Assembly: GCF_001006325.2 (NCBI RefSeq)
Contig: NZ_LBIA02000001.1
Span: 3,349,501 to 3,413,500 of the forward strand
Source of the DNA: Afipia massiliensis
Lineage (GTDB): Bacteria > Pseudomonadota > Alphaproteobacteria > Rhizobiales > Xanthobacteraceae
Length of the DNA: 64,000 bases
Direction of reading: 5' to 3'
The position numbers were made by a program, and so were the translations under genes. The first letter of the stretch is position 1, and the number at the start of each line of letters is the position of its first letter. A model generated the notes under the pieces. That model searched no databases. It was not told the DNA's origin and saw only the letters and a list, made by a program, of their open reading frames with translations. Shown in pieces: positions 1-64,000 of the stretch.

Positions 1-1
1 G

Positions 2-670
2 GGGCGGGATCAGGCCAGACTCGATTCCGCAGTGGCGGAACTGGGGCCGAACGGTTTCGGCATCAAAGCCGACGCCACCGATGTCGCGCAGCTGGAAGAT
101 GCAGTGGCGCAGGCGGTGAAAAAATTCGGCAAGCTCGACATCGTGTTTGCCAATGCGGGCATCGCGGGCAACACGCCGGTGGGCGGCACGACGCTGGCGG
201 CGTTCGAGAATGTCATCAAGACAAACCTCACGGCCGTGTTCTTCACGGTGCAGGCTGCCGAGCCGCATCTCAACGAAAATGCGTCGATCATTCTCAACGG
301 CTCGGTGATTTCGGTGCTCGGCAATCCGGGCTACTCGGCTTATGCGGCGACCAAGGCCGGCGTGCGTGCGATGGCGCGCGTGATGGCGTCTGAACTTTCG
401 CCGCGCGGCATCCGCGTCAATGTCGTTGCACCGGGCGGCACGCGCACGCCGATCTGGGGACCGGGCATTGCGACACCGCAGGCGGAGCAGGCGCTTGAGG
501 CGCGTATCTCACGTTCGACACCGCTCGGCCGGATGGGCGAAGCCGATCACATCGCCAAGACCGTGCTGTTCCTCGCATCCGATGATGCGGCGCATGTGCA
601 GGGTCAGGAAATTTTCGTCGATGGCGGATCGACGTCGTCTCCCGCCGGCGCACCGATTTATCGCGGGTAG
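2..670 (+). CDS. SDR-family oxidoreductase, 5' partial
   Basis: The reading frame is open to the left edge, so the start and the N-terminal glycine-rich TGxxxGxG nucleotide-binding turn lie outside the window; 222 residues are visible. They show the rest of a short-chain dehydrogenase/reductase: the NAG motif at visible residues 51-53, a catalytic Ser in NGSV, the catalytic Tyr and Lys in YAATK, and the usual C-terminal end with GQEIFVDGGST. Such enzymes oxidise or reduce a carbonyl or alcohol with NAD(P)H in the cytoplasm. The substrate cannot be told from the sequence. No partner gene follows closely; a hairpin lies just downstream. Confidence 0.93.
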   Translation, partial: GRDQARLDSAVAELGPNGFGIKADATDVAQLEDAVAQAVKKFGKLDIVFANAGIAGNTPVGGTTLAAFENVIKTNLTAVFFTVQAAEPHLNENASIILNGSVISVLGNPGYSAYAATKAGVRAMARVMASELSPRGIRVNVVAPGGTRTPIWGPGIATPQAEQALEARISRSTPLGRMGEADHIAKTVLFLASDDAAHVQGQEIFVDGGSTSSPAGAPIYRG

Positions 671-681
671 TGTTCCGCGCG

Positions 682-719
682 ATTCCGGATGGCCTTCAGC
701 ACATGAGGCCATCCGGAAT
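682..719 (+). terminator. Hairpin after the SDR gene
   Basis: A perfect 13-bp inverted repeat (ATTCCGGATGGCC and its complement, 12-nt loop) begins 12 bases after the SDR stop codon. There is no long T run, so it may be an attenuated terminator or an mRNA 3' stabiliser. Confidence 0.55.
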
Positions 720-805
720 AGTCTCCCGCAGGAACCTGCGCGTTCTCACATGCGTTATCGCCGTGAAGCCCAGAGCCGGGGGCGGATCGAACGGCGGGAC
801 AACGC

Positions 806-1309
806 ATGTTCCAGTTCCTTCAAGTCTTCACGCTGGTTCTTGTCGCGTCCACGCTGTCGTTCTCGCTGGCTCATGTCGGCGAATGGCCGGGAAAATTGCG
901 TTTGAATCGGGACGACTATTTCACCACTCAAACGATTTACTATCCGGGTTTCACGATCGGCGGCATCAGCGAGCCCGTCGCGATCCTCTCCTTGATTGCC
1001 CTTGTCGTTTCAACCCGGTGGCAAAGCCCGGCGTTCGGCTGGCTGCTTGCCGCGCTGGCTTCAATGATCGTGATGCATCTCGTTTTCTGGCTGGTGACGC
1101 AACCGGTCAACAAGATCTGGCTGCGGGACCAGGAGTTGGCGGAGGCCGGTACCGCTTTCTTTAACCAGAAGAAAAAACCGGATCCGGCCAAATCTGTCGA
1201 TTGGACGAAGCTGCGCGACCGATGGGAGTATTCCCACGCCGCCCGGGCGCTGTTCGCACTGCTCGGATTGATCTTTCTCGGGATCGCGATCACATCGCAG
1301 TCCGCCTGA
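806..1309 (+). CDS. DUF1772-like integral membrane protein
   Basis: A 167-residue protein with about four hydrophobic segments (near residues 5-25, 50-66, 74-95 and 145-163) and a soluble stretch around residues 100-140 with a Lys/Pro-rich patch. The pattern resembles the DUF1772 (anthrone oxygenase-like) membrane family, whose role in bacteria is not established. It ends one base before the convergent dprA gene with no room for a separate terminator. The start has only a weak upstream purine tract. The family assignment is from overall look and is moderate. Confidence 0.7.
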   Translation: MFQFLQVFTLVLVASTLSFSLAHVGEWPGKLRLNRDDYFTTQTIYYPGFTIGGISEPVAILSLIALVVSTRWQSPAFGWLLAALASMIVMHLVFWLVTQPVNKIWLRDQELAEAGTAFFNQKKKPDPAKSVDWTKLRDRWEYSHAARALFALLGLIFLGIAITSQSA

Positions 1310-2434
1310 TTACAGCAGCGACACCATCCCGCCGCCGTGACGTTCCAGCCGTCCCGCGAGTTCAAGCTCCAGCAGGACGGTGCGCACCACAGCCGCCGAA
1401 ACATCCGTCATGCGGATCAGATCGTCGATGCCGATCGGCGAGGGACCGAGCAGGCTGACGATGCGCGCGCGGTCGTTGGCCGCAGGCTCGTCGTCCATCG
1501 CCGGGTGCTGATCGGATTCGCTCATCGGCAATTCGACCGGACGCCCCATGATCGGCTGAACTGCGTTGATGACGTCGTCGGCTTCCGTCACCAGCGTCGC
1601 GCCCTGCTTGATGAGATCGTTGGTGCCGGCCGCGCGCGGATCGAGCGGCGACCCCGGTACGGCGAACACCTCGCGGCCCTGCTCGTTGGCGAAGCGTGCG
1701 GTGATGAGCGAGCCCGAGCGGTGCGCGGCTTCCACAATGACGACGCCGAGCGCAACACCCGAGATCAGGCGATTGCGCCGGGGAAAATCCCGTGCGCGCG
1801 GGCCATGGCCGAGCGGCATTTCGGAAATCGCGCCGCTGCCGGATGAAATGATCGCCGCCAGCAGGTCTTCATGCTCGGCCGGATAAATCTTGTCATGTCC
1901 GCCCGCCAGCACGGCGACCGTGCCGGTCTCGAGCGAGACGCGATGCGCGGCCTGATCGATGCCGCGCGCCAGCCCCGAGGCGATGGCAAATCCTGCATTG
2001 CCGAGATCGCGCGCGATGATTTGCGCGAATTTCAGTCCCGCGCCGGACGCGTTGCGCGAACCGACGATGCCGATCATCGGCTGGGTCTGGACGTTCAGGA
2101 CCCCGCGCACGCCGAGCAGCGGCGGAGAGTCGTCGATAAGCGCGAGGCGCGGCGGATAGCCGTATTCACCCGGCGCGAGCAGGGCGACGCCGATCCGCCG
2201 GCTATTGTCGATCTCGCGCTCCGCCTCGGCCTGCGTGCAGATGCGGCCAACCCTGGACGCGCCGCCGCGCTGCGCCAGACCGGGCAGGCGGTCGAGTGCC
2301 GCGCGTGCACTGCCGAAATGATTGACGAGAGAGCGGAAGGTGCGCGGCCCGACATTGTCGGAACGGATCAGCCGCAGCCAGTCGATGCGCTGCGCGTCGG
2401 TCAGTCTGGTCGTGGCTGGAGTCTTGATGTCCAC
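1310..2434 (-). CDS. dprA: DNA-processing protein DprA
   Basis: DprA binds incoming single-stranded DNA in the cytoplasm and loads RecA during natural transformation; many non-competent bacteria also keep it. The 374-residue product has an N-terminal helical region, then the Rossmann-like DprA/Smf core with [33 protein letters not shown] and [13 protein letters not shown], and a C-terminal winged-helix-like segment (about residues 315-374). I chose the GTG at 2434 because a purine-rich GGGGGCC lies just upstream and the reading before it is low-complexity Arg-rich shadow of plsY. It lies downstream of plsY in a leftward run with pyrB and the pyrC-like gene. Confidence 0.92.
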
Positions 2435-2499
2435 GCGGCCCCCGTGGACAGGGAGTGTGGGGCAAGTTCGCGCGGACGACAATCGTGGCGAAAGGGATT

Positions 2500-3090
2500 T
2501 TAGCCCTTCTTCCCAATCTTGCCCTCGGTGCCGTTCATCAGCCGCGTGATGTTGGCGCGGTGCATGATCCACAGCACGGCGGTCAATCCCGCGAACACGG
2601 CGGCGAGCGCGGTGTGCTGAGACCAGAGCAACATCACCGGCACCACAACACTGGCGACGAGAGCCGCCAGCGACGAGTAGCGGAAGATCAGCGCCACCGC
2701 GATCCAGATCGCGCAGAACGCCAGTGCGGCAGGCCAGAACAGGCCAAGCAGGATGCCGATGTAGGTGGCGACGCCTTTGCCGCCCTTGAACTTGAGCCAC
2801 ACCGGAAAAAGATGCCCGACGAATGCGCCGACGCCGGCGGCAATCGCGGCGTCAGGCCCGCCGAAATATCCGGCGGCGATCACCGCAACAGTGCCCTTCA
2901 GCATGTCACCGATCAGCGTCGCGGCTGCGAGGCCCTTGTTGCCGGTGCGCAGCACATTGGTTGCGCCGATGTTGCCGGAGCCGATCGAGCGCAGGTCCTG
3001 CGTTCCGGCGAGCTTGGTGAGGATCAGGCCGAAGGGGATCGAGCCGCACAGATAGCCGAAGGCCAGCGCCAGCAGGAAAGTGCCGATCAT
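2500..3090 (-). CDS. plsY: Glycerol-3-phosphate acyltransferase PlsY
   Basis: PlsY is the inner-membrane enzyme that moves an acyl group from acyl-phosphate to glycerol-3-phosphate, the first step of phospholipid synthesis; its acyl-phosphate comes from PlsX, whose gene starts at 63322 in this window. The 196-residue product has about five membrane spans and the family signatures CGSIPFG near the N-terminus, [12 protein letters not shown], and [18 protein letters not shown]. Length is normal. A GAGG tract sits before the ATG. It lies 50 bases downstream of the pyrC-like gene and is probably co-transcribed with it. Confidence 0.96.
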
Positions 3091-3140
3091 GTTGCCTCAT
3101 TTCTCTTCTTCAACGACATGAGCGGACGCGCAAGCCGCGC

Positions 3141-4442
3141 TCACACATGCTCGTAAACGGTGCGGCCGTCGACAATGGTGCGTGCGACGCGGCCGCTGAA
3201 GCGCGCTTCGTCGAACGGCGTATTCTTGCACTGGGATTTCAAATCCGCCGGATCCAGCACCCATGGCGTATCGAGATCGATCACGATCACATCGGCGGGC
3301 GAACCCGGACGCAGCGAGCCGCCGGGCAGGCCCAGCAATTCGGCGGGGCGGGTGGACATGGCGCGGATCAGCGTCTTCAGCTCAACTTCGCCGGAATGAA
3401 CGAGGCGCAAGCCTGCCGACAGCATGGTCTCGAGGCCGATCGCACCGTGGGCTGCTTCCGCGAACGGCAGGCGTTTTACCTCGACGTCCTGCGGGTTGTG
3501 GTCCGACATGATGACATCGATCAGGCCCGAGGCGAGCGCTGCGACCAGCGCGGCGCGATCCTGTTCGGTGCGCAGCGGCGGCGACAACTTCAGGAAGGTA
3601 CGGTAGGGGCCGATGTCGTTTTCGTTCAGTGTGATGTGGTTGATCGAGGCTGAGGCGCTGACGCCGAGACCGGCATCCTTGGCGCGTTTGAGAACGTCGA
3701 GGGAGTCCGTGCAGGTCAGCGAGGCCGCGTGATAACGTCCGCCGGTCAGCGCCACGAGACGCATGTCGCGCTCCAGCACCACGGCTTCCGACGCATTGGG
3801 AATTCCAAACAGGCCGAGCCGCGAGGCGAATTCGCCTTCGTTCATCACGCCTTCACCGACAAGGTTCGGATCTTCGGTGTGATGGACGATCAGCGCGTCG
3901 AAATCGCGGGCGTAGGTCAGCGCGCGGCGCATCACCAGCGCATTCATCACGCTCTTGTCGCCATCGGTGAACGCGACCGCGCCTGCCGCCTTGAGCAGGC
4001 CGATCTCGGTCATTTCCTCGCCCTTCATGCCCTTGGTCAGCGCGGCCATGGGATGGATGTTGACGATGGCGGTGTCGCGGGCACGGCGCAGGATGAAATC
4101 CACCGTCGCGGAATTGTCGATCACCGGTTTGGTGTCGGGCTGGCAGACAATGGTGGTGATGCCGCCCGCTGCCGCAGCGAGGCTCGCGGACGCAAAGGTC
4201 TCGCGATGGCCGGCGCCCGGTTCGCCGACGAAGGCCCGCATGTCCACGAGGCCGGGGGCCACAACCTTGCCGGCGCAATTAATAATGTCTGTGCCTTCGG
4301 GCACGCCGGCAGCACCGATACCGCGCCGCGCGTCGCGGATGGTGCCGTCGGCGATCAGCACGTCGCCGGGACCGTCGAGATCGCGCGAGGGATCGATCAG
4401 GCGGGCGTTGGCGAGCAGGATGGGGCGGCGATCTGTGCGCAT
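3141..4442 (-). CDS. pyrC: Dihydroorotase-family protein lacking the catalytic HxH (PyrC')
   Basis: A 433-residue amidohydrolase-fold protein of the type I dihydroorotase family, encoded directly after pyrB. Active members carry D-x-H-x-H-x-R for two metal ligands and substrate binding. Here the aligned stretch at residues 67-75 reads D-M-R-A-F-V-G-E-P, so both His and the Arg are gone, while the later HHTEDP and SDHNP regions are partly kept. By analogy with Pseudomonas PyrC', it is probably a non-catalytic partner that stabilises aspartate transcarbamoylase; that role is inferred. The start is ATG 4442; a GTG at 4451 overlapping the pyrB stop is an alternative. Confidence 0.93.
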   Translation of the reverse strand: MRTDRRPILLANARLIDPSRDLDGPGDVLIADGTIRDARRGIGAAGVPEGTDIINCAGKVVAPGLVDMRAFVGEPGAGHRETFASASLAAAAGGITTIVCQPDTKPVIDNSATVDFILRRARDTAIVNIHPMAALTKGMKGEEMTEIGLLKAAGAVAFTDGDKSVMNALVMRRALTYARDFDALIVHHTEDPNLVGEGVMNEGEFASRLGLFGIPNASEAVVLERDMRLVALTGGRYHAASLTCTDSLDVLKRAKDAGLGVSASASINHITLNENDIGPYRTFLKLSPPLRTEQDRAALVAALASGLIDVIMSDHNPQDVEVKRLPFAEAAHGAIGLETMLSAGLRLVHSGEVELKTLIRAMSTRPAELLGLPGGSLRPGSPADVIVIDLDTPWVLDPADLKSQCKNTPFDEARFSGRVARTIVDGRTVYEHV

Positions 4443-4447
4443 GTGCT

Positions 4448-5401
4448 TCACGCGTTGGGCAGGTTGCGGGCGAGCGCTTCAAGCACCGCCATGCGCACCG
4501 CCACACCCATTTCGACCTGTTCGCGGATCAGCGACTGCGCGCCGTCCGCCACGATGGAGTCGATCTCGACGCCTCTGTTCATCGGCCCCGGATGCATCAC
4601 CAGCGCTTCGGGCTTGGCATAACCGAGCTTCTTCTGGTCGAGGCCGTAGTAGTGAAAGTATTCCGAACTCGACGGCACGAACGAGCCGTTCATGCGCTCG
4701 CGTTGCAGCCGCAGCATCATGACAATGTCCGCGCCTTCGAGACCCTCGCGCATGTCGCGCGCAACCTCGACGCCCATGCGCTCGATGCCGGGCGGCAGCA
4801 GGGTCGAGGGCGCAACCACGCGCACGCGCGCGCCCATGGCGTTCAGCAGGATGATGTTGGAGCGTGCAACCCGCGAGTGCAGCACGTCGCCGCAGATTGC
4901 CACCAGCAGGCCCTCGATGTGGCCCTTGTTGCGGCGGATGGTGAGCGCGTCGAGCAGCGCTTGCGTCGGGTGTTCATGCGCGCCGTCGCCGGCATTGATG
5001 ACCGAACCGTCGACTTTCTGGGCGAGCAGTTCCACCGCGCCGGACGCATGATGGCGCACCACCAGAATGTCCGGGTGCATGGCGTTGAGCGTGACGGCGG
5101 TGTCCATCAGCGTCTCGCCCTTGCGGATCGAGGAGGACGACACCGACATGTTCATGACGTCGGCGCCCAGCCGTTTGCCCGCAATCTCGAACGAAGATTG
5201 CGTGCGCGTGGAGGCTTCGAAGAACAGATTGACCTGGGTGCGGCCGCGCAGATTGGTGCGCTTCTTGTCCACCTGCCGGTTCAGTTCAACGAACTCTTCG
5301 GACAGGTCCAGAAGGCCGCTGATGTCGGCCGCGGAAAGGCCCTCGATACCCAGCAAATGCCGGTGTCCGAGGACAAAACTCGATTTCGATGCAGTTGTCA
5401 T
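4448..5401 (-). CDS. pyrB: Aspartate carbamoyltransferase catalytic chain PyrB
   Basis: PyrB condenses carbamoyl phosphate with aspartate, the committed step of pyrimidine synthesis, in the cytoplasm. The 317-residue product carries the carbamoyl-phosphate motif [13 protein letters not shown], then [21 protein letters not shown], and the aspartate-domain [13 protein letters not shown] placed the start at ATG 5401 (MTTASKSSF), the usual N-terminus for the family, rather than at an earlier in-frame codon at 5440. There is no pyrI nearby. The next gene encodes a PyrC-like protein without catalytic histidines, which fits the dodecameric ATCase/pseudo-DHOase arrangement known in other bacteria. 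Confidence 0.97.
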
Positions 5402-5539
5402 TAAAGCAAGAGCTATAGGCAGACTTGCCCGGGTGAGCAAGGTGGATTCGGCGGTTGCGGAGTTTTCCCCCGCTCATGTCCGGGCAGGGTAAATGCTTCA
5501 GTTTTGGGACAAATCTGAGGGTGTCGCGATCCCTCCATT

Positions 5540-5622
5540 GTCATGCCCGGCTTTATGCCGGGCATCCACGTCTTTAGGATGTAACCAAGTCGTGGATGGC
5601 CGGAACAAGTCCGGCCATGACG
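5540..5622. repeat. Palindromic intergenic repeat, family B copy 1
   Basis: The element starts with GTCATGCCCGGC..GCCGGGCATCCACG, and ends with CGTGGATGGCCGG..CCGGCCATGACG, so it forms a long imperfect hairpin with two nested arms. A second copy in opposite orientation lies at 22965-23054. It fills the gap between pyrB and the dipeptidase gene and ends 20 bases before that gene's start. Confidence 0.85.
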
Positions 5623-5642
5623 AAAACCCCGAATGTGGAACA

Positions 5643-6407
5643 ATGAAACGCGCCCTCGCAGCAGTATTGGCAGCAGGAGGCATGCTCGCTGCTTTCGCCC
5701 ACGTCGCGCTTGCGCTCGCCCAGCCGCTGCCCGCCGGTTTCGTCTATCTGCGCGACATCGATCCGACCATCCTTCAGGACATGCGTTACGCCGCGGCGAA
5801 CAATTTCGTCGGCCGCGTGCTGGCGGGTTATGAGGCGGGGGAGTGCATCGTCACCCGCGCCGTCGGTGCCGCGCTGAAGCGGGTGCAGCAGGATCTGAAG
5901 CCTCGAGGTCTGTCGTTGAAGATGTACGACTGCTACCGCCCGCAGCGCGCGGTCGACGATATGTATGCCTGGGCGCAGGATGGCCGCGAGACTGAGGCGC
6001 AGCGGCGCTACAATCCGAAGATGCGCAAGGAAGATCTGTTCCGGCGCGGTTACATCGCAAGGCATTCCGGCCATTCGACCGGCAAGGCGGTGGATCTCAC
6101 GCTGGTGCAATTGCCTGTATCAAAGGTCGCGCCGTTCGATCCGACAGCAGCCTATGCTGATTGCACCGGGCCGCAAAGTCTGCGCGCGCCGGACGCGAGT
6201 GTCGATATGGGCACCGGCTATGATTGCTCGGACGAGAAGGCGCATACCGGATCAAAGGCGATCACACCGCAGCAGCGCACATGGCGCGAGACGCTGGTGA
6301 GCGCGATGGCGAAGCAGGGGTTCGTGAATTTCCGGCTGGAGTGGTGGCACTTTTCGCTGCCGGGGCCGGGCAATGCAGCGTTCGATTTCCCGGTGGCGAA
6401 GCGATAA
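5643..6407 (+). CDS. M15D-family D-Ala-D-Ala dipeptidase (VanX/DdpX-like), exported
   Basis: A 254-residue zinc peptidase expected to cleave D-alanyl-D-alanine in the periplasm, recycling peptidoglycan fragments. The N-terminal 27 residues form a signal peptide (MKRALAAVLAAGG followed by a hydrophobic run to ALA-Q). Seen: RYAAANNFVGR, the metal motif HSTGKAVDLT (His and Asp ligands, about residues 142-150), and the C-terminal EWWHF with the third ligand. Chromosomal VanX homologues rarely mean glycopeptide resistance in Gram-negative bacteria. I used the ATG at 5643; the upstream reading runs through a palindromic repeat and is not coding. Confidence 0.9.
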   Translation: MKRALAAVLAAGGMLAAFAHVALALAQPLPAGFVYLRDIDPTILQDMRYAAANNFVGRVLAGYEAGECIVTRAVGAALKRVQQDLKPRGLSLKMYDCYRPQRAVDDMYAWAQDGRETEAQRRYNPKMRKEDLFRRGYIARHSGHSTGKAVDLTLVQLPVSKVAPFDPTAAYADCTGPQSLRAPDASVDMGTGYDCSDEKAHTGSKAITPQQRTWRETLVSAMAKQGFVNFRLEWWHFSLPGPGNAAFDFPVAKR

Positions 6408-6501
6408 TTGCGGCGCGCGTGGGGTTGAATTTTGGCGGCTCAATCATAGCTTTGCCGAAGAGGCGCGCGACCCAGTGCGCCTGACTTGGAAAGGCCTCGT
6501 C

Positions 6502-6783
6502 ATGAGCAGAGGCGGTATTACAGTCACGGCGATTCTTCTCGCCATCCTTGTGGCGACGATCTGGTGGGCATGGCAGGGTTGGACCGCACACGCCGACGTG
6601 CAGATGTCGATCCACGGCTATATCGCGTTGGGACTGGGAGTTTTCTTCTCGCTTCTCATTGGGTTCGGTTTGATGGCGCTGACTTTCTACTCAAGCCGTC
6701 GGGGTTATGATGACCTTCCGCAGGCCAAGGACAAGCCGGAACCGCCCGTCGGCGAAGATCAGGCCACACGCAACATTTCCTAA
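6502..6783 (+). CDS. Small two-span membrane protein, unknown function
   Basis: A 93-residue protein with two clear hydrophobic segments (about residues 6-26 and 38-60), the first ending in a Trp-rich stretch, and a charged C-terminal tail rich in Asp, Glu, Pro and Lys. I do not recognise a named family with certainty. The ATG at 6502 is chosen because the upstream in-frame reading overlaps the end of the preceding gene in another frame and lacks hydrophobic character. It stands between the dipeptidase gene and the acyl-CoA dehydrogenase gene with about 60-100 bases on each side. Confidence 0.7.
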   Translation: MSRGGITVTAILLAILVATIWWAWQGWTAHADVQMSIHGYIALGLGVFFSLLIGFGLMALTFYSSRRGYDDLPQAKDKPEPPVGEDQATRNIS

Positions 6784-6845
6784 CGGTGACGTGAAACGCG
6801 CCGCGTTCCGGTATAGCCTGTCGTCCTCAATTCCGGGAACGACTC

Positions 6846-8495
6846 ATGGCGCAATCACCTTTGTCCGCAACGACCGACGTATTCAACCAGTCGCCTCCGT
6901 TTGAGGATGTCGATCTGTTCTCCCTCGACCGCCCGCTTGCGGAGGCCGTGACGGCCAATGGCGGGGAGGCGGCAACAACGGAGCTTGCCGACTTCGGCCG
7001 GCATTGGGGCTCGGCGACGATGGCGCAGCGCGGGCGCGTCGCCAACGAAAACACGCCGAAGCTGAAGACCTTCGATGCGCGCGGCTTTCGCCGCGACGAG
7101 GTCGAATTTCATCCGGCCTATCATGAACTGATGGCGCACAGCGCCAACGCCGGCATCCACAATTCGACATGGAATGAAAAGGGCGAGGCGGCAGGCGGCG
7201 CGTCCGAAGTCGTGCGCGGCGCAAAGTTCTTCATCGCGGCGCAGGTCGAGACCGGGCACCTGTGCCCGATCACCATGACGCGCGCCGCAGTCGGTGCGCT
7301 GTCGGTCGATCCTGCATTGCGCGCGAAGGTGATGCCGGTGCTCGGCACGCGCTCTTACGATCCGGCCTTCGCACCGTGGTGGACCAAGCGCGGCATGACC
7401 ATGGGCATGGGCATGACCGAGAAGCAGGGCGGCACCGATGTGCGCGCCAACATCACGCGCGCGGTGCGTGACGGCGACGCCTACCGCATCACCGGACACA
7501 AGTGGTTCATGTCTGCGCCGATGTGCGACGCGTTCCTCGTGCTCGCGCAGGCGGAAGGCGGACTGACCTGTTTCTTCATGCCGCGCTTCGCGCCGGACGG
7601 CTCGGTCAATGGCATTCACTTCCAGCGCCTGAAGGACAAGCTCGGCAACCGCTCCAACGCGTCATCGGAAGTGGTGTTCGAGAACGCTTATGCGCTGCGG
7701 CTCGGCGAAGAGGGACGCGGCGTGCCGACGATCATCCAGATGGTTTCGTTGACCCGGCAGGATTGTTCGCTGGCATCCGCAGGCCTGATGCGTTCGGGGC
7801 TCGCGCATGCGCTCCATCACGCGCGTCATCGCAGCGTGTTCCAGAAACATCTCGCGGATCAGCCGCTGATGCGCAGCGTGCTCGCCGACATGGCGCTGCA
7901 TGTCGAAGCGTCGACCGCGCTGGTGATGCGGCTGTGCCGATCGTTCGATCGCGCGCCCACCGACAAGGCGGAGGCGGCGTATATGCGGCTGCTGACGCCG
8001 GTGGTGAAATACTGGACCTGCAAGAGCGCGCCGGGATTTCTCTACGAGGCGATGGAGTGCCTTGGTGGCAACGGTTACGTCGAGGAGGGTATTCTCGCAC
8101 GGCATTACCGGGAATCGCCGGTCAATGCGATCTGGGAAGGCTCCGGCAATGTGATGTGCCTCGATGTGCTGCGCGCGCTGTCGCGCGAGGCGGACGCGGC
8201 GGCCGACGTACTGCGCGGCCTTGTCGAACAGACCAAGGGACTGCCGGGTGTGGTCGAGGCGGTCGGCTTCATCGCGAAGTCGTTTCGCCGGCCCGACGCC
8301 GAGCGCGTCGCGCGGTTGGCGGTGGAGAAGCTCGCGCTGGTCGCAGCCGCCGCCGCGCTCAACGAAGTCTCGCCGAAGCACGCTGAACTGTTCGCGGCGA
8401 CGCGGCTCGACGCCGATCACGGCGCTCTCTACGGCTCGGTCGATCTTGCCAATGATGACATTGGCGGTCTGCTGGACCGTGCCCTGCCGGCGTGA
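6846..8495 (+). CDS. AidB-like acyl-CoA dehydrogenase family protein
   Basis: A 549-residue flavoprotein of the acyl-CoA dehydrogenase superfamily, closest in length and N-terminus to AidB of the adaptive response to alkylation damage (E. coli AidB is about 540 residues). Seen: HPAYHELM near residue 95, the FAD-binding middle domain with MGMTEKQGGTDVRANIT, TGHKWFMSAPMCDAF, and the C-terminal helical domain with ECLGGNGYVEEG and NAIWEGSGNVMCLDVLRA. AidB binds DNA and FAD, and its true substrate is unsettled. There is no ada or alkB neighbour here, so a fatty or branched acyl-CoA role is also possible. Confidence 0.92.
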   Translation: MAQSPLSATTDVFNQSPPFEDVDLFSLDRPLAEAVTANGGEAATTELADFGRHWGSATMAQRGRVANENTPKLKTFDARGFRRDEVEFHPAYHELMAHSANAGIHNSTWNEKGEAAGGASEVVRGAKFFIAAQVETGHLCPITMTRAAVGALSVDPALRAKVMPVLGTRSYDPAFAPWWTKRGMTMGMGMTEKQGGTDVRANITRAVRDGDAYRITGHKWFMSAPMCDAFLVLAQAEGGLTCFFMPRFAPDGSVNGIHFQRLKDKLGNRSNASSEVVFENAYALRLGEEGRGVPTIIQMVSLTRQDCSLASAGLMRSGLAHALHHARHRSVFQKHLADQPLMRSVLADMALHVEASTALVMRLCRSFDRAPTDKAEAAYMRLLTPVVKYWTCKSAPGFLYEAMECLGGNGYVEEGILARHYRESPVNAIWEGSGNVMCLDVLRALSREADAAADVLRGLVEQTKGLPGVVEAVGFIAKSFRRPDAERVARLAVEKLALVAAAAALNEVSPKHAELFAATRLDADHGALYGSVDLANDDIGGLLDRALPA

Positions 8496-8501
8496 AGAGT
8501 T

Positions 8502-8583
8502 CCGTCATTGCGAGGAGTTTGCGACGAAGCAATCCAGTTCTTCCTTGTGGCTCTGGATTGCTTCGCTTCGCTCGCAATGACGG
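8502..8583. repeat. Palindromic intergenic repeat, family A copy 1
   Basis: The element begins CCGTCATTGCGAGGAG and closes with GCTCGCAATGACGG; inner arms are GAAGCAATCCAG and CTGGATTGCTTC. It starts seven bases after the AidB-like stop codon, where it may also act as a 3' hairpin. An inverted copy lies at 43959-44034. Confidence 0.88.
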
Positions 8584-8649
8584 AATGGATCTTTAATGAC
8601 TGCACTTAAGAAACGGTCCTGAGACGACCAATAAGCTGGAGATCAGACC

Positions 8650-9426
8650 ATGACTACTGCTGAAAGCCCCGCCGGCCTCGCGCCTGTGTCGCCGCCGGGC
8701 CGCGAGCCGCGGGTCTGGAAGTTCATCGGCACCAGTCTTTGGGGCATCGCGCTGTTCGGCGCGATGTTTGCCGGGCAGGTCGCGGTGGTTGGATGGTTCC
8801 TGATCAGCAGTGGCGAACCGATCGATACCAGTTCGATGACCGCACTGCTCACCAACGGGCGCATCATTTCGCTGTCGGTCATCATGGGATTGCCGGCCAT
8901 TCTCATCATGTTGTGGATCGCGACGCGGCTGTCGCGGACGCCATTCGCCGACTATCTGGCGCTGCGCTGGACATCATGGCGCATGCTCGCAGTCGGTGTG
9001 GCAAGCATGGTTATGCTGATGGTGGTGTGGGAGATCATCAGCCGCGTCGCGGGACGTGAATCCTCGCCGGGTTTCATGATGGACGTTTTGAAAACGGCGC
9101 GGGCCGACGGCGCGCTGTGGTTGCTGGTATTCGCGTTCTGCGTGGCGGCGCCGATTACGGAAGAATTCTTCGCGCGCGGATTTCTCTATCGCGGCTGGTC
9201 GGAATCTTTTTTGGGGATCGGTGGAGCGATCCTGCTGTCGTCAGTGGTGTGGACCCTGATGCACATGCAGTACAGCTGGTTCTTTCTGGCGCAGGTGTTT
9301 TCCATCGGATTGCTGCTCGGCTATCTGCGCTATCTCAGCGGCTCGACGTGGCTGGTGGTGGTGCTGCACGGCCTCAACAATCTGGCTGCAACGGTGCAGA
9401 CCATCTGGCTGGTGAACAATTCCTGA
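8650..9426 (+). CDS. CPBP-family intramembrane glutamic endopeptidase
   Basis: A 258-residue polytopic membrane protein of the CAAX protease/bacteriocin-processing (CPBP, Rce1-like) family. About seven to eight hydrophobic segments are visible. The signature glutamate pair and arginine occur in EEFFARGFLYRG (about residues 174-185), with the later His motifs in WTLMHMQYSW and VLHGLNNL. Members process peptides or prenylated tails inside the membrane, but most bacterial ones have no known substrate. It is transcribed alone and converges with the AEC transporter gene, leaving only three bases between stops. Confidence 0.92.
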   Translation: MTTAESPAGLAPVSPPGREPRVWKFIGTSLWGIALFGAMFAGQVAVVGWFLISSGEPIDTSSMTALLTNGRIISLSVIMGLPAILIMLWIATRLSRTPFADYLALRWTSWRMLAVGVASMVMLMVVWEIISRVAGRESSPGFMMDVLKTARADGALWLLVFAFCVAAPITEEFFARGFLYRGWSESFLGIGGAILLSSVVWTLMHMQYSWFFLAQVFSIGLLLGYLRYLSGSTWLVVVLHGLNNLAATVQTIWLVNNS

Positions 9427-9429
9427 AAG

Positions 9430-10356
9430 TCACGTCACCAGCGCGATGGCGATGGGCATCGTGATGATGGCGAGTACGGTCTGCAACGTCAGGATCTCCG
9501 CGACCAGCGGCGCGTCGCCGCCCATCTGTCGCGCCAAAACATAGGCGCTCGACGCGGTCGGCACAGAGGCGCAGCAGGCGACGATCGCGAGGTTCGCACC
9601 CGAAAGTCCGAATGCGAGCCCGAGCGATATGGCCATGGCGGGCATCACCACCAACTTCAGCACACACGACAGCAGCGCCGGTGCGCCGGGACGCAGGACA
9701 CCCCTCAGTTGAAGCCCCGCGCCGACAACGAGCAGTCCGAGCGCGAGCGAGGAGCGACCAAGCGCATCGATGAATTCATCGATCCATGTCGGAAGCACCA
9801 GGCCAATGAGGTTGGCGGCCAATCCGAGCGCGCAAGCCCAGATGAAGGGATTTTGCGCGATGGTGAGAAGAATGCGCCCCCATGACAATCGCGTCGGCGC
9901 GGCGTAGTGCGCCAGCACCCAGACCGCCATGATGTTCAAAATCGGGATCATCGCCACCATCGCCACGGAGGCAAGCGTGAGTCCGATGTCGCCAAACAGA
10001 TTTCCGGCGACGGCCAGCGCGACATAGGTTTGCCAACGGCAGGAACACTGGAAGATCGAGGTAAATGACGGGCCGCTCACGCCAAGCCGTCTCATGAGAA
10101 CCGGCCGCAACGCAAGGCAAAGCGTCGCCATCAGCAGCACCGCAATCAGCAGCGCGCCGCCGACGCCGAACAGCGGAACCTCCGAAAGCTTTGCGCGGCT
10201 GAGTGTCCGAAACAGAAGTGCGGGGAACAGCACGTAGTAGACGAGTTGCTCGGTGCCGACCCAGTGGGATTCTTCCTTCAGAAGAACGCGGCGCAGTACG
10301 AAGCCCATCACGATCAGCAGGAAGATCGGCACGATTGCCGCAATGATTGTCAGCAT
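9430..10356 (-). CDS. AEC-family transporter (auxin efflux carrier type)
   Basis: A 308-residue inner-membrane protein with about ten hydrophobic spans in two halves, beginning with IIAAIVPIFLLIVMGFVLRR, which is typical of the AEC family that exports organic acids such as malate or malonate. The Asn-rich crossover seen in the middle (about residues 110-125) and the C-terminal half with SGANLAIVACCASVPTASS match the family. The substrate is unknown. The ATG lies four bases after the ruvX stop codon, so the two are probably co-transcribed, though no functional link is evident. Confidence 0.9.
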   Translation of the reverse strand: MLTIIAAIVPIFLLIVMGFVLRRVLLKEESHWVGTEQLVYYVLFPALLFRTLSRAKLSEVPLFGVGGALLIAVLLMATLCLALRPVLMRRLGVSGPSFTSIFQCSCRWQTYVALAVAGNLFGDIGLTLASVAMVAMIPILNIMAVWVLAHYAAPTRLSWGRILLTIAQNPFIWACALGLAANLIGLVLPTWIDEFIDALGRSSLALGLLVVGAGLQLRGVLRPGAPALLSCVLKLVVMPAMAISLGLAFGLSGANLAIVACCASVPTASSAYVLARQMGGDAPLVAEILTLQTVLAIITMPIAIALVT

Positions 10357-10359
10357 CGG

Positions 10360-10851
10360 TCAGTCTTCTCCCGTTGCCTTGCGCAACGTTGCGAGCCGAT
10401 CCAGCGCACCCTGCAGGATGAAGATCGCCGCGTGTTCGTCGATCACCTTGGCGCGCTTGGCGCGGCTCATGTCCATCCCGATCAGCTCGCGCTCGACTGC
10501 GACGGTGGACAGGCGCTCGTCCCACAGGCCGATCGCAAGCTCCGTCAGTTTGGAGAAGTTCCGCGCGAACGCGCGCGTCGATTGTGCTCGCGGGCCTTCG
10601 CTGGCGTCCATGTTGATCGGCAGGCCGAGAATAAAGCCCACGACCTGGCGCTCGCCGGCCAAGGCCAGCAGCCGCGCGGCGTCGGCGGTGAAGGCCTTGC
10701 GCTGGATCGTCTCGATGCCGGTCGCGAGCTTGCGGTCGGGGTCGGACACGGCAACGCCGATGGTCTTGGTGCCGAGATCGAGCCCGATCAGGGCGCCTCG
10801 TGCAGGCCAGAGCGCAGCGGCTTCGATCAGCGGTAAGATGGATGCAGGCAT
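10360..10851 (-). CDS. ruvX: Holliday junction resolvase-like protein RuvX/YqgF
   Basis: A 163-residue RNase H-fold nuclease of the YqgF family, which acts on 16S rRNA 5'-end maturation and possibly on Holliday junctions. Catalytic acidic residues are visible in LIGLDLGTKTIGVAVSDP near the N-terminus, with FILGLPINMD and the C-terminal DEHAAIFILQ. I chose the ATG at 10851 because GGAG stands a few bases before it; a GTG at 10866 would make that tract part of the coding sequence. It heads a two-gene unit with the AEC transporter. Confidence 0.94.
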   Translation of the reverse strand: MPASILPLIEAAALWPARGALIGLDLGTKTIGVAVSDPDRKLATGIETIQRKAFTADAARLLALAGERQVVGFILGLPINMDASEGPRAQSTRAFARNFSKLTELAIGLWDERLSTVAVERELIGMDMSRAKRAKVIDEHAAIFILQGALDRLATLRKATGED

Positions 10852-11059
10852 TGCTCCGCTTATCACGCAGGATACAAACGTTGCAAAGCGGGAATAACGT
10901 GCGGGCGATGGACGGGACGATGTTATTCTGATTGTTCGTCGTCACGGCAATGCTGGTCAGTTATGCGTTTCAGGGCCGCAGTCAGTTTGTCGGCCGATGT
11001 GCTAGGTTGACGGCTGGCTGGCAACGATGCCGGCACCATCCCAATATGAAGAGATAACC

Positions 11060-12136
11060 ATGTGGCCTGACCGCAGACTTCTCGATCTTTTCAAAATCGA
11101 TGTTCCGATTGTTCAGGCACCGATGGCCGGCGTTCAGGACGTCGATGTCATGATCGGCGCAGCGGAGGGCGGGGCGCTTGGATCCTTGCCCTGCGCAATG
11201 ATCTCGGCCGAGAAGGCGCGCGAGCAGGTCAATATTTTCCGCCAGCGCATCAGTGCGCCGCTCAACATGAATTTCTTCTGTCACACACCGGTCGATGCCG
11301 ATGCGGCCCGGGAAGCCGGATGGCGCAAGCGCCTTGAGGCTTACTACAAGGAACTGGGGCTCGACCCCGGCATGACTGTTCAGGCGGCCAATCGCGCGCC
11401 GTTCGATGCGCAGATGTGCGAACTGGTCGAAGAACTGAAGCCCGAGGTCGTGAGCTTTCATTTCGGCCTGCCGGATAAGGCGCTGCTGAAGCGCGTCAAG
11501 GCGGCGGGGTCTATCGTCATCGGCTCCGCGACCATCGTCAAGGAAGCGGTCTGGCTCGAGCAGAACGGCGCCGATGCCATCATCGCGCAGGGCGCCGAGG
11601 CCGGCGGTCATCGCGGGATGTTCCTGACCCAGAACATTGCTTCGCAGCCGGGTACGATGTCGCTGGTGCCGCAGGTGGTGGACGCGGTGAAGGTGCCGGT
11701 CATCGCGGCTGGCGGAATCGCGGACGGGCGAGGCATCGCTGCGGCGTTCGCGTTGGGTGCGGCGGGGGTGCAGATCGGCACGGCCTATCTGCGGACACCC
11801 GAATCCAAGGTCAGCGCCTTGGGACAGGCGGCATTGGCGGCAGCGGCGGACGATGCCACCGTCATTACCAACGTCATGACCGGGCGCCCCGCACGGGGCG
11901 TCATGAATCGCGTGATGCGGGAAGTCGGGCCGGTGTCACCCGATGCGCCGGCGTTTCCCCATGCGGCGACAGCGTTCGCGCCGCTGAAGGGAGCGGCGGA
12001 GAAACTGGGGCGGGTGGATTTCACCAATCTCTGGGCCGGTCAGTCGGTGGCGCTCGGGCGTCAGATCGGTGCGGCCGACCTGACCCGCGCGCTGGCCGCC
12101 GAAGCGCTCGATCGTCTGCGCGGCCTGTCGGGATAA
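11060..12136 (+). CDS. Nitronate monooxygenase (NMO class I-like)
   Basis: A 358-residue FMN-dependent TIM-barrel enzyme of the nitronate monooxygenase/2-nitropropane dioxygenase family, which oxidises toxic propionate-3-nitronate. Seen: PIVQAPMAGVQDVD at the N-terminus, CHTPVD, the conserved HFGLP, GADAIIAQGAEAGGHRG (the phosphate-side glycine loop and the His), and AAGGIADGRG..GAAGVQIGTAYL. The start at ATG 11060 is supported by GAAGAG seven bases upstream. It is monocistronic; the actual nitronate substrate in this organism is not known, and related enoyl-ACP reductases (FabK-type) share the fold. Confidence 0.9.
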   Translation: MWPDRRLLDLFKIDVPIVQAPMAGVQDVDVMIGAAEGGALGSLPCAMISAEKAREQVNIFRQRISAPLNMNFFCHTPVDADAAREAGWRKRLEAYYKELGLDPGMTVQAANRAPFDAQMCELVEELKPEVVSFHFGLPDKALLKRVKAAGSIVIGSATIVKEAVWLEQNGADAIIAQGAEAGGHRGMFLTQNIASQPGTMSLVPQVVDAVKVPVIAAGGIADGRGIAAAFALGAAGVQIGTAYLRTPESKVSALGQAALAAAADDATVITNVMTGRPARGVMNRVMREVGPVSPDAPAFPHAATAFAPLKGAAEKLGRVDFTNLWAGQSVALGRQIGAADLTRALAAEALDRLRGLSG

Positions 12137-12280
12137 GGGTGCCGCGCATGCATGACGTAATTAATTGAAATAACTAAGCTAATCTAGGCGACGGCGATAT
12201 GCCCGCGACTTATTTGGCGTTGGCGATCCCCGCCGAATGTTCTATGAGGGCGGCTGAATAGCGTCCGGAGTCGTTAGAAT

Positions 12281-12568
12281 ATGTCAGTCGATGCCGCCAC
12301 CGTCCGCCGGATCGCGCACCTTGCGCGCATCGCCGTCAAGGAAGACGAAGTCTCGCATCTGCAGGGCGAACTGAACGCGATGCTGGCCTTCGTCGAGCAG
12401 TTGACCGAGGTGGACATCGACGGCGTCGAGCCGATGACTTCCGTGACTCCGATGGAGATGAAGAAGCGCGCGGACGTCGTCAGCGACGGTGAGATCCCCG
12501 CCAAGGTTCTCGCCAACGCGCCCGCGACCGAAGATCACTTCTTCCTGGTGCCCAAAGTCGTCGAATAA
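12281..12568 (+). CDS. gatC: Asp/Glu-tRNA amidotransferase subunit C
   Basis: GatC is the small 95-residue scaffold of GatCAB, which amidates Glu-tRNA(Gln) and Asp-tRNA(Asn) to make glutaminyl- and asparaginyl-tRNA. The N-terminal [12 protein letters not shown] helix, the [22 protein letters not shown] segment (split here by meaning into helix and linker) and the FFLVPKVVE tail are standard. It opens the gat cluster: a 62-residue gene, gatA, a lipoprotein gene and gatB follow on the same strand. A 140-base AT-richer gap with no clear hairpin precedes it and presumably holds the promoter. Confidence 0.97.
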
Positions 12569-12584
12569 CCCCGAGGCGGATGCC

Positions 12585-12773
12585 ATGTGCCTGTTGTGCA
12601 GCGACGAGAAGGCTTACGCGGCCTACATGACCTATCTCGACGAGATGGAGCGGCAGGGAAAGAATGTCGATCCCGACAAGGCCATCGACGCGGTGATCGA
12701 CATGCTCGAAGCCGAGGCATCGCAAGCCAAAAAGAACAAATCTCCCTTTCACTGCGACCCGATTGAAGAATGA
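12585..12773 (+). CDS. Conserved-looking 62-residue protein between gatC and gatA
   Basis: A small acidic, helical protein beginning MCLLCSDEKAYAAYMTYLDE and ending with KKNKSPFHCDPIEE. It has three cysteines, two of them in a CLLC pair at residues 2-5 and one near the C-terminus, which could bind a metal or be oxidised. It starts 16 bases after gatC and its stop codon directly abuts the gatA ATG, so translation of the three genes is likely coupled. I do not recognise a family. Function is unknown; position suggests a role linked to GatCAB, which is only a guess. Confidence 0.8.
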   Translation: MCLLCSDEKAYAAYMTYLDEMERQGKNVDPDKAIDAVIDMLEAEASQAKKNKSPFHCDPIEE

Positions 12774-14252
12774 ATGACTGATCTGACTTCCCTGACGCTC
12801 GCCGATGCCCGCGAGGGGCTGACGCAGAAATCCTTCACTGCGCTTGAACTGACCGACGCGCATCTGGCCGCGATGGAAAAGGCGCGCGTGCTCAATGCCT
12901 ATGTGCTGGAGACGCCGGAGCAGGCGCGCACGCAGGCGCGTGCAGCAGATGCGACCATCGCCAAGGGTGATGCGGGTCCGCTTGCCGGTATTCCTCTCGG
13001 GGTGAAGGACCTGTTTGCGACCACGGATGTGCGCGCGACCGCATGCTCGAAGATTCTCGGCAACTTCATTCCTCCTTATGAGTCCACCGTGACTTCGCAG
13101 CTCTGGCGCGACGGCGCGGTGATGCTCGGCAAGCTCAACTGCGACGAGTTCGCGATGGGATCGTCCAACGAGACCTCGGCGTTCGGTCCGGTGGTCAATC
13201 CGTGGCGGCGCGACGGCTCAGATATCAATCTCGTTCCCGGCGGCTCGTCGGGCGGCTCGGCATCGGCGGTGGCTGCGAACTTGTGCCTCGGTGCAACCGG
13301 CACCGACACCGGCGGCTCGATCCGTCAGCCCGCCGCGTTCACCGGCATCGTTGGCATCAAGCCGACCTACGGCCGCTGCTCGCGCTGGGGCATCGTGGCG
13401 TTTGCCTCGTCGCTCGATCAGGCCGGACCATTCGCACGCACGGTGCGCGACACCGCGATCCTGATGCGCTCGATGGCCGGTCACGATCCGAAGGACACCA
13501 CGTCAGTCGATCGTCCCGTGCCGGACTATGAGTCCGCCATCGGCAAGTCGGTGAAGGGCATGAAGATCGGTATTCCGAAGGAATACCGTCTCGACGGCAT
13601 GTCCGGCGAAATCGACAAGCTCTGGGCGCAGGGCGCCGACTGGCTGAAGGCTGCTGGTGCCGAGCTTGTCGAGGTCTCGCTGCCGTACACCAAGTACGCG
13701 CTACCGGCTTACTATGTCGTCGCGCCAGCGGAAGCGTCATCCAATCTCGCGCGCTATGACGGCGTGCGTTACGGCGCGCGCGTCAACGGCAAGAACATCG
13801 CCGAGATGTACGAGAACACCCGCGCTGCGGGTTTCGGTCCAGAGGTTCGCCGTCGCATCATGATCGGTACCTACGTGCTCTCGGCCGGTTACTACGACGC
13901 CTATTATCTGCGCGCGCAGAAGGTCCGCACGCTGATCAAGAAGGACTTCGAGGATGTGTTCGCCCAGGGCGTTCAGGCCATCCTGACCCCTGCGACGCCA
14001 TCCGCTGCGTTCGGCATTGGCGAGAAGGGGCAGGCCGATCCGATCGAGATGTATCTCAACGACATCTTCACGGTGACCGTGAACATGGCCGGACTGCCCG
14101 GCATCGCCGTGCCTGCGGGCAAGGACGGGCAGGGGCTGCCGCTCGGCCTGCAATTGATCGGCCGTCCGTTCGACGAGGAGACGCTGTTCTCGCTCGGCGA
14201 GGTGATCGAACAGTCGGCGGGGCATTTCACCGCAAAGAAATGGTGGGCGTGA
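12774..14252 (+). CDS. gatA: Asp/Glu-tRNA amidotransferase subunit A
   Basis: The 492-residue GatA is the glutaminase subunit of GatCAB: it releases ammonia from glutamine and channels it to GatB. The amidase-signature triad is visible: Lys in PLGVKDLF (about residue 79), the Ser in [11 protein letters not shown], and the nucleophile Ser in [11 protein letters not shown]. Length is normal and the C-terminal [13 protein letters not shown] is typical. It starts immediately after the stop codon of the preceding 62-residue gene. Confidence 0.98.
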
Positions 14253-14382
14253 CGCTTCGTTGGGGTACCGCAGTATGCGGTGCTGCCTTGCATTCACCGT
14301 TTTGGTGGCCGAATGCCTGATGGGCGGCGGTATGTCTTCATTAACCGCCGGGGGCGATAACGGCCGGTGGGATCGGTGATTT

Positions 14383-15768
14383 ATGCGTTGGGTGCGGCCT
14401 CTCGCGTGTGTGATGTTTGTGTCGGGCGTATTGCTCGGCTGCGCGTCGATTCAGAATGCTCCAGTCAATCTACCTGGATCCGACAACCTCACTGACAGAG
14501 GAAATATCGGCTTCGGCGAGACGACGAGCCATGAGGACACGGTCGTTGGACTGTCCTTTTCAGGCGGCGGAACCCGCGCCGCCGCGTTTTCCTTTGGCGT
14601 GCTGCAGGAGATGGAGCGCATTCCGGTCCGTGGCGCGCGGGGATCGATGATCGATCGGGTCGAGTTCATCTCCGGTGTGTCCGGCGGTTCGGTTACGGCG
14701 GCCTATTATGGCTTGCGGAAGCGGGCTGCTCTTGCCGATTTTCGCGAGCGGTTCCTGTTGCGCAATGCGGAGGAGGGACTGCAGACAAATCTCACTCTGG
14801 CTACTCTCTCTCGCGCCGTTGCCGGCGGCATCAACGACTCCACGGGATTTCCGCGCTGGCTCGATGCCAATCTGTTTCAGGGGGCAACGTTTCGCGATCT
14901 GGGCCTCACGACCCGGCCGCAGGTCTGGATTAATGCTTCCGACATTTATAACAGGACGCCGTTCGTGTTCGGTTCGGTGGCCTTCGGCGCCATGTGCAGC
15001 AACCTGTCCGAGTATCCGCTGGCGAACGCGGTTGCGGCTTCGGCGGCGGTCCCCGTGGCGTTCGCGCCGGTCGTGATCCAGACTTTCCCCGGAAAGTGCA
15101 ACGATCGGCTGCCGTCGTGGATCGTGCGTGCACGGGACAATTCCAACGCGCCTCCGATGCTCAACTCGTTCGCCAAGGCGATCAGCCGCTATCACGACGG
15201 CTCTATGCCTTACATCAAGCTGCTCGATGGCGGCCTGGTCGACAACTATGGTCTGGCCGGCATGACCATCGCACGGCTGTCGTCGGATACGCCGTATGGA
15301 CCGCTCAGCCCGCGGCAGGCGGTGAAGCTGCGGCGTGCTCTCATTCTGGTGGTCGACGCCAAGACGGGTTTGTCCGGCAACTGGATCAACACCATTGAAG
15401 GCCCGAGCGGCGCTGATCTTGTGAAGGCCGCGGCTGACACTGCCATCGATGCCAGCGTCGCCGGCAGTTTCACCGCGTTCAACGCGACGATGATGGACTG
15501 GCAGGGCTCGCTGATCAGATGGCGCTGTGGACTGTCGGCCGCGGATCGCGCGAAGTACGGAGTAGGCCCGGGCTGGAATTGCCGCGATCTGAAATTCTAT
15601 GTCGGGCGGATCGGCTTCGATCAGCTCGACCAGGCGCGCGCGGCAGACCTTGAACGAATCCCGACGCGCTTCCAGCTTCCGCCCGAACAGGTGGACAGCG
15701 TCATTGCCGCCGGTGGCGATGCGCTGCGGGCAAGTCCGACGTTCCGCAGTTTTGCAGCGGGTTTGTAG
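14383..15768 (+). CDS. Patatin-like phospholipase lipoprotein
   Basis: A 461-residue predicted lipoprotein: the signal peptide ends in the lipobox LLGC (Cys near residue 21). The patatin hydrolase core follows, with the oxyanion-hole loop [14 protein letters not shown] (about residues 59-72), the nucleophile Ser in ISGVSGGSV, and the catalytic Asp in [11 protein letters not shown]. It should hydrolyse phospholipids or other acyl esters at the envelope. The C-terminal 150 residues are not recognised. It sits on the same strand between gatA and gatB, an interruption of the gat genes with no obvious functional link. Confidence 0.9.
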
Positions 15769-15826
15769 CCTGATCTGCACAGGCGAGGGGTTTTCTAGCC
15801 CGTCCCATCAAGGTAAAAGCCGCCCC

Positions 15827-17311
15827 ATGAACGCACCTGTCAAACCTTCAAAGCTCATCAAAGGCGCCACTGGCGATTGGGAAATGGTCATCGGGCTGGA
15901 AATCCATGCCCAGGTGACTTCGAACTCCAAATTGTTCTCGGGCGCTTCCACCGAGTTCGGCGGCGCGCCGAACGATCACGTCTCGCTGGTGGACGCGGCG
16001 ATGCCCGGCATGCTGCCCGTCATCAATGAGGAGTGCGTGGCGCAGGCGATCCGCACCGGCCTCGGCCTGAAAGCGCAGATCAACCTGAAGTCGACCTTCG
16101 ACCGGAAGAACTATTTCTATCCGGACCTGCCGCAGGGCTACCAGATCAGCCAGTACAAGTCGCCGATCGTGGGAGAGGGCGAGGTCGTTATCGAACTGCG
16201 CGACGGCCAAAGCATCACGGTGGGCATCGAGCGGCTTCATCTGGAGCAGGACGCCGGCAAATCGCTGCACGACCAGCATCCGACTATGTCGTTCGTAGAC
16301 CTCAACCGCTCCGGCGTGGCGCTAATGGAAATCGTCTCCAAGCCGGACATGCGGTCGTCGGAAGAGGCGCAGGCCTACGTCGCGAAGGTGCGGAGCATTC
16401 TGCGTTACCTCGGCACGTGCGACGGCGACATGGAGAAGGGCAATCTGCGCGCCGACCTCAACGTCTCCGTCCGCAAGCCCGGCGATCCGTTCGGCACCCG
16501 CTGCGAGATCAAGAACGTCAATTCGATCCGCTTCATGGGGCAGGCGATCGACTACGAGGCGCGCCGCCAGATCGGCATTCTGGAAGATGGCGGTACCATC
16601 GACCAGGAGACCAGGCTTTACGATCCGAACAAGGGCGAAACCCGCTCGATGCGCTCCAAGGAAGAAGCGCACGACTATCGCTATTTCCCGGATCCCGACC
16701 TGCTGCCGCTGGAGTTCACCGCGGCCTATGTCGACGCGCTGAAAGCGAAACTTCCCGAACTGCCAGACGAGAAGCGCGAGCGCTTCATGGCCGACTTCGG
16801 CCTGACGCCTTACGACGCCAGCGTGCTGGTCGCCGAGCGCGAAAGCGCGGACTTCTATGAGGCGGTGCTGGGCAAGCTCGCGGACAAGGCGCGCGACGGC
16901 AAGCTGGCGGCCAACTGGGTCATCAACGAACTGTTCGGCCGCCTCAACAAAGAGGGGCAGGATATTTCTGCCTCGCCGGTCTCGGCGGAGCAGATGGCCG
17001 CGATTATCGGCCTGATCGGAGAAGGAACCATCTCCGGAAAGATCGCCAAGGACCTGTTCGAGATCGTCTGGACCAAGGGCGGCGATCCGCGCGCACTGGT
17101 CGAGAGCCTCGGCATGAAGCAGGTCACCGATCTCGGCGCCATCGAGAAGCTGGTCGATGACATCATCGCCGCCAATCCGGACAAGGCGGAGCAGGCGCGC
17201 GCCAAGCCGCAGCTCATGGGCTGGTTCGTCGGCCAGGTGATGAAATCGTCCGGCGGCAAGGTGAACCCGCAGGCCGTGAACGACCTGCTCAAGGCCAAGC
17301 TCGGCATCTGA
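15827..17311 (+). CDS. gatB: Asp/Glu-tRNA amidotransferase subunit B
   Basis: The 494-residue GatB activates the tRNA-bound Glu or Asp side chain with ATP and transfers ammonia from GatA. The catalytic cradle domain shows [48 protein letters not shown] and [11 protein letters not shown]; the C-terminal helical and YqeY-like domains begin near residue 300 and end in [14 protein letters not shown]. The ATG at 15827 gives the standard N-terminus; in-frame sequence upstream belongs to the patatin gene in another frame. Confidence 0.97.
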
Positions 17312-17905
17312 ACATCGTTAACGCGATGATGCCGGGCGCGCGCTGCGAGCTTGCGCGCGTTCTCCGGTCATCTCGTTTTGGGTTTTCGATGCGACGATGA
17401 GTGCGCGGCATCGCCGCGCCGACGACGAAAACCTCTCGCGACGTGGAATCGATTTGCGAATCAGATTCGCAAAAGCGTCCGGAAAAGTTCTCCGGCGCGA
17501 GCGCTGATCGCGCCAAAAGCAAATTTTCCAGAAAATATTTTTGTTGCCAAAATTTGCGACTCAGAGTCCGCGAAGCGCACTTTTTTCCAATCGCGGAGTT
17601 ATCCGCGGTTTTAAAGGCGTTGCGATGCGCGTTGTATCGCGATGAAAGAAACCACTGCGGCACAGGCGTTTCTTTGATGCGTGATGTTGCGTCGCTCAGG
17701 CGTTTCGTACGCGCGATGCAGTGTCACGCAGAGGCGTTGCAACGCTTCCGTTTCGTGTTTGCAGCGCGCGCTGCGCCTTGTGCGTAAACACTTCCTTAAG
17801 CGGGACACTGTTTTTTTGAGTGCGTTGGTGTAATCCAGATGAAGTGCATTTCGATTCCCGAGTGCACACAGCGATTAAGCCATCTCACGAACTTAGGAGG
17901 GCAAC
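17312..17905. other. 594-base gap between gatB and the lysine-rich gene
   Basis: I see no supported gene. The gap is AT-richer in parts (around 17500-17600) and holds five GANTC sites between 17446 and 17568, including the palindrome GCGAATCAGATTCGC at 17456-17470 and a similar GCGACTCAGAGTC at 17556-17568. The 3' part from about 17600 presumably carries the promoter and leader of the small gene at 17906. Confidence 0.6.
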
Positions 17906-17998
17906 ATGGCCAAGAAAGCGAAGAAGGCGAAGAAGGCGAAGTCGGCAGTGAAGAAGACTGCCAAGAAGACCCGCAAGGTCGCCAAGAAGAAGAAGTAA
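17906..17998 (+). CDS. 30-residue lysine/alanine-rich basic protein
   Basis: The product starts MAKKAKKAKKAK and continues with further KK pairs spaced by Ala, Thr, Val and Arg; 17 of 30 residues are Lys and one is Arg. A strong TTAGGAGGG lies ten bases or less before the ATG, which is the best ribosome-binding site in the region. The composition is like the tails of histone H1-like and HU-type nucleoid proteins, so binding to DNA or RNA is a reasonable guess. A hairpin follows the stop. It is short enough to be skipped by gene finders. Confidence 0.72.
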   Translation: MAKKAKKAKKAKSAVKKTAKKTRKVAKKKK

Positions 17999-18017
17999 GG
18001 CTACGCCTTATGGAATT

Positions 18018-18036
18018 GCCGGCACATGATGCCGGC
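18018..18036 (+). terminator. Short hairpin after the lysine-rich gene
   Basis: GCCGGCA and TGCCGGC pair around a five-base loop 20 bases after the stop codon. There is no T run, so termination is likely but not certain. Confidence 0.5.
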
Positions 18037-18840
18037 ATCGTCACAAGAGCCGCCAGGCTGATCTGTTCGCAAGAACGAGTTTGAACCGGCGGCTCCAGTC
18101 GACGAAAGAGGGTGTCGGCGAGACATCAGGCGAGACGGTCTGACCATCATTCCCGCAAGGGGCCGGTCAGGCAGAAGAGTTCAAGAGCTCTTCGTTCGTT
18201 GTGGGGGATGACCCTGCAGTTTCCCGGACGCTTTGCTTCGGCAGATGCTCCGGTGGAATCTCAGTCCTGACGTGTTCACCGACGCCCTCGTTTTTTTGAG
18301 CCGCACTGTCCACGCCTTTCTCAAGTGCATCCGGCGGCGATCTCTCCAAGACCAGAAAATAATCTCCGACTCTCCGACGTGACGTTGTCCGCGCGGCAAT
18401 GTCCGCATCCGGCGTGTGTCTCGTCGATAAAGAGTCCCGGCTGTGAACACCGGCGACCGCCTCGGTCCGCATCCTGCACTCAGCCAGCGCGACCATGCGC
18501 GTCACGCTGACTCTTGTCCGCGCGCAATGGTTATCGCTTCGCCAAAGACGAAGGTGAATCGATTGTCACGATTGCCGAGAAATGCCTGAAAACAGAGGAT
18601 CTTTGCGATTCGACGCGCGGCGCGCGAGCGCTGCGTTCACGTTCGATTCATCGCGATGCTTAAACTGCCATTCAAATTTTACGGGTCATATGATCCCAAC
18701 AAGCCGGCAAACGGCGAACGCGTATTCCGCAGAATTGGCAAACCGGTTTTGCGGAATACGCGCCAACAAAAGCAACAGTCGCATCAAGCAGAATATCGAC
18801 AGGAGCCGCGCTCGCCGCGGCGGGAAATCGGAGAGCCAGG
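18037..18840. other. 804-base gap without a supported gene
   Basis: Neither strand gives a convincing product. Around 18494-18660 the plus strand reads, across one frame change near 18525, like a piece of a substrate-binding protein (GYRFAKDEGES..IAEKCLKTEDL), so a decayed gene is possible. A perfect 13-bp inverted repeat lies at 18719-18762. The last 80 bases lead into the Sel1-like gene. Confidence 0.5.
18719..18762. repeat. Perfect 13-bp inverted repeat
   Basis: CGCGTATTCCGCA and its exact complement TGCGGAATACGCG are separated by 18 bases that contain the palindrome AAACCGGTTT. It lies 79 bases before the Sel1-like gene and could be an operator or a leader hairpin. Confidence 0.75.
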
Positions 18841-19107
18841 ATGTTTCAGGGAACGATCGATACCGGCACTGCGCTGCCGGTCGAGGAGGCGGCGAACGGG
18901 GATATCCTGTTCGACCTCGGCATGATCTATTCGAGCGGGCGAAACGGCCTGATCGATCTCGTTGCCGCCCACAAGTGGTTCAACCTGGCCGCGCTCAAGG
19001 GCAGGGTGGATGCCATCTCACTGCGCCGGGAAGTCGCCGGGCTGATGTCCGATGTCGAAATCGCGACCGCTCAGCGTGAAGCGCGGGCGTGGATGGCGAT
19101 GCACTGA
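18841..19107 (+). CDS. Sel1-repeat-like small protein
   Basis: An 88-residue protein with one helix-turn-helix unit of the Sel1/TPR type: DILFDLGMIYSSGRNG followed by DLVAAHKWFNLAALKG, then an Arg-rich helix with SDVEIATAQREARAWM. Sel1-like repeats are protein-interaction modules; a single unit this short probably works as an adaptor. There is no signal peptide. A GGAG tract stands about ten bases before the ATG. It is isolated, with noncoding sequence upstream and the broken GIY-YIG gene on the other strand downstream. Confidence 0.75.
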   Translation: MFQGTIDTGTALPVEEAANGDILFDLGMIYSSGRNGLIDLVAAHKWFNLAALKGRVDAISLRREVAGLMSDVEIATAQREARAWMAMH

Positions 19108-19179
19108 GGCGGACCGGTTATGACCTGCTGAGCGCACTGACTTCGCGAAAGTAAGCGCCACGTCTGCGTGATGTGATCC

Positions 19180-19421
19180 CTACCATAGACGCTTGTTAGC
19201 AAAGGCGTGCCCCGAGCCGGATCTGAGATAACGCTCAAATGAAGTTGCCTTGGCCTCGTCTGAGAAAGCCACGTAGGTCACGATCCGCCAAGGCATGAAC
19301 TTCGACGTATGCGTGGATTTTCCAGCATTGTGTTCGGCGATGCGCCGTTTCAATCTGAGGTTACGCCGACATAGCGCTGATCCTCGGCGATATCGCTCTC
19401 CAGCAAATAGACATACCACAC
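19180..19421 (-). pseudogene. GIY-YIG nuclease superfamily gene with a frameshift
   Basis: Reading from a GTG at 19421 (GGAGGG eight bases upstream) gives VWYVYLLESD..QRYVGVTSD and then a stop; the rest, LKRRIAEHNAGKSTHTSKF and on to ANKRLW, continues in the next frame. Joined, this is a typical short GIY-YIG protein of about 80 residues (YhbQ/UPF0213-like), with GIY represented by VYL and YIG by YVG. One missing T near 19352-19356 would restore it. It is either a recent pseudogene or a sequencing error. The gene lies just 3' of tRNA-Ser on the same strand. Confidence 0.82.
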
Positions 19422-19512
19422 GGAATCGGCCCTCCTTCGCCGAGGCTTCGGAGGGCATCCTGCTTCGTCCCGCCGGATGCCAATCCTGCGAAGCGCGTAG
19501 CGCGAAGCAGGA

Positions 19513-19604
19513 TGGCGGAGACGGAGGGATTCGAACCCTCGATACCCTTTTCAAGGTATGCTCATTTAGCAAACGAGTGCCTTCAGCCGCTCGGCCACGT
19601 CTCC
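19513..19604 (-). tRNA. tRNA-Ser (anticodon GCU)
   Basis: On the minus strand the 92 bases fold as a type II tRNA: acceptor stem GGAGACG with CGTCTCC, D-arm with TGGCCGAGCGGCTGAAGG, anticodon loop TTGCTAA giving GCU, a long variable arm (CATACC..GGGTAT), the T-loop GGTTCGAATC and an encoded 3' CCA. It decodes AGC and AGU serine codons. The downstream neighbour is the broken GIY-YIG gene; no integrase is next to it. Confidence 0.97.
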
Positions 19605-20302
19605 ACAGGCTCGATATGCCTCACACGATGACGCGCCGCAAGTCGCTGATGACTTTTATAAAGCCTGTGTTTGCCTCTCTCCTTCGGATCGTTCTCCTGC
19701 CTTTATAATGTCGCGACCATCGCACTCGGCAGGCGTGTCCCGTCGCGGTTGCGCCGTAATTGGTGAGAAGAGCGGCCACTGTGACGTTCCAAAGCGGGAA
19801 CAAAAGCTTGTTCGGGCGACGGTTTCACCAGGATTGAGCACCGAGACACAGGGCATCGAAGGCCGTTTTTCAGGTGCTTCGATTCGCGCAATTCACAGCC
19901 GCATCGCACCTGATGCCGTGTGCGCTGCCATAATGACCATCTCATGGAACATTCTGGGGTGGTTGCAAAAACTAAATAGTTTCAACAGCTTGTGTGGGAT
20001 GCCAGCAACAGGCTGCGTGCCATTTGTGCAACACCTCCTTAAAAACGGCCGGAACCGCACCGTTTCAAGGCGGTCTTTTGTTGTGTGTTCACGACTGTTG
20101 GGCAATGGTCATCGAAGCGACGGAGGGGGGCATCCCGAGGTCGTCCCGTTTGGGAGTTTCGCTTAAGTCGCTCGCGTTCAGCGGGAGTGTCCGAAAGCGC
20201 GAGGCGACCGGGCGGTTAGCGGGGATTAAGGGAACCAACCACGTGGTGTGACTTACACCACCGGCCCGGGACCTTCCCTAGAGAGCAAAACTTGGAGGTT
20301 TT
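19605..20302. other. 698-base region upstream of the porin gene
   Basis: No gene is supported. The plus strand stays open from 19708 to 20166, but the translation has no recognisable fold, no ribosome-binding site and mixed composition. A GAACAA-AAGC-TTGTTC hairpin lies at 19798-19813. The 3' half is presumably the promoter and long leader of the porin gene, ending in a hairpin and a GGAGG ribosome-binding site. Confidence 0.6.
20243..20261 (+). promoter_or_regulatory. Hairpin in the porin 5' leader
   Basis: GTGGTGT and ACACCAC pair perfectly around GACTT, 41 bases before the porin start codon. It could stabilise the leader or be the target of a small RNA or protein; this is inferred from position only. 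Confidence 0.5.
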
Positions 20303-21781
20303 ATGAGCACCATTAAGAGCCTTATCCTCGGATCGGCTGCGGTTATCGCAGCGTCCGCTGGAGCACAGGCAGCCGATCTTCCCGTCAAGGCGAAAGCCGT
20401 TCAGTACGTGAAGATCTGCTCCCTTTACGGAGCCGGTTTCTACTACATCCCCGGCACCGACACCTGCATCAAGCTGGGCGGCTACGTCCAGGCTGACTGG
20501 AACATCAACGCCGGCAACTACAACAAGCCAGCATGGGATGAAGCCGGAACCGGTGCGAACGGCACGGAAAGCCGTGACTCGAACTACTTCACCACCCGCG
20601 CTCGCGTTCAGCTGAACATCGACACCCGCACTGCCACCGAATACGGCGTTGTCCGCACCTTCTGGTCGAGCAACTTCGAACATTCGACCGGCTTCGGCCC
20701 GTCGTCGGGCAACCTGACGATGGACTATGGCTTCATCCAGTTCGCCGGCTTCACCCTCGGTAAGGCGGTCTCTGGCTTCCAGACCCCATGGGGTGCTTAC
20801 GGCGCCAACCAGAACACCTCGTTCACGCTCGGCGGCTACGACAACGCGACTGGCATCAACCAGATCGCCTACACGTGGCAGTTCGGCAACGGCGTGTCGG
20901 CTCAGGTCGGCATCGAAGACAACCGCACCATCAACCGTTCTGTGTTGATCAATGCGAGCCCGGCCGGTACCAACGCCAACCTCTTCACCGGCGTTTATGC
21001 CAACAGCTATGGCGGAAACCGTTCGCCTGACTTCGTCGGCAACATCCGTGTCGATCAGGCTGCATTCACCGCTCAGCTGTCGGGTGGCGTGCACAACATT
21101 CATGGTACCTACTACGGCGCGAACGAAACCACTGGCGCTCCGCAGGATGAATGGGGCTTCGCGATCGCTGGCGGCCTTCAGTTGAAGAACCTGCCGACCG
21201 GCCCTGGCGACAAGCTGTCGTTGGATGCCACCTACGTTGACGGCGCGCTGAAGTATCTCATCAGCGGCGTGACCGGCAACAGCTTCGACCACTTCTCCGG
21301 TGGCAGCGGTGGCTTCTACAACAACTTCGCTGCCCTGGCGCTTTCGGATGGTGTGTTCACGACGAACAGCAGCATTCAGAAGACCACTGGTTGGGGCATC
21401 CGCGGCGCTTACGTTCACAACTGGACCCCGAATTGGGAAACCGGCGTGTTCGGTAGCTACACTGCGGTCAACTACGGTGGAACCGCTACCACTGCGCTCT
21501 GCAACCAGAAGCTCGCGAATGCGGGTGCTGTTTTCGGCGGTGGTTTCGCAGCCGGCTGCAACCCAGACTTCAACATCTGGCAGGTTGGTACGCGTACCGC
21601 CTGGACCCCGGTTCGCAACCTGACCTTCTCGGGCGAAGTGCTGTACACCCAGCTCGACCAGAAGGACGTGGGCTTCGTAACGGTTGCTGCCAACCCAGTT
21701 GGTTTCAAGCCTCCTGGCACCTACGACTTCAAGGATCAGGGCATCTGGTCCGGCAACCTCCGCGTTCGCCGCACCTGGTAA
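20303..21781 (+). CDS. Outer membrane porin (Porin_2 family)
   Basis: A 492-residue beta-barrel porin of the type found in Rhizobiales, allowing diffusion of small solutes across the outer membrane. The signal peptide ends at AQA-A (residue 23 or so), followed by ADLPVKAKAVQYVKIC, the usual start of mature rhizobial porins, and GAGFYYIPGTDTCIKLGGYVQ. The C-terminus ends in an aromatic residue (RRTW), as needed for BAM recognition. GGAGG is seven bases before the ATG, and the codon choice (AAC, TTC, GGC favoured) fits high expression. A rho-independent terminator follows. Confidence 0.96.
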   Translation: MSTIKSLILGSAAVIAASAGAQAADLPVKAKAVQYVKICSLYGAGFYYIPGTDTCIKLGGYVQADWNINAGNYNKPAWDEAGTGANGTESRDSNYFTTRARVQLNIDTRTATEYGVVRTFWSSNFEHSTGFGPSSGNLTMDYGFIQFAGFTLGKAVSGFQTPWGAYGANQNTSFTLGGYDNATGINQIAYTWQFGNGVSAQVGIEDNRTINRSVLINASPAGTNANLFTGVYANSYGGNRSPDFVGNIRVDQAAFTAQLSGGVHNIHGTYYGANETTGAPQDEWGFAIAGGLQLKNLPTGPGDKLSLDATYVDGALKYLISGVTGNSFDHFSGGSGGFYNNFAALALSDGVFTTNSSIQKTTGWGIRGAYVHNWTPNWETGVFGSYTAVNYGGTATTALCNQKLANAGAVFGGGFAAGCNPDFNIWQVGTRTAWTPVRNLTFSGEVLYTQLDQKDVGFVTVAANPVGFKPPGTYDFKDQGIWSGNLRVRRTW

Positions 21782-21821
21782 TAGTAACCGCCTAACGGCG
21801 ATTACGACCTGAACTAAAAGA

Positions 21822-21850
21822 CCTCCGGCAGGAAACTGCCGGGGGTTTTT
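21822..21850 (+). terminator. Rho-independent terminator of the porin gene
   Basis: CCGGCAG and CTGCCGG form a seven-base stem with a GAAA-type loop, extended by G-C and G-U pairs, and are followed by TTTTT. It stands about 40 bases after the porin stop. Confidence 0.9.
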
Positions 21851-21890
21851 CTTTGTCTTGCGTCATTGCGGGCGCCCGCCAAGCATACCG

Positions 21891-21995
21891 CGTCGTCCCC
21901 GCGAAAGCGGGATCCATAACCACCGAAGGTTATTGGGCAACGTGCTGAGGTTGTTTGCGCAGGGAGTATGGGTCCCCGCTTTCGCGGGGACGACA
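21891..21995. repeat. Palindromic intergenic repeat, family D
   Basis: The outer arms are CGTCGTCCCCGCGAAAGCGGG and its complement CCCGCTTTCGCGGGGACGAC; about 60 bases lie between. It sits between the porin terminator and the convergent alpha/beta hydrolase gene. Only this copy is in the window. Confidence 0.85.
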
Positions 21996-22020
21996 AAAGG
22001 ATCTGGGCCGATGGCAGGTT

Positions 22021-22914
22021 TTAGGACGCTGTCGCCCCATCACACCGCGCGCAGAACGCGACGATGCGGTCCATCGTGGGTTTGTCCGCCAGCAGCGGCG
22101 CGTGACCCTGATCTGCGACTGTCACGAGCTCGATGTCCGGTCGTCGCGCGATCATGTCCTGAACGCCCTGAAGCGAGAGCAGGTCGGACAGGCCGCCATG
22201 GATCAGCATCAGCGGAACGCCCGCGAGTTTGTCGAACAGTTCCCAGACCTGCGGCAGCGGATTGGCCGGATCGAGCCCGTCAAGCGTATGCGCGAGTTTC
22301 AGGTCGTAGGTCCGCTCCAGTCCGCCGCCGGCCTTTTCCCGGAACGCGCGGCGCGCCCACGCCATCCATTCGGCGTCGCTCAGCGACGGAAACACGCTAC
22401 CGAACAGTTCCTTCAGGCCGCGCGCCGCCTCATCCCAGGTTTGCCTCGGAGGCGGATTGGCGATGTAGCCCTTGATCTTCATCAGGCCGCCGATCTCCAG
22501 CGCCGGCCCGATGTCGTTCAGGATAACGCCGGCCAGCAGTTGCGGCTGCGCCGCCGCCAGCGCCATCGAGATCAGGCCGCCGCGTGAGGTGCCGAGCAGA
22601 ATCGCGCGGGTGATCCCAAGCGACGCCGCGATCGTCAGCACGTCGCCAAGTTCGACGGGGACCGCGTATTTGGCGGGGTCCGGATCGTAGTCCGACAGGC
22701 CACGGCCGCGATAATCCACCGCCACCACCTTGCGGGGCGCAGCCGGACTGGTGGCAATGGCGCGTGCGATGTCGTCGAAATCGTCAGTGGTTCGCGTCAG
22801 GCCGGGCAGGCAAAGCACCGGCAATGCGGTGCTGGTGTCCGGATCGATAACCTTGGCATGGAGCTTCAGCCCGTCGGCAGACTGGCAGTACACGTCGCGG
22901 AATGATTGGGGCAT
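22021..22914 (-). CDS. Alpha/beta-fold hydrolase
   Basis: A 297-residue cytoplasmic hydrolase. Seen: the oxyanion-side LPGLTRTTDDFDD, VAVDYRGRGLSDYD, the nucleophile elbow GTSRGG (Ser near residue 113), LIHGGLSDLLS with the acid residue, and the final His in DQGHAPLLADKP. This is the full catalytic triad of an esterase or C-C hydrolase; the substrate is not evident. The ATG at 22914 gives the natural N-terminus MPQSFRDVYCQSADG; earlier in-frame sequence lies in a palindromic repeat. It is transcribed alone. Confidence 0.9.
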   Translation of the reverse strand: MPQSFRDVYCQSADGLKLHAKVIDPDTSTALPVLCLPGLTRTTDDFDDIARAIATSPAAPRKVVAVDYRGRGLSDYDPDPAKYAVPVELGDVLTIAASLGITRAILLGTSRGGLISMALAAAQPQLLAGVILNDIGPALEIGGLMKIKGYIANPPPRQTWDEAARGLKELFGSVFPSLSDAEWMAWARRAFREKAGGGLERTYDLKLAHTLDGLDPANPLPQVWELFDKLAGVPLMLIHGGLSDLLSLQGVQDMIARRPDIELVTVADQGHAPLLADKPTMDRIVAFCARCDGATAS

Positions 22915-22964
22915 GTTGTCTCCGGCGCTAGCCAACGAGGCTTGTTGCCAAGAATTCGAGATTT

Positions 22965-23054
22965 CGTCATGGCCGGGCTTGTCCCGGCCATCCACGTCTT
23001 AACTCATCTCTAGCAAGGAAGACGTGGATGCCCGGCACGAGGCCGGGCATGACG
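22965..23054. repeat. Palindromic intergenic repeat, family B copy 2
   Basis: CGTCATGGCCGGGCTTGTCCCGGCCATCCACGTCTT faces AAGACGTGGATGCCCGGC..GCCGGGCATGACG across about 20 bases. It is the reverse orientation of the copy at 5540-5622 and lies between two leftward genes. Confidence 0.88.
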
Positions 23055-23082
23055 GCTGAGCAAGTGGTGACGCCGCGCCAGC

Positions 23083-25284
23083 CTATTCCACACCCGCGCC
23101 GCGGCGCAAATCGGCCTCGATCAGCAGCTTGCTGCCGCCGCCGAACCGCGAGCGGTACACCTGCACGTTTTCCATGATGCGTTGGACGTAGTTGCGGGTT
23201 TCGGAGAACGGGATTTTCTCGACCCAATCAACCGCGTCGACCTTGGGATCGCGCGGGTCGCCGTACCGCTCGATCCATTTGCGTACGCTGCCGCGCCCGG
23301 CGTTGTAGCCTGCGAAGGTCATGATGTAGGAGCCGCGATAATCGTCGATCAACCCGCCGAGTTCGGCGGCGCCGAATGCGGCGTTGTAGGACGGGTCGGT
23401 CTTCAGCTTGTTGAGATCGAACGTCGTGCCGTATTTCTTGGCGACGTATTTGCCGGCGCCGGCCGTGACCTGCATGAGGCCGTAGGCATTGGCAGGGGAC
23501 ACGATTGTCGGATGGAACGCGCTTTCCTGTCGTGCAATGGCGAAGACGATTGCCTTCTCGACCGCGGGGCCAAAGTCCTTGTAGGGCGGAATGCCGCTCA
23601 CTGGATAAGCGTAGTGGTCGAACGGCATGCCGCGATTCAGCGCGGCCTTGCCGACCATCAGCATGCCCCGTGCATCGTCGTGACGCTGAGTCAGCTCGCA
23701 CAGCGCAAGCAGGCCGTCCATGTCGGCGCGTTCGCCCATGTCGGCGAGAATCGGGATCGCGATCTCGCGCTCATCCAGCGCGTAGAGAAGCTCGACGGCG
23801 CGGACGACCTCCAGCCGCTCGCCGCCGCGCGAGCGGCCGGGCACGCCGTTCAGCGCGATTTGCGGCAAGCCCAGTTTCGCCCGGGCGAGCTGGCCGTAAT
23901 AGCTGGTCGACTGCGCCGCAGCTGATTCATACGCGGCGCGCGCCTCTTGCGACCGCCCCGCGGCTTCCGCGGCACGGCCCTGCCAGTAACCGGCGCGGGC
24001 CAGCGCGGTCGGATTAACGCTGCCGACACCGATCCGCGCGAAATGCTGGGCCGCGAGGTTGGGATCGTTCAGGAATCGCAGCGCAATCCAGCCGGCGGTG
24101 AATTCCTGTTCGGTCTTGTAGATGTCGCGTGCCGGCAGCGACGCATCGCGCGCGACAGCATAGGCGATGCGCGGCTCATTGGTGTCGAGCAGTTTGCGCG
24201 CCAGCAGCCGCCGTTCGATCCACCATTCGTCCGCATTGACCAGCCGGGCCGGATCGCGCGGCGCGGCCTGCATGGCACGCGCGGCTTCCAGGAATTTGTC
24301 TTCGCGCCGCAGCCATTGTGCCTTGCTGAAAAGATACAGCGGATCGTTGTGGAGATCGTTCGGGACGGCATCCAGCAGGGCCTTCGCGTTCGAGGCCTTC
24401 TTGTTAAGCGCGGTGCGGGCCTTTGCGAGCGCGACATGACCGCTTCCGAGTCGCTTGGCGGAGCGTAATGCGGACTCGGCGTTATCGCCGCTGTACAGCA
24501 GCATATCCATCCGGACCTTGATGTCGCCGGATGTCAGCAGCGTGCCAAACCTGTCGAACGCTGTTTCCTCGGTGTCGGACGAGAAGGAATCGCCGCGCCA
24601 CGCAGCGCGTACGAGCCGTTCCGCGCCGGGCCGGTCGCCGCGCGCCAGCAGGGCGCGCGCCAGCATAAATCGTCCTTTGCCGGAGATCGGCTGTTCGCCG
24701 CCGAGAAACGCCAGGACAGCGGCATCGTCGCGCTTGTCATCCCACAAGGCTGCTTCGCCGCGCCGCCGCAGGAATGTCACGCTTGGCCAGGTCGGGTTCT
24801 CGGTGATGAAGGCCTTGTAGCGGTCGGACGACGCGTTGTTGTCGTCGCTGCGCAGGATCATCCACTCGGAGAGCTTGCGCGCAACGGGATCCGAGATCGA
24901 GGCCTGAAGCTGCGTGGCATCGGCCGGCTTCCGCTTGCGCACCAGCTCGATGATCTGCTCGAGCGTTTCCATGTCGGCCTTCGAGGTGGACGATGACGTG
25001 GACATCGCCAGAGGCACGGCAGGCTTTCGGGGCGGTGCAGGGCGCGCGGCCAGAGTTTTGGGCGCAGGCGCGGCTGGGTCAGCTTTCGCGGCCGATGGGG
25101 CTGGTGGTTGGGCGGGCTTCGCCGGTGTGGTTTGCGGCGTCACATTGCGAGACACCGGACGCGGCTTCGGTAAAGGAACTGCGGACGCTGCATATGAAAT
25201 CAGCGCAAAACCGCCTGCGCCGAGGAGAACAGCGGTCCAGCGCGCCAAACGGGGGAGCCCCGCGGATGAAGGTGCAAATGGCAT
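23083..25284 (-). CDS. Soluble lytic murein transglycosylase (Slt-type)
   Basis: A 733-residue periplasmic enzyme that cleaves the glycan strand of peptidoglycan to 1,6-anhydromuropeptides. It begins with an N-terminal anchor or signal (ARWTAVLLGAGGFALISYA), a Pro/Ala/Lys-rich linker (about residues 45-110), a long helical superhelix (about 120-560), and the C-terminal SLT domain with the catalytic Glu in ARQESAFHPTIVSPANAYG, LMQVT, and GYNAGRGSVRKWIE. I chose ATG 25284 because it places the hydrophobic segment near the N-terminus; longer in-frame starts up to 25494 exist. It is divergent from dapA. Confidence 0.93.
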   Translation of the reverse strand: MPFAPSSAGLPRLARWTAVLLGAGGFALISYAASAVPLPKPRPVSRNVTPQTTPAKPAQPPAPSAAKADPAAPAPKTLAARPAPPRKPAVPLAMSTSSSTSKADMETLEQIIELVRKRKPADATQLQASISDPVARKLSEWMILRSDDNNASSDRYKAFITENPTWPSVTFLRRRGEAALWDDKRDDAAVLAFLGGEQPISGKGRFMLARALLARGDRPGAERLVRAAWRGDSFSSDTEETAFDRFGTLLTSGDIKVRMDMLLYSGDNAESALRSAKRLGSGHVALAKARTALNKKASNAKALLDAVPNDLHNDPLYLFSKAQWLRREDKFLEAARAMQAAPRDPARLVNADEWWIERRLLARKLLDTNEPRIAYAVARDASLPARDIYKTEQEFTAGWIALRFLNDPNLAAQHFARIGVGSVNPTALARAGYWQGRAAEAAGRSQEARAAYESAAAQSTSYYGQLARAKLGLPQIALNGVPGRSRGGERLEVVRAVELLYALDEREIAIPILADMGERADMDGLLALCELTQRHDDARGMLMVGKAALNRGMPFDHYAYPVSGIPPYKDFGPAVEKAIVFAIARQESAFHPTIVSPANAYGLMQVTAGAGKYVAKKYGTTFDLNKLKTDPSYNAAFGAAELGGLIDDYRGSYIMTFAGYNAGRGSVRKWIERYGDPRDPKVDAVDWVEKIPFSETRNYVQRIMENVQVYRSRFGGGSKLLIEADLRRGAGVE

Positions 25285-25533
25285 CACGGGCGGCCTGTGC
25301 GGCGAATCATCAAGAGCCTTCACCCAAGGTGTAGTGCATTGAATATGTGGACAAAACATCAAATGTGTTAGAACAGGCACAATGCCGCAACACCGCGGCA
25401 AAATCGCGGCCAACGCAGGGTCATCCAGGCGGTCGGGGCGCGGTATGGGAGTGCCCGGGACTTTCATCGCGCTTCGGGACTCGGTATCAATCAATCATAA
25501 AATCGCAGCATGCGATGCGTTCGGAGACTGACA

Positions 25534-26424
25534 ATGGCAACCAAGACGAATTTCAGGGGGTCCCTTACCGCCTTGGTGACGCCGTTCAAAAACGGAGCGC
25601 TGGACGAGGCCGGTCTGCGTGACCTCGTGAATTGGCAGATCGAGCAGGGCTCGCACGGCCTCGTTCCGGTCGGCACCACCGGCGAAAGCCCGACGCTCAG
25701 CCATGAAGAGCACAACAAGGTCACCGAGTGGTGCGTCGAGGAGGCGAAGGGCCGTGTTCCGGTCATCGCCGGTGCGGGCTCAAATTCCACGCGCGAAGCT
25801 GTCGCTCTGGCGAAGCACGCCGAGAAGGCGGGCGCTGATGCCGTGCTTGTGGTGACTCCCTACTACAACAAGCCCACGCAGGAAGGGATGTATCATCACT
25901 TCAAGGCGGTGAACGATGCGATCGGGATTCCGATCATCATCTACAATATCCCGCCGCGCTCGGTGGTCGATCTCTCCGTCGAGACGATGACGCGGCTGTT
26001 CGAGTTGAAGAATATCGCCGGCGTGAAGGATGCCACTGCCAATCTCGCCCGCGTTTCGCAGCAGCGCCATGCGATGGGGCCGGACTTCATCCAACTCTCG
26101 GGCGAGGACATGACCGCGCTCGCCTATATGGCGGCGGGCGGGCACGGCTGCATTTCGGTCGTCGCCAACGTGGCGCCGAAGCCGTGCGCGGAACTGATGT
26201 CCGCCGTGATGAAGGGCGACTATGCGGCCGCGCTCAAGATTCAGGATCGGCTGACCCCGTTGCACGACGCCATCTTCAAGGAGCCGGGCCTTGCTGGCGC
26301 CAAGCATGGCCTCAAGCTGCTGGGCCGTCTGCAGGAGGAGGTGCGCCTGCCGCTGATGCCGGTGACACCGCCGACCGGCAAGGTCATTCGCGACGCGATG
26401 GTGTATGCCGGGTTGCTCAACTGA
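25534..26424 (+). CDS. dapA: 4-hydroxy-tetrahydrodipicolinate synthase DapA
   Basis: DapA condenses pyruvate with aspartate semialdehyde, the first step specific to lysine and diaminopimelate synthesis. The 296-residue TIM barrel shows [15 protein letters not shown] (pyruvate-binding Thr pair), the Tyr in [10 protein letters not shown], and the Schiff-base Lys in [14 protein letters not shown]. The start is MATKTNFRG at ATG 25534, with GGAG nearby upstream. mscL follows 25 bases later and then smpB on the same strand. Confidence 0.97.
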
Positions 26425-26449
26425 CGACGTAGCAGAAAGGGAATTGCCG

Positions 26450-26863
26450 ATGCTTGAGGAGTTCAAGAAATTTGCCTTGAAGGGCAACGTCGTCGACCTC
26501 GCGGTCGGCGTCATCATCGGCGCGGCGTTCGGGGGGATCGTCACCTCGATGGTCGGCGACCTCATCATGCCGATCATCGGCGCGATCACCGGCGGACTGG
26601 ATTTCTCGAACTACTTCACCGGCCTTTCCAAGTCGGTCACGGCCACCAACCTCGTCGATGCCAAGAAGCAGGGCGCGGTGCTGGCATGGGGCAACTTCCT
26701 CACCCTGACGCTGAATTTCCTGATCGTGGCGTTCGTGCTGTTCCTTGTGATCCGCCTGATGAACCGTTTGAAGGCGAAGCAGGAAGCGGCTCCCGAACCT
26801 GCGGCCATGAGCAAGGACCAGCAATTGCTCACTGAAATCCGCGATCTTCTGAAGTCGAAGTAA
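26450..26863 (+). CDS. mscL: Large-conductance mechanosensitive channel MscL
   Basis: MscL opens under membrane tension to release solutes during hypo-osmotic shock. The 137-residue product has the N-terminal amphipathic helix ([20 protein letters not shown]), TM1 with [24 protein letters not shown]'s glycine-lined pore face, a periplasmic loop, TM2 ([19 protein letters not shown]) and the C-terminal bundle helix ([12 protein letters not shown]). The start at ATG 26450 matches the family. A hairpin terminator follows 25 bases after the stop. Confidence 0.97.
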
Positions 26864-26888
26864 ATCACTATATACCAGCTAGGCATTC

Positions 26889-26916
26889 TGACGGCGCAAG
26901 TCTTCCCGCGCCGTCA
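26889..26916 (+). terminator. Hairpin after mscL
   Basis: TGACGGCGC and GCGCCGTCA form a perfect nine-base stem around a ten-base loop. No long T run follows, so it may be a weak terminator. Confidence 0.6.
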
Positions 26917-26933
26917 GGTCGTACTGAAGGATT

Positions 26934-26971
26934 GCGTATTCACGCGAGCCGTATTTTTCGCGTGGATACGC
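26934..26971 (+). promoter_or_regulatory. Large hairpin or operator in the smpB leader
   Basis: GCGTATTCACGCGA and TCGCGTGGATACGC are complementary at 13 of 14 positions with a ten-base loop, ending 13 bases before the smpB start. It may be a leader RNA structure covering the ribosome-binding region or a DNA-binding palindrome; nothing else distinguishes the two. Confidence 0.6.
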
Positions 26972-26984
26972 ACCGAGGCACCTG

Positions 26985-27458
26985 ATGGCCGAGAAGAAAG
27001 AACCCACGATCAAGGTCATCGCCGAGAACCGCAAGGCGCGGTTCAACTATGCCATCGAGGATACCGTCGAGGCAGGCATCGTGCTGACCGGCACCGAGGT
27101 CAAGTCGTCACGCAGCGGCAAGACAACGATTGCCGAGTCCTACGCGGACTCCAAGGATGGGGAAATATGGCTCGTTAACGCCAATATTCCTGAATACCTG
27201 CAAGCCAACCGCTTCAATCATGAGCCGAAGCGGGACCGCAAGCTGCTGCTGCACAAGAAGCAGATCAACAAGCTGATCGGCGCGATCGAGCGCGAGGGGA
27301 TGACGCTCATTCCGCTCAAGATGTATTTCAACGAGCGCGGCAAGGTGAAGCTTCAACTGGCTCTGGCGAAGGGCAAGAAGCTGCACGACAAGCGCGATAC
27401 CGAGAAGAAGCGGGACTGGGCGCGCGAGAAGGGCCGTCTGCTGAGGGCGAGAGGTTGA
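26985..27458 (+). CDS. smpB: SsrA-binding protein SmpB
   Basis: SmpB brings tmRNA to stalled ribosomes for trans-translation. The 157-residue product shows [21 protein letters not shown], the tRNA-mimic loop region with [13 protein letters not shown], the [25 protein letters not shown] segment in two recognisable halves, and a basic C-terminal tail ([19 protein letters not shown]) that enters the ribosome A site. tmRNA itself is not in this window. A strong palindrome precedes the start. Confidence 0.97.
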
Positions 27459-27519
27459 CGCCGAAAGTGCGAAGCGGTTTTCGGACAACGTCATCCTCTA
27501 GAATATGAAGGATAGCGCG

Positions 27520-28095
27520 ATGAACCAGCCGAACCTGATGGACGTGGACTGGAGCAAGATCCCGGCGCCGATCGATGACGGCGCGGCGAAGCATCTGGTC
27601 GGCATGGAAATGCCGCCTGTCGTGCTGCCGGCGACCGATGGGTCATCGGTCAAGCTCGCGTCGCTGCCGGGCCGGGTGGTGCTGTTCGCCTATCCGCGCA
27701 CGGGAGAGCCCGGCAAGATCGGGCTTGTCGATGACTGGGACATGATCCCCGGCGCACGGGGCTGTACGCCGCAGACCTGTTCCTTCCGCGATCTGTTCAA
27801 GGATCTAAAGGATGCAGGCGCGCAGCATGTGTTCGGGATTTCGACGCAGGACACCGCCTATCAGCGAGACATGGTTGAGCGGCTGCATGTGCCGTTTCAG
27901 GTTCTGTCGGACGGCGATCTTGCGTTAACGCGGGCACTCCGGCTGCCGTCGATGGATGTTGCGGGATTGACGCTGATCAAGCGGCTGGCGTTGATTATCG
28001 ATGATGCGACGATCACCCACATATTCTATCCGGTGTTTCCGCCGGACCGGAACGCAGGCGACGTGCTGGCCTGGCTGCAGGCCAACCCGGTTTAA
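27520..28095 (+). CDS. Peroxiredoxin (AhpC/TSA-like thioredoxin fold)
   Basis: A 191-residue cytoplasmic thiol peroxidase candidate. The thioredoxin-fold core carries VVLFAYPRTGEP, a C-x4-C pair in GARGCTPQTCSFRD (where the peroxidatic and resolving cysteines of Prx-like proteins reside), GISTQDTAYQRDM, and the C-terminal helix VLAWLQANP. In classical peroxiredoxins the peroxidatic Cys follows PxxxTPxC; here CTPQTC reverses that spacing, as in some Q-type relatives, so peroxidase activity is probable but not proven. AAGGA before ATG 27520 favours it over the in-frame ATG at 27505. Confidence 0.85.
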   Translation: MNQPNLMDVDWSKIPAPIDDGAAKHLVGMEMPPVVLPATDGSSVKLASLPGRVVLFAYPRTGEPGKIGLVDDWDMIPGARGCTPQTCSFRDLFKDLKDAGAQHVFGISTQDTAYQRDMVERLHVPFQVLSDGDLALTRALRLPSMDVAGLTLIKRLALIIDDATITHIFYPVFPPDRNAGDVLAWLQANPV

Positions 28096-28109
28096 CGCAA
28101 TTGGATTCC

Positions 28110-28213
28110 CGTCATCCTGAGGTGCGAGCCGTCTTCGGCGAGCCTCGAAGGATGAGATTGCACGCGGTCATCCTTCGAGGCGCGCAAGAAAGAGCGCGCA
28201 CCTCAGGATGACG
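28110..28213. repeat. Palindromic intergenic repeat, family C
   Basis: Outer arms CGTCATCCTGAGGTGCG and CGCACCTCAGGATGACG enclose inner arms GCCTCGAAGGATGA and TCATCCTTCGAGGC, giving a nested cruciform. It lies between convergent genes (peroxiredoxin and uracil-DNA glycosylase) and may terminate both. Only this copy is in the window. Confidence 0.87.
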
Positions 28214-28238
28214 AAGCCATCGCTTGTTGCGAACGAAC

Positions 28239-28946
28239 TTAGCCGAGATGTTTCCGTACGCCGGTGAACACCGCCCTGAACATCTCGGGCGTCAGGCGGC
28301 GGGTATTCGTGTTGTAGCGCGAGCAGTGATAGCTATCGAACAGTCGGATCGATCCTGCCTGATGCTCCGCGCCATGGGCGAACGGCGCATCGGGCGCGCG
28401 GATGCCGAGCGTCTTCAGCGTTGAATCGTGCGCCACGCGGCCCAGCATGACGATCGCGCGCAGGCGCGGCATCTCGTCGATCGCGGCTTTCATGAACGGG
28501 CGGCAGGTCCTGATTTCAGCGGGCAGGGGTTTGTTCTGTGGCGGAACGCAGCGCACCGCGTTGCCGATGCGACAATCAACCAGCGTCAGGCCATCGTCGG
28601 GCCGCGCCTCGTATGACCCTCGCGCAAAGCCGAGTTCGATGAGCGTCCCGTAGAGAAGATCGCCGGCAAAATCGCCGGTGAAGGGCCGCCCCGTGCGGTT
28701 GGCGCCCTGAAGACCCGGCGCGAGGCCAACGATCAGAAGCTGCGCGTCGGCCGGCCCGAACGAGGGAACGGGTGAGTTGAACCAATGCGGATGTTGCGCG
28801 CGATTGGCGTCGCGATAATCTTTCAGGCGGGGGCAGAGAGGGCAATCCGGACGTGGTTCGTTCGACTGCCCTGAAACAGAAGAGGAAGGGCCGGCACTGC
28901 TGCGCCGGCTCTCCTTGGTTTTCTGCTCAATCGTCGAATTCGTCAT
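28239..28946 (-). CDS. Family 5 uracil-DNA glycosylase (UDGb type)
   Basis: A 235-residue base-excision repair enzyme that removes uracil, and in this family often hypoxanthine, from DNA. The motif GLAPGLQGANRTGRPFTGD at residues 74-92 is the family 5 signature (it lacks the polar activating residue of family 1), and the C-terminal DSYHCSRYNTNTRRLT matches motif B. Cysteines at CPLC (35-38) and in VDCRIGNAVRC can hold the 4Fe-4S cluster. Its start overlaps the 3' end of the NYN gene by 20 bases, so the two are likely translated together. Confidence 0.93.
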   Translation of the reverse strand: MTNSTIEQKTKESRRSSAGPSSSVSGQSNEPRPDCPLCPRLKDYRDANRAQHPHWFNSPVPSFGPADAQLLIVGLAPGLQGANRTGRPFTGDFAGDLLYGTLIELGFARGSYEARPDDGLTLVDCRIGNAVRCVPPQNKPLPAEIRTCRPFMKAAIDEMPRLRAIVMLGRVAHDSTLKTLGIRAPDAPFAHGAEHQAGSIRLFDSYHCSRYNTNTRRLTPEMFRAVFTGVRKHLG

Positions 28947-29568
28947 CGCCCCTTGGCGCCATTGAGCTGGTCGTCGTTCGCTGCAGGAATTGCGGCGTGT
29001 GCTGACGAGGTTCGCGGGGTTCGCGAGGAGCAGGGCGCTCGCTCGGATCGCGGCCCAGCTTGGATTGTAGCTGGACCAGATCCGTAAAGACATCCGCCTG
29101 GCGGCGCAATTCGTCAGCGATCATCGGCGGCTGGCTCGAGATGGTGGAAACCACCGTGACGCGAACGCCGCGGCGCTGTACGGCCTCGACCAGCGAGCGG
29201 AAATCGCCGTCACCCGAGAACAGCACCATCTGGTCGATGTTCTCGGCCAGCTCCATGGCGTCGACAGCGAGTTCGATGTCCATGTTGCCCTTCACCTTGC
29301 GGCGTCCGGACGCGTCGATGAATTCCTTCGTCGCCTTGGTCACGACGGTATAGCCGTTGTAATCGAGCCAATCGATCAGCGGCCTGATCGACGAGTACTC
29401 CTGATCCTCGATGATGGCGGTGTAGTAGAAAGCTCGGACCAGAGTGCCACGACTCTGAAATTCAAGAAGCAGCCTTTTATAATCTATGTCGAAACCAAGC
29501 GTCTTCGCTGTTGCGTATAGGTTTGCACCGTCAATAAACAGCGCGATCTTGTTCGTGGCGGAAGGCAT
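28927..29568 (-). CDS. NYN-domain (LabA/DUF88-like) putative ribonuclease
   Basis: A 213-residue protein with a PIN-like NYN fold: IALFIDGANLYATAK at the N-terminus with the first metal Asp, KGNMDIELAVDAMELA, and VLFSGDGDFRSLVEAVQ with the clustered acidic residues expected to bind Mg2+. Family members are RNA-processing nucleases. The C-terminal 45 residues are Arg/Pro/Glu-rich and probably disordered. It heads a leftward two-gene unit with the uracil-DNA glycosylase and is divergent from rpoZ. Confidence 0.92.
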   Translation of the reverse strand: MPSATNKIALFIDGANLYATAKTLGFDIDYKRLLLEFQSRGTLVRAFYYTAIIEDQEYSSIRPLIDWLDYNGYTVVTKATKEFIDASGRRKVKGNMDIELAVDAMELAENIDQMVLFSGDGDFRSLVEAVQRRGVRVTVVSTISSQPPMIADELRRQADVFTDLVQLQSKLGRDPSERPAPREPREPRQHTPQFLQRTTTSSMAPRGDDEFDD

Positions 29569-29913
29569 CAGTTTTTTCTCGCATCGTTGTTATCGTATAT
29601 ATTCTTGGCGCGTATCCATCACCGCGCATTCCCATTCAATTTCAGTTGTTATTCGCCAGAAGGTTTAGAGAAGATAAAGGTCAGAAATATTGTCGGCGGT
29701 TGGTGGCGTCGCACCGCGGAACATTTCTGATGAAGCAATGAAGCGAATTCTTGTCCATGGGACTAATTGACCCTCAGCCATGCTTTCAAAGGGGTCATTC
29801 GAAACGGCCATTTTACGTGCCTTTTCGAAATTGATGCTTGCGGAAAGGCCCGGGTCGCTATACCTAGCGCGCATAGCGACATATTTTCTGACCCAGACCC
29901 GGAGCGACAGCCG
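29569..29913. other. Divergent promoter region between the NYN gene and rpoZ
   Basis: This 345-base region has no supported gene. It is AT-rich near the NYN start (29575-29690), where TATATATT and similar stretches could be -10 elements. I could not place either promoter firmly. Confidence 0.5.
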
Positions 29914-30306
29914 ATGGCGCGCGTCACTGTTGAAGATTGTATCGATAAGGTCGACAACCGTTTCGACCTCGTACTGCTGGCCGCGCACCGTGCGCGGATG
30001 ATTTCTTCAGGGTCGCCCCTGACCATCGACCGCGATAATGACAAGAATCCGGTCGTTTCGCTACGCGAAATTGCTGATACGACCATTTCTCCAGAGGATT
30101 TGCGCGAGGAACTCGTTCATTCCCTGCAGAAATTCGTCGAAGTCGATGAGCCGGAACCCGATACGGTGCCTCTGATCGGTTCCGCAGGCGCCTCCGTGGA
30201 CGCCGACGACACCGAAGTTGCCGTCGAGCGCATGACGGAAGAAGAGCTTCTGAAGGGCCTGGAAGGCCTTGCTCCGCCCGAGGAGCAGCCTGAGGAAGAC
30301 GAGTAA
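29914..30306 (+). CDS. rpoZ: RNA polymerase omega subunit
   Basis: Omega helps assemble the beta-prime subunit into RNA polymerase and takes part in the ppGpp response. The 130-residue product starts [20 protein letters not shown] and has [14 protein letters not shown] and the [11 protein letters not shown] segment; the C-terminal 45 residues are strongly acidic (Glu/Asp-rich), longer than in enterobacteria and usual in alphaproteobacteria. It stands 137 bases before rsh, the same pairing as rpoZ-spoT elsewhere, but with two hairpins between. Confidence 0.96.
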
Positions 30307-30329
30307 GCCCGTCTTTCGGACTGACTTTC

Positions 30330-30382
30330 CGGCGCTCGAGCGCCGTTTTTCTCAAAGGCCCGGGCGGATCGTCCGGGCCTTT
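30330..30382 (+). terminator. Two tandem hairpins after rpoZ
   Basis: The first is CGGCGCTCGAGCGCCG followed by TTTTT (30330-30350), a classic terminator. The second is AAAGGCCCGG with CCGGGCCTTT (30354-30382). Together they separate rpoZ transcription from rsh unless read through. Confidence 0.88.
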
Positions 30383-30442
30383 GCATTTATTGACATTTTT
30401 AGCGTCTTCCTTGCGATTATCGACGAACCGGCGATATTGTGA

Positions 30443-32770
30443 ATGACGGTTCCTTTTTCGGAATCGGCAGTCGAGGCGAGCAAGCGGATGGCGATCGGGC
30501 GGCAAAACCAGCCCCAAATGCAGGCGGCGACCGAAGCGGTCGCGGCGGTTCCGTCTGTGTCCCCGGCAGCGGCACCGGCCAAGAAGCCGGTCCGGACCAA
30601 AATGATGCGCCAATACGACCTGGTAGACCGGGTCCGGGCCTACAATCCGAACACCGACGAGGACTTGCTCAACAGGGCCTACGTCTACGCCATGATGGCC
30701 CACGGGGAGCAGAAGCGCGCCTCTGGCGACCCGTATTTTTCCCACCCGCTCGAGGTTGCGGCGATCCTCACCGACCTGAAGCTGGATGACGCGACCATTG
30801 TCGCTGCGCTGCTTCACGACACCATCGAGGACACCGAATCGACCCGCTCCGAGATCGACCAGATGTTTGGTCAGGAGATCGGGGCGCTGGTGGAGGGGCT
30901 GACCAAGCTGAAGCGGCTAGAACTGGTGTCACGCGAAGCCAAGCAGGCCGAGAACCTGCGCAAGCTGCTGCTTGCGATCGCCGACGACGTGCGCGTTCTG
31001 CTCGTCAAGCTCGCCGACCGACTGCACAACATGCGGACGCTGGAATTCGTGCCGCCGGCCTCGCGTCACCGGATCGCGGAAGAGACGCTCGATATTTATG
31101 CGCCGCTTGCGGGCCGCATGGGTATGCAGGAGATGCGCGAAGAACTCGAGGATCTGTCGTTCAAGGTGATCGATCCCGATGCGCATGCCGTGGTTGTGCA
31201 GCGGCTGGATGCGCTTGAAGCACGCGACCGCAACATGATCGGTGAGATCGAAGCGCAACTGTCCGCCAAGCTCACCAAGAACGGCGTCAACGCGCACGTG
31301 AGAGGTCGGCGGAAGCAGCCATTCTCGATCTGGGTGAAAATGGAGCGCAAATCCGTCGGCTTCGAGCAGTTGTCCGACATTTTCGGATTTCGCATCGTCG
31401 TCAACAGCATTGCGGAGGTCTATCGGACCGTCGGCATCGTGCATACGACATGGCCGGTGGTGCCGGGGCGCTTCAAGGACTACATCTCGACGCCGAAGCA
31501 GAACGATTACCGCTCGATCCACACCACTGTGATCGGCCCCGGCAAGCAGCGTGTCGAACTGCAGATCCGCACCGAGGAAATGGATCGCGTCAACGAATAC
31601 GGCATCGCCGCGCATGCCTTCTACAAGGACGGCGTCGGCTCGCCCACCGAGCGGCTCGAGCGCGAATCCAACGCGTTCGCGTGGCTGCGGCATACAGTTG
31701 AAGTGCTTTCGGAGAGCGCCAATCCGGAGGAATTCCTCGAACACACCAAGATGGAGCTGTTCCATGATCAGGTGTTCTGCTTCACGCCGAAGGGCAAGCT
31801 GATCGCGCTGCCGCGTCATGCCAACGTGATCGACTTCGCCTATGCGGTGCATACCGACGTCGGTAACAGCGCGGTCGGCTGTAAGATCAATGGCAAGTTC
31901 GCGCCGCTGTCATCCGAACTGCAGAACGGCGACGAGGTCGAGGTTTTGACTTCGCAGGCGCAATCGGCACCGCCGACAGCGTGGGAATCCCTTGCTGTCA
32001 CCGGCAAGGCACGCGCCGCGATCCGCCGTGCTACCCGCACGGCCGTTCGCGATCAGTATGCGGGGCTTGGGCGGCGCATCGTCGAGCGTTTGTTCATGCG
32101 CGCGAAGATCGTCTATGCCGACGACAAGCTGAAGGGTGCGTTGCCGCGGCTGGCGCGCTCCTCCATTGATGACGTCATGGCGGCAGTCGGGCGCGGCGAG
32201 ATGAAGGCATCGGACGTCGCGCGTGCGATGTACCCGGACTACAAGGAAGAAGCGCGGCTCAGCGGCAAAAAGAGCGGCGCTGCAAAGCCGAAGCCTGTGG
32301 GCGACGCCAAGGCGTCGAGCGCGATCCCGATCCGCGGCATCAACAGCGATCTGCCGGTGAAGTTCGCGCCGAACGGCGGGGCCGTACCGGGCGACCGTAT
32401 CGTCGGCATCGTCACGCCGGGCGAGGGGATCACGATCTATCCGATCCAGTCCCCGGCGCTGAAGGATTTCGAGGAGGAACCCGAACGCTGGCTCGATGTC
32501 CGCTGGGACACCGACGAAGCCGCGCCGCGGCGTTTTCCGGCGCGCCTGCATGTGCAGAACGTGAACGAACCGGGCAGCCTCGCCCAGGTGGCGTCGGTGA
32601 TCGCCGAGCATGACGGCAATATCGACAACATCAGCATGAGCCGCCGATCACCGGATTTCACAGAACTCACCATCGATCTTGAGGTCTATGACCTGAAGCA
32701 TTTGAACGGTATCATCGCTCAGCTTCGCGCCAAGGCGGTCGTCGCCAGCGTCGATCGCATCAACGGCTAA
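30443..32770 (+). CDS. rsh: Bifunctional (p)ppGpp synthetase/hydrolase Rsh
   Basis: The single long RelA/SpoT homologue of alphaproteobacteria, making and degrading (p)ppGpp in starvation. The 775-residue product has an HD hydrolase domain ([29 protein letters not shown]; about residues 80-230), the synthetase domain ([23 protein letters not shown]; about 285-440), a TGS domain (about 455-520) and a C-terminal ACT domain ([20 protein letters not shown]). Intact HD residues imply an active hydrolase. About 50 N-terminal residues are Ala/Pro-rich, so a later start near 30602 cannot be excluded. Confidence 0.96.
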
Positions 32771-32793
32771 CTTCACCGCACTCTGGATTGTCC

Positions 32794-33561
32794 ATGCCAG
32801 CTATTCCGCCGCTGCGTCTCGGGGTCAATGTCGATCATGTTGCGACCTTGCGCAACGCGCGTGGAGGTCGTGCACCGGACCCGGTGCGTGCCGCGCTGCT
32901 GGCCATCGAAGCGGGCGCCGACGGCATCACCGCGCATCTGCGCGAAGACCGCCGTCATATTCGCGACGACGACATGGCGCGGCTGAAAGCCGAAATCTCC
33001 AAGCCGCTGAACTTCGAGATGGCCGCAACCGCCGAGATGCTGCAAATCGCGCTCGCGACCAAGCCGCATGCGGTCTGCCTCGTGCCGGAGCGGCGCACTG
33101 AGGTCACCACCGAGGGCGGGCTGGATGTCGTTGGGCAACGCGACGCGCTCGGTCCATTTATTGCGCGCCTGGGTGACGCCGGAATCCGCATCTCGCTGTT
33201 CATCGCCGCCGATCCGGCCCAGATCGAGATGGCGGCAAAACTGAAATCGCCGGTGATTGAAATTCACGTCGGCGCGTGGTGCGACGCGGTGGTCGAGGGA
33301 CAAAAGCAAAAGGCCGAGGCTGAATGGCAGCGCATTGTCGCCGGCGCCAAGCTTGCGCAGTCCGCCGGGCTTGAAGTTCATGCCGGACACGGTCTCGATT
33401 ACGTGACGGCGGAGACCATCTCGGCGCTGCCGCAGATTGTCGAACTCAACATCGGACATTTCATGATGGGCGAGGCGATGTTCGTCGGTCTGGCCCAGAC
33501 CATTCGCGACATGCGCGCGGCGATGGACCGTGGCCGGAAATCGCTTCGGGGTCATCGCTAG
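32794..33561 (+). CDS. pdxJ: Pyridoxine 5'-phosphate synthase PdxJ
   Basis: PdxJ closes the pyridine ring of vitamin B6 from 1-deoxyxylulose 5-phosphate and aminoacetone phosphate. The 255-residue TIM barrel begins [19 protein letters not shown] and has [24 protein letters not shown], the ligand Glu in [10 protein letters not shown], and [22 protein letters not shown]. It follows rsh by 23 bases. The stop codon lies within the arm of a palindromic repeat, and acpS follows beyond a second palindrome, the usual pdxJ-acpS neighbourhood. Confidence 0.97.
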
Positions 33562-33632
33562 TGTGGCGGTTCGCAAGTTTGCGCTGTCATTGTCGCATGC
33601 TTCGACGCGGACTTGCGAACCAAAGCCACACT
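33558..33632. repeat. Palindromic repeat, family E element 1
   Basis: CTAGTGTGGCGGTTCGCAAGT pairs with ACTTGCGAACCAAAGCCACAC, with a three-base bulge. The left arm contains the pdxJ stop codon (33559-33561), so the transcript of pdxJ ends in this hairpin. Confidence 0.8.
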
Positions 33633-33645
33633 CGAATCATGTTTT

Positions 33646-33722
33646 CTAGTGTCCTTTCGAATCCGAAGTTCGCTAAGGAAGGTGCGGCAAAATGAGGCGA
33701 ACTTCGAATTCAGGACACTAGG
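33646..33722. repeat. Palindromic repeat, family E element 2, ending at acpS
   Basis: CTAGTGTCC and GGACACTAG form the outer arms, and CGAAGTTCGC and GCGAACTTCG the inner arms. The right end is two bases before the acpS ATG, so the acpS ribosome-binding region is part of the repeat. It shares the CTAGTGT terminus with the neighbouring element. Confidence 0.85.
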
Positions 33723-33724
33723 CC

Positions 33725-34144
33725 ATGATCATCGGCATCGGGTCGGACATCATCGACATCACACGGATCGAAAAGGTGATCGGGCGTCACGGCGACCGGT
33801 TTATCGCTCGCATTTTCACCGAGGCGGAGCGGGCCAAGGCCGAGCGCCGTTCGAAGATGCCCAAGATGGTCTGGGCGACCTACGCCAAGCGATTCGCCGC
33901 CAAGGAAGCATGTTCCAAGGCGCTCGGCACCGGCATCCGGCGCGGGGTGTGGTGGCGGGACATGGGGGTGGTCAACATGCCGGGCGGCCGCCCGACCATG
34001 AAGCTGACCGGCGGCGCGCTGGCGCGGCTGGAATCCCTGATCCCGCCGGGCCATGAGGCGCGGATTGACCTCACCATTACCGATGACTGGCCGTTGGCCC
34101 AGGCGTTCGTCATCATTTCGGCCGTTCCGGCGGCGAAAGCCTGA
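33725..34144 (+). CDS. acpS: Holo-[acyl-carrier-protein] synthase AcpS
   Basis: AcpS attaches 4'-phosphopantetheine from CoA to the acyl carrier protein, switching on fatty acid synthesis. The 139-residue product starts [17 protein letters not shown] with the Mg-binding Asp and has [14 protein letters not shown] with the catalytic Glu, both standard. The ATG stands directly behind a palindromic repeat, which leaves GGACACTAGG as the only purine-rich sequence upstream. lepB, rnc and era follow, the usual order in the group. Confidence 0.96.
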
Positions 34145-34324
34145 TCGGCGCTAAAACCCGGTTCCGAATGGCCCGAAAATCTAAAATTCACTGAACTGTC
34201 AGACAATTAGCAAGTTTTCATGAGCCCGTTGATTGCACCCCCTGCGACAACGGTCTAAAACCCGCGCGGGTGATTTGGGCGGCGTCTTCGCCTCTGGCGG
34301 CCACAAAAGGTCTACTACCGAGGC

Positions 34325-35110
34325 ATGAAAAATCAGGATTCGAAAGAGCAGATGAGCGTGACAGCACCGGCCAAATCCGAAGGCGGCGTCGGCGAGACCG
34401 TCCGCGTCGTCATTCACGCGCTCATCATCGCGCTGGTGATCCGCACCTTCCTGTTTCAGCCCTTCAACATTCCGTCGGGATCGATGAAGGCGACGCTGCT
34501 GGTCGGCGACTACCTGTTCGTCTCGAAATACTCTTACGGCTACAGCCACTATTCGATCCCGCTGTCGCCCCGGCTGTTCAACGGTCGCATTTTCGGCTCC
34601 GACCCCGATCGCGGCGACATCGTCGTGTTCCGTCTGCCGAAGGACGACACCACCGACTACATCAAGCGCGTCATTGGGCTGCCCGGCGACCGCGTACAGA
34701 TGAAGGAGGGGCTGCTCTACATCAATGACAAGCCGGTGCAGCGCGAACGGCTGCCGGATTTCGTCGGCGAGGACCCTTGCGGCTCTGACGCAACGGCGCG
34801 GGTCAAGCAGTGGAAGGAAACGCTGCCGAACGGCGTGAGCTACAAGTCGCTCGATTGCGTCGACAACGGCTTCTACGACAACACCAATGTCTACACCGTG
34901 CCGCCCGGCCACTTCTTCATGATGGGCGACAACCGCGACAACTCCACCGACAGCCGTGTCCTGTCGGCGGTGGGTTATGTGCCGTCCGAAAATCTGATCG
35001 GCCGCGCGCAGATGATCTTCTTCTCCATTGCCGAAGGCGAACAGGCCTGGCAGTTCTGGCGCTGGCCGGTTTCGGTGCGCTGGAATCGCATTTTCTCCAT
35101 TGTGCGATGA
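34325..35110 (+). CDS. lepB: Signal peptidase I
   Basis: LepB cleaves signal peptides from exported proteins at the inner membrane. The 261-residue product has one N-terminal span (VVIHALIIALVIRTFLF), the nucleophile Ser in PSGSMKATLLVGDY, the general base Lys in YIKRVIGLPGD, and GDNRDNSTDSR. An in-frame ATG at 34352 is an alternative start, but GAGG before 34325 supports the longer form. Its TGA overlaps the rnc ATG (ATGA). Confidence 0.97.
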   Translation: MKNQDSKEQMSVTAPAKSEGGVGETVRVVIHALIIALVIRTFLFQPFNIPSGSMKATLLVGDYLFVSKYSYGYSHYSIPLSPRLFNGRIFGSDPDRGDIVVFRLPKDDTTDYIKRVIGLPGDRVQMKEGLLYINDKPVQRERLPDFVGEDPCGSDATARVKQWKETLPNGVSYKSLDCVDNGFYDNTNVYTVPPGHFFMMGDNRDNSTDSRVLSAVGYVPSENLIGRAQMIFFSIAEGEQAWQFWRWPVSVRWNRIFSIVR

Positions 35111-35910
35111 GCGGCGAACCCGCAATCGTCAAAACTCCCGAAACGACTGACGACGCCGCGACCGCTGGTGTCGCAGAGGTCAAGCCTGCCAAGAAGACTC
35201 GCCGCCCGAGCGCGAAGGCGGCGGCCAAGGTCGTCGAGCAGCGCATCGGCCATACGTTCGCTGATCCCGCGCTGCTGGCGACGGCGTTCACCCATGTCTC
35301 GGCGCTGAAGTCCGCGCGCCGTGCCGACAGCTACCAGCGGCTGGAGTTTCTCGGCGATCACGTGCTGGGGCTGATTGTTTCGGATATGCTCTATCGGGCG
35401 TTTCCCAAGGCTGACGAGGGCGAACTGTCGAAGCGTCTCGCCGATCTGGTGCGCCGCGAAGCCTGCGCCGATGTCGCCAAGTCGCTCGGGCTGGACGAGG
35501 CCATCAAGCTCGGGTCGGTGGGCGCGGGCGCTGGCGCGCGGTTGCGAAATTCGGTGCTCGGCGACATCTGCGAAGCGGTGATCGGCGCGGTGTTCCTCGA
35601 CGGCGGTTACGCGGCGGCGTCCCAATTCGTAGAACGCAACTGGACCGAGCGGATGCGCAAGCCGGTGCGTCCGCTGCGTGATCCGAAAACGATCTTGCAG
35701 GAATGGGCACAAGGCAAGGGATTGCCGACGCCGGTCTATCGCGAGGTCCAGCGTACCGGGCCGCATCATGATCCGCAGTTTCGCGTGGCGGTCGAGTTGC
35801 CGGGACTAACCCCGGCGGAAGGCGTCGGCGGCAGCAAGCGCGCCGCTGAAAAGCTCGCAGCGACGGCGCTGCTGAAGCGGGAAGGCGTAACGGGCGGCAA
35901 CGATGCCTGA
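35107..35910 (+). CDS. rnc: Ribonuclease III
   Basis: RNase III cuts double-stranded RNA in rRNA precursors and regulatory duplexes. The 267-residue product has the catalytic signature QRLEFLGDHVLGL, a second acidic cluster in GDICEAVIGAVFLDGGY, and a C-terminal double-stranded RNA-binding domain (about residues 195-262). The N-terminus carries an extra 40 or so residues with a Lys-rich patch (PAKKTRRPSAK). It overlaps lepB by four bases and era by eight, indicating coupled translation. Confidence 0.97.
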   Translation: MSGEPAIVKTPETTDDAATAGVAEVKPAKKTRRPSAKAAAKVVEQRIGHTFADPALLATAFTHVSALKSARRADSYQRLEFLGDHVLGLIVSDMLYRAFPKADEGELSKRLADLVRREACADVAKSLGLDEAIKLGSVGAGAGARLRNSVLGDICEAVIGAVFLDGGYAAASQFVERNWTERMRKPVRPLRDPKTILQEWAQGKGLPTPVYREVQRTGPHHDPQFRVAVELPGLTPAEGVGGSKRAAEKLAATALLKREGVTGGNDA

Positions 35911-36829
35911 CGAACTGCAAGAGAATTCAACCCGCGAGACGCGCTGCGGCTTCGTCGCGCTGATCGGTGCGCCAAACGTCGGCAAATCGACGCTGGTCAA
36001 TGCGCTGGTCGGCTCGAAGGTCACCATCGTCTCGAAGAAGGTGCAGACCACGCGCGCGCTGATCCGCGGCATCGTGATCGAGGACAACGCACAGATCATT
36101 CTGGTCGATACGCCGGGTATCTTCGCGCCCAAGCGGCGGCTCGACCGCGCCATGGTGTCCACCGCGTGGAGCGGGGCGCACGATGCTGACCTCGTCTGCG
36201 TGCTGCTCGATGCCCGCGCTGGGATCGACGAGGAAGCCGACGCCATCTTCACGAAGCTCGCGACCGTCAAGCATCCGAAAATACTGGTGCTGAACAAGAT
36301 CGATCTTGTTCCGCGCGAGAAGCTGCTGACGCTCGCGATGAAAGCCAATGAGCGGCTAACCTTCGATCAGACCTTCATGATTTCCGCGATGTCCGGCGAC
36401 GGCGTTGACGACCTGCGCCGTGCGCTGGCGAAGGACGTGCCCGCAGGGCCGTTCCATTATCCCGAAGATCAGATGTCGGACGCGCCGCTGCGGCACCTCG
36501 CGGCGGAAATCACGCGCGAGAAAATCTACCGCCACCTGCATCAGGAACTGCCGTATCAGTCCACGGTCGAAACCGACTCGTGGACCGATCGCAAGGACAA
36601 GTCGGTGCGGATCGAGCAGACGATCTATGTGGAACGCGACAGCCAGCGCAAGATCGTGCTTGGCAAGGGCGGGGCGACGATCAAGGCAATCGGCGCGGAT
36701 TCGCGCAAGGAGATTGCAGAGATTGTCGGCCAGCCGGTGCATCTCTTTCTGTTCGTGAAGGTCAGGGACGGCTGGGGCGACGATCCGGAGCGTTACCGCG
36801 AGATGGGTCTGGAGTTTCCCAAGGAATGA
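35903..36829 (+). CDS. era: GTPase Era
   Basis: Era is an essential GTPase in 30S ribosome assembly that binds the 3' end of 16S rRNA. The 308-residue product has G1 GAPNVGKST, G3 DTPGIF, G4 NKIDLV, the SAMSGDGV G5 element, and a C-terminal KH domain with GKGGATIKAIGADSRKEI. Its start overlaps rnc and its stop overlaps the following membrane-protein gene (ATGA), so all three are a tight translational unit. Confidence 0.98.
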   Translation: MPDELQENSTRETRCGFVALIGAPNVGKSTLVNALVGSKVTIVSKKVQTTRALIRGIVIEDNAQIILVDTPGIFAPKRRLDRAMVSTAWSGAHDADLVCVLLDARAGIDEEADAIFTKLATVKHPKILVLNKIDLVPREKLLTLAMKANERLTFDQTFMISAMSGDGVDDLRRALAKDVPAGPFHYPEDQMSDAPLRHLAAEITREKIYRHLHQELPYQSTVETDSWTDRKDKSVRIEQTIYVERDSQRKIVLGKGGATIKAIGADSRKEIAEIVGQPVHLFLFVKVRDGWGDDPERYREMGLEFPKE

Positions 36830-37227
36830 TCAACGATCCCGGCGCCAGCGTTCCCACGAACATCTTCTACTTCCAGGTGCTGCTGTATCTGTCGCTGCTC
36901 ATCGACGTGCTCTCCGCTGCGTTTCTGGATCGCATCCCGGATGACGTCACCGAGTCGACGAAGCTGGCGGTCAATTTCATCGCCGTCATGATGACGCTGG
37001 GATTTGTGCAACTCGTCTGGCTCGCCGCGCACCGGCGCAAGAAATGGGCGCGGACGATCCTGCTGGTGGCGCTGATGCTGTCGGTGGCCTCCATCGTCAC
37101 CACGGTGGGTGAAGCCGGCATGCAGTTCAGCACTTTCGTGGATGTGATCTCGACGGCATTGACGGCTTTCGGCCTGTATTTCTCTTTCACCGGCGATGCC
37201 CGGGACTGGTTCCGGCAACCTGTGTGA
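36826..37227 (+). CDS. Four-span small membrane protein after era, unknown function
   Basis: A 133-residue protein with four hydrophobic segments (about residues 14-34, 48-66, 76-92 and 104-124) and short charged loops (AAHRRKKWAR). It starts at an ATG overlapping the era stop codon, so its translation depends on era. I do not recognise a named family. The position between era and recO suggests that it belongs to the same operon; nothing in it points to RNA or DNA work. Confidence 0.82.
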   Translation: MINDPGASVPTNIFYFQVLLYLSLLIDVLSAAFLDRIPDDVTESTKLAVNFIAVMMTLGFVQLVWLAAHRRKKWARTILLVALMLSVASIVTTVGEAGMQFSTFVDVISTALTAFGLYFSFTGDARDWFRQPV

Positions 37228-37285
37228 TCGCACTTTCCCGGGCGATGTCGCTGCGAACGTGCGCAGAATCCTGTAAGCTCCGGCC

Positions 37286-38035
37286 ATGGAATGGACCGAC
37301 GAGGGTATTGTCCTGGGCGTGCGGCGGCATGGCGAATCCAGCGCCATTGTCGAACTGCTGACGCGCAGCCATGGCCGCCATCTCGGGCTGGTGCGCGGTG
37401 GTTCCGGCTCGCGAATGCGTCCGCTGCTGCAGCCCGGAAATACCGTGAGTGCGGTCTGGCGCGCCCGTCTCGACGAGCACCTCGGATACTACGCTCTTGA
37501 AGGGGTGCGGCTGCGCGCCGCGACGATGTTCGGGTCCTCGCATGCGGTCTACGGCGTGACGCATCTGGGGTCGCTGGTGCGGCTGCTGCCCGAGCGCGAT
37601 CCGCACGAAGACATTTATGAGATGCTGGAATCCATTCTCGACGATTTCGATGATGTCGCCACGGCGGGTGTACAGCTGGTAAAATTCGAACTCGCGATGC
37701 TGACCGAGCTTGGCTTCGGCCTCGATCTGTCGTCCTGCGCGGCGAGCGGAGCGATGAACGACCTGATTTACGTCTCGCCGAAATCGGGTGCCGCCGTTTC
37801 GCGGCAGGCGGGCGAGCCGTGGCGCGACCGGCTGCTTCGGTTGCCGCCATTCCTGCGCGAGAGTGACGATGGGACCAACGGCTGGTCCGGGCAGGACATC
37901 GAGGACGGCTTTCGGCTGACCGGGCTGTTCCTGCTGCGTAATGTGCTGGAGCCGCGCGGGCAGGGCCATTCGGATGCGCGGGACGGCTTTATCGCAGCGG
38001 TGATACGGCCGCGGGCAAGGGCCGTCGCCGAATAG
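37286..38035 (+). CDS. recO: DNA repair protein RecO
   Basis: RecO works with RecR and RecF to load RecA on single-stranded gaps. The 249-residue product has an N-terminal OB-fold ([25 protein letters not shown] split into strand and turn elements, residues 1-75) followed by the helical domain with [18 protein letters not shown] and [14 protein letters not shown] single Cys-x2-type zinc site is not evident: only one Cys lies in the expected place. It closes the lepB-era run; a bidirectional hairpin follows. Confidence 0.95.
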
Positions 38036-38037
38036 AA

Positions 38038-38064
38038 AACAGGCCGGACATTGTCCGGCCTGTT
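38038..38064. terminator. Bidirectional terminator between recO and the His-rich gene
   Basis: AACAGGCCGGAC and GTCCGGCCTGTT are a perfect 12-base pair of arms with a three-base loop. On the minus strand it is followed by TTTT, so termination there is likely; on the plus strand only a short T pair follows. Confidence 0.85.
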
Positions 38065-38074
38065 CCGTGAATCA

Positions 38075-38359
38075 TTACCGATGATGGTGATGATGAGGGC
38101 GGTGGTGCCGGTGATGGTGCCGATGATGGTGATGATGGCGCCGGTGGTAATGCGGGCGTACGTCGCGGCAGGACTTGACCCAGCGGTGGCCGACCCTTCG
38201 TGTGGTGCAGACAAGGCGGACTTCTTCGGTCTGCTGCGTGACGCCAGCCAGCGGGGCAGGGAGGCTCATGGCTTCGGCACGGCCGCCGCCCAAAGCTACG
38301 GCTCCGGTCAATGCGGCCAGTGCCGCCAGTGCCGCAACAGCGATAGTGAATCGACGCAT
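38075..38359 (-). CDS. Small exported protein with a histidine-rich tail
   Basis: A 94-residue protein with a signal peptide (MRRFTIAVAALAALAALTG.. to about residue 30), a middle with two cysteines (LVCTTRR and SCRD) that could form a disulphide, and a tail where about two thirds of the last 27 residues are His, broken by Arg and Pro. AAGGAAGG lies a few bases before the ATG. Histidine-rich periplasmic proteins often bind Ni, Cu, Zn or Co; the metal is unknown. It is divergent from parC. Confidence 0.8.
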   Translation of the reverse strand: MRRFTIAVAALAALAALTGAVALGGGRAEAMSLPAPLAGVTQQTEEVRLVCTTRRVGHRWVKSCRDVRPHYHRRHHHHHRHHHRHHRPHHHHHR

Positions 38360-38555
38360 TCTTTTTCCTTCCTTGAAGCCCTCCGGCACTTCGCCGTCGG
38401 GCACTGTACCCGGCCTGGGCCGGTGTTATGAACCGCTGGGCGATCTATAAACGCCCACGGGCAGAACGCAGCAATGTGGCAGAAGAATTGCGAACCGAGA
38501 ATGACCGCCTAATTCATCTATTGTTCATCGCGCGCAGTGGAGTTAACCCCTTGCC

Positions 38556-40808
38556 ATGGGCAAAAGACTGATTCCACCGGAGCCGATGGAGATTCAGGAG
38601 GTCGCACTCCGCGAGGCGCTCGAGGAGCGCTATCTCGCCTATGCGCTCTCGACCATCATGCACCGCGCGCTGCCGGATGCGCGCGACGGCTTGAAGCCGG
38701 TTCACCGCCGCATCCTGTACGGTATGCGGTTGCTGCGGCTCGACCCCGGCACGCCGTTCAAGAAATCCGCCAAGATCGTCGGCGACGTGATGGGTTCGTT
38801 CCATCCGCACGGCGACCAGTCGATCTACGATGCGCTGGTGCGCCTCGCGCAGGATTTCTCCTCGCGCTATCCGCTGGTGGACGGCCAGGGCAACTTTGGC
38901 AATATCGACGGCGATAATCCAGCGGCCTACCGCTATACCGAAGCGCGAATGACGGAAGTCGGGCGGCTTCTGCTGGAAGGCATCGACGAGGACGCGGTTG
39001 AATTCCGCGCCAACTACGACGGTCAGTCGAAAGAGCCGATCGTTCTCCCCGGTGCGTTCCCGAATTTGCTGGCGAATGGCTCTCAGGGCATCGCTGTCGG
39101 CATGGCGACCTCGATCCCGCCGCACAACGCGGCGGAACTCTGCGACGCGGCGCTGCATCTGATCGACAAGCCCGCCACCAAATCGCGCGGCCTGCTGAAA
39201 TATGTGAAGGGTCCGGATTTTCCGACCGGCGGCATTGTCGTGGATTCCCACGAGAGCATTGCTGAGGCCTATGCGACCGGACGCGGTTCGTTCCGGGTGC
39301 GTGCAAAATGGGCTCAGGAAGAGGGCGCGCGCGGCACCTGGAATATCGTCATCACAGAAATTCCGTGGCTGGTGCAGAAGTCGCGGCTGATCGAGCGCAT
39401 CGCTGAACTTCTCAACGAGAAGAAGCTGCTGCTGGTCGGCGACGTCCGCGACGAGTCGGCGGAAGATGTGCGAATCGTCATCGAGCCGAAGTCGCGCAAC
39501 GTCGATCCAGAAGTGCTGATGGAAACGCTGTTCAAGCAGACCGAGCTTGAAAGCAAGATTTCGCTGAACCTCAACGTGCTGGTGAAAGGCCGGGTGCCGA
39601 AGGTGCTCGGTCTCGCCGAGTGCCTGCGCGAATGGCTCGACCACCTGCGCGACGTGCTCGTCCGCCGCGCCAACTATCGCAAGAACCAGATCGAGCATCG
39701 CCTCGAGGTGCTGGGCGGTTACCTGATCGCGTACCTGAACCTCGACAAGGTTATCAAGATCATCCGCACCGAGGATGAGCCGAAGCCGGTGCTGATCAAG
39801 ACGTTCAAGCTGACCGACCTTCAGGCTGACTCGATTCTCAACATGCGCCTGCGGAATTTGCGCAAGCTTGAGGAAATGGAAATTCGCGGCGAGGACAGGG
39901 ATCTTCGCAACGAGTTGAAGGGCATCAAGGGCGTTTTGGCGTCTGAGGATGAGCAGTGGAAGAAGGTCGGCGAGCAGGTGAAGAAGGTGCGCGACACCTT
40001 CGGTCCCAAGACGCCGCTCGGCAAGCGGCGCACGCAATTTGCCGACGCGCCCGAGCATGATCTCGCCGCCATTGAGGAAGCGCTGATCGAGCGCGAGCCG
40101 ATCACAGTCGTTGTCTCCGACAAGGGCTGGGTGCGCACGATGAAGGGGCACGTCGAGGATCTGTCGAACCTCGCCTTCAAGACCGATGACAGCATGGGGT
40201 TCTCGTTCTTTGCCGAGAGCACGTCCAAGCTGACGTTGTTCGCCAGCAACGGGCGCTTCTACACCCTCGACGCGCAGAAACTGCCCGGCGGACGCGGTCA
40301 TGGCGATCCGATCCGCATGACCATCGACATGGAAGGCGATGCCAACATCGTTTCGATGTTCGTGCAGAAGGGCGGCCGCAAATTTCTCGTAGCCAGCAGC
40401 GACGGGCAGGGCTTTGTGGTCAACGAGGACGATTGCGTCGCCAACACCCGCAAGGGCAAGCAGATTCTGAACGTCACTGCACCCAATGAGGCGGCGGCGA
40501 TCGCGACCGTGAGCGGCGACACCGTCGCTGTGATCGGCACCAACCACAAAATGGTGATCTTCCCGCTCGAGCAGGTGCCTGAGATGGCGCGAGGCCGTGG
40601 CGTGCGCTTGCAGAAATACAGCGGCGGCAAGCTCTCCGATGTGATGACGTTCACCGCGAAGGACGGCATGACCTGGAAGGACTCGGCAGGCCGCGACCAG
40701 AGCTCGACGTGGAAGGAACTCGCCGACTGGCGCGGCAACCGCGCCGATGCCGGTCGTTTGGCGCACGGTTTCCCGAAGTCGAACAAGTTCGGCAAGGTGA
40801 TCGAGTAA
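38556..40808 (+). CDS. parC: DNA topoisomerase IV subunit A
   Basis: ParC is the cutting and joining subunit of topoisomerase IV, which unlinks daughter chromosomes. The 750-residue product has the catalytic Tyr127 in [26 protein letters not shown], and a C-terminal beta-pinwheel region from about residue 490. The quinolone-determining segment is [12 protein letters not shown]: position 88, which is Ser in E. coli ParC, is Gln here. parE is not in this window. The start [10 protein letters not shown] is preceded by a weak ribosome-binding site. Confidence 0.96.
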
Positions 40809-40883
40809 AGCGCTGCCGCTGTTGCGGATGCTTCCGATAGCGATACATTCCTCGCGAAAGTTCTCGGTGCGAGGTCTACATAA

Positions 40884-41378
40884 ATGGTTCGCTACAATGA
40901 AATCCGCGACGGCGAGATTGCGGTTGATCCGCCGCCGCCGACCGATGCGGGCCTCGTTTTCATTGGCCGCATCCACACGCCATGGACCGACAGGCTGATG
41001 ACGCCGCGACAGGGCCGTCACGATGGCCCCATTTGCAAGATCGAGATTTTCGAGCCGTGGGTGCCGGCGCTGAAGGGGCTCGACCGGTTCACGCAGGTCG
41101 AGGTGATCTACTGGCTGCACGAGTCGCGCCGCGACCTCGTTCTGCAAAGTCCGGCGAGTGACACCAATACGCACGGCACGTTCGCCTTGAGGTCGCCGGT
41201 GCGGCCCAATCCGCTCGGCACTTCCGTCGCCAAACTCGTCGGCATCGAAGGCAACACCGTTCTGGTGCGCGGGCTCGACTGTCTCGACGGCACGCCGCTG
41301 GTCGATCTCAAGCCGGACCGCTGCCAGTTCACACCGATTGCGCCGCCGCAGCCTGGAGATTTCGAAACAGGCGCGTAG
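40884..41378 (+). CDS. trmO: tRNA m6t6A37 methyltransferase TrmO (TsaA/YaeB family)
   Basis: A 164-residue SAM-dependent enzyme of the TsaA-like barrel, which methylates threonylcarbamoyladenosine at tRNA position 37. Seen: FIGRIHTPW at the start of the barrel, [39 protein letters not shown] in two adjoining parts, and the SAM-site [13 protein letters not shown]. It lacks the C-terminal extension of E. coli TrmO, like other short alphaproteobacterial members. It follows parC by 75 bases. Confidence 0.9.
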
Positions 41379-41393
41379 GGCGGGCAACTGCTG

Positions 41394-41421
41394 TTGCAAC
41401 TCACTTGCAACTAGCTGCAAA
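41394..41421 (+). promoter_or_regulatory. TGCAA direct repeats upstream of mntH, candidate Mur/Fur-type site
   Basis: TTGCAA occurs at 41394 and 41405 and TGCAA at 41416, three copies phased every 11 bases, ending about 20 bases before the mntH start. Alphaproteobacterial Mur (manganese-sensing Fur family) boxes contain TGCAA elements, and mntH is a known Mur target in rhizobia. The match is by eye. Confidence 0.55.
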
Positions 41422-41439
41422 GCCGTGCATATTGACGAT

Positions 41440-42810
41440 ATGGACGCACGTTCGCCGTCATTGCCGCCTGACCAGGCCGCCGCCCTGCCTGTTCCGGGCG
41501 GGTGGCGGAAGCCGCGCGGCGAGCCTTCGCTCACCGGAATGTTCGCCTCCGTCCGGGTCGCCAAGACCGGCTCGTTCTGGCGCAAGCTCGCAGCCTTCAT
41601 GGGGCCGGGCTATCTGGTCGCCACGGGCTACATGGACCCCGGCAACTGGGCGACGTCCCTCGCTGGCGGGTCCAAATTCGGTTACGCGCTGCTCGCGGTT
41701 GCGCTGATTTCCAACATCATGGCGATCATCCTGCAGGCGCTGTGCGCACGGCTCGGCGTCGGATCGGGCCGGGACCTTGCGCAAGCTTGCCGCGATGCGT
41801 TTCCGAAAGCGCTGGCGTGGCCGCTATGGCTGCTGGCCGAAATCGCGATCGCCGCGACGGACCTCGCGGAAATCATCGGCACAGCCATCGGGCTCAATCT
41901 GCTGTTCGGTATTCCGCTCGAGATCGGTGTCATCGTCACGGCTCTCGATGTGTTTCTCATTCTCGCGCTGCAGGCGATCGGCTTCCGATGGATCGAAGCC
42001 TTCATCGTCGGCATGCTCGGAATCATTTCCGCATGCTTCGCAATTCAGATCGCGATGGCCGATCCGAACTGGGGCGAAGTGATCCGTGGCTTCGCGCCGA
42101 CGACGCAGATTGTCGCCAACCGCGACATGCTTTATCTCGCGCTCGGCATTCTCGGCGCGACGGTGATGCCGCACAACCTGTATCTGCACTCGGGCCTGGT
42201 GCAGACGCGCAACTACGGCGACAGCGTTCCGGAGAAGAAGGAAGCGATCAAGCTTGCGACCATCGACTCCACCATCGCGCTGTGCCTTGCGCTGCTGATC
42301 AATGCGTCGATCCTCATTCTTGCGGCATCGACCTTCTACAAGGCGGGCAAGACCGACGTCGCCGAACTGGAGCAGGTGCACTCGTTTCTGGCGCCGCTGC
42401 TGGGATCGACACTGGCGCCAACTCTGTTCGCGATCGCACTGTTGTGCTGCGGCCTGAGTTCGACCGTGACAGCAACGCTGTCGGGCCAGATCGTGATGGA
42501 AGGCTTCATCAACATCCGCCTCGCGCCGTGGCTGCGGCGGCTGACCACGCGCATGGTGGCGATCATTCCGGCGGCACTGGTGACGCTGTGGTACGGCGAG
42601 AAGGGAACCGCGCAGCTTCTGATTTTCAGCCAGGTGATCCTGAGTTTGCAGTTGCCGTTCGCGATCATTCCGCTGGTGATGTTCACGGCGAGCAAGGCGA
42701 AGATGGGCGAATTCGTAGCACCGCGCTGGTTGACCGCCGCCGCCGCGCTGATCGCCGCTATCGTCGTGACGCTCAACGTGAAACTGCTGATCGACTTCGT
42801 ACTGGGCTGA
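41440..42810 (+). CDS. mntH: Nramp-family Mn2+/H+ symporter MntH
   Basis: A 456-residue inner-membrane transporter that imports Mn2+ (also Fe2+) with protons. Seen: the metal-binding DPGN motif in [14 protein letters not shown] (TM1, about residues 65-78), [11 protein letters not shown] (MPHN in TM6), and about 11 hydrophobic spans. A roughly 45-residue cytoplasmic N-terminal leader precedes the first span. The TGCAA repeats just upstream suggest manganese-dependent repression. It converges with the hxlR gene across a six-base gap. Confidence 0.95.
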
Positions 42811-42816
42811 TCGCGG

Positions 42817-43215
42817 TTACTGGCCGCCGGTCTTCTTGTCGAAGTGTTCGCGCGCGGTCTGGATCTTCGCCAGATGTGCGAACGCCCATGAGCCGAGGTG
42901 CTGCACCGGCTCCTTGAGCGAGTGGCCAAGTTCCGTGAGTTCGTAATCCACGCGCGGGGGAATGGTCGGAAAGATCGTCCGCGTGACGAGGCCATCGCGC
43001 TCCAGCCCTCTGAGCGTCAGCGTCAGCATCCGCTGCGAGATCCCGCCGACCATGCGCTTGATCTCGTTGAAGCGGCGCGGGCCGGCGCTGAGCAGCATGA
43101 TGATCAGCACGCTCCATTTGTCACCGATGCGCGACAGGATGGACCCCACCGCAAGGCAATTGCCTGGCAGATGCCGGTCGGGCGGGGCGGTTACATCGGT
43201 GTGCTCGGGTGTCAC
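42817..43215 (-). CDS. HxlR-family transcriptional regulator
   Basis: A 132-residue winged-helix protein of the HxlR/YodB type: [46 protein letters not shown] (recognition helix region), and the wing with [12 protein letters not shown]. It has one Cys (residue about 20, in GNCLAVG) at the place where YodB-type members sense quinones or diamide. It is divergent from azoR, with a palindrome between them, so it probably controls that gene. Confidence 0.92.
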
Positions 43216-43281
43216 GGCTGTGCTCGGGTTCAGAAAATGTGCCTTCTTGTGCGTTTATCAAAGGTCACCATTAGTGTCCAG

Positions 43282-43296
43282 GTATCAATCTGATAC
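43282..43296. promoter_or_regulatory. GTATCA-ATC-TGATAC palindrome between hxlR and azoR
   Basis: A perfect six-base inverted repeat with a three-base spacer, 20 bases before the azoR start and 67 bases before the hxlR start. Its size and place fit an operator for the divergently encoded HxlR-type dimer. Confidence 0.65.
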
Positions 43297-43315
43297 TAGA
43301 GCTAAAGGGGAACCC

Positions 43316-43945
43316 ATGAAACTGCTCCATATCGACGCCAGCATCCTCGGCGGCAATTCCGTCTCCCGACAACTCTCGGCCGCAGCCGTCGAGCGCCTGC
43401 GCAAAACCACGCCCAATCTGGATGTCACCTATCGCGACATCAGCGCGACGCCGTTCTCGCATCTGAGCGGGGAACATCTGGCGGCTGCCCATGGCGCGAG
43501 GCCGGAAACGCCGGCCGTGCGCGATGACATTGCCGCCAGCGCCGCCGCGCTGGATGAATTCCTTGCCGCCGACATCGTTGTCATCGGAGCGCCGATGTAC
43601 AACTTCACCATTCCGAGCCAGCTCAAGGCCTGGATCGATCGCATCCTTGTGGCTGGAAAGACCTTCAAGTACTCGGAGAAGGGCGTTGAGGGGCTTGCGG
43701 CCAACAAGCGCGTGATCGTCACCATTTCGCGAGGCGGCTTCTACGGTGCGGACACGCCGGCCGCGGCGGGCGAGCATCTGGAAACGTATCTGCGCTGGGT
43801 GTTCGGTTTCATCGGCATCACCAATCCGGAAATCATCGCCGCCGACGGAATCCAGATCGGCCCGGAGCAACGTGAGAAATCGGTGGCCGGCGCGTTGCAT
43901 GCCGCGGGCGCACTGCAGGGCGCTACCGGTCAGCAGGCGGCGTAG
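43316..43945 (+). CDS. azoR: FMN-dependent NADH-azoreductase
   Basis: A 209-residue flavodoxin-like oxidoreductase that reduces quinones and azo compounds with NADH, protecting from thiol-reactive electrophiles. Seen: [21 protein letters not shown] (FMN phosphate loop), [35 protein letters not shown], and SRGGFYGAD. The start at ATG 43316 follows AAAGGGG. It is divergent from an HxlR-type regulator gene, the same pairing as yodB/azoR1 regulation in Bacillus. Confidence 0.95.
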
Positions 43946-43958
43946 GCGACGGTGTAAC

Positions 43959-44034
43959 GTCATTGCGAGCGAAGCGAAGCAATCCAGTCAGAAAAACTGG
44001 ATTGCTTCGTCGCAAATGCTCCTCGCAATGACGA
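43959..44034. repeat. Palindromic intergenic repeat, family A copy 2
   Basis: CGTCATTGCGAGCGAAGCGAAGCAATCCAG faces CTGGATTGCTTCG..CTCCTCGCAATGACG. It is the reverse orientation of the copy at 8502-8583, and lies between the convergent azoR and bpt genes. Confidence 0.9.
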
Positions 44035-44044
44035 AACGGAGTTC

Positions 44045-44839
44045 TCAGTCCTGCGGCTCGGGCGCCATCGAGCCGGTGGCGTCAACGCGCAGCCAGCCGC
44101 TGGGCGCCAGCCGTTGCTGCGGCAGGAAGCGGGCCTTGTAGTCCATCTTGCGGGAACCATCGATCCAGTAGCCGAGATAGACGTAAGGCAGACCAAGCCG
44201 CCTCGCGCGGGCGATGTGGTCGAGGATCATGAATGTTCCCATCGAGCGGCCTTCCTCGCCGGGCTCGAAGAACGAATAGACCATCGACAATCCGTCGCTG
44301 AGAATGTCCGTGAGAGCCACCGCGATCAGGTCCTGATTCCTGACGGGGTCTTGGCCCTTGCCGGTGATGCCGCTGTCTGGCGTGCGACGCCGATACTCGA
44401 TGATGCGGGTCGAGACGTGGCTGTCCTCGACCATCATCGCGTAGTCGAGCACGGTCATGTCCGCCATGCCGCCGTCGCGATGACGGGCATCGAGATAGGC
44501 GCGGAACACCGAATACTGTTCGGAGGTGGGCACCGCCGTCCGCAGTTCGCTGACGATGTCGGCGTTGCGCGCCTGGATCTTGCGGAAGTTACGCGACGGG
44601 CGAAATTCGTTGGCGATGACTCGCACCGACACGCAGGCGCGGCACTGGTCGCAGGCAGGACGGTAGGCGATGGACTGGCTGCGGCGGAAGCCGCCATGGG
44701 TGAGGAGATCGTTCAGTTCGCCGGCTTTGTCGCCGACCAGATGCGTGAAGACCTTGCGCTCCTGCTTGCCCTCCAAGTAGGGGCAGGGTGAAGGCGCCGT
44801 CAGATAGAATTGCGGCGTATTGCGCGAGTGTTGCGTCAC
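44045..44839 (-). CDS. bpt: Aspartate/glutamate leucyltransferase (Bpt, ATE family)
   Basis: Bpt transfers leucine from Leu-tRNA to N-terminal Asp or Glu of proteins, feeding the N-end rule pathway through ClpS. The 264-residue product has the N-terminal Cys motif ([29 protein letters not shown]) and the C-terminal acyltransferase half with [15 protein letters not shown] and [18 protein letters not shown]. Some annotators call the family arginyltransferase; the bacterial enzymes studied use leucine. It is monocistronic. Confidence 0.94.
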
Positions 44840-45011
44840 GGGGTGCCGTGTGTCTCCGGTCTGCGCGATTCCTTTTACAGCATCGCGCCGCGGGGGGCAG
44901 TGGTCAACGAGTTTGAACGCGCCGTTGCAAGAATGACCCGGGTTTCACGCAGCAAATGACACCGAACCCGGACAGGCCACACGGATGTGATCTGCCCGGG
45001 CTGGAATTCGT

Positions 45012-45575
45012 CTAAACGCGTGTGGTCGGGACCGCCGATGCCTGGACGCTGCTGTTGATGAACACCGTGCCAAGCACGATGTCATGCAGCAGCCGGCGGC
45101 GGCCATTGAACAAGCCGACCAGCAGGACCAGCGGGGTCAGGAAAGAGACCGACACCCAGTAGAGGACGGCATGAACCGCGCCGAGGATGAAGTAGGGCCG
45201 CTCGCCGGTCCATGTCCGCATCTCGATGTCCATCATGCGCATGCCCACGGTGGCGCCGTTCGGACCGCCGAGCGACATGCCGTAATAGAGCAGCGCCCAG
45301 ATCACCGAGAACGGCGAGATCAGCCAGAACAGGAACCAGCCCAGCCCCAGCGTGACGATGCCGAACAGGGTGACGAAGATGATCGCGAGGATGATCGGGA
45401 TCGACAGGATCACGAGGTCGATCAGAAACGCGAAGAACCGCTTGGTCAGCACGCCGCGAAACAGTTCGGGCTGCAGCCACGGATCATAGGCCTGCTGCGC
45501 GCTCGCGCTGGCCGATGGATTGTTGCGCCAGGTCGTACCCGATGCCGCGCCGCCGGTGTTTCTCGTGTCGGACAT
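45012..45575 (-). CDS. RDD-family membrane protein
   Basis: A 187-residue protein with a polar N-terminus (about 55 residues, Ala/Ser/Asn-rich) and an RDD domain: TKRFFAFLIDLVILSIPII with the Arg/Asp pair, a second and third span, GATVGMRMMDIEMRTWTGE and RRRLLHDIVLGTVFI. RDD proteins are small transporters or accessory membrane proteins; one subgroup acts as Na+/H+ antiporters, but the usual substrate is unknown. GAGG before ATG 45575 supports the start. It is likely monocistronic. Confidence 0.9.
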   Translation of the reverse strand: MSDTRNTGGAASGTTWRNNPSASASAQQAYDPWLQPELFRGVLTKRFFAFLIDLVILSIPIILAIIFVTLFGIVTLGLGWFLFWLISPFSVIWALLYYGMSLGGPNGATVGMRMMDIEMRTWTGERPYFILGAVHAVLYWVSVSFLTPLVLLVGLFNGRRRLLHDIVLGTVFINSSVQASAVPTTRV

Positions 45576-45707
45576 TGAAACCCTCCTCGCCGGTCCTGAA
45601 AGTTCCACTGGACCGCTTGCTGCGCACATGGCCCCGCCGAATTGCGTACGCAAGATGGCTTAGGCTCACATGGAGAAAAAGTTATCCCGCTGGCCGCGGA
45701 ACCGCTG

Positions 45708-46826
<1,119 letters not shown>

Positions 46827-46889
46827 TCACGGCACGGAGGCGTCATCGGGCGGATTGATTTTAGGTTTGTAAAGGATCAAACAGGCGCC

Positions 46890-47396
46890 ATGAACAAGGA
46901 CACCCGGCAATCGATGGCCGCCCGCATGGGCCGAGGGACCAGAGGCGCGAACGGCGACGTGCCGCGCGATCAGGTCAATCTGGTCACGGCGATGACGTCG
47001 CCGGACGCGGAGACGGGCGAAAGCACGTGGACCACACGGCTCGTGCTGTTCCTGCGCGTGATGGCCGTGCTGTCGATGATCAAGGGACTCTATCACTGGG
47101 CGCAGATCACCGGCTTCATCGGCGGCGATGAGAGCGCGTTCGAGGCCCAGACCACGCAGTGGCAAACCGCCACGGTCTATTTCGCGGTGATCGAACTGGT
47201 CGCGGCGGTGGGGTTGTGGCTTGCAACCCCATGGGGCGCGGTGGTGTGGCTGACGACGATCGTCTCAACCGCCGTGATCGAGCTGATGTTTCCTACGATC
47301 TACGGTGGCAACCTGTTCGCGGTTCTCGTCTCGCTGATCCTGCTCGCGGCCTATCTCGTTCTGGCGTGGTTTTCGGCGCGGGAGAGGCCGCCGTAG
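46890..47396 (+). CDS. DUF6163-like four-span membrane protein
   Basis: A 168-residue protein with a polar N-terminus (about 45 residues) and four hydrophobic segments (near residues 50-66, 91-110, 112-132 and 138-160). I think it belongs to the alphaproteobacterial DUF6163 group, but that is from memory of general pattern. An in-frame ATG at 46992 (MTSPDAETGES) is an equally possible start. It is divergent from hemB. Function is unknown. Confidence 0.75.
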   Translation: MNKDTRQSMAARMGRGTRGANGDVPRDQVNLVTAMTSPDAETGESTWTTRLVLFLRVMAVLSMIKGLYHWAQITGFIGGDESAFEAQTTQWQTATVYFAVIELVAAVGLWLATPWGAVVWLTTIVSTAVIELMFPTIYGGNLFAVLVSLILLAAYLVLAWFSARERPP

Positions 47397-47508
47397 TGTG
47401 CTGTTGGCCGCCGCTCGCCTTGATGTTTTACGAAGTCTTTCAAATTTGAACGAACGTGTGCTGGAATGCGACAGCGCTTGTGACGAAGCGTGAACATCGG
47501 GCTGTTTG

Positions 47509-47564
47509 GGTGAATCAAAACTAACAAAAAGCCCTTATTTTATCGGTGTAATATACGATTCACC
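47509..47564. promoter_or_regulatory. AT-rich ldtR promoter region with spaced GGTGAATC/GATTCACC arms
   Basis: Two eight-base arms in inverted order are separated by 40 AT-rich bases, about 130-185 bases before ldtR. The 297-base gap (47397-47693) holds no gene and is the AT-richest of this part of the window, as expected of a regulatory region; binding by LdtR itself is a guess. Confidence 0.4.
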
Positions 47565-47693
47565 GTTTCAAATAAACCATCTCTTTATGCTGTTATTTAA
47601 GCTGATCTTCAAACGCCTCCCTTAGTTTGCACCTATCAGGCGAGACAAAAGTTTCGTCGAATAAGTCGTAAAAACGACAACAGGGGAAGTGTC

Positions 47694-48206
47694 ATGATCA
47701 AAGCCGCCGCTACGGCAGTTGAACCTGCTCGCGACAACGCCGCTGCACCTGTGCAGCCGCTTTATCTCGAAGCTCTTACGCTGGTCGAACGTCTGCATCG
47801 CCGTCTGCTCGACGTCATCAAGGACGAATTCGATCGTCGCGGCCGCGCCGATATCAATTCGGTGCAGGCTCTGCTGCTCTATAACATCGGCGACAAGGAA
47901 TTGACCGCCGGCGAACTGCGTACGCGCGGCTACTACCTCGGCTCCAACGTTTCGTACAATCTGAAGAAGCTTGTCGAGATGGGCTTCCTCGATCATCAGC
48001 GCTCGCGCGTTGATCGCCGCTCGGTCCGGATTCGTCTGACCGCGCAGGGCCAGGAAATCCGCCACATTGTCGACGCGCTGTATCAGAAGCACGTCAAGAC
48101 GGTGGAGCAGGTGGGAGGCATCTCGAACGCCGAGTTCGCGACGCTGAACAAGTCGCTGCATCGCCTCGAGCGCTTCTGGACCGACCAGATCCTGTATCGG
48201 CTCTGA
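47694..48206 (+). CDS. ldtR: MarR-family regulator LdtR
   Basis: A 170-residue winged-helix regulator nearly identical in its core to LdtR, the activator of L,D-transpeptidase and osmotic stress genes described in Liberibacter and Sinorhizobium. Seen: LLLYNIGDKELTAGELRTRG, the recognition helix YYLGSNVSYNLKKLVEMGF and the wing with RSRVDRRSVRIRLT. The N-terminal 20 residues are Ala/Pro-rich and variable. It is preceded by an AT-rich 300-base region and is transcribed alone. No L,D-transpeptidase gene is in the window. Confidence 0.92.
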   Translation: MIKAAATAVEPARDNAAAPVQPLYLEALTLVERLHRRLLDVIKDEFDRRGRADINSVQALLLYNIGDKELTAGELRTRGYYLGSNVSYNLKKLVEMGFLDHQRSRVDRRSVRIRLTAQGQEIRHIVDALYQKHVKTVEQVGGISNAEFATLNKSLHRLERFWTDQILYRL

Positions 48207-48382
48207 GCCTTTCACAAATTCGGGTCAGCCGGCGGGAGCGCGATTGCGTTCTCTAACAAGATCGGCGGCCCATCGTTCTTCCTTGCAGTTTTACGCCGGT
48301 GCCCTCCGGCTGTTACCGAAGTGCGCGAAAGATGCACGCGGAAGAATTCCGCACGAGTTTCCCCTGGTGTGGGATATGCGAC

Positions 48383-48420
48383 TTAGAGCGCGATCAGCAC
48401 ATTTGCTGATCGCGCTCTAA
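48383..48420. repeat. Perfect 17-bp inverted repeat after ldtR
   Basis: TTAGAGCGCGATCAGCA and its exact complement are separated by four bases, followed by AATTATT. It is strong enough to end transcription, although it lies 177 bases after the ldtR stop. A weaker pair (GCGCATGATC, GATCATGCGC) follows within 60 bases. Confidence 0.85.
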
Positions 48421-48516
48421 AATTATTGAAGGGCGCATGATCTCTTAGCCGACCCGCTCACACTTCGGCGGATCATGCGCTGCGCCTTCGGGCGCCTTTT
48501 CGCGTTTTGGTTTCGA

Positions 48517-48624
48517 GAATCGACTCGTAAACGAGTCCTGAATCCTCGGGCTCAAGAGGCAAAAATATCGCCCGAGACTCTTGCGCGGACTCTTTCCATC
48601 ATCCTCAAATCATGAGGCCGATTC
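48517..48624. promoter_or_regulatory. Cluster of seven GANTC sites
   Basis: GANTC occurs at 48517, 48522, 48533, 48540, 48576, 48588 and 48620. The middle pair forms GACTCGT-AA-ACGAGTC, and CTCGGGC/GCCCGAG arms surround the space between the groups. GANTC is the methylation site of CcrM, the cell-cycle methylase of alphaproteobacteria. Random expectation at even base composition is one per 256 bases. Confidence 0.7.
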
Positions 48625-48719
48625 TCAAATTCGCCGGCGACCGGCTGCAGGTCGCGTTAATGCTCGTTCTGCTGGCCGCGTGCTCGCTGAACGTGATGTT
48701 CCTTTACGCGCGGCTGTAG
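48612..48719 (+). CDS. Possible 35-residue single-span membrane protein
   Basis: The frame reads [13 protein letters not shown] then a hydrophobic segment ([18 protein letters not shown]) and ends ARL. One span with positive residues at the N-terminal side is a typical small membrane protein. The start is ATG 48612; the ribosome-binding site is weak (no clear GGAG). It lies directly behind a dense GANTC cluster. Too short to be sure that it is translated. Confidence 0.45.
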
Positions 48720-49080
48720 GCGCGTCGCCCGTTTGGGCGGTCTCCCTCCAAATACCGGCTCGACTACCGCCTTTCGGCGCGAATTATGTTGCCCAACCCG
48801 GGCAGCTCCAGACCCGGAATGTGGGCAAAAAGGTCATCAGCGGGGCTCGAGCCGGGGCGGGGTGCGGCCAAAACCGCGCCTGCGGAGCGGTCTGGCGGCG
48901 TGCCGGTTGGCACCCGGCCCACAGGGGCAGCACGGAACAGGGCTGTCCGGCATAAATAGCGGCCCACGGGCTTGGAACTTGGCCACCCCCGCCAGATATG
49001 GTATCTCGCGGCTGCCGCCCTTGATGCCACCCGTAACCGTCCGTAGCCGTCTCGAAAGGCTGCGGCGGTGGAGATATTTC
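48720..49080 (+). promoter_or_regulatory. glyA upstream region with a hairpin by the ribosome-binding site
   Basis: This 361-base GC-rich gap has no supported gene. CCGTAGCC (49041-49048) and GGCTGCGG (49058-49065) can pair just before GGTGGAG and the glyA ATG. I looked for a known riboswitch for glycine, SAM or SAH and could not match one. Confidence 0.4.
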
Positions 49081-50382
49081 ATGAGCTCATCTGCCAAGAC
49101 TGCTTCCGCTCCCGACTCGTTTTTCACGGCCTCGCTCGCGCAGGCCGACCCTGAGATCGCAAATGCGATCAAGGGTGAGCTCGGTCGCCAGCAGCATGAG
49201 ATCGAACTGATCGCATCGGAGAACATCGTTAGCCGCGCCGTTCTCGAGGCGCAGGGCTCGGTGATGACCAACAAGTACGCGGAAGGCTATCCGGGCGCGC
49301 GCTACTACGGTGGATGCGAGTTCGTGGACGTCGCAGAGAATCTCGCCATCGAGCGCGCCAAGAAGCTGTTCGGCGCGGGCTTTGCCAACGTGCAACCGAA
49401 TTCCGGCAGCCAGATGAACCAGGCAGTGTTCCTCGCGCTGTTGCAGCCCGGCGATACCTTCATGGGTCTCGACCTCGCTGCGGGTGGCCATCTCACCCAC
49501 GGCGCGCCGGTCAACATGTCCGGCAAGTGGTTCAAGCCGGCGCATTACACCGTGCGCCGCGAAGACCAGATCATCGATATGGATGCGGTGGCGAAACAGG
49601 CGGAAGAGATCAGGCCGAAGCTGATCATCGCCGGCGGCTCGGCCTATTCGCGTGCGTGGGACTTCAAGCGTTTCCGCGAAATCGCCGACAGCATCGGCGC
49701 CTACCTGATGGTGGACATGGCACATTTCGCCGGCCTCGTTGCCGGTGGCGTGCATGCCTCGCCGGTACCGTACGCGCACGTCACCACGACGACGACGCAC
49801 AAGTCGCTGCGCGGGCCGCGCGGTGGCTTGATCCTCAGCAACGACGAGGCGATCGCCAAGAAGCTGAACTCGGCGATCTTCCCCGGCCTGCAGGGCGGCC
49901 CGCTGATGCACGTGATTGCAGCCAAGGCTGTCGCATTCAAGGAAGCGTTGCAGCCGGACTTCAAGATCTACGCCAAGAACGTGGTCGAGAACGCCAGGGC
50001 GCTCGCGGAAACGCTGCGCTCCAACGGTTTCGAGATCGTGTCCGGCGGCACCGACAATCACCTGATGCTGGTCGATCTACGGCCGAAGGGTCTCAAGGGC
50101 AACGTGTCCGAGAAGGCGCTGGTTCGCGCCGGCCTCACCTGCAACAAGAACGGCATCCCGTTCGACCCCGAAAAGCCGTTCGTGACTTCGGGGCTTCGCC
50201 TCGGCACCCCGGCTGCGACCACGCGCGGCTTCGGCGTCGCCGAATTCAAGCAGGTCGGTGCGCTGATTTCGGAAGTGCTCAACGCCGTCGCCCAGTCGGG
50301 TGAAGGTTCGGCACCTCTGGTCGAGGCATCGGTGAAGGAGAAGGTGAAGGAACTCACCAACCGCTTCCCGATTTACCAGTAA
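49081..50382 (+). CDS. glyA: Serine hydroxymethyltransferase
   Basis: GlyA converts serine and tetrahydrofolate to glycine and methylene-tetrahydrofolate, the main one-carbon source. The 433-residue PLP enzyme has [26 protein letters not shown], the PLP Lys in [17 protein letters not shown], and [14 protein letters not shown]. The start is ATG 49081 (MSSSAKTAS). nrdR follows after nine bases, then the rib genes, the common glyA-nrdR-ribD order in alphaproteobacteria. Confidence 0.98.
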
Positions 50383-50391
50383 GGCAGGTCC

Positions 50392-50877
50392 ATGCGCTGC
50401 CCAAGCTGCAACAGTCTCGATACGCAGGTGAAGGATTCACGGCCGACGGAAGATTCGGCCGTGATCCGGCGGCGGCGCGTCTGCATGGCGTGCAACTTCC
50501 GCTTCACCACCTTCGAGCGCGTGCAGCTTCGCGAACTCACTGTCATCAAGCGCAACAGCCGCCGCGTTCCGTTCGACCGCGACAAGCTGGTACGCTCGCT
50601 GCAGATCAGCCTGCGCAAGCGCCCGGTCGATCCCGAGCGCGTCGAGAAGATGGTGTCGGCCATCGTGCGCGAGCTGGAAAGCGGCGGCGAGGCGGAGATT
50701 TCCTCGGAGGTCATCGGCGAGACCGTGATGGAGCATCTGCGCCAGCTCGACGACGTGGCCTATGTCCGCTTCGCCTCGGTCTATCGCAATTTCCGCGAGG
50801 CCAAGGACTTTGAGGCCGTGCTGGGCGAACTGTCGGGCGAGGACGAACCGCCGCGGCCTGCGGTCGTGCGCAAGTGA
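50392..50877 (+). CDS. nrdR: Transcriptional repressor NrdR
   Basis: NrdR senses ATP/dATP and represses ribonucleotide reductase genes. The 161-residue product has the N-terminal zinc ribbon (MRCPSCN and VCMACNFRF, four cysteines) and the ATP-cone ([18 protein letters not shown] to about residue 140). It is nine bases behind glyA and 66 before ribD. No nrd gene or clear NrdR box is in the window. Confidence 0.97.
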
Positions 50878-50943
50878 TTTTTTCACGGCGCGGCGTTCGC
50901 TAATCCGCTAGCTTGATCGCTGTGCCGGATATGTCTGACCCCA

Positions 50944-52062
50944 ATGTCTTCTGACTTCATGTCTGATGATTTGCGTTACATGCAGCTTGCTCTGGCGCTT
51001 GGCCGGCGCGGGCAGGGCCGCACCTGGCCGAATCCCGCCGTTGGCGCGGTGGTCGTCAAGGATGGCGTGATTGTCGGGCGCGGCTGGACCCAGCCCGGCG
51101 GACGGCCTCATGCCGAGCCGGAGGCCTTGAAGCGGGCCGGCGACGCGGCACGCGGCGCGACGCTCTATGTCACGCTGGAGCCGTGTTCGCATTTCGGGAA
51201 ATCGCCGCCCTGCGCGGACGCGATCATCGCCGCAGGTATCGCGCGCGTTGTTTCTGCGATTGAAGATCCAAATCCGGATGTCGGCGGGCAGGGCCATGCG
51301 CGGCTGCGGGCTGCCGGCATCGCGGTGGAAGTCGGTCTTTGCAAGGACGAAGCCGCGCGCGATCACGCCGGGCACTTCCTGCGCGTTGGCGAGAAACGCC
51401 CGTTCGTCATCCTGAAGCTGGCGGTATCCGCTGACGACAAGATCGCGGCGGCGGGTCACCAGCCGGTCGCGATTACCGGCGAGGCGGCCAAGGCGCGCGT
51501 GCACCTGCTGCGCGCGCAGAGCGACGCAATTCTGGTTGGCATCGGCACCGTGCTCGCCGACGATCCGCTGCTCACGGTGCGCCTGCCGGGGCTTGAGGCA
51601 CAATCGCTGGTGCGTGTGGTGCTGGATCGTGCGCTGCGGCTGCCGGGCACTAGCAAGCTGGTTCATTCCGCGCGCCAGACGCCGTTATGGGTGATGACAT
51701 CTGATCTTTCCGAGGCGCCAGCCGCGATGAAGCTGGGCGCGGCGGGTGCGCAGGTCTTGCGTGTGCCTGTGACGACCACACCGCCACCCGGTCTCGATCT
51801 GAAATCCGTTTTAAACGCGCTGGCCGAGCGCGGCATCACGCGGCTGATGGTCGAGGGCGGTGCCCGGGTGGCGTCCTCATTCCTGAGCGCCGGTCTGGTC
51901 GATGAGATCTGGTTGCTGCGTGGGCCGAACGACATCGGCATGGATGGTATTCCGGCGCTCGATACGCAGCCACTGTCGGTTATCACCCAGTCGCCTCGCT
52001 GGCGCGCGCATGCTACCGAGGTCTTGGATAAAGACACTCTTACGATTTATGAGCGCATCTAG
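50944..52062 (+). CDS. ribD: Bifunctional riboflavin deaminase/reductase RibD
   Basis: RibD carries out the second and third steps of riboflavin synthesis: deamination of the pyrimidine and reduction of the ribosyl group. The 372-residue product has an N-terminal Zn deaminase domain (HAEPEAL; EPCSHFGKSPPC, residues about 55-95) and a C-terminal reductase domain from about residue 155 (VILKLAVSADDKIA, GIGTVLADDPLLTVR, LMVEGGARVASSF). ATG 50944 and ATG 50959 are both possible starts. It abuts ribE directly. Confidence 0.96.
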   Translation: MSSDFMSDDLRYMQLALALGRRGQGRTWPNPAVGAVVVKDGVIVGRGWTQPGGRPHAEPEALKRAGDAARGATLYVTLEPCSHFGKSPPCADAIIAAGIARVVSAIEDPNPDVGGQGHARLRAAGIAVEVGLCKDEAARDHAGHFLRVGEKRPFVILKLAVSADDKIAAAGHQPVAITGEAAKARVHLLRAQSDAILVGIGTVLADDPLLTVRLPGLEAQSLVRVVLDRALRLPGTSKLVHSARQTPLWVMTSDLSEAPAAMKLGAAGAQVLRVPVTTTPPPGLDLKSVLNALAERGITRLMVEGGARVASSFLSAGLVDEIWLLRGPNDIGMDGIPALDTQPLSVITQSPRWRAHATEVLDKDTLTIYERI

Positions 52063-52671
52063 ATGTTCACCGGCATCATCACGGACCTTGGCGAAATCAC
52101 CGGCATCACGCCGACGGCGCAGGGGCAGTTGCACCGGTTGCGGATCGCGTGCCGCTACGATCAGACCACCATCGCGGACGGCGCGTCGATCGCCTGCAAC
52201 GGCGTGTGCCTCACCGTGGTCCAGTCGGGCGTCGATCAGGGCAGGACATGGTTTGACGTCGATGCTGCCGCTGAAACGCTGCGGCTGACAACCGCAAAGG
52301 GCTGGGGCAAGGGGACGCGCCTCAATCTCGAACGCGCGCTGAAGATCGGCGATGAACTCGGCGGCCACATCGTTGCCGGGCATGTCGACGGCATCGCGAC
52401 GATCGTCACGCGCGAGGATCTACCGGACATGGCGCGGTTCGAACTGCGCGCGCCGCGCGATCTGGCGAAGTTCATTGCGGCAAAAGGGTCGGTGGTGCTC
52501 GACGGCGCCTCGCTGACGGTCAATACCGCCGTTGACGATGTATTTTCCGTTCTGATCATTCCGCATACACTGCAAGTGACGACGCTGAGCGACTGGCGCG
52601 TGGGATCGGAAGTCAATCTCGAGATCGATCTGATGGCGCGCTACGCCGCGCGATTGATCGAGATGAAATAG
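52063..52671 (+). CDS. ribE: Riboflavin synthase alpha chain RibE (RibC)
   Basis: The last enzyme of riboflavin synthesis, forming riboflavin from two 6,7-dimethyl-8-ribityllumazine molecules. The 202-residue product has the duplicated lumazine-binding fold: first half MFTGIITDLGEI..ACNGVCLTV, second half GGHIVAGHVDG..VVLDGASLTVN. It begins at the base after the ribD stop codon. A TetR regulator and an acyl-CoA synthetase gene then separate it from ribH at 55435. Confidence 0.96.
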   Translation: MFTGIITDLGEITGITPTAQGQLHRLRIACRYDQTTIADGASIACNGVCLTVVQSGVDQGRTWFDVDAAAETLRLTTAKGWGKGTRLNLERALKIGDELGGHIVAGHVDGIATIVTREDLPDMARFELRAPRDLAKFIAAKGSVVLDGASLTVNTAVDDVFSVLIIPHTLQVTTLSDWRVGSEVNLEIDLMARYAARLIEMK

Positions 52672-52702
52672 AAGCGCCGCGGGGCAGAGCGACTGGATTG
52701 GC

Positions 52703-53371
52703 ATGCGTAAGCAACTCACCGATCAGCAGGTCGAGGTCTTCCGGGAACGGCTGCTTCGTGCGGCCGAGAAACTCTTTGCCAAGCACGGCGTTGCTGGTGT
52801 TTCGATGCGCCAGATCGCTCAAGCGCTCGGCTACAGTCAGACCGCGGCCTATCGCTATTTCGCCAACAAGGACGAAATTCTCGTGGCGATGCGGGCGGCT
52901 GCGCTCGACCGCTTCTGCGAACACCTTGAAGCGGCGTTCGACCCGGCAAGGGATGCGCGCAAGAATGCGCGCGCCGTCGGGCAGGCCTTTCTCGATTTCG
53001 CGCTGAAACATCCCGACACCTATCGGCTGATTTTCTTTACGGAAAATCTTGAAGAGGCGATCGCTCCGCGGTTCGCCGCGACGGTGACTCGCTTCCGCGC
53101 CACCATGACCACCTATGTGCAGGCGCTTGTTGATGGCGGACATATCGAGGGCGACGTCAAGACCCTGGCCGAGACGTTTTCCTCTGCCGCGCACGGCATC
53201 ATCATGATGCACATGAGCGGCCTGTTGCGGACGGTCCGCGAGAGGGACGACCTGCATCTTGCCTCCATGCGCCTCATCGCCAAGGGTGCGGGGATGTCCA
53301 GTATCCCGCAAGCCAATACGAAAAAGCCTGTCAGGATCGCCGCGGGGCGCTCCGTTTCCCGCAAAACTTGA
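52703..53371 (+). CDS. TetR/AcrR-family regulator
   Basis: A 222-residue regulator with an N-terminal TetR helix-turn-helix (LLRAAEKLFAKHGVAGVSMRQIAQALG, then YSQTAAYRYFANKDEIL; residues about 14-62) and an all-helical ligand domain like TetR_C-type WHG proteins (FLDFALKHPDTYRLIFF). It is placed just before an acyl-CoA synthetase gene on the same strand, so it may respond to an acyl-CoA or fatty acid. The ligand is not known. Confidence 0.92.
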   Translation: MRKQLTDQQVEVFRERLLRAAEKLFAKHGVAGVSMRQIAQALGYSQTAAYRYFANKDEILVAMRAAALDRFCEHLEAAFDPARDARKNARAVGQAFLDFALKHPDTYRLIFFTENLEEAIAPRFAATVTRFRATMTTYVQALVDGGHIEGDVKTLAETFSSAAHGIIMMHMSGLLRTVRERDDLHLASMRLIAKGAGMSSIPQANTKKPVRIAAGRSVSRKT

Positions 53372-53461
53372 CGCTGTTAAATTAATTAAATAGCTTGCCG
53401 CCCAAAATCGGGACGCGCTCCGGCGCGACCAACCGAGAACAATTCAAACGGGGGGATTCAG

Positions 53462-55324
53462 ATGCCGCTTTTCAGCGATTATCCGGTTGCAACGCTCAAG
53501 GACGTTATCAAGTTCGAATCCGAGAAAGCGCTCGAACTGCGTTATGACGCGCGCAGCGTCTACGACATTTTCGCCAAGAGCGCGGCGCGTCATCCGGATC
53601 GTACCGCGCTGACCATGCTGATGACGGGCGCCGACGACGAGACGCCGCGTCTGGTCACTTACCGGCAGATGCTCGAGGGTGTCACCCGCGCGGCGAATTG
53701 TTTCGCTGACCTTGCGGGAAGTGGTGCCGGCGTTGCCTACATCCTGCCGAGCTTGGTGGAAACGCATTTCACGCTCTGGGGGGCGGAAGCTCAAGGCTAC
53801 GCGGTGCCGATCAACTTCCTGTTGCAGGCTCAGAACATCGCGGATCTCGTCCAGGCGTCGGGTGCAAAGATTCTCGTGGCGCTGGGTCCGCATCCGCAGC
53901 TCGACATCTGGCAGAAAGCGGTCGAGGTCGGAAAGCTGCTGCCGGACATCAAGCTTGTGCAGGTGTCGCTCTCCGATGCGCCTCTGCCGGAGGGCGTATT
54001 GGGATTTTGGCCCGGCTTGAATGCGCATGAAGGCAATACGCTAATCTTTGGCAAGGCGAGGGGCGGCGATGATGTCGCGGCTTACTTCCACACCGGCGGC
54101 ACCACCGGGTCGCCGAAACTCGTCACCCACACCCATCGCAACCAGATCGCGGCCGCGTTTGGCGGAACGGTGCTGCAGGATCTCAGCGAGACCGACGCGA
54201 TCACCAATGGCCTGCCGCTATTTCATGTGGGAGCAACGATCTCGTGCGGTCTTTCGTTCTTCATCGCAGGCGCAAATGTCCTCGTGCTGTCGCCGGGGGG
54301 GATGCGCAATCCGGTCATCATCAAGAATTTCTGGAAGATCGTGGAGCGCTATCGCGCCACGGTGATCGGCGGCGTGCCGACCGCGCTGGCCGCGCTGCTC
54401 AATGTACCCGTGGACGCGGACATCTCGTCGGCGCGATTCAGCATCTCCGGCGGGGCGCTCCTGCCGCGTGCGGTGGCGTTGCAATTCCAAAAGATGACCG
54501 GAACGACGATCCACGAAATTCTCGGCATGACCGAAACCGGCGGACTGGTGTCCATCGATCCCGCAGCTGCGGACCCGGTGCTTGGCTCGGGCGGCATTCG
54601 TTTGCCGTACACGCAGGTCGTGGTCCGCAAGCTTGGCGCCGACGGTTCGCTGGGTGAGGCCTGCGCGCCGCACGAAGTCGGCGTCATGACCGTGTCCGGC
54701 CCCAACGTCACGCCGGGATACAAAGACCGGAGCCAGAATGGCGCCACGCTGCGCGACGGCTATCTCGACAGCGGCGATCTGGCTTACAGCGACGAGCAGG
54801 GGCGGCTGTTCATCGCCGGACGCTCGAAGGACCTCATCATCCGCAGCGGCCACAACATCGATCCCGTTCTGATCGAGGATGCATTGCAGTCCCATCCGGC
54901 AGTTGCTCTGGCAGCCGCCGTCGGGCAGCCAGACAAGTATGCCGGCGAATTGCCGGTGTGTTACGTCGCTCTCAAGCCGGGCGCGCTGGCGACTGCCGAC
55001 GAACTGAAAGCCTATGCCGAGCCGCTGATCGCGGAACGCCCGGCATGGCCGAAGCAGATCATCGTCATTGACGCCATTCCGGTGACGAGCGTCGGCAAGA
55101 TCTTCAAGCCGGAGTTGCGCACGGATGCCGTTCAGCGGCTCGTCACCCAGGTGGTTGCGGAAGCTGCCGGGGCAGCCGACGCCGCGATCGATGTGGTGGC
55201 GGGCGGCAAGCGCGGCATCGACGTGACGGTGACGCTGCCGCGCGCGATGGCGGGCCAGCACGCCGCGGTTGAGAAGGCGTTGGACGGGTATCTGTTCGAT
55301 TACAAGGTGACGCAGGCCAATTGA
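53462..55324 (+). CDS. Acyl-CoA synthetase (ANL superfamily)
   Basis: A 620-residue enzyme that activates a carboxylic acid as acyl-AMP and joins it to CoA. Motifs in order: the P-loop YFHTGGTTGSPK (about residue 210), GMTETGG (about 355), DSGDLAY, the hinge GRSKDLIIRSGHNI, and the catalytic Lys in TSVGKIFKPEL (about 545). The chain continues past the usual end by some 60 residues with an unassigned C-terminal segment. A TetR regulator gene lies immediately upstream; the pair interrupts the rib genes. The acid substrate is unknown. Confidence 0.93.
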   Translation: MPLFSDYPVATLKDVIKFESEKALELRYDARSVYDIFAKSAARHPDRTALTMLMTGADDETPRLVTYRQMLEGVTRAANCFADLAGSGAGVAYILPSLVETHFTLWGAEAQGYAVPINFLLQAQNIADLVQASGAKILVALGPHPQLDIWQKAVEVGKLLPDIKLVQVSLSDAPLPEGVLGFWPGLNAHEGNTLIFGKARGGDDVAAYFHTGGTTGSPKLVTHTHRNQIAAAFGGTVLQDLSETDAITNGLPLFHVGATISCGLSFFIAGANVLVLSPGGMRNPVIIKNFWKIVERYRATVIGGVPTALAALLNVPVDADISSARFSISGGALLPRAVALQFQKMTGTTIHEILGMTETGGLVSIDPAAADPVLGSGGIRLPYTQVVVRKLGADGSLGEACAPHEVGVMTVSGPNVTPGYKDRSQNGATLRDGYLDSGDLAYSDEQGRLFIAGRSKDLIIRSGHNIDPVLIEDALQSHPAVALAAAVGQPDKYAGELPVCYVALKPGALATADELKAYAEPLIAERPAWPKQIIVIDAIPVTSVGKIFKPELRTDAVQRLVTQVVAEAAGAADAAIDVVAGGKRGIDVTVTLPRAMAGQHAAVEKALDGYLFDYKVTQAN

Positions 55325-55434
55325 GGCCGGATTCGGAGCTGCATCCCTGCCTTGAAAAGGGGCTGTTGTGCTTGGCTTTGTGACGCTCAGCGACTACAAA
55401 CGCGCAAACACCGAACCCCTTTTGACTGGATGGA

Positions 55435-55932
55435 ATGATGGTCGAACCGCGCCGCGCAGAACTCAAGGATCAAACCGACATCAGCGGCGCGACCGTCGTC
55501 ATCATCGAAGCCCGGTTTTACGACGATATCCAGGAAGCGCTGCTTCAGGGTGCGATCAAGGAACTGGTGGCCGCGGGCGTCGGCTACGACGTGATCAGCG
55601 TTCCGGGCGCACTCGAAATTCCGGCAGCGATTGCGATTGCGCTCGACGCGTCGAAAAAGAACGGCCGGCAGTATGACGGCGCCATCGCGCTGGGCTGCGT
55701 AGTGCGCGGCGACACCATCCACTTCGAGATCGTCTCGATGGAATCGTCACGCGCGCTGATGGATCTCGCCGTGGCGCGCAGCCTGCCGCTCGGCAACGGC
55801 ATCATTACCGTGAATACGACGGAGCAGGCATGGGAACGCGCCCGCGCCGACAAGCTGAACAAGGGCGGCGACGCGGCTCGCGCGGCGCTCACCATGATGC
55901 GTATCAAGAAGCGTTTGGCGAAACCGCTATGA
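55435..55932 (+). CDS. ribH: 6,7-dimethyl-8-ribityllumazine synthase RibH
   Basis: RibH makes lumazine from 5-amino-6-ribitylaminouracil and dihydroxybutanone phosphate. The 165-residue product shows [23 protein letters not shown], the phosphate-site [14 protein letters not shown] with the catalytic His, and [16 protein letters not shown]. Two ATG codons at 55435 and 55438 are possible starts. Its last bases overlap the nusB start (ATGA), the standard ribH-nusB pair. Confidence 0.96.
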
Positions 55933-56435
55933 GCGACGCCAAGAAAGCCGGCGACAAGGGACCGGGCGATCGCAAGGCCAACCGGCGCGGCGCCGCGCGT
56001 CTTGCCGCTGTGCAGGCGCTGTATCAGATGGATATCGCGGGCGCGGGCATCGAAGACATTTTCGCAGAGTTCGAGAGCCACTGGCTCGGCAGCGAAGTCG
56101 AGGGCGATACCTACCTTCCTGCGGAAGCCGCGTTCTTCAAGGATGTCGTCTCCGGTGTGGTGCGCGACCAGAGCAAGCTCGATCCGCTGATCGACAAGGC
56201 GCTCGAAAGCGGCTGGCCGCTGAAGCGCATCGACGCGATCCTGCGCGCGACACTGCGGGCGGGGGCCTATGAACTCGAACACCGCAAGGATATTCCGGCG
56301 CGTGTCGTGGTGTCGGAATATGTCGATGTGGCTCATGCCTTCGTGGACAAGGACGAAACCGGCATGGTGAATGCTGTGCTCGACCAGATCGCGCGGCAAT
56401 TTCGCGCGCCCGAATTCGCGCGGACGGGGCAATAA
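55929..56435 (+). CDS. nusB: Transcription antitermination factor NusB
   Basis: NusB with NusE binds boxA in rRNA leader transcripts to prevent early termination. The 168-residue all-helical product has a basic, Arg/Lys-rich N-terminus ([20 protein letters not shown]), [14 protein letters not shown], and the C-terminal helices with [17 protein letters not shown] and [14 protein letters not shown]. It overlaps ribH by four bases and is followed by thiL after two bases. Confidence 0.97.
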
Positions 56436-56437
56436 CA

Positions 56438-57427
56438 ATGACGACGCCGGGTGCCGGAGCATCGGGCGAGGACGACCTGATCGCGCGCTACTTCCGTCCG
56501 CTCGCGACCGATCCCGGTGCGTTCGGCCTCATTGACGATGCGGCGCTGCTGAATCACACGGGCGACGATCTTGTCGTGACGACGGATGCCATCGTTGAAG
56601 GCGTCCATTTTCTTCCCGACGATCCGCCTGACACCGTCGCGCGCAAGGCGTTGCGCGTAAACTTGTCGGATCTGGCGGCCAAGGGTGCTGTCCCTGCAGG
56701 CTTCGTCCTGACGTTGGCGCTGCGCGAAGCGAAAGAGCAATGGCTGACGCCGTTCGCGCGTGCGCTTGGCGAGGATGCAGCGGTGTTCGGCTGTCCGGTG
56801 CTGGGCGGCGATACGGTGTCGACGCCGGGGCCGCTGATGATCTCGATCACAGCGTTTGGCCGCGTGCCGCCGGGCAAGATGGTTCGCCGCAGCGGCGCGA
56901 AGCCCGGCGATCGGATCGCGGTGACCGGCACCATCGGCGATGCCGCGCTGGGTCTGCGTATTCTCAAGGGGCAGATCGAGGGGCTCGATACGTCGTCACG
57001 CGAATTTCTGATTCAGCGTTACCGTGTGCCGCAGCCGCGCAATGCGCTTGCTGTGGCGATCCGCGAGCATGCGAGCGCAGCCATGGACGTGTCGGACGGA
57101 CTGGCGGGCGATCTCGCCAAGCTCTGCACCGCATCGGGGATTTCTGCATCCATCGACCTGATGGCTGTTCCGCACTCGGAGCAGGCGCGCGTGCTGGTTA
57201 CCAAGGGTAGCTCGAGTATCGAAGCCATCGTGTCGGGCGGCGACGATTACGAGGTCGTCTGTACGATCCCGGAGAATCGGTGGGATTCGTTTCTCGTCGC
57301 TGCAAGGCAGGTCAATGTGCAGGTCACGGGCATCGGCAAGGTCGAGACCGGTGCGGCTGCGCCCCGGTTCCTCGATGCAGCAGGCAAGTCTGTGACGCTG
57401 AAACGCCTGTCCTACAGCCACTTTTGA
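56438..57427 (+). CDS. thiL: Thiamine-monophosphate kinase ThiL
   Basis: ThiL phosphorylates thiamine monophosphate to the active cofactor thiamine diphosphate. The 329-residue product has EDDLIARYF, GLIDDAALL, the metal-binding TTDAIVEGVHFLPD, NLSDLAAKGA, GGDTVSTPG, the glycine loop TGTIGDAALGL, and MDVSDGLAGDLAKL. It closes the ribH-nusB-thiL unit, the common arrangement in proteobacteria. Confidence 0.97.
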   Translation: MTTPGAGASGEDDLIARYFRPLATDPGAFGLIDDAALLNHTGDDLVVTTDAIVEGVHFLPDDPPDTVARKALRVNLSDLAAKGAVPAGFVLTLALREAKEQWLTPFARALGEDAAVFGCPVLGGDTVSTPGPLMISITAFGRVPPGKMVRRSGAKPGDRIAVTGTIGDAALGLRILKGQIEGLDTSSREFLIQRYRVPQPRNALAVAIREHASAAMDVSDGLAGDLAKLCTASGISASIDLMAVPHSEQARVLVTKGSSSIEAIVSGGDDYEVVCTIPENRWDSFLVAARQVNVQVTGIGKVETGAAAPRFLDAAGKSVTLKRLSYSHF

Positions 57428-57663
57428 CGTTTTTCGCACTGCAAACAAACGTCCTGTGCGGCATTCCTTGAATCGCCCGAAAAAGGCGCTTGCGGGGTCT
57501 TGGCGGCGTTGCGTCAAGGATATGATTTTGGCAATGTCCGCGCCGAATTGAGGCAGCATTTCGCCTTTTGACGAAAGCATGCCTCCTTTTTTGCGCGCCC
57601 GGCCACCCTGTACGGCCTGTGGGGCGTTACTGGGGAAACAGCAGGGATCTGAGGCAAAAATCA

Positions 57664-59787
57664 ATGACAGCATTATGGTTGATCGTGCTCGCGGGAGCGC
57701 TTTCCATCGTCTACGCCGCGTGGGCAACTTCGTCGGTGCTCGCGGCAGATGCGGGCAACGCCCGCATGCAGGAAATCGCAGCGGCGGTGCGCGAAGGCGC
57801 GCAGGCTTATCTCAAGCGCCAGTACATGACGATCGGTATCGTCGGCATCGTGATCTTCGCGCTGCTGGCGTACTTCCTCGGCATCCTCGTCGCGATCGGA
57901 TTCCTGATCGGTGCGGTGCTCTCGGGCGCGGCGGGCTTCATCGGCATGAACGTGTCGGTGCGTGCCAACGTCCGCACCGCGCAGGCGGCGACCAAGTCGC
58001 TCGCCGGCGGTCTTGAACTCGCGTTCAAGGCGGGCGCGATCACCGGCATGCTGGTGGCTGGTCTCGCGCTGCTCGGCGTGACGCTTTACTTCATGTATCT
58101 CACGCAGGGCCGCGGGCTGGCTGTGAATGACCGTATCGTGGTCGATTCGCTGGTGGCGCTCGGCTTCGGCGCGTCGCTGATCTCGATCTTCGCCCGTCTC
58201 GGCGGTGGCATCTTCACCAAGGGGGCGGACGTCGGCGGCGATCTCGTCGGCAAGGTTGAAGCCGGCATTCCGGAAGATGATCCGCGCAATCCGGCCACCA
58301 TCGCAGACAACGTCGGCGACAACGTCGGCGATTGCGCCGGCATGGCGGCTGACCTGTTCGAGACCTACGCGGTGACGGCAGTCGCGACCATGGTGCTCGC
58401 GGCGATCTTCTTCGCCGGCGCACCTGCGCTGCTGCCCAACATGATGATCCTGCCGCTCGCTATCGGCGGCATCTGCATCCTGACCTCGATCATTGGCACC
58501 TTCTTCGTGAAGCTCGGTGCCAGCCAGTCGATCATGGGCGCTCTCTACAAGGGCCTGATCGCCACCGGCGTTCTGTCCCTGTTCGGCGTCGCCTTCGTGA
58601 TCCACCAGCTGATCGGCTTCGGTCCGCTTGCGGGCGTGAAGTACACCGGCCTTGCACTGTTCGAGTGCGGCGTCGTCGGTCTCGTGGTGACGGGTCTCAT
58701 CATATGGATCACCGAGTACTACACCGGCACCGATTTCCGGCCAGTGAAGTCGATCGCGCAATCGTCAGTGACCGGCCACGGCACCAACGTGATCCAGGGT
58801 CTCGCGATCTCGATGGAGTCGACCGCCGGTCCGGCGCTCGTCATCATCGCGGGCATCCTCGTCACCTACAGCCTCGCGGGCCTGTTCGGCATCGCGATCG
58901 CGACCACCACCATGCTTGCTCTGGCCGGCATGATCGTTGCGCTCGACGCTTTCGGTCCCGTCACCGACAATGCCGGCGGCATTGCCGAAATGGCTGGTCT
59001 GCCGAAGGAAGTGCGCAAGGCGACCGACGCGCTCGACGCGGTCGGCAACACCACCAAGGCCGTCACCAAGGGCTACGCCATCGGTTCGGCTGGCCTCGGC
59101 GCGCTGGTGCTGTTCGCGGCGTACAATGAAGATCTCAAGTTCTTTATCGCCAACGCTGCGAAGTATCCGTACTTCCAAGGTGTCATTCCTGACTTCTCGC
59201 TGAACAATCCGTACGTCGTGGTCGGCCTGCTGTTCGGCGGTCTGCTGCCGTACCTGTTCGGCGCGATGGGCATGACCGCAGTCGGTCGTGCTGCCGGTGC
59301 GATCGTGGAAGAGGTTCGTCGCCAGTTCCGCGAAAAGCCGGGCATCATGAAGGGCACGGACAAGCCGGATTATGGCAAGGCCGTCGATCTTCTGACCAAG
59401 GCTGCGATCAAGGAAATGATCATTCCGTCGTTGCTGCCGGTACTGTCGCCGATCTTCGTCTACTTCGCGATCTATGCGATTGCGGGCGGCGGCGCGGCCG
59501 GCAAGTCGGCAGCGTTCTCGGCGGTCGGCGCGATGCTGCTCGGCGTGATCGTCACCGGCCTGTTCGTTGCTATCTCGATGACCTCGGGTGGCGGCGCATG
59601 GGACAACGCGAAGAAGTACATCGAGGACGGCCATTACGGCGGCAAGGGTTCGGATGCTCACAAGGCAGCCGTGACCGGCGACACCGTCGGCGACCCCTAC
59701 AAGGACACGGCTGGTCCGGCCGTGAACCCGATGATCAAGATCACCAACATCGTGGCCTTGTTGTTGCTGGCGATTTTGGCGCACTGA
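57664..59787 (+). CDS. hppA: K+-independent H+-translocating inorganic pyrophosphatase
   Basis: A 707-residue integral membrane pump (about 16 spans) that couples pyrophosphate hydrolysis to proton export or import. Seen: [40 protein letters not shown] and the C-terminal [19 protein letters not shown], which bind Mg-PPi. The K+-dependence marker reads GNTTKA; Lys at this place marks the K+-independent class, Ala the dependent one. The start is ATG 57664 ([11 protein letters not shown]). A clear terminator follows. Confidence 0.97.
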
Positions 59788-59810
59788 TCGCCACAATCCT
59801 GAAATCGAAG

Positions 59811-59838
59811 AACCCCGCGGCTCACGCTGTGGGGTTTT
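59811..59838 (+). terminator. Rho-independent terminator of hppA
   Basis: AACCCCGCGGC and GCTGTGGGGTT form an 11-base stem (two G-U pairs) with a TCAC loop and a T run, 24 bases after the hppA stop. Confidence 0.9.
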
Positions 59839-59975
59839 TCTTTGCGCGGACGCCACACGTGATTGTTGCGATTTGATGACAGGTTGAATCGTTATCCACG
59901 CCGAAAATTTTGAAAGGCGATGAAACCCGATCGCGATTGCGTGCGTTGTCTCCGGTTAAGCAAGGGAGGCTACAG

Positions 59976-60128
59976 ATGGCAGCAGACGACGGCGATCCGT
60001 TCGAGCAGGGGAAGCTCGCACGATTCAACAACGAGCCGCACGACAATCCCTATCCGGAAAACACCGAGCAGCATCAGCGGTGGGAGGCCGGTTATAGATT
60101 CGTTGAACAGGGTTTGATGTCAGTCTGA
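59976..60128 (+). CDS. 50-residue ribosome modulation factor-like protein
   Basis: A small protein starting MAADDGDPFEQGKLARF and ending with RWEAGYRFVEQGLMSV. The pattern G-x2-A-R ... NPYP ... W-x2-G resembles the Rmf/CrpP group, which includes the factor that dimerises ribosomes in stationary phase; it is more acidic than E. coli RMF, so a ribosomal role is doubtful. GGGAGG lies nine bases before ATG 59976; in-frame sequence upstream to 59910 is not needed. A strong terminator follows. Confidence 0.78.
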   Translation: MAADDGDPFEQGKLARFNNEPHDNPYPENTEQHQRWEAGYRFVEQGLMSV

Positions 60129-60149
60129 CTTTACGCTTTGTGAAACAGG

Positions 60150-60190
60150 AAACGGCCGCCTTGCGGGACTTCGCAAGGCGGCCGTTTTGT
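60150..60190. terminator. Terminator between the RMF-like gene and the TctC-type gene
   Basis: AACGGCCGCCTTGCG and GCAAGGCGGCCGTT pair as a long stem, followed by TTTTGTTTT on the plus strand. The converging gene ends 28 bases further on, so it may serve both. Confidence 0.88.
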
Positions 60191-60218
60191 TTTGGAAAAA
60201 ACCGCGTCGCGTGGAGCG

Positions 60219-61220
60219 TCAGTTGACGTCCATCTTCAGACCTTCCTTGTTGATGATGCCCGCGAACTTTTTGATCTCGGCATCGATAAAGGCCGAGTAC
60301 TGCTCGGGCGTTCCGTAGTCGGTCACGGCGCCCATCGCGGCGATGTTCTTCTTGATGTCCTCGCGTGCCAGCATCTTCTTGATCTCGGCGTTGTACGCAT
60401 CGACGATCGGCCGCGGTGTTCCAGCCTGCAGGAACATCCCGAACCAGGACGAGACGTCGAAGTTTGCGAGCTCCGGCGCGCTTTCGCGCATGGTCGGAAT
60501 ATTCGGCGCCTTGAAACTGCGCTCCGGCGTCGTCACGGCCAGCGCGACGAGTTTGCCGTCTTCCACCTGCGGCAGCGATGGATAGAGGTTGTCGAACAGG
60601 ATCGCCACGTCCCCACCGAGAGCGCCCGTCAGAGCGGGGCCAGCGCCCCGGAACGGAATGTGCGTCATCTTCACACCGGTCAATTGCATGAACCAGACGG
60701 CGGTCAGGTGCGGGCTTTGCCCGACCCCCGACGTACCGTAGTTCAGCTTGTCCGGATTGGCCTTGAGATAGGCGATCAGTTCCTTGATCGATTTGATCCC
60801 GCTCGAGGGATGCGCCGATACGATATTGGGAATACGGATCGCATTGGTGACCGGTTGCAGTTGATCTGCCTTGTAGGGCAGGGACCGGAAGATGCTGAAG
60901 GCCACCGCGTTCGGCCCCGGATTGCCCACGAGGATCGTGTTGCCGTCGGGTTTTTGCTGAACGAAAAACGAGGTGCCGATAGTACCGCCGCCGCCGGACT
61001 TGTTTTCGACGACGGCCGATATGCCCCATGCCTGCTGCAGGTGTTGTGCGAGGTAGCGGCCGATCACGTCCGTGCTGCCGCCGGGCGCTGCCGGCACGAT
61101 GATCCGCACCGTGTCGGTCGGCCGCCAGTCGGCGGATCGCGCCGGGCGCGGCCAGAGCGGACTTGTGGAAAGGGCCGCGGCGCCTGTCAGCACGGTGCGG
61201 CGAGATAGCGAACGCGTCAT
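60219..61220 (-). CDS. Bug/TctC-family tripartite tricarboxylate substrate-binding protein
   Basis: A 333-residue periplasmic binding protein. The N-terminus has a Tat-like signal (SRRTVLTGAAAL), then the Bug fold: VRIIVPAAPGGSTDVIGRYL, VVENKSGGGGTIG, YGTSGVGQSPHLTA and HIPFRGAGPALTGALGGDV. Such proteins capture carboxylates or amides for TctAB or signal to regulators. No tctA or tctB gene is near, which is usual for orphan Bug proteins; the ligand is unknown. Confidence 0.92.
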   Translation of the reverse strand: MTRSLSRRTVLTGAAALSTSPLWPRPARSADWRPTDTVRIIVPAAPGGSTDVIGRYLAQHLQQAWGISAVVENKSGGGGTIGTSFFVQQKPDGNTILVGNPGPNAVAFSIFRSLPYKADQLQPVTNAIRIPNIVSAHPSSGIKSIKELIAYLKANPDKLNYGTSGVGQSPHLTAVWFMQLTGVKMTHIPFRGAGPALTGALGGDVAILFDNLYPSLPQVEDGKLVALAVTTPERSFKAPNIPTMRESAPELANFDVSSWFGMFLQAGTPRPIVDAYNAEIKKMLAREDIKKNIAAMGAVTDYGTPEQYSAFIDAEIKKFAGIINKEGLKMDVN

Positions 61221-61368
61221 CGGTTATCCTCCCAGATACATCTCGTTTGCGAGATATTGTTGGAAGGAAGCGTAGCGGGCAGGTTCCGTGTCGGCAAGCG
61301 CAGCCGTTACGCCGGATATTCCGCTCAGCAGAATACCGGCAGTTGAACTGCCGGCGCGAGCAGCGACA

Positions 61369-61845
61369 TCAGTTCGGGCTGAGAAGCTTGAAGATCGGTG
61401 TGAGGTAGCTCATTTCCTGACCACTGGTCGGGGTGGTGCGGCTGATGAAGTCGAAGATCTTGCCGTCCTGGAGTCCGTAGTTGGCCACGCGCTGGACCGT
61501 GCGGTTCTTGTCGAAATAAATCGCGATCACCCGCTGATCGATGACGCTCTGTTGCATGAACGCGACTTTGCGTTCCGAGCGCTGGGAAATGTAATAGAAG
61601 ACCTCGCCGCTCAAGGTGGCGACGGTGGATGGTGTTCCCATCACGATCAGAACCTGATCCTGGCTGGCGCCGATCGGGATTTGCTCAAGCGCTCCGGGGG
61701 GCAGGATGTAGCCCTTCTGGAACTGCTCGCCGGTGCAGGCGGCCAGCGCGGCGCACACAAACATCATCGCAGCCGCCGCGCGCAGGCGCGCCGCAAACCG
61801 TCGCTCTCCGGCGATCTGAAGACCGGGCTGTCTGAAAACCGTCAT
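61369..61845 (-). CDS. bamE: Outer membrane assembly lipoprotein BamE
   Basis: BamE is a lipoprotein of the BAM complex that inserts beta-barrels into the outer membrane. The 158-residue product has a signal ending in the lipobox LAAC (Cys near residue 37), then the SmpA/OmlA fold with IGASQDQVLIVMGTPS, VFYYISQRSERKVAF and VIAIYFDKNRTVQRVANYGL. About 15 residues precede the hydrophobic core. It is divergent from the cytochrome bc1 chaperone gene. Confidence 0.93.
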   Translation of the reverse strand: MTVFRQPGLQIAGERRFAARLRAAAAMMFVCAALAACTGEQFQKGYILPPGALEQIPIGASQDQVLIVMGTPSTVATLSGEVFYYISQRSERKVAFMQQSVIDQRVIAIYFDKNRTVQRVANYGLQDGKIFDFISRTTPTSGQEMSYLTPIFKLLSPN

Positions 61846-61979
61846 GTCGCGCGTGGCCTTCCTCTTGCCTCTTGCATCAGCCGAAGCGTTGACGTACCGG
61901 GCAGAGCTTCCGATTTCAACACACCGGGGGCCGTCAGGACGATCATGGATCGCCGCCGGCTTCGACGTGGAACCGAAAA

Positions 61980-62534
61980 ATGCTTTGGCCGTTCAATCGC
62001 TTCAGGAACCCCACCGTCCCGCGCGGCACCATTGAAGCCATCTATGGCATGATCGTGGCGCAAGCGCGAGAACCGGCGTTTTACGCAAGCCTTGGCGTGC
62101 GCGACACGGTTAATGGCCGATTCGACATGCTGATCCTGCATCTCTGGCTGGTGCTGCGCCGGCTGCAGTCGGTGGAGGGTGGAAACAGCATGTCACAGGC
62201 GCTTTTTGACCACTTCTGCGCTGACATGGACGACAACCTTCGCGAGATGGGGGTTGGCGACCTGACCGTCCCGAAACGCATGCAGGCTTTCGGGGAGGCG
62301 TTCTACGGACGCTCGGCCGCCTACGATCTTGCTTTTGAGGCGGGTGACGAGGAATTGGCGCAGGCGCTGTCCAAGAATGTCTTCAACGGCGAGGCCGCTG
62401 ATGGCGCGAGGGCGCTCGCGGCCTACGTTCGTGAAACCAGCGACAACCTCGCAAAATCAGCCGACGAGGCCGTTCGCAAGGGGGCGTGGACGTTCCCAAA
62501 GCCTGTGGCCGACTCCCAAGGCGGTGTGTCATGA
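61980..62534 (+). CDS. Ubiquinol-cytochrome c chaperone family protein (Cbp3-like)
   Basis: A 184-residue protein of the Ubiq_cyt_C_chap family, relatives of mitochondrial Cbp3/UQCC1 that help make cytochrome b of complex III. Seen: IEAIYGMIVAQAREPAFYASLGVRDT, LHLWLVLRRLQSV, ALFDHFCADMDDNLREMGVGDL and RMQAFGEAFYGR as the successive helices of the family. Its stop overlaps the next gene (ATGA). The alphaproteobacterial order chaperone-DUF177-plsX is common. Confidence 0.93.
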   Translation: MLWPFNRFRNPTVPRGTIEAIYGMIVAQAREPAFYASLGVRDTVNGRFDMLILHLWLVLRRLQSVEGGNSMSQALFDHFCADMDDNLREMGVGDLTVPKRMQAFGEAFYGRSAAYDLAFEAGDEELAQALSKNVFNGEAADGARALAAYVRETSDNLAKSADEAVRKGAWTFPKPVADSQGGVS

Positions 62535-63115
62535 GCAAGGTGGGTCATATGCCGAATAGCGATCTTCCCTGGAGCTTCCCCGTTCTGGTGACCCAGTTGC
62601 CGGAGGCCGGGCTGCATCAGGTGCTGGAGGCCACCCCGACCCAGCGTGGTCTGCTGGCCGCCGCTGCCGGCGTGAATGCGGTCCTGCGGGCCGTGGCGAC
62701 GCTCGACGTCATTCCCGAGGCGGGAGGCATCGTGAAAGTCACCGGCACGGTCAGGGCGCGGGTGGAGCAAACCTGCGTCGTGTCACTCGATCCCGTCGAG
62801 AACGATATCGAGGAAGCGATCACGGCGATCTTCGCGCCGCCGTCGCAAATTGCCGTTAGTCCGAAATCCGTCCAGAAGGAGCAGGGTGAGGATGCCGAAA
62901 TCTCCAATCCTCCGGAGCCCATCGTCCACGGCGCCATCGATCTCGGCCAACTGGCGGCTGAGTTTCTGGTTCTGGGAATAGATCCCTATCCGCGCAAGCC
63001 GGGTGTGGCGTTCGCTCCCCCTGAGACTCCTGAGGACCCGGACGAGCATCCGTTTGCAGCCCTGAAGGCGCTCAAGGAGAAGCCGGGCGGGCCCAAAGGC
63101 AAAAAAGCCAAGTGA
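62531..63115 (+). CDS. DUF177 (YceD) protein
   Basis: A 194-residue protein of the YceD/DUF177 family, linked to 23S rRNA accumulation in other organisms. Seen: a middle beta-rich part with the conserved C in VEQTCVVSLDPVEN, then HGAIDLGQLAAEFLVLGIDPYPRKPG, and a Lys/Gly-rich tail. The ATG at 62531 overlaps the stop of the preceding gene; ATG 62549 is an alternative. In enterobacteria yceD precedes rpmF and plsX; here plsX follows after 206 bases without rpmF. Confidence 0.9.
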   Translation: MSKVGHMPNSDLPWSFPVLVTQLPEAGLHQVLEATPTQRGLLAAAAGVNAVLRAVATLDVIPEAGGIVKVTGTVRARVEQTCVVSLDPVENDIEEAITAIFAPPSQIAVSPKSVQKEQGEDAEISNPPEPIVHGAIDLGQLAAEFLVLGIDPYPRKPGVAFAPPETPEDPDEHPFAALKALKEKPGGPKGKKAK

Positions 63116-63321
63116 AAATGACGCAGCTGCAGCGGGCGCTTGACCGAAGCCTTGGCTTGGGTCAAGCCGTTGTATCGCACCACAAAAACGCTATTGTCGC
63201 TGGCCCGGCTGGGGTTGCGCTGTCAGTGGCGTAGACTTCCGCCCACCGCCGTCGGAGACGATGGCTTCCAGCTCGCGGCCTGTCGCTTCGAGGCCGCAAC
63301 GATCAGGTTTCCGGGACGCTT

Positions 63322-64000
63322 ATGCCGCAGAAGGTTCGAATCGCGCTTGACGCCATGGGCGGCGATTTCGGTGCATCGATTATCGTTCCAGGCGCGGCGC
63401 TCGCGTTGATGCGCCACAGCGACGTCGAATTCCTGCTGTTTGGCGACAGCACGCTGATCAATGCGCAGCTCGACACCCATCCCGCGCTCAAGGCGGTCTC
63501 GCGGGTCTTCCACGCCGACATTGCGATCAGCATGGACGAGAAGCCCAGCCAGGCGCTGCGACGGGGCCGCAAGTCCTCTTCGATGTGGCTGGCGATCGAC
63601 GCCGTGAAGAGGGGCGACGCCGACGTCGTGGTGTCGGCCGGCAACACCGGCGCGCTGATGGCGATGTCACGGCTCAATCTGCGGATGATGCCGGGCATCG
63701 ACCGGCCGGCCATCGCGGCGGTATGGCCGACGGTGCGCGGCGAGTCCGTTGTGCTCGATGTCGGCGCCTCGATCGGCGGCGATGCCCGTCATCTCGCGTC
63801 GCTCGCGATCATGGGTAGTGCGATGGCAAGCGTTCTGTTCGATCTCGAACGTCCGACGGTCGGCCTGCTCAACATCGGCGTCGAAGAAGTGAAGGGCGTC
63901 GAGGCAGTCCGAGGAGCTGCCGAGTTGCTCCGCGCGATGAACCTGCCTCAGCTCGACTTCATCGGCTTCGTCGAGGGCGACGGCATCGGCAAAGGGGCCG
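63322..64000 (+). CDS. plsX: Phosphate acyltransferase PlsX, 3' partial
   Basis: PlsX converts acyl-ACP to acyl-phosphate, the donor used by PlsY (encoded at 2500-3090). The first 226 residues are in the window and stay open to the right edge: [14 protein letters not shown] at the N-terminus, [17 protein letters not shown], and [18 protein letters not shown]. The usual DxGAN loop reads DVGASIGGD, as in relatives. fabH is the expected next gene outside the window. Confidence 0.97.

Follow-up and report, generated by a model that had tools for sequence, protein, structure and literature searches.

In Afipia massiliensis, seven copies of the CcrM target GANTC are crowded directly upstream of a gene for a tiny membrane protein, and this cluster belongs to an element that relatives keep together with such a gene at independent loci. 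We favour, with moderate confidence, the reading that the element is a promoter which CcrM methylates and GcrA probably reads, and that it would drive a previously unrecognised microprotein family.

The cluster was analysed within a 64-kb stretch of DNA (the window). An earlier note on this stretch had counted seven GANTC sites within 48517-48624, far above a chance rate of one per 256. The count and all positions were exact and so was the judgement that chance is far exceeded, whereas the quoted rate was overstated; the real one is about one per 410-450 bp, and therefore the cluster is more unusual than first claimed. The window avoids GANTC (143 sites against a shuffle mean of 337), and seven sites in 108 bp arose in 0 of 20,000 uniform placements with 143 sites and in 0.7% with 337 sites. 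Among the remaining 15 palindromic 5-mers of the GANTC type, not one showed comparable clustering relative to its own frequency. GANTC clusters were also ranked at the level of the genome (4.495 Mb, a single contig), by means of pattern scans together with a 300-kb sample taken elsewhere in it. The sample contained 2.4 GANTC per kb, and the densest 108-bp stretch held two to four sites in each of its fifteen 20-kb pieces. A genome-wide triplet scan identified the four GANTC in 28 bp at 48517-48544 as the tightest run of four in the 4.495 Mb. Similar clusters were not frequent in these scans or in the sample, and the cluster stood up to this check.

Only one other cluster, the second-best in the genome, comes close: at C1:1883598-1883657 (L253), 60 bp hold six GANTC. 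It is intergenic and lies some 190 bp ahead of a long ORF (helicase-like) that carries a GPTNTGKT nucleotide-binding motif, and two further GANTC lie nearby at 1883774 and 1883782. Within the window, positions 17446-17568 hold five GANTC in 123 bp, including GAATCGATTTGCGAATCAGATTC, on the 3' side of a gatB-like gene (ORF end 17311).

The cluster sits in the spacer between ldtR and an ORF that we take to be glyA, immediately before a 35-codon ORF (Table 1). Between ldtR and the cluster, the segment 48383-48480 holds two inverted repeats, one perfect over 17 bp, probably a terminator or repeat element, and one of 10 bp (GCGCATGATC/GATCATGCGC); both resemble dispersed repeats and vary among relatives.

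Table 1. Features of the ldtR-glyA interval, in window coordinates
Feature	Position	Strand	Description
ldtR, upstream gene	47694..48206	+	MarR-type regulator; NCBIfam NF047395, 286.5 bits against a cutoff of 250
Inverted repeat after ldtR	48383..48420		Perfect, 17 bp; not part of the cluster
GANTC starts in cluster	48517, 48522, 48533, 48540, 48576, 48588, 48620		Seven sites within 48517..48624
Slot A, upstream GANTC pair	48517..48526		GAATC 48517-48521 and GACTC 48522-48526
Operator-like core GTAAACGAGTCCTGAATC	48527..48544	+	Slot B GAGTC 48533-48537; slot C GAATC 48540-48544
Spacer, 16 nt	48545..48560	+	Sequence variable; always 16 or 5 nt in relatives
AAAAATA	48561..48567	+	Putative -10-like element; conserved in 40 aligned elements
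Slot D, GACTC	48576..48580	+	8 nt after AAAATA; invariant in 54/54 elements; probably near the transcription start
Slot E, GACTC	48588..48592	+	Follows slot D by 7-8 nt; relatives have GACTC, GAGTC or GAATC
Tiny gene	48612..48719	+	35-aa one-helix membrane protein; directly downstream of the cluster
Slot F, GATTC	48620..48624	+	Falls within codons 3-5 of the tiny gene
ORF downstream of tiny gene	49081..50382	+	ORF translation; presumably glyA (serine hydroxymethyltransferase)

The elements share an architecture of GTAAACGAgTCcTGAATC, 5 or 16 nt, AAAATA, 8 nt and GACTC, in which GTAAACGA...TGAATC, AAAATA and GACTC are invariant among the aligned elements, and each element contains four to nine GANTC sites. 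No sigma-70 -35/-10 consensus pair was found at the element; AAAATA is conserved at a fixed phase and may act as a -10. A fixed -35/-10 pair was ruled out, given that TGAATC and AAAATA are either 5 or 16 nt apart. The inverted pair GACTCGT-AA-ACGAGTC described earlier is present at 48522-48537. Most relatives, although not all, retain its left arm, which is changed in the congeners L113, L114, L118, L128 and L159 and absent in most other genera. Thus, the pair was rejected as an essential feature, the left arm not being conserved outside the genus. In one congener (L126:1282-1537, minus strand), the middle base is swapped in both arms (GAGTCGTAAACGACTC), with the palindrome and both GANTC retained.

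Conservation inside the genus, to which named Afipia belong, was examined in 29 genomes. In Afipia relatives whose loci were fetched with LdtR, the cluster occurs at identical spacing; its absence from close relatives, which had been considered as a possible objection, was thus not observed. With up to two mismatches, the 21-mer core GANTCGACTCGTAAACGAGTC was detected in 23 of the 29 genomes, whereas the genomes sampled from 46 other genera contained no match. Even when three mismatches were allowed, it was found once in its own genome, which rules out a many-target operator (regulon). Among the 23 congeneric loci, two of 18 core columns change, by one step each, and parsimony steps per column amount to 0-1 across the core of the element versus 7-9 in the flanks. 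GANTC middle bases show a mean of 1.3 steps versus 0.6 at the other four positions. GATTC at the fourth codon of the tiny gene needs ATT for Ile; this codon (slot F) is ATT in all 23 congeneric ORFs, although neighbouring genes use ATT for only 18 of their 87 Ile codons.

Beyond the genus, a profile of the element built from sequence alone matched 76 of 297 genomes of the family and 14 of 47 sampled genera, mostly at other loci, such as next to an outer-membrane beta-barrel gene. In an order-wide search of 397 genomes, all occurrences of the element fell within this family; its absence elsewhere is provisional, as the filters lose weak matches. Although the extraction pattern permitted spacers of 3-20 and 4-9 nt, every one of the 54 distinct elements extracted from 12 genera had exactly 5 or 16 nt, followed by 8 nt to GACTC. 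The two spacings, both of which are present within genus g3, differ by 11 nt, or one helical turn; this rule argues for a protein bound on one DNA face relative to the -10-like AAAATA. The earlier proposals that the cluster is promoter-like and flanks a small membrane gene have gained support: the gene is real, and relatives retain element and gene together at independent loci. A second, weaker copy with four GANTC was also noticed in the same genome at C1:3157905-3157982 (L188), where a 13-codon ORF overlaps GATTC and is followed by a hydrophobic ORF of 24 aa that starts with GTG, divergent to a gene with a beta-lactamase fold.

Because the profile had been trained on GANTC-containing sequence, GANTC was tested outside the recognised core. 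The 30 bp upstream carried 43.6 GANTC per kb and the 60 bp downstream 25.6 per kb, compared with a density of 3.9 per kb in these loci. This is a 7-11 fold enrichment outside the aligned core, in sites whose middle base is free and whose positions shift. In 53 of 54 elements, the 30 bp ahead of the core include at least one GANTC, at positions that differ between genera. All four middle bases are seen upstream (slot A), and three each in slots B and E; only 39 of the 54 elements have a GANTC in slot B. Slots C and D, on the other hand, keep a fixed middle base (GAATC in C, once AAATC; always GACTC in D), so that a sequence-specific contact is also likely there, unlike at a plain methylation site.

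The putative output of the element is a tiny membrane protein that is conserved in 33 aligned relatives, with C24 and N27 invariant. Its ORF has a dN/dS of about 0.36 and is most variable at third codon positions, a pattern of purifying selection. AlphaFold predicted a single helix over residues 3-34 (mean pLDDT 82), and no Pfam or NCBIfam family matched above cutoff. Almost every element is followed by a hydrophobic ORF of 24-44 aa with one helix and a C-x-x-N motif, while the second copies in Afipia encode a protein without Cys. Because many members contain a lipobox-like LAAC, the product is possibly a tiny lipopeptide. CydX-like small single-helix membrane proteins are similar in size and in having one hydrophobic helix; however, the NCBIfam match of one member was weak (E 0.25, below any cutoff), the family has C-x-x-N, and no cyd genes were seen adjoining the tiny gene. 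At two loci of genus g43 (L020:2515 and L162:488), the protein is extended at the C-terminus to 97 and 89 aa, with promoter and helix kept.

The genome encodes a full-length CcrM (PDB 6pbd, E 1.6e-154) and GcrA (PF07750, 199.5 bits). It has been reported that GcrA is a sigma-2 cofactor on methylated promoters (PMC7403470). At ctrA P1, it protects -35 to +7 when this promoter is fully methylated, and on the hemimethylated plus strand it covers the -35 and its GANTC together with a weaker stretch from +5 (PMC3667746). These contacts resemble slots C and D of the element. A CcrM/GcrA-timed promoter is favoured because this known action fits slots C and D on either side of AAAATA and because both genes are present. 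In such a mechanism, the GANTC cluster would be a conserved promoter/operator controlling the microprotein gene. CcrM would methylate its four to nine sites once per cell cycle, and after replication these would be hemimethylated. The methylated GANTC would be recognised by a reader protein, for which the sigma-70 cofactor GcrA is the most likely candidate. Acting together with a second sequence-specific contact at GTAAACGAg...TGAATC, this reader would recruit polymerase to the weak -10-like AAAATA, and the tiny membrane protein would be made in a replication-linked pulse.

Known GcrA/CcrM promoters (Caulobacter ctrA P1, mipZ, podJ and tipF) likewise have GANTC in an alphaproteobacterial promoter region, with CcrM and GcrA present. 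However, published examples contain one to three GANTC (one in ctrA P1, two in mipZ and three in the CCNA_00697 region; PMC3667746) compared with four to nine here, and they differ from this element in its fixed second motif, helical spacing rule and putative microprotein output. The GcrA-activated motif YGAKTCK, a Caulobacter motif (quoted in PMC7987155), fits three of the seven sites on one strand (48517, 48522 and 48620) and not the invariant slots C and D; Brevundimonas has no preference of this kind (PMC7987155). The poor fit to YGAKTCK, the fixed middle bases of slots C and D, the incomplete presence of GANTC in slot B and the lack of a standard sigma-70 promoter in the scan count against the favoured reading.

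The strongest rival, which we regard as unlikely though still deserving serious weight, is that an ordinary transcription factor, with an OmpR-family regulator as candidate, would bind the element as a conserved operator, in which GA-N-TC words would occur by chance and methylation would be incidental. The invariance of GTAAACGAG...TGAATC beyond GANTC, the fixed middle bases of slots C and D, GTTAAC in some genera and the one-turn spacer change expected for a bound activator all agree with it. Moreover, TAAAC-N6-TGAAT (TTAAC-N6-TGAAT in some genera) forms an 11-bp repeat as in CtrA-type TTAAC-N6-TTAAC. The resemblance to CtrA operators (TTAA-N7-TTAA) thus covers the repeat period and, in some genera, a TTAAC half-site, but the match to the consensus is imperfect (7-8 of 10, judged by eye): the window has TAAA-N7-TGAA and some genera TTAA-N7-TGAA (by eye), with a conserved CGAG between the halves, which is non-standard. 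An ordinary operator also leaves unexplained the extra GANTC, with any middle base and at shifting positions upstream and downstream, and the GATTC retained inside the coding start.

An occlusion switch appears improbable. In this scheme, a MucR-type repressor would cover the sites in S phase and keep them unmethylated, and methylation on release would open the promoter. MucR does occlude GANTC at Caulobacter promoters, one of which (CCNA_00169) resembles the element in carrying several sites, in its case four (PMC5172544). However, these promoters have no motif or gene in common with the element, and no consensus MucR motif is known (PMC7987155). Even less credible is a role of the conserved segment at the RNA level, as a structured 5' leader in which the inverted pair would be a hairpin. 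A GACTCG-TAAA-CGAGTC stem could form, G136 (L126) swaps both arms, and pairing in L114 and L118 could survive via G-U. Against this, the fold z-score is only -1.15 and the covariation term -0.06, the segment has no Rfam match, other genera lose the left arm, and the exact one-turn spacing suits DNA rather than RNA. Chance clustering or a local repeat, with nothing in its favour beyond the small size of the region, is practically negligible, having already been refuted by conservation across genera at different loci.

To our knowledge, a dense phased CcrM-site array and a tiny membrane protein family have not previously been linked, and little is known of GcrA/CcrM targets in Bradyrhizobium, Rhodopseudomonas and relatives. 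Methylation-sensitive GANTC promoters as such are already known; the combination of a dense phased array, a fixed second motif and a dedicated microprotein family was not found in the libraries or literature searched. A search on the core string returned only unrelated papers, and the main text of two Bradyrhizobium transcript/sORF papers (PMC5082802, PMC4842269) contains no mention of GANTC, CcrM, CtrA or the tiny protein. As a tentative extension, which we hold with clearly less confidence than the promoter itself, the element may represent a family-specific class of methylation-site array promoters (Afipia-Bradyrhizobium-Rhodopseudomonas), in which the number of CcrM sites would serve as a replication clock for a dedicated membrane microprotein family. 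The alphaproteobacterial cell cycle would then have a new output in these membrane microproteins.

Judged from the sequence, the tiny gene may thus be switched by the cell-cycle methylation system. If methylation controls the element, it would be a compact system, replicated by nature, in which to test how the number and spacing of sites turn hemimethylation into timed transcription, and it would indicate a membrane factor linked to the cell cycle in Bradyrhizobium, Rhodopseudomonas and relatives. Should methylation play no part, there would still be a conserved promoter with a microprotein family across a dozen genera, a family that is missing from curated libraries and whose gene standard annotation probably overlooks.
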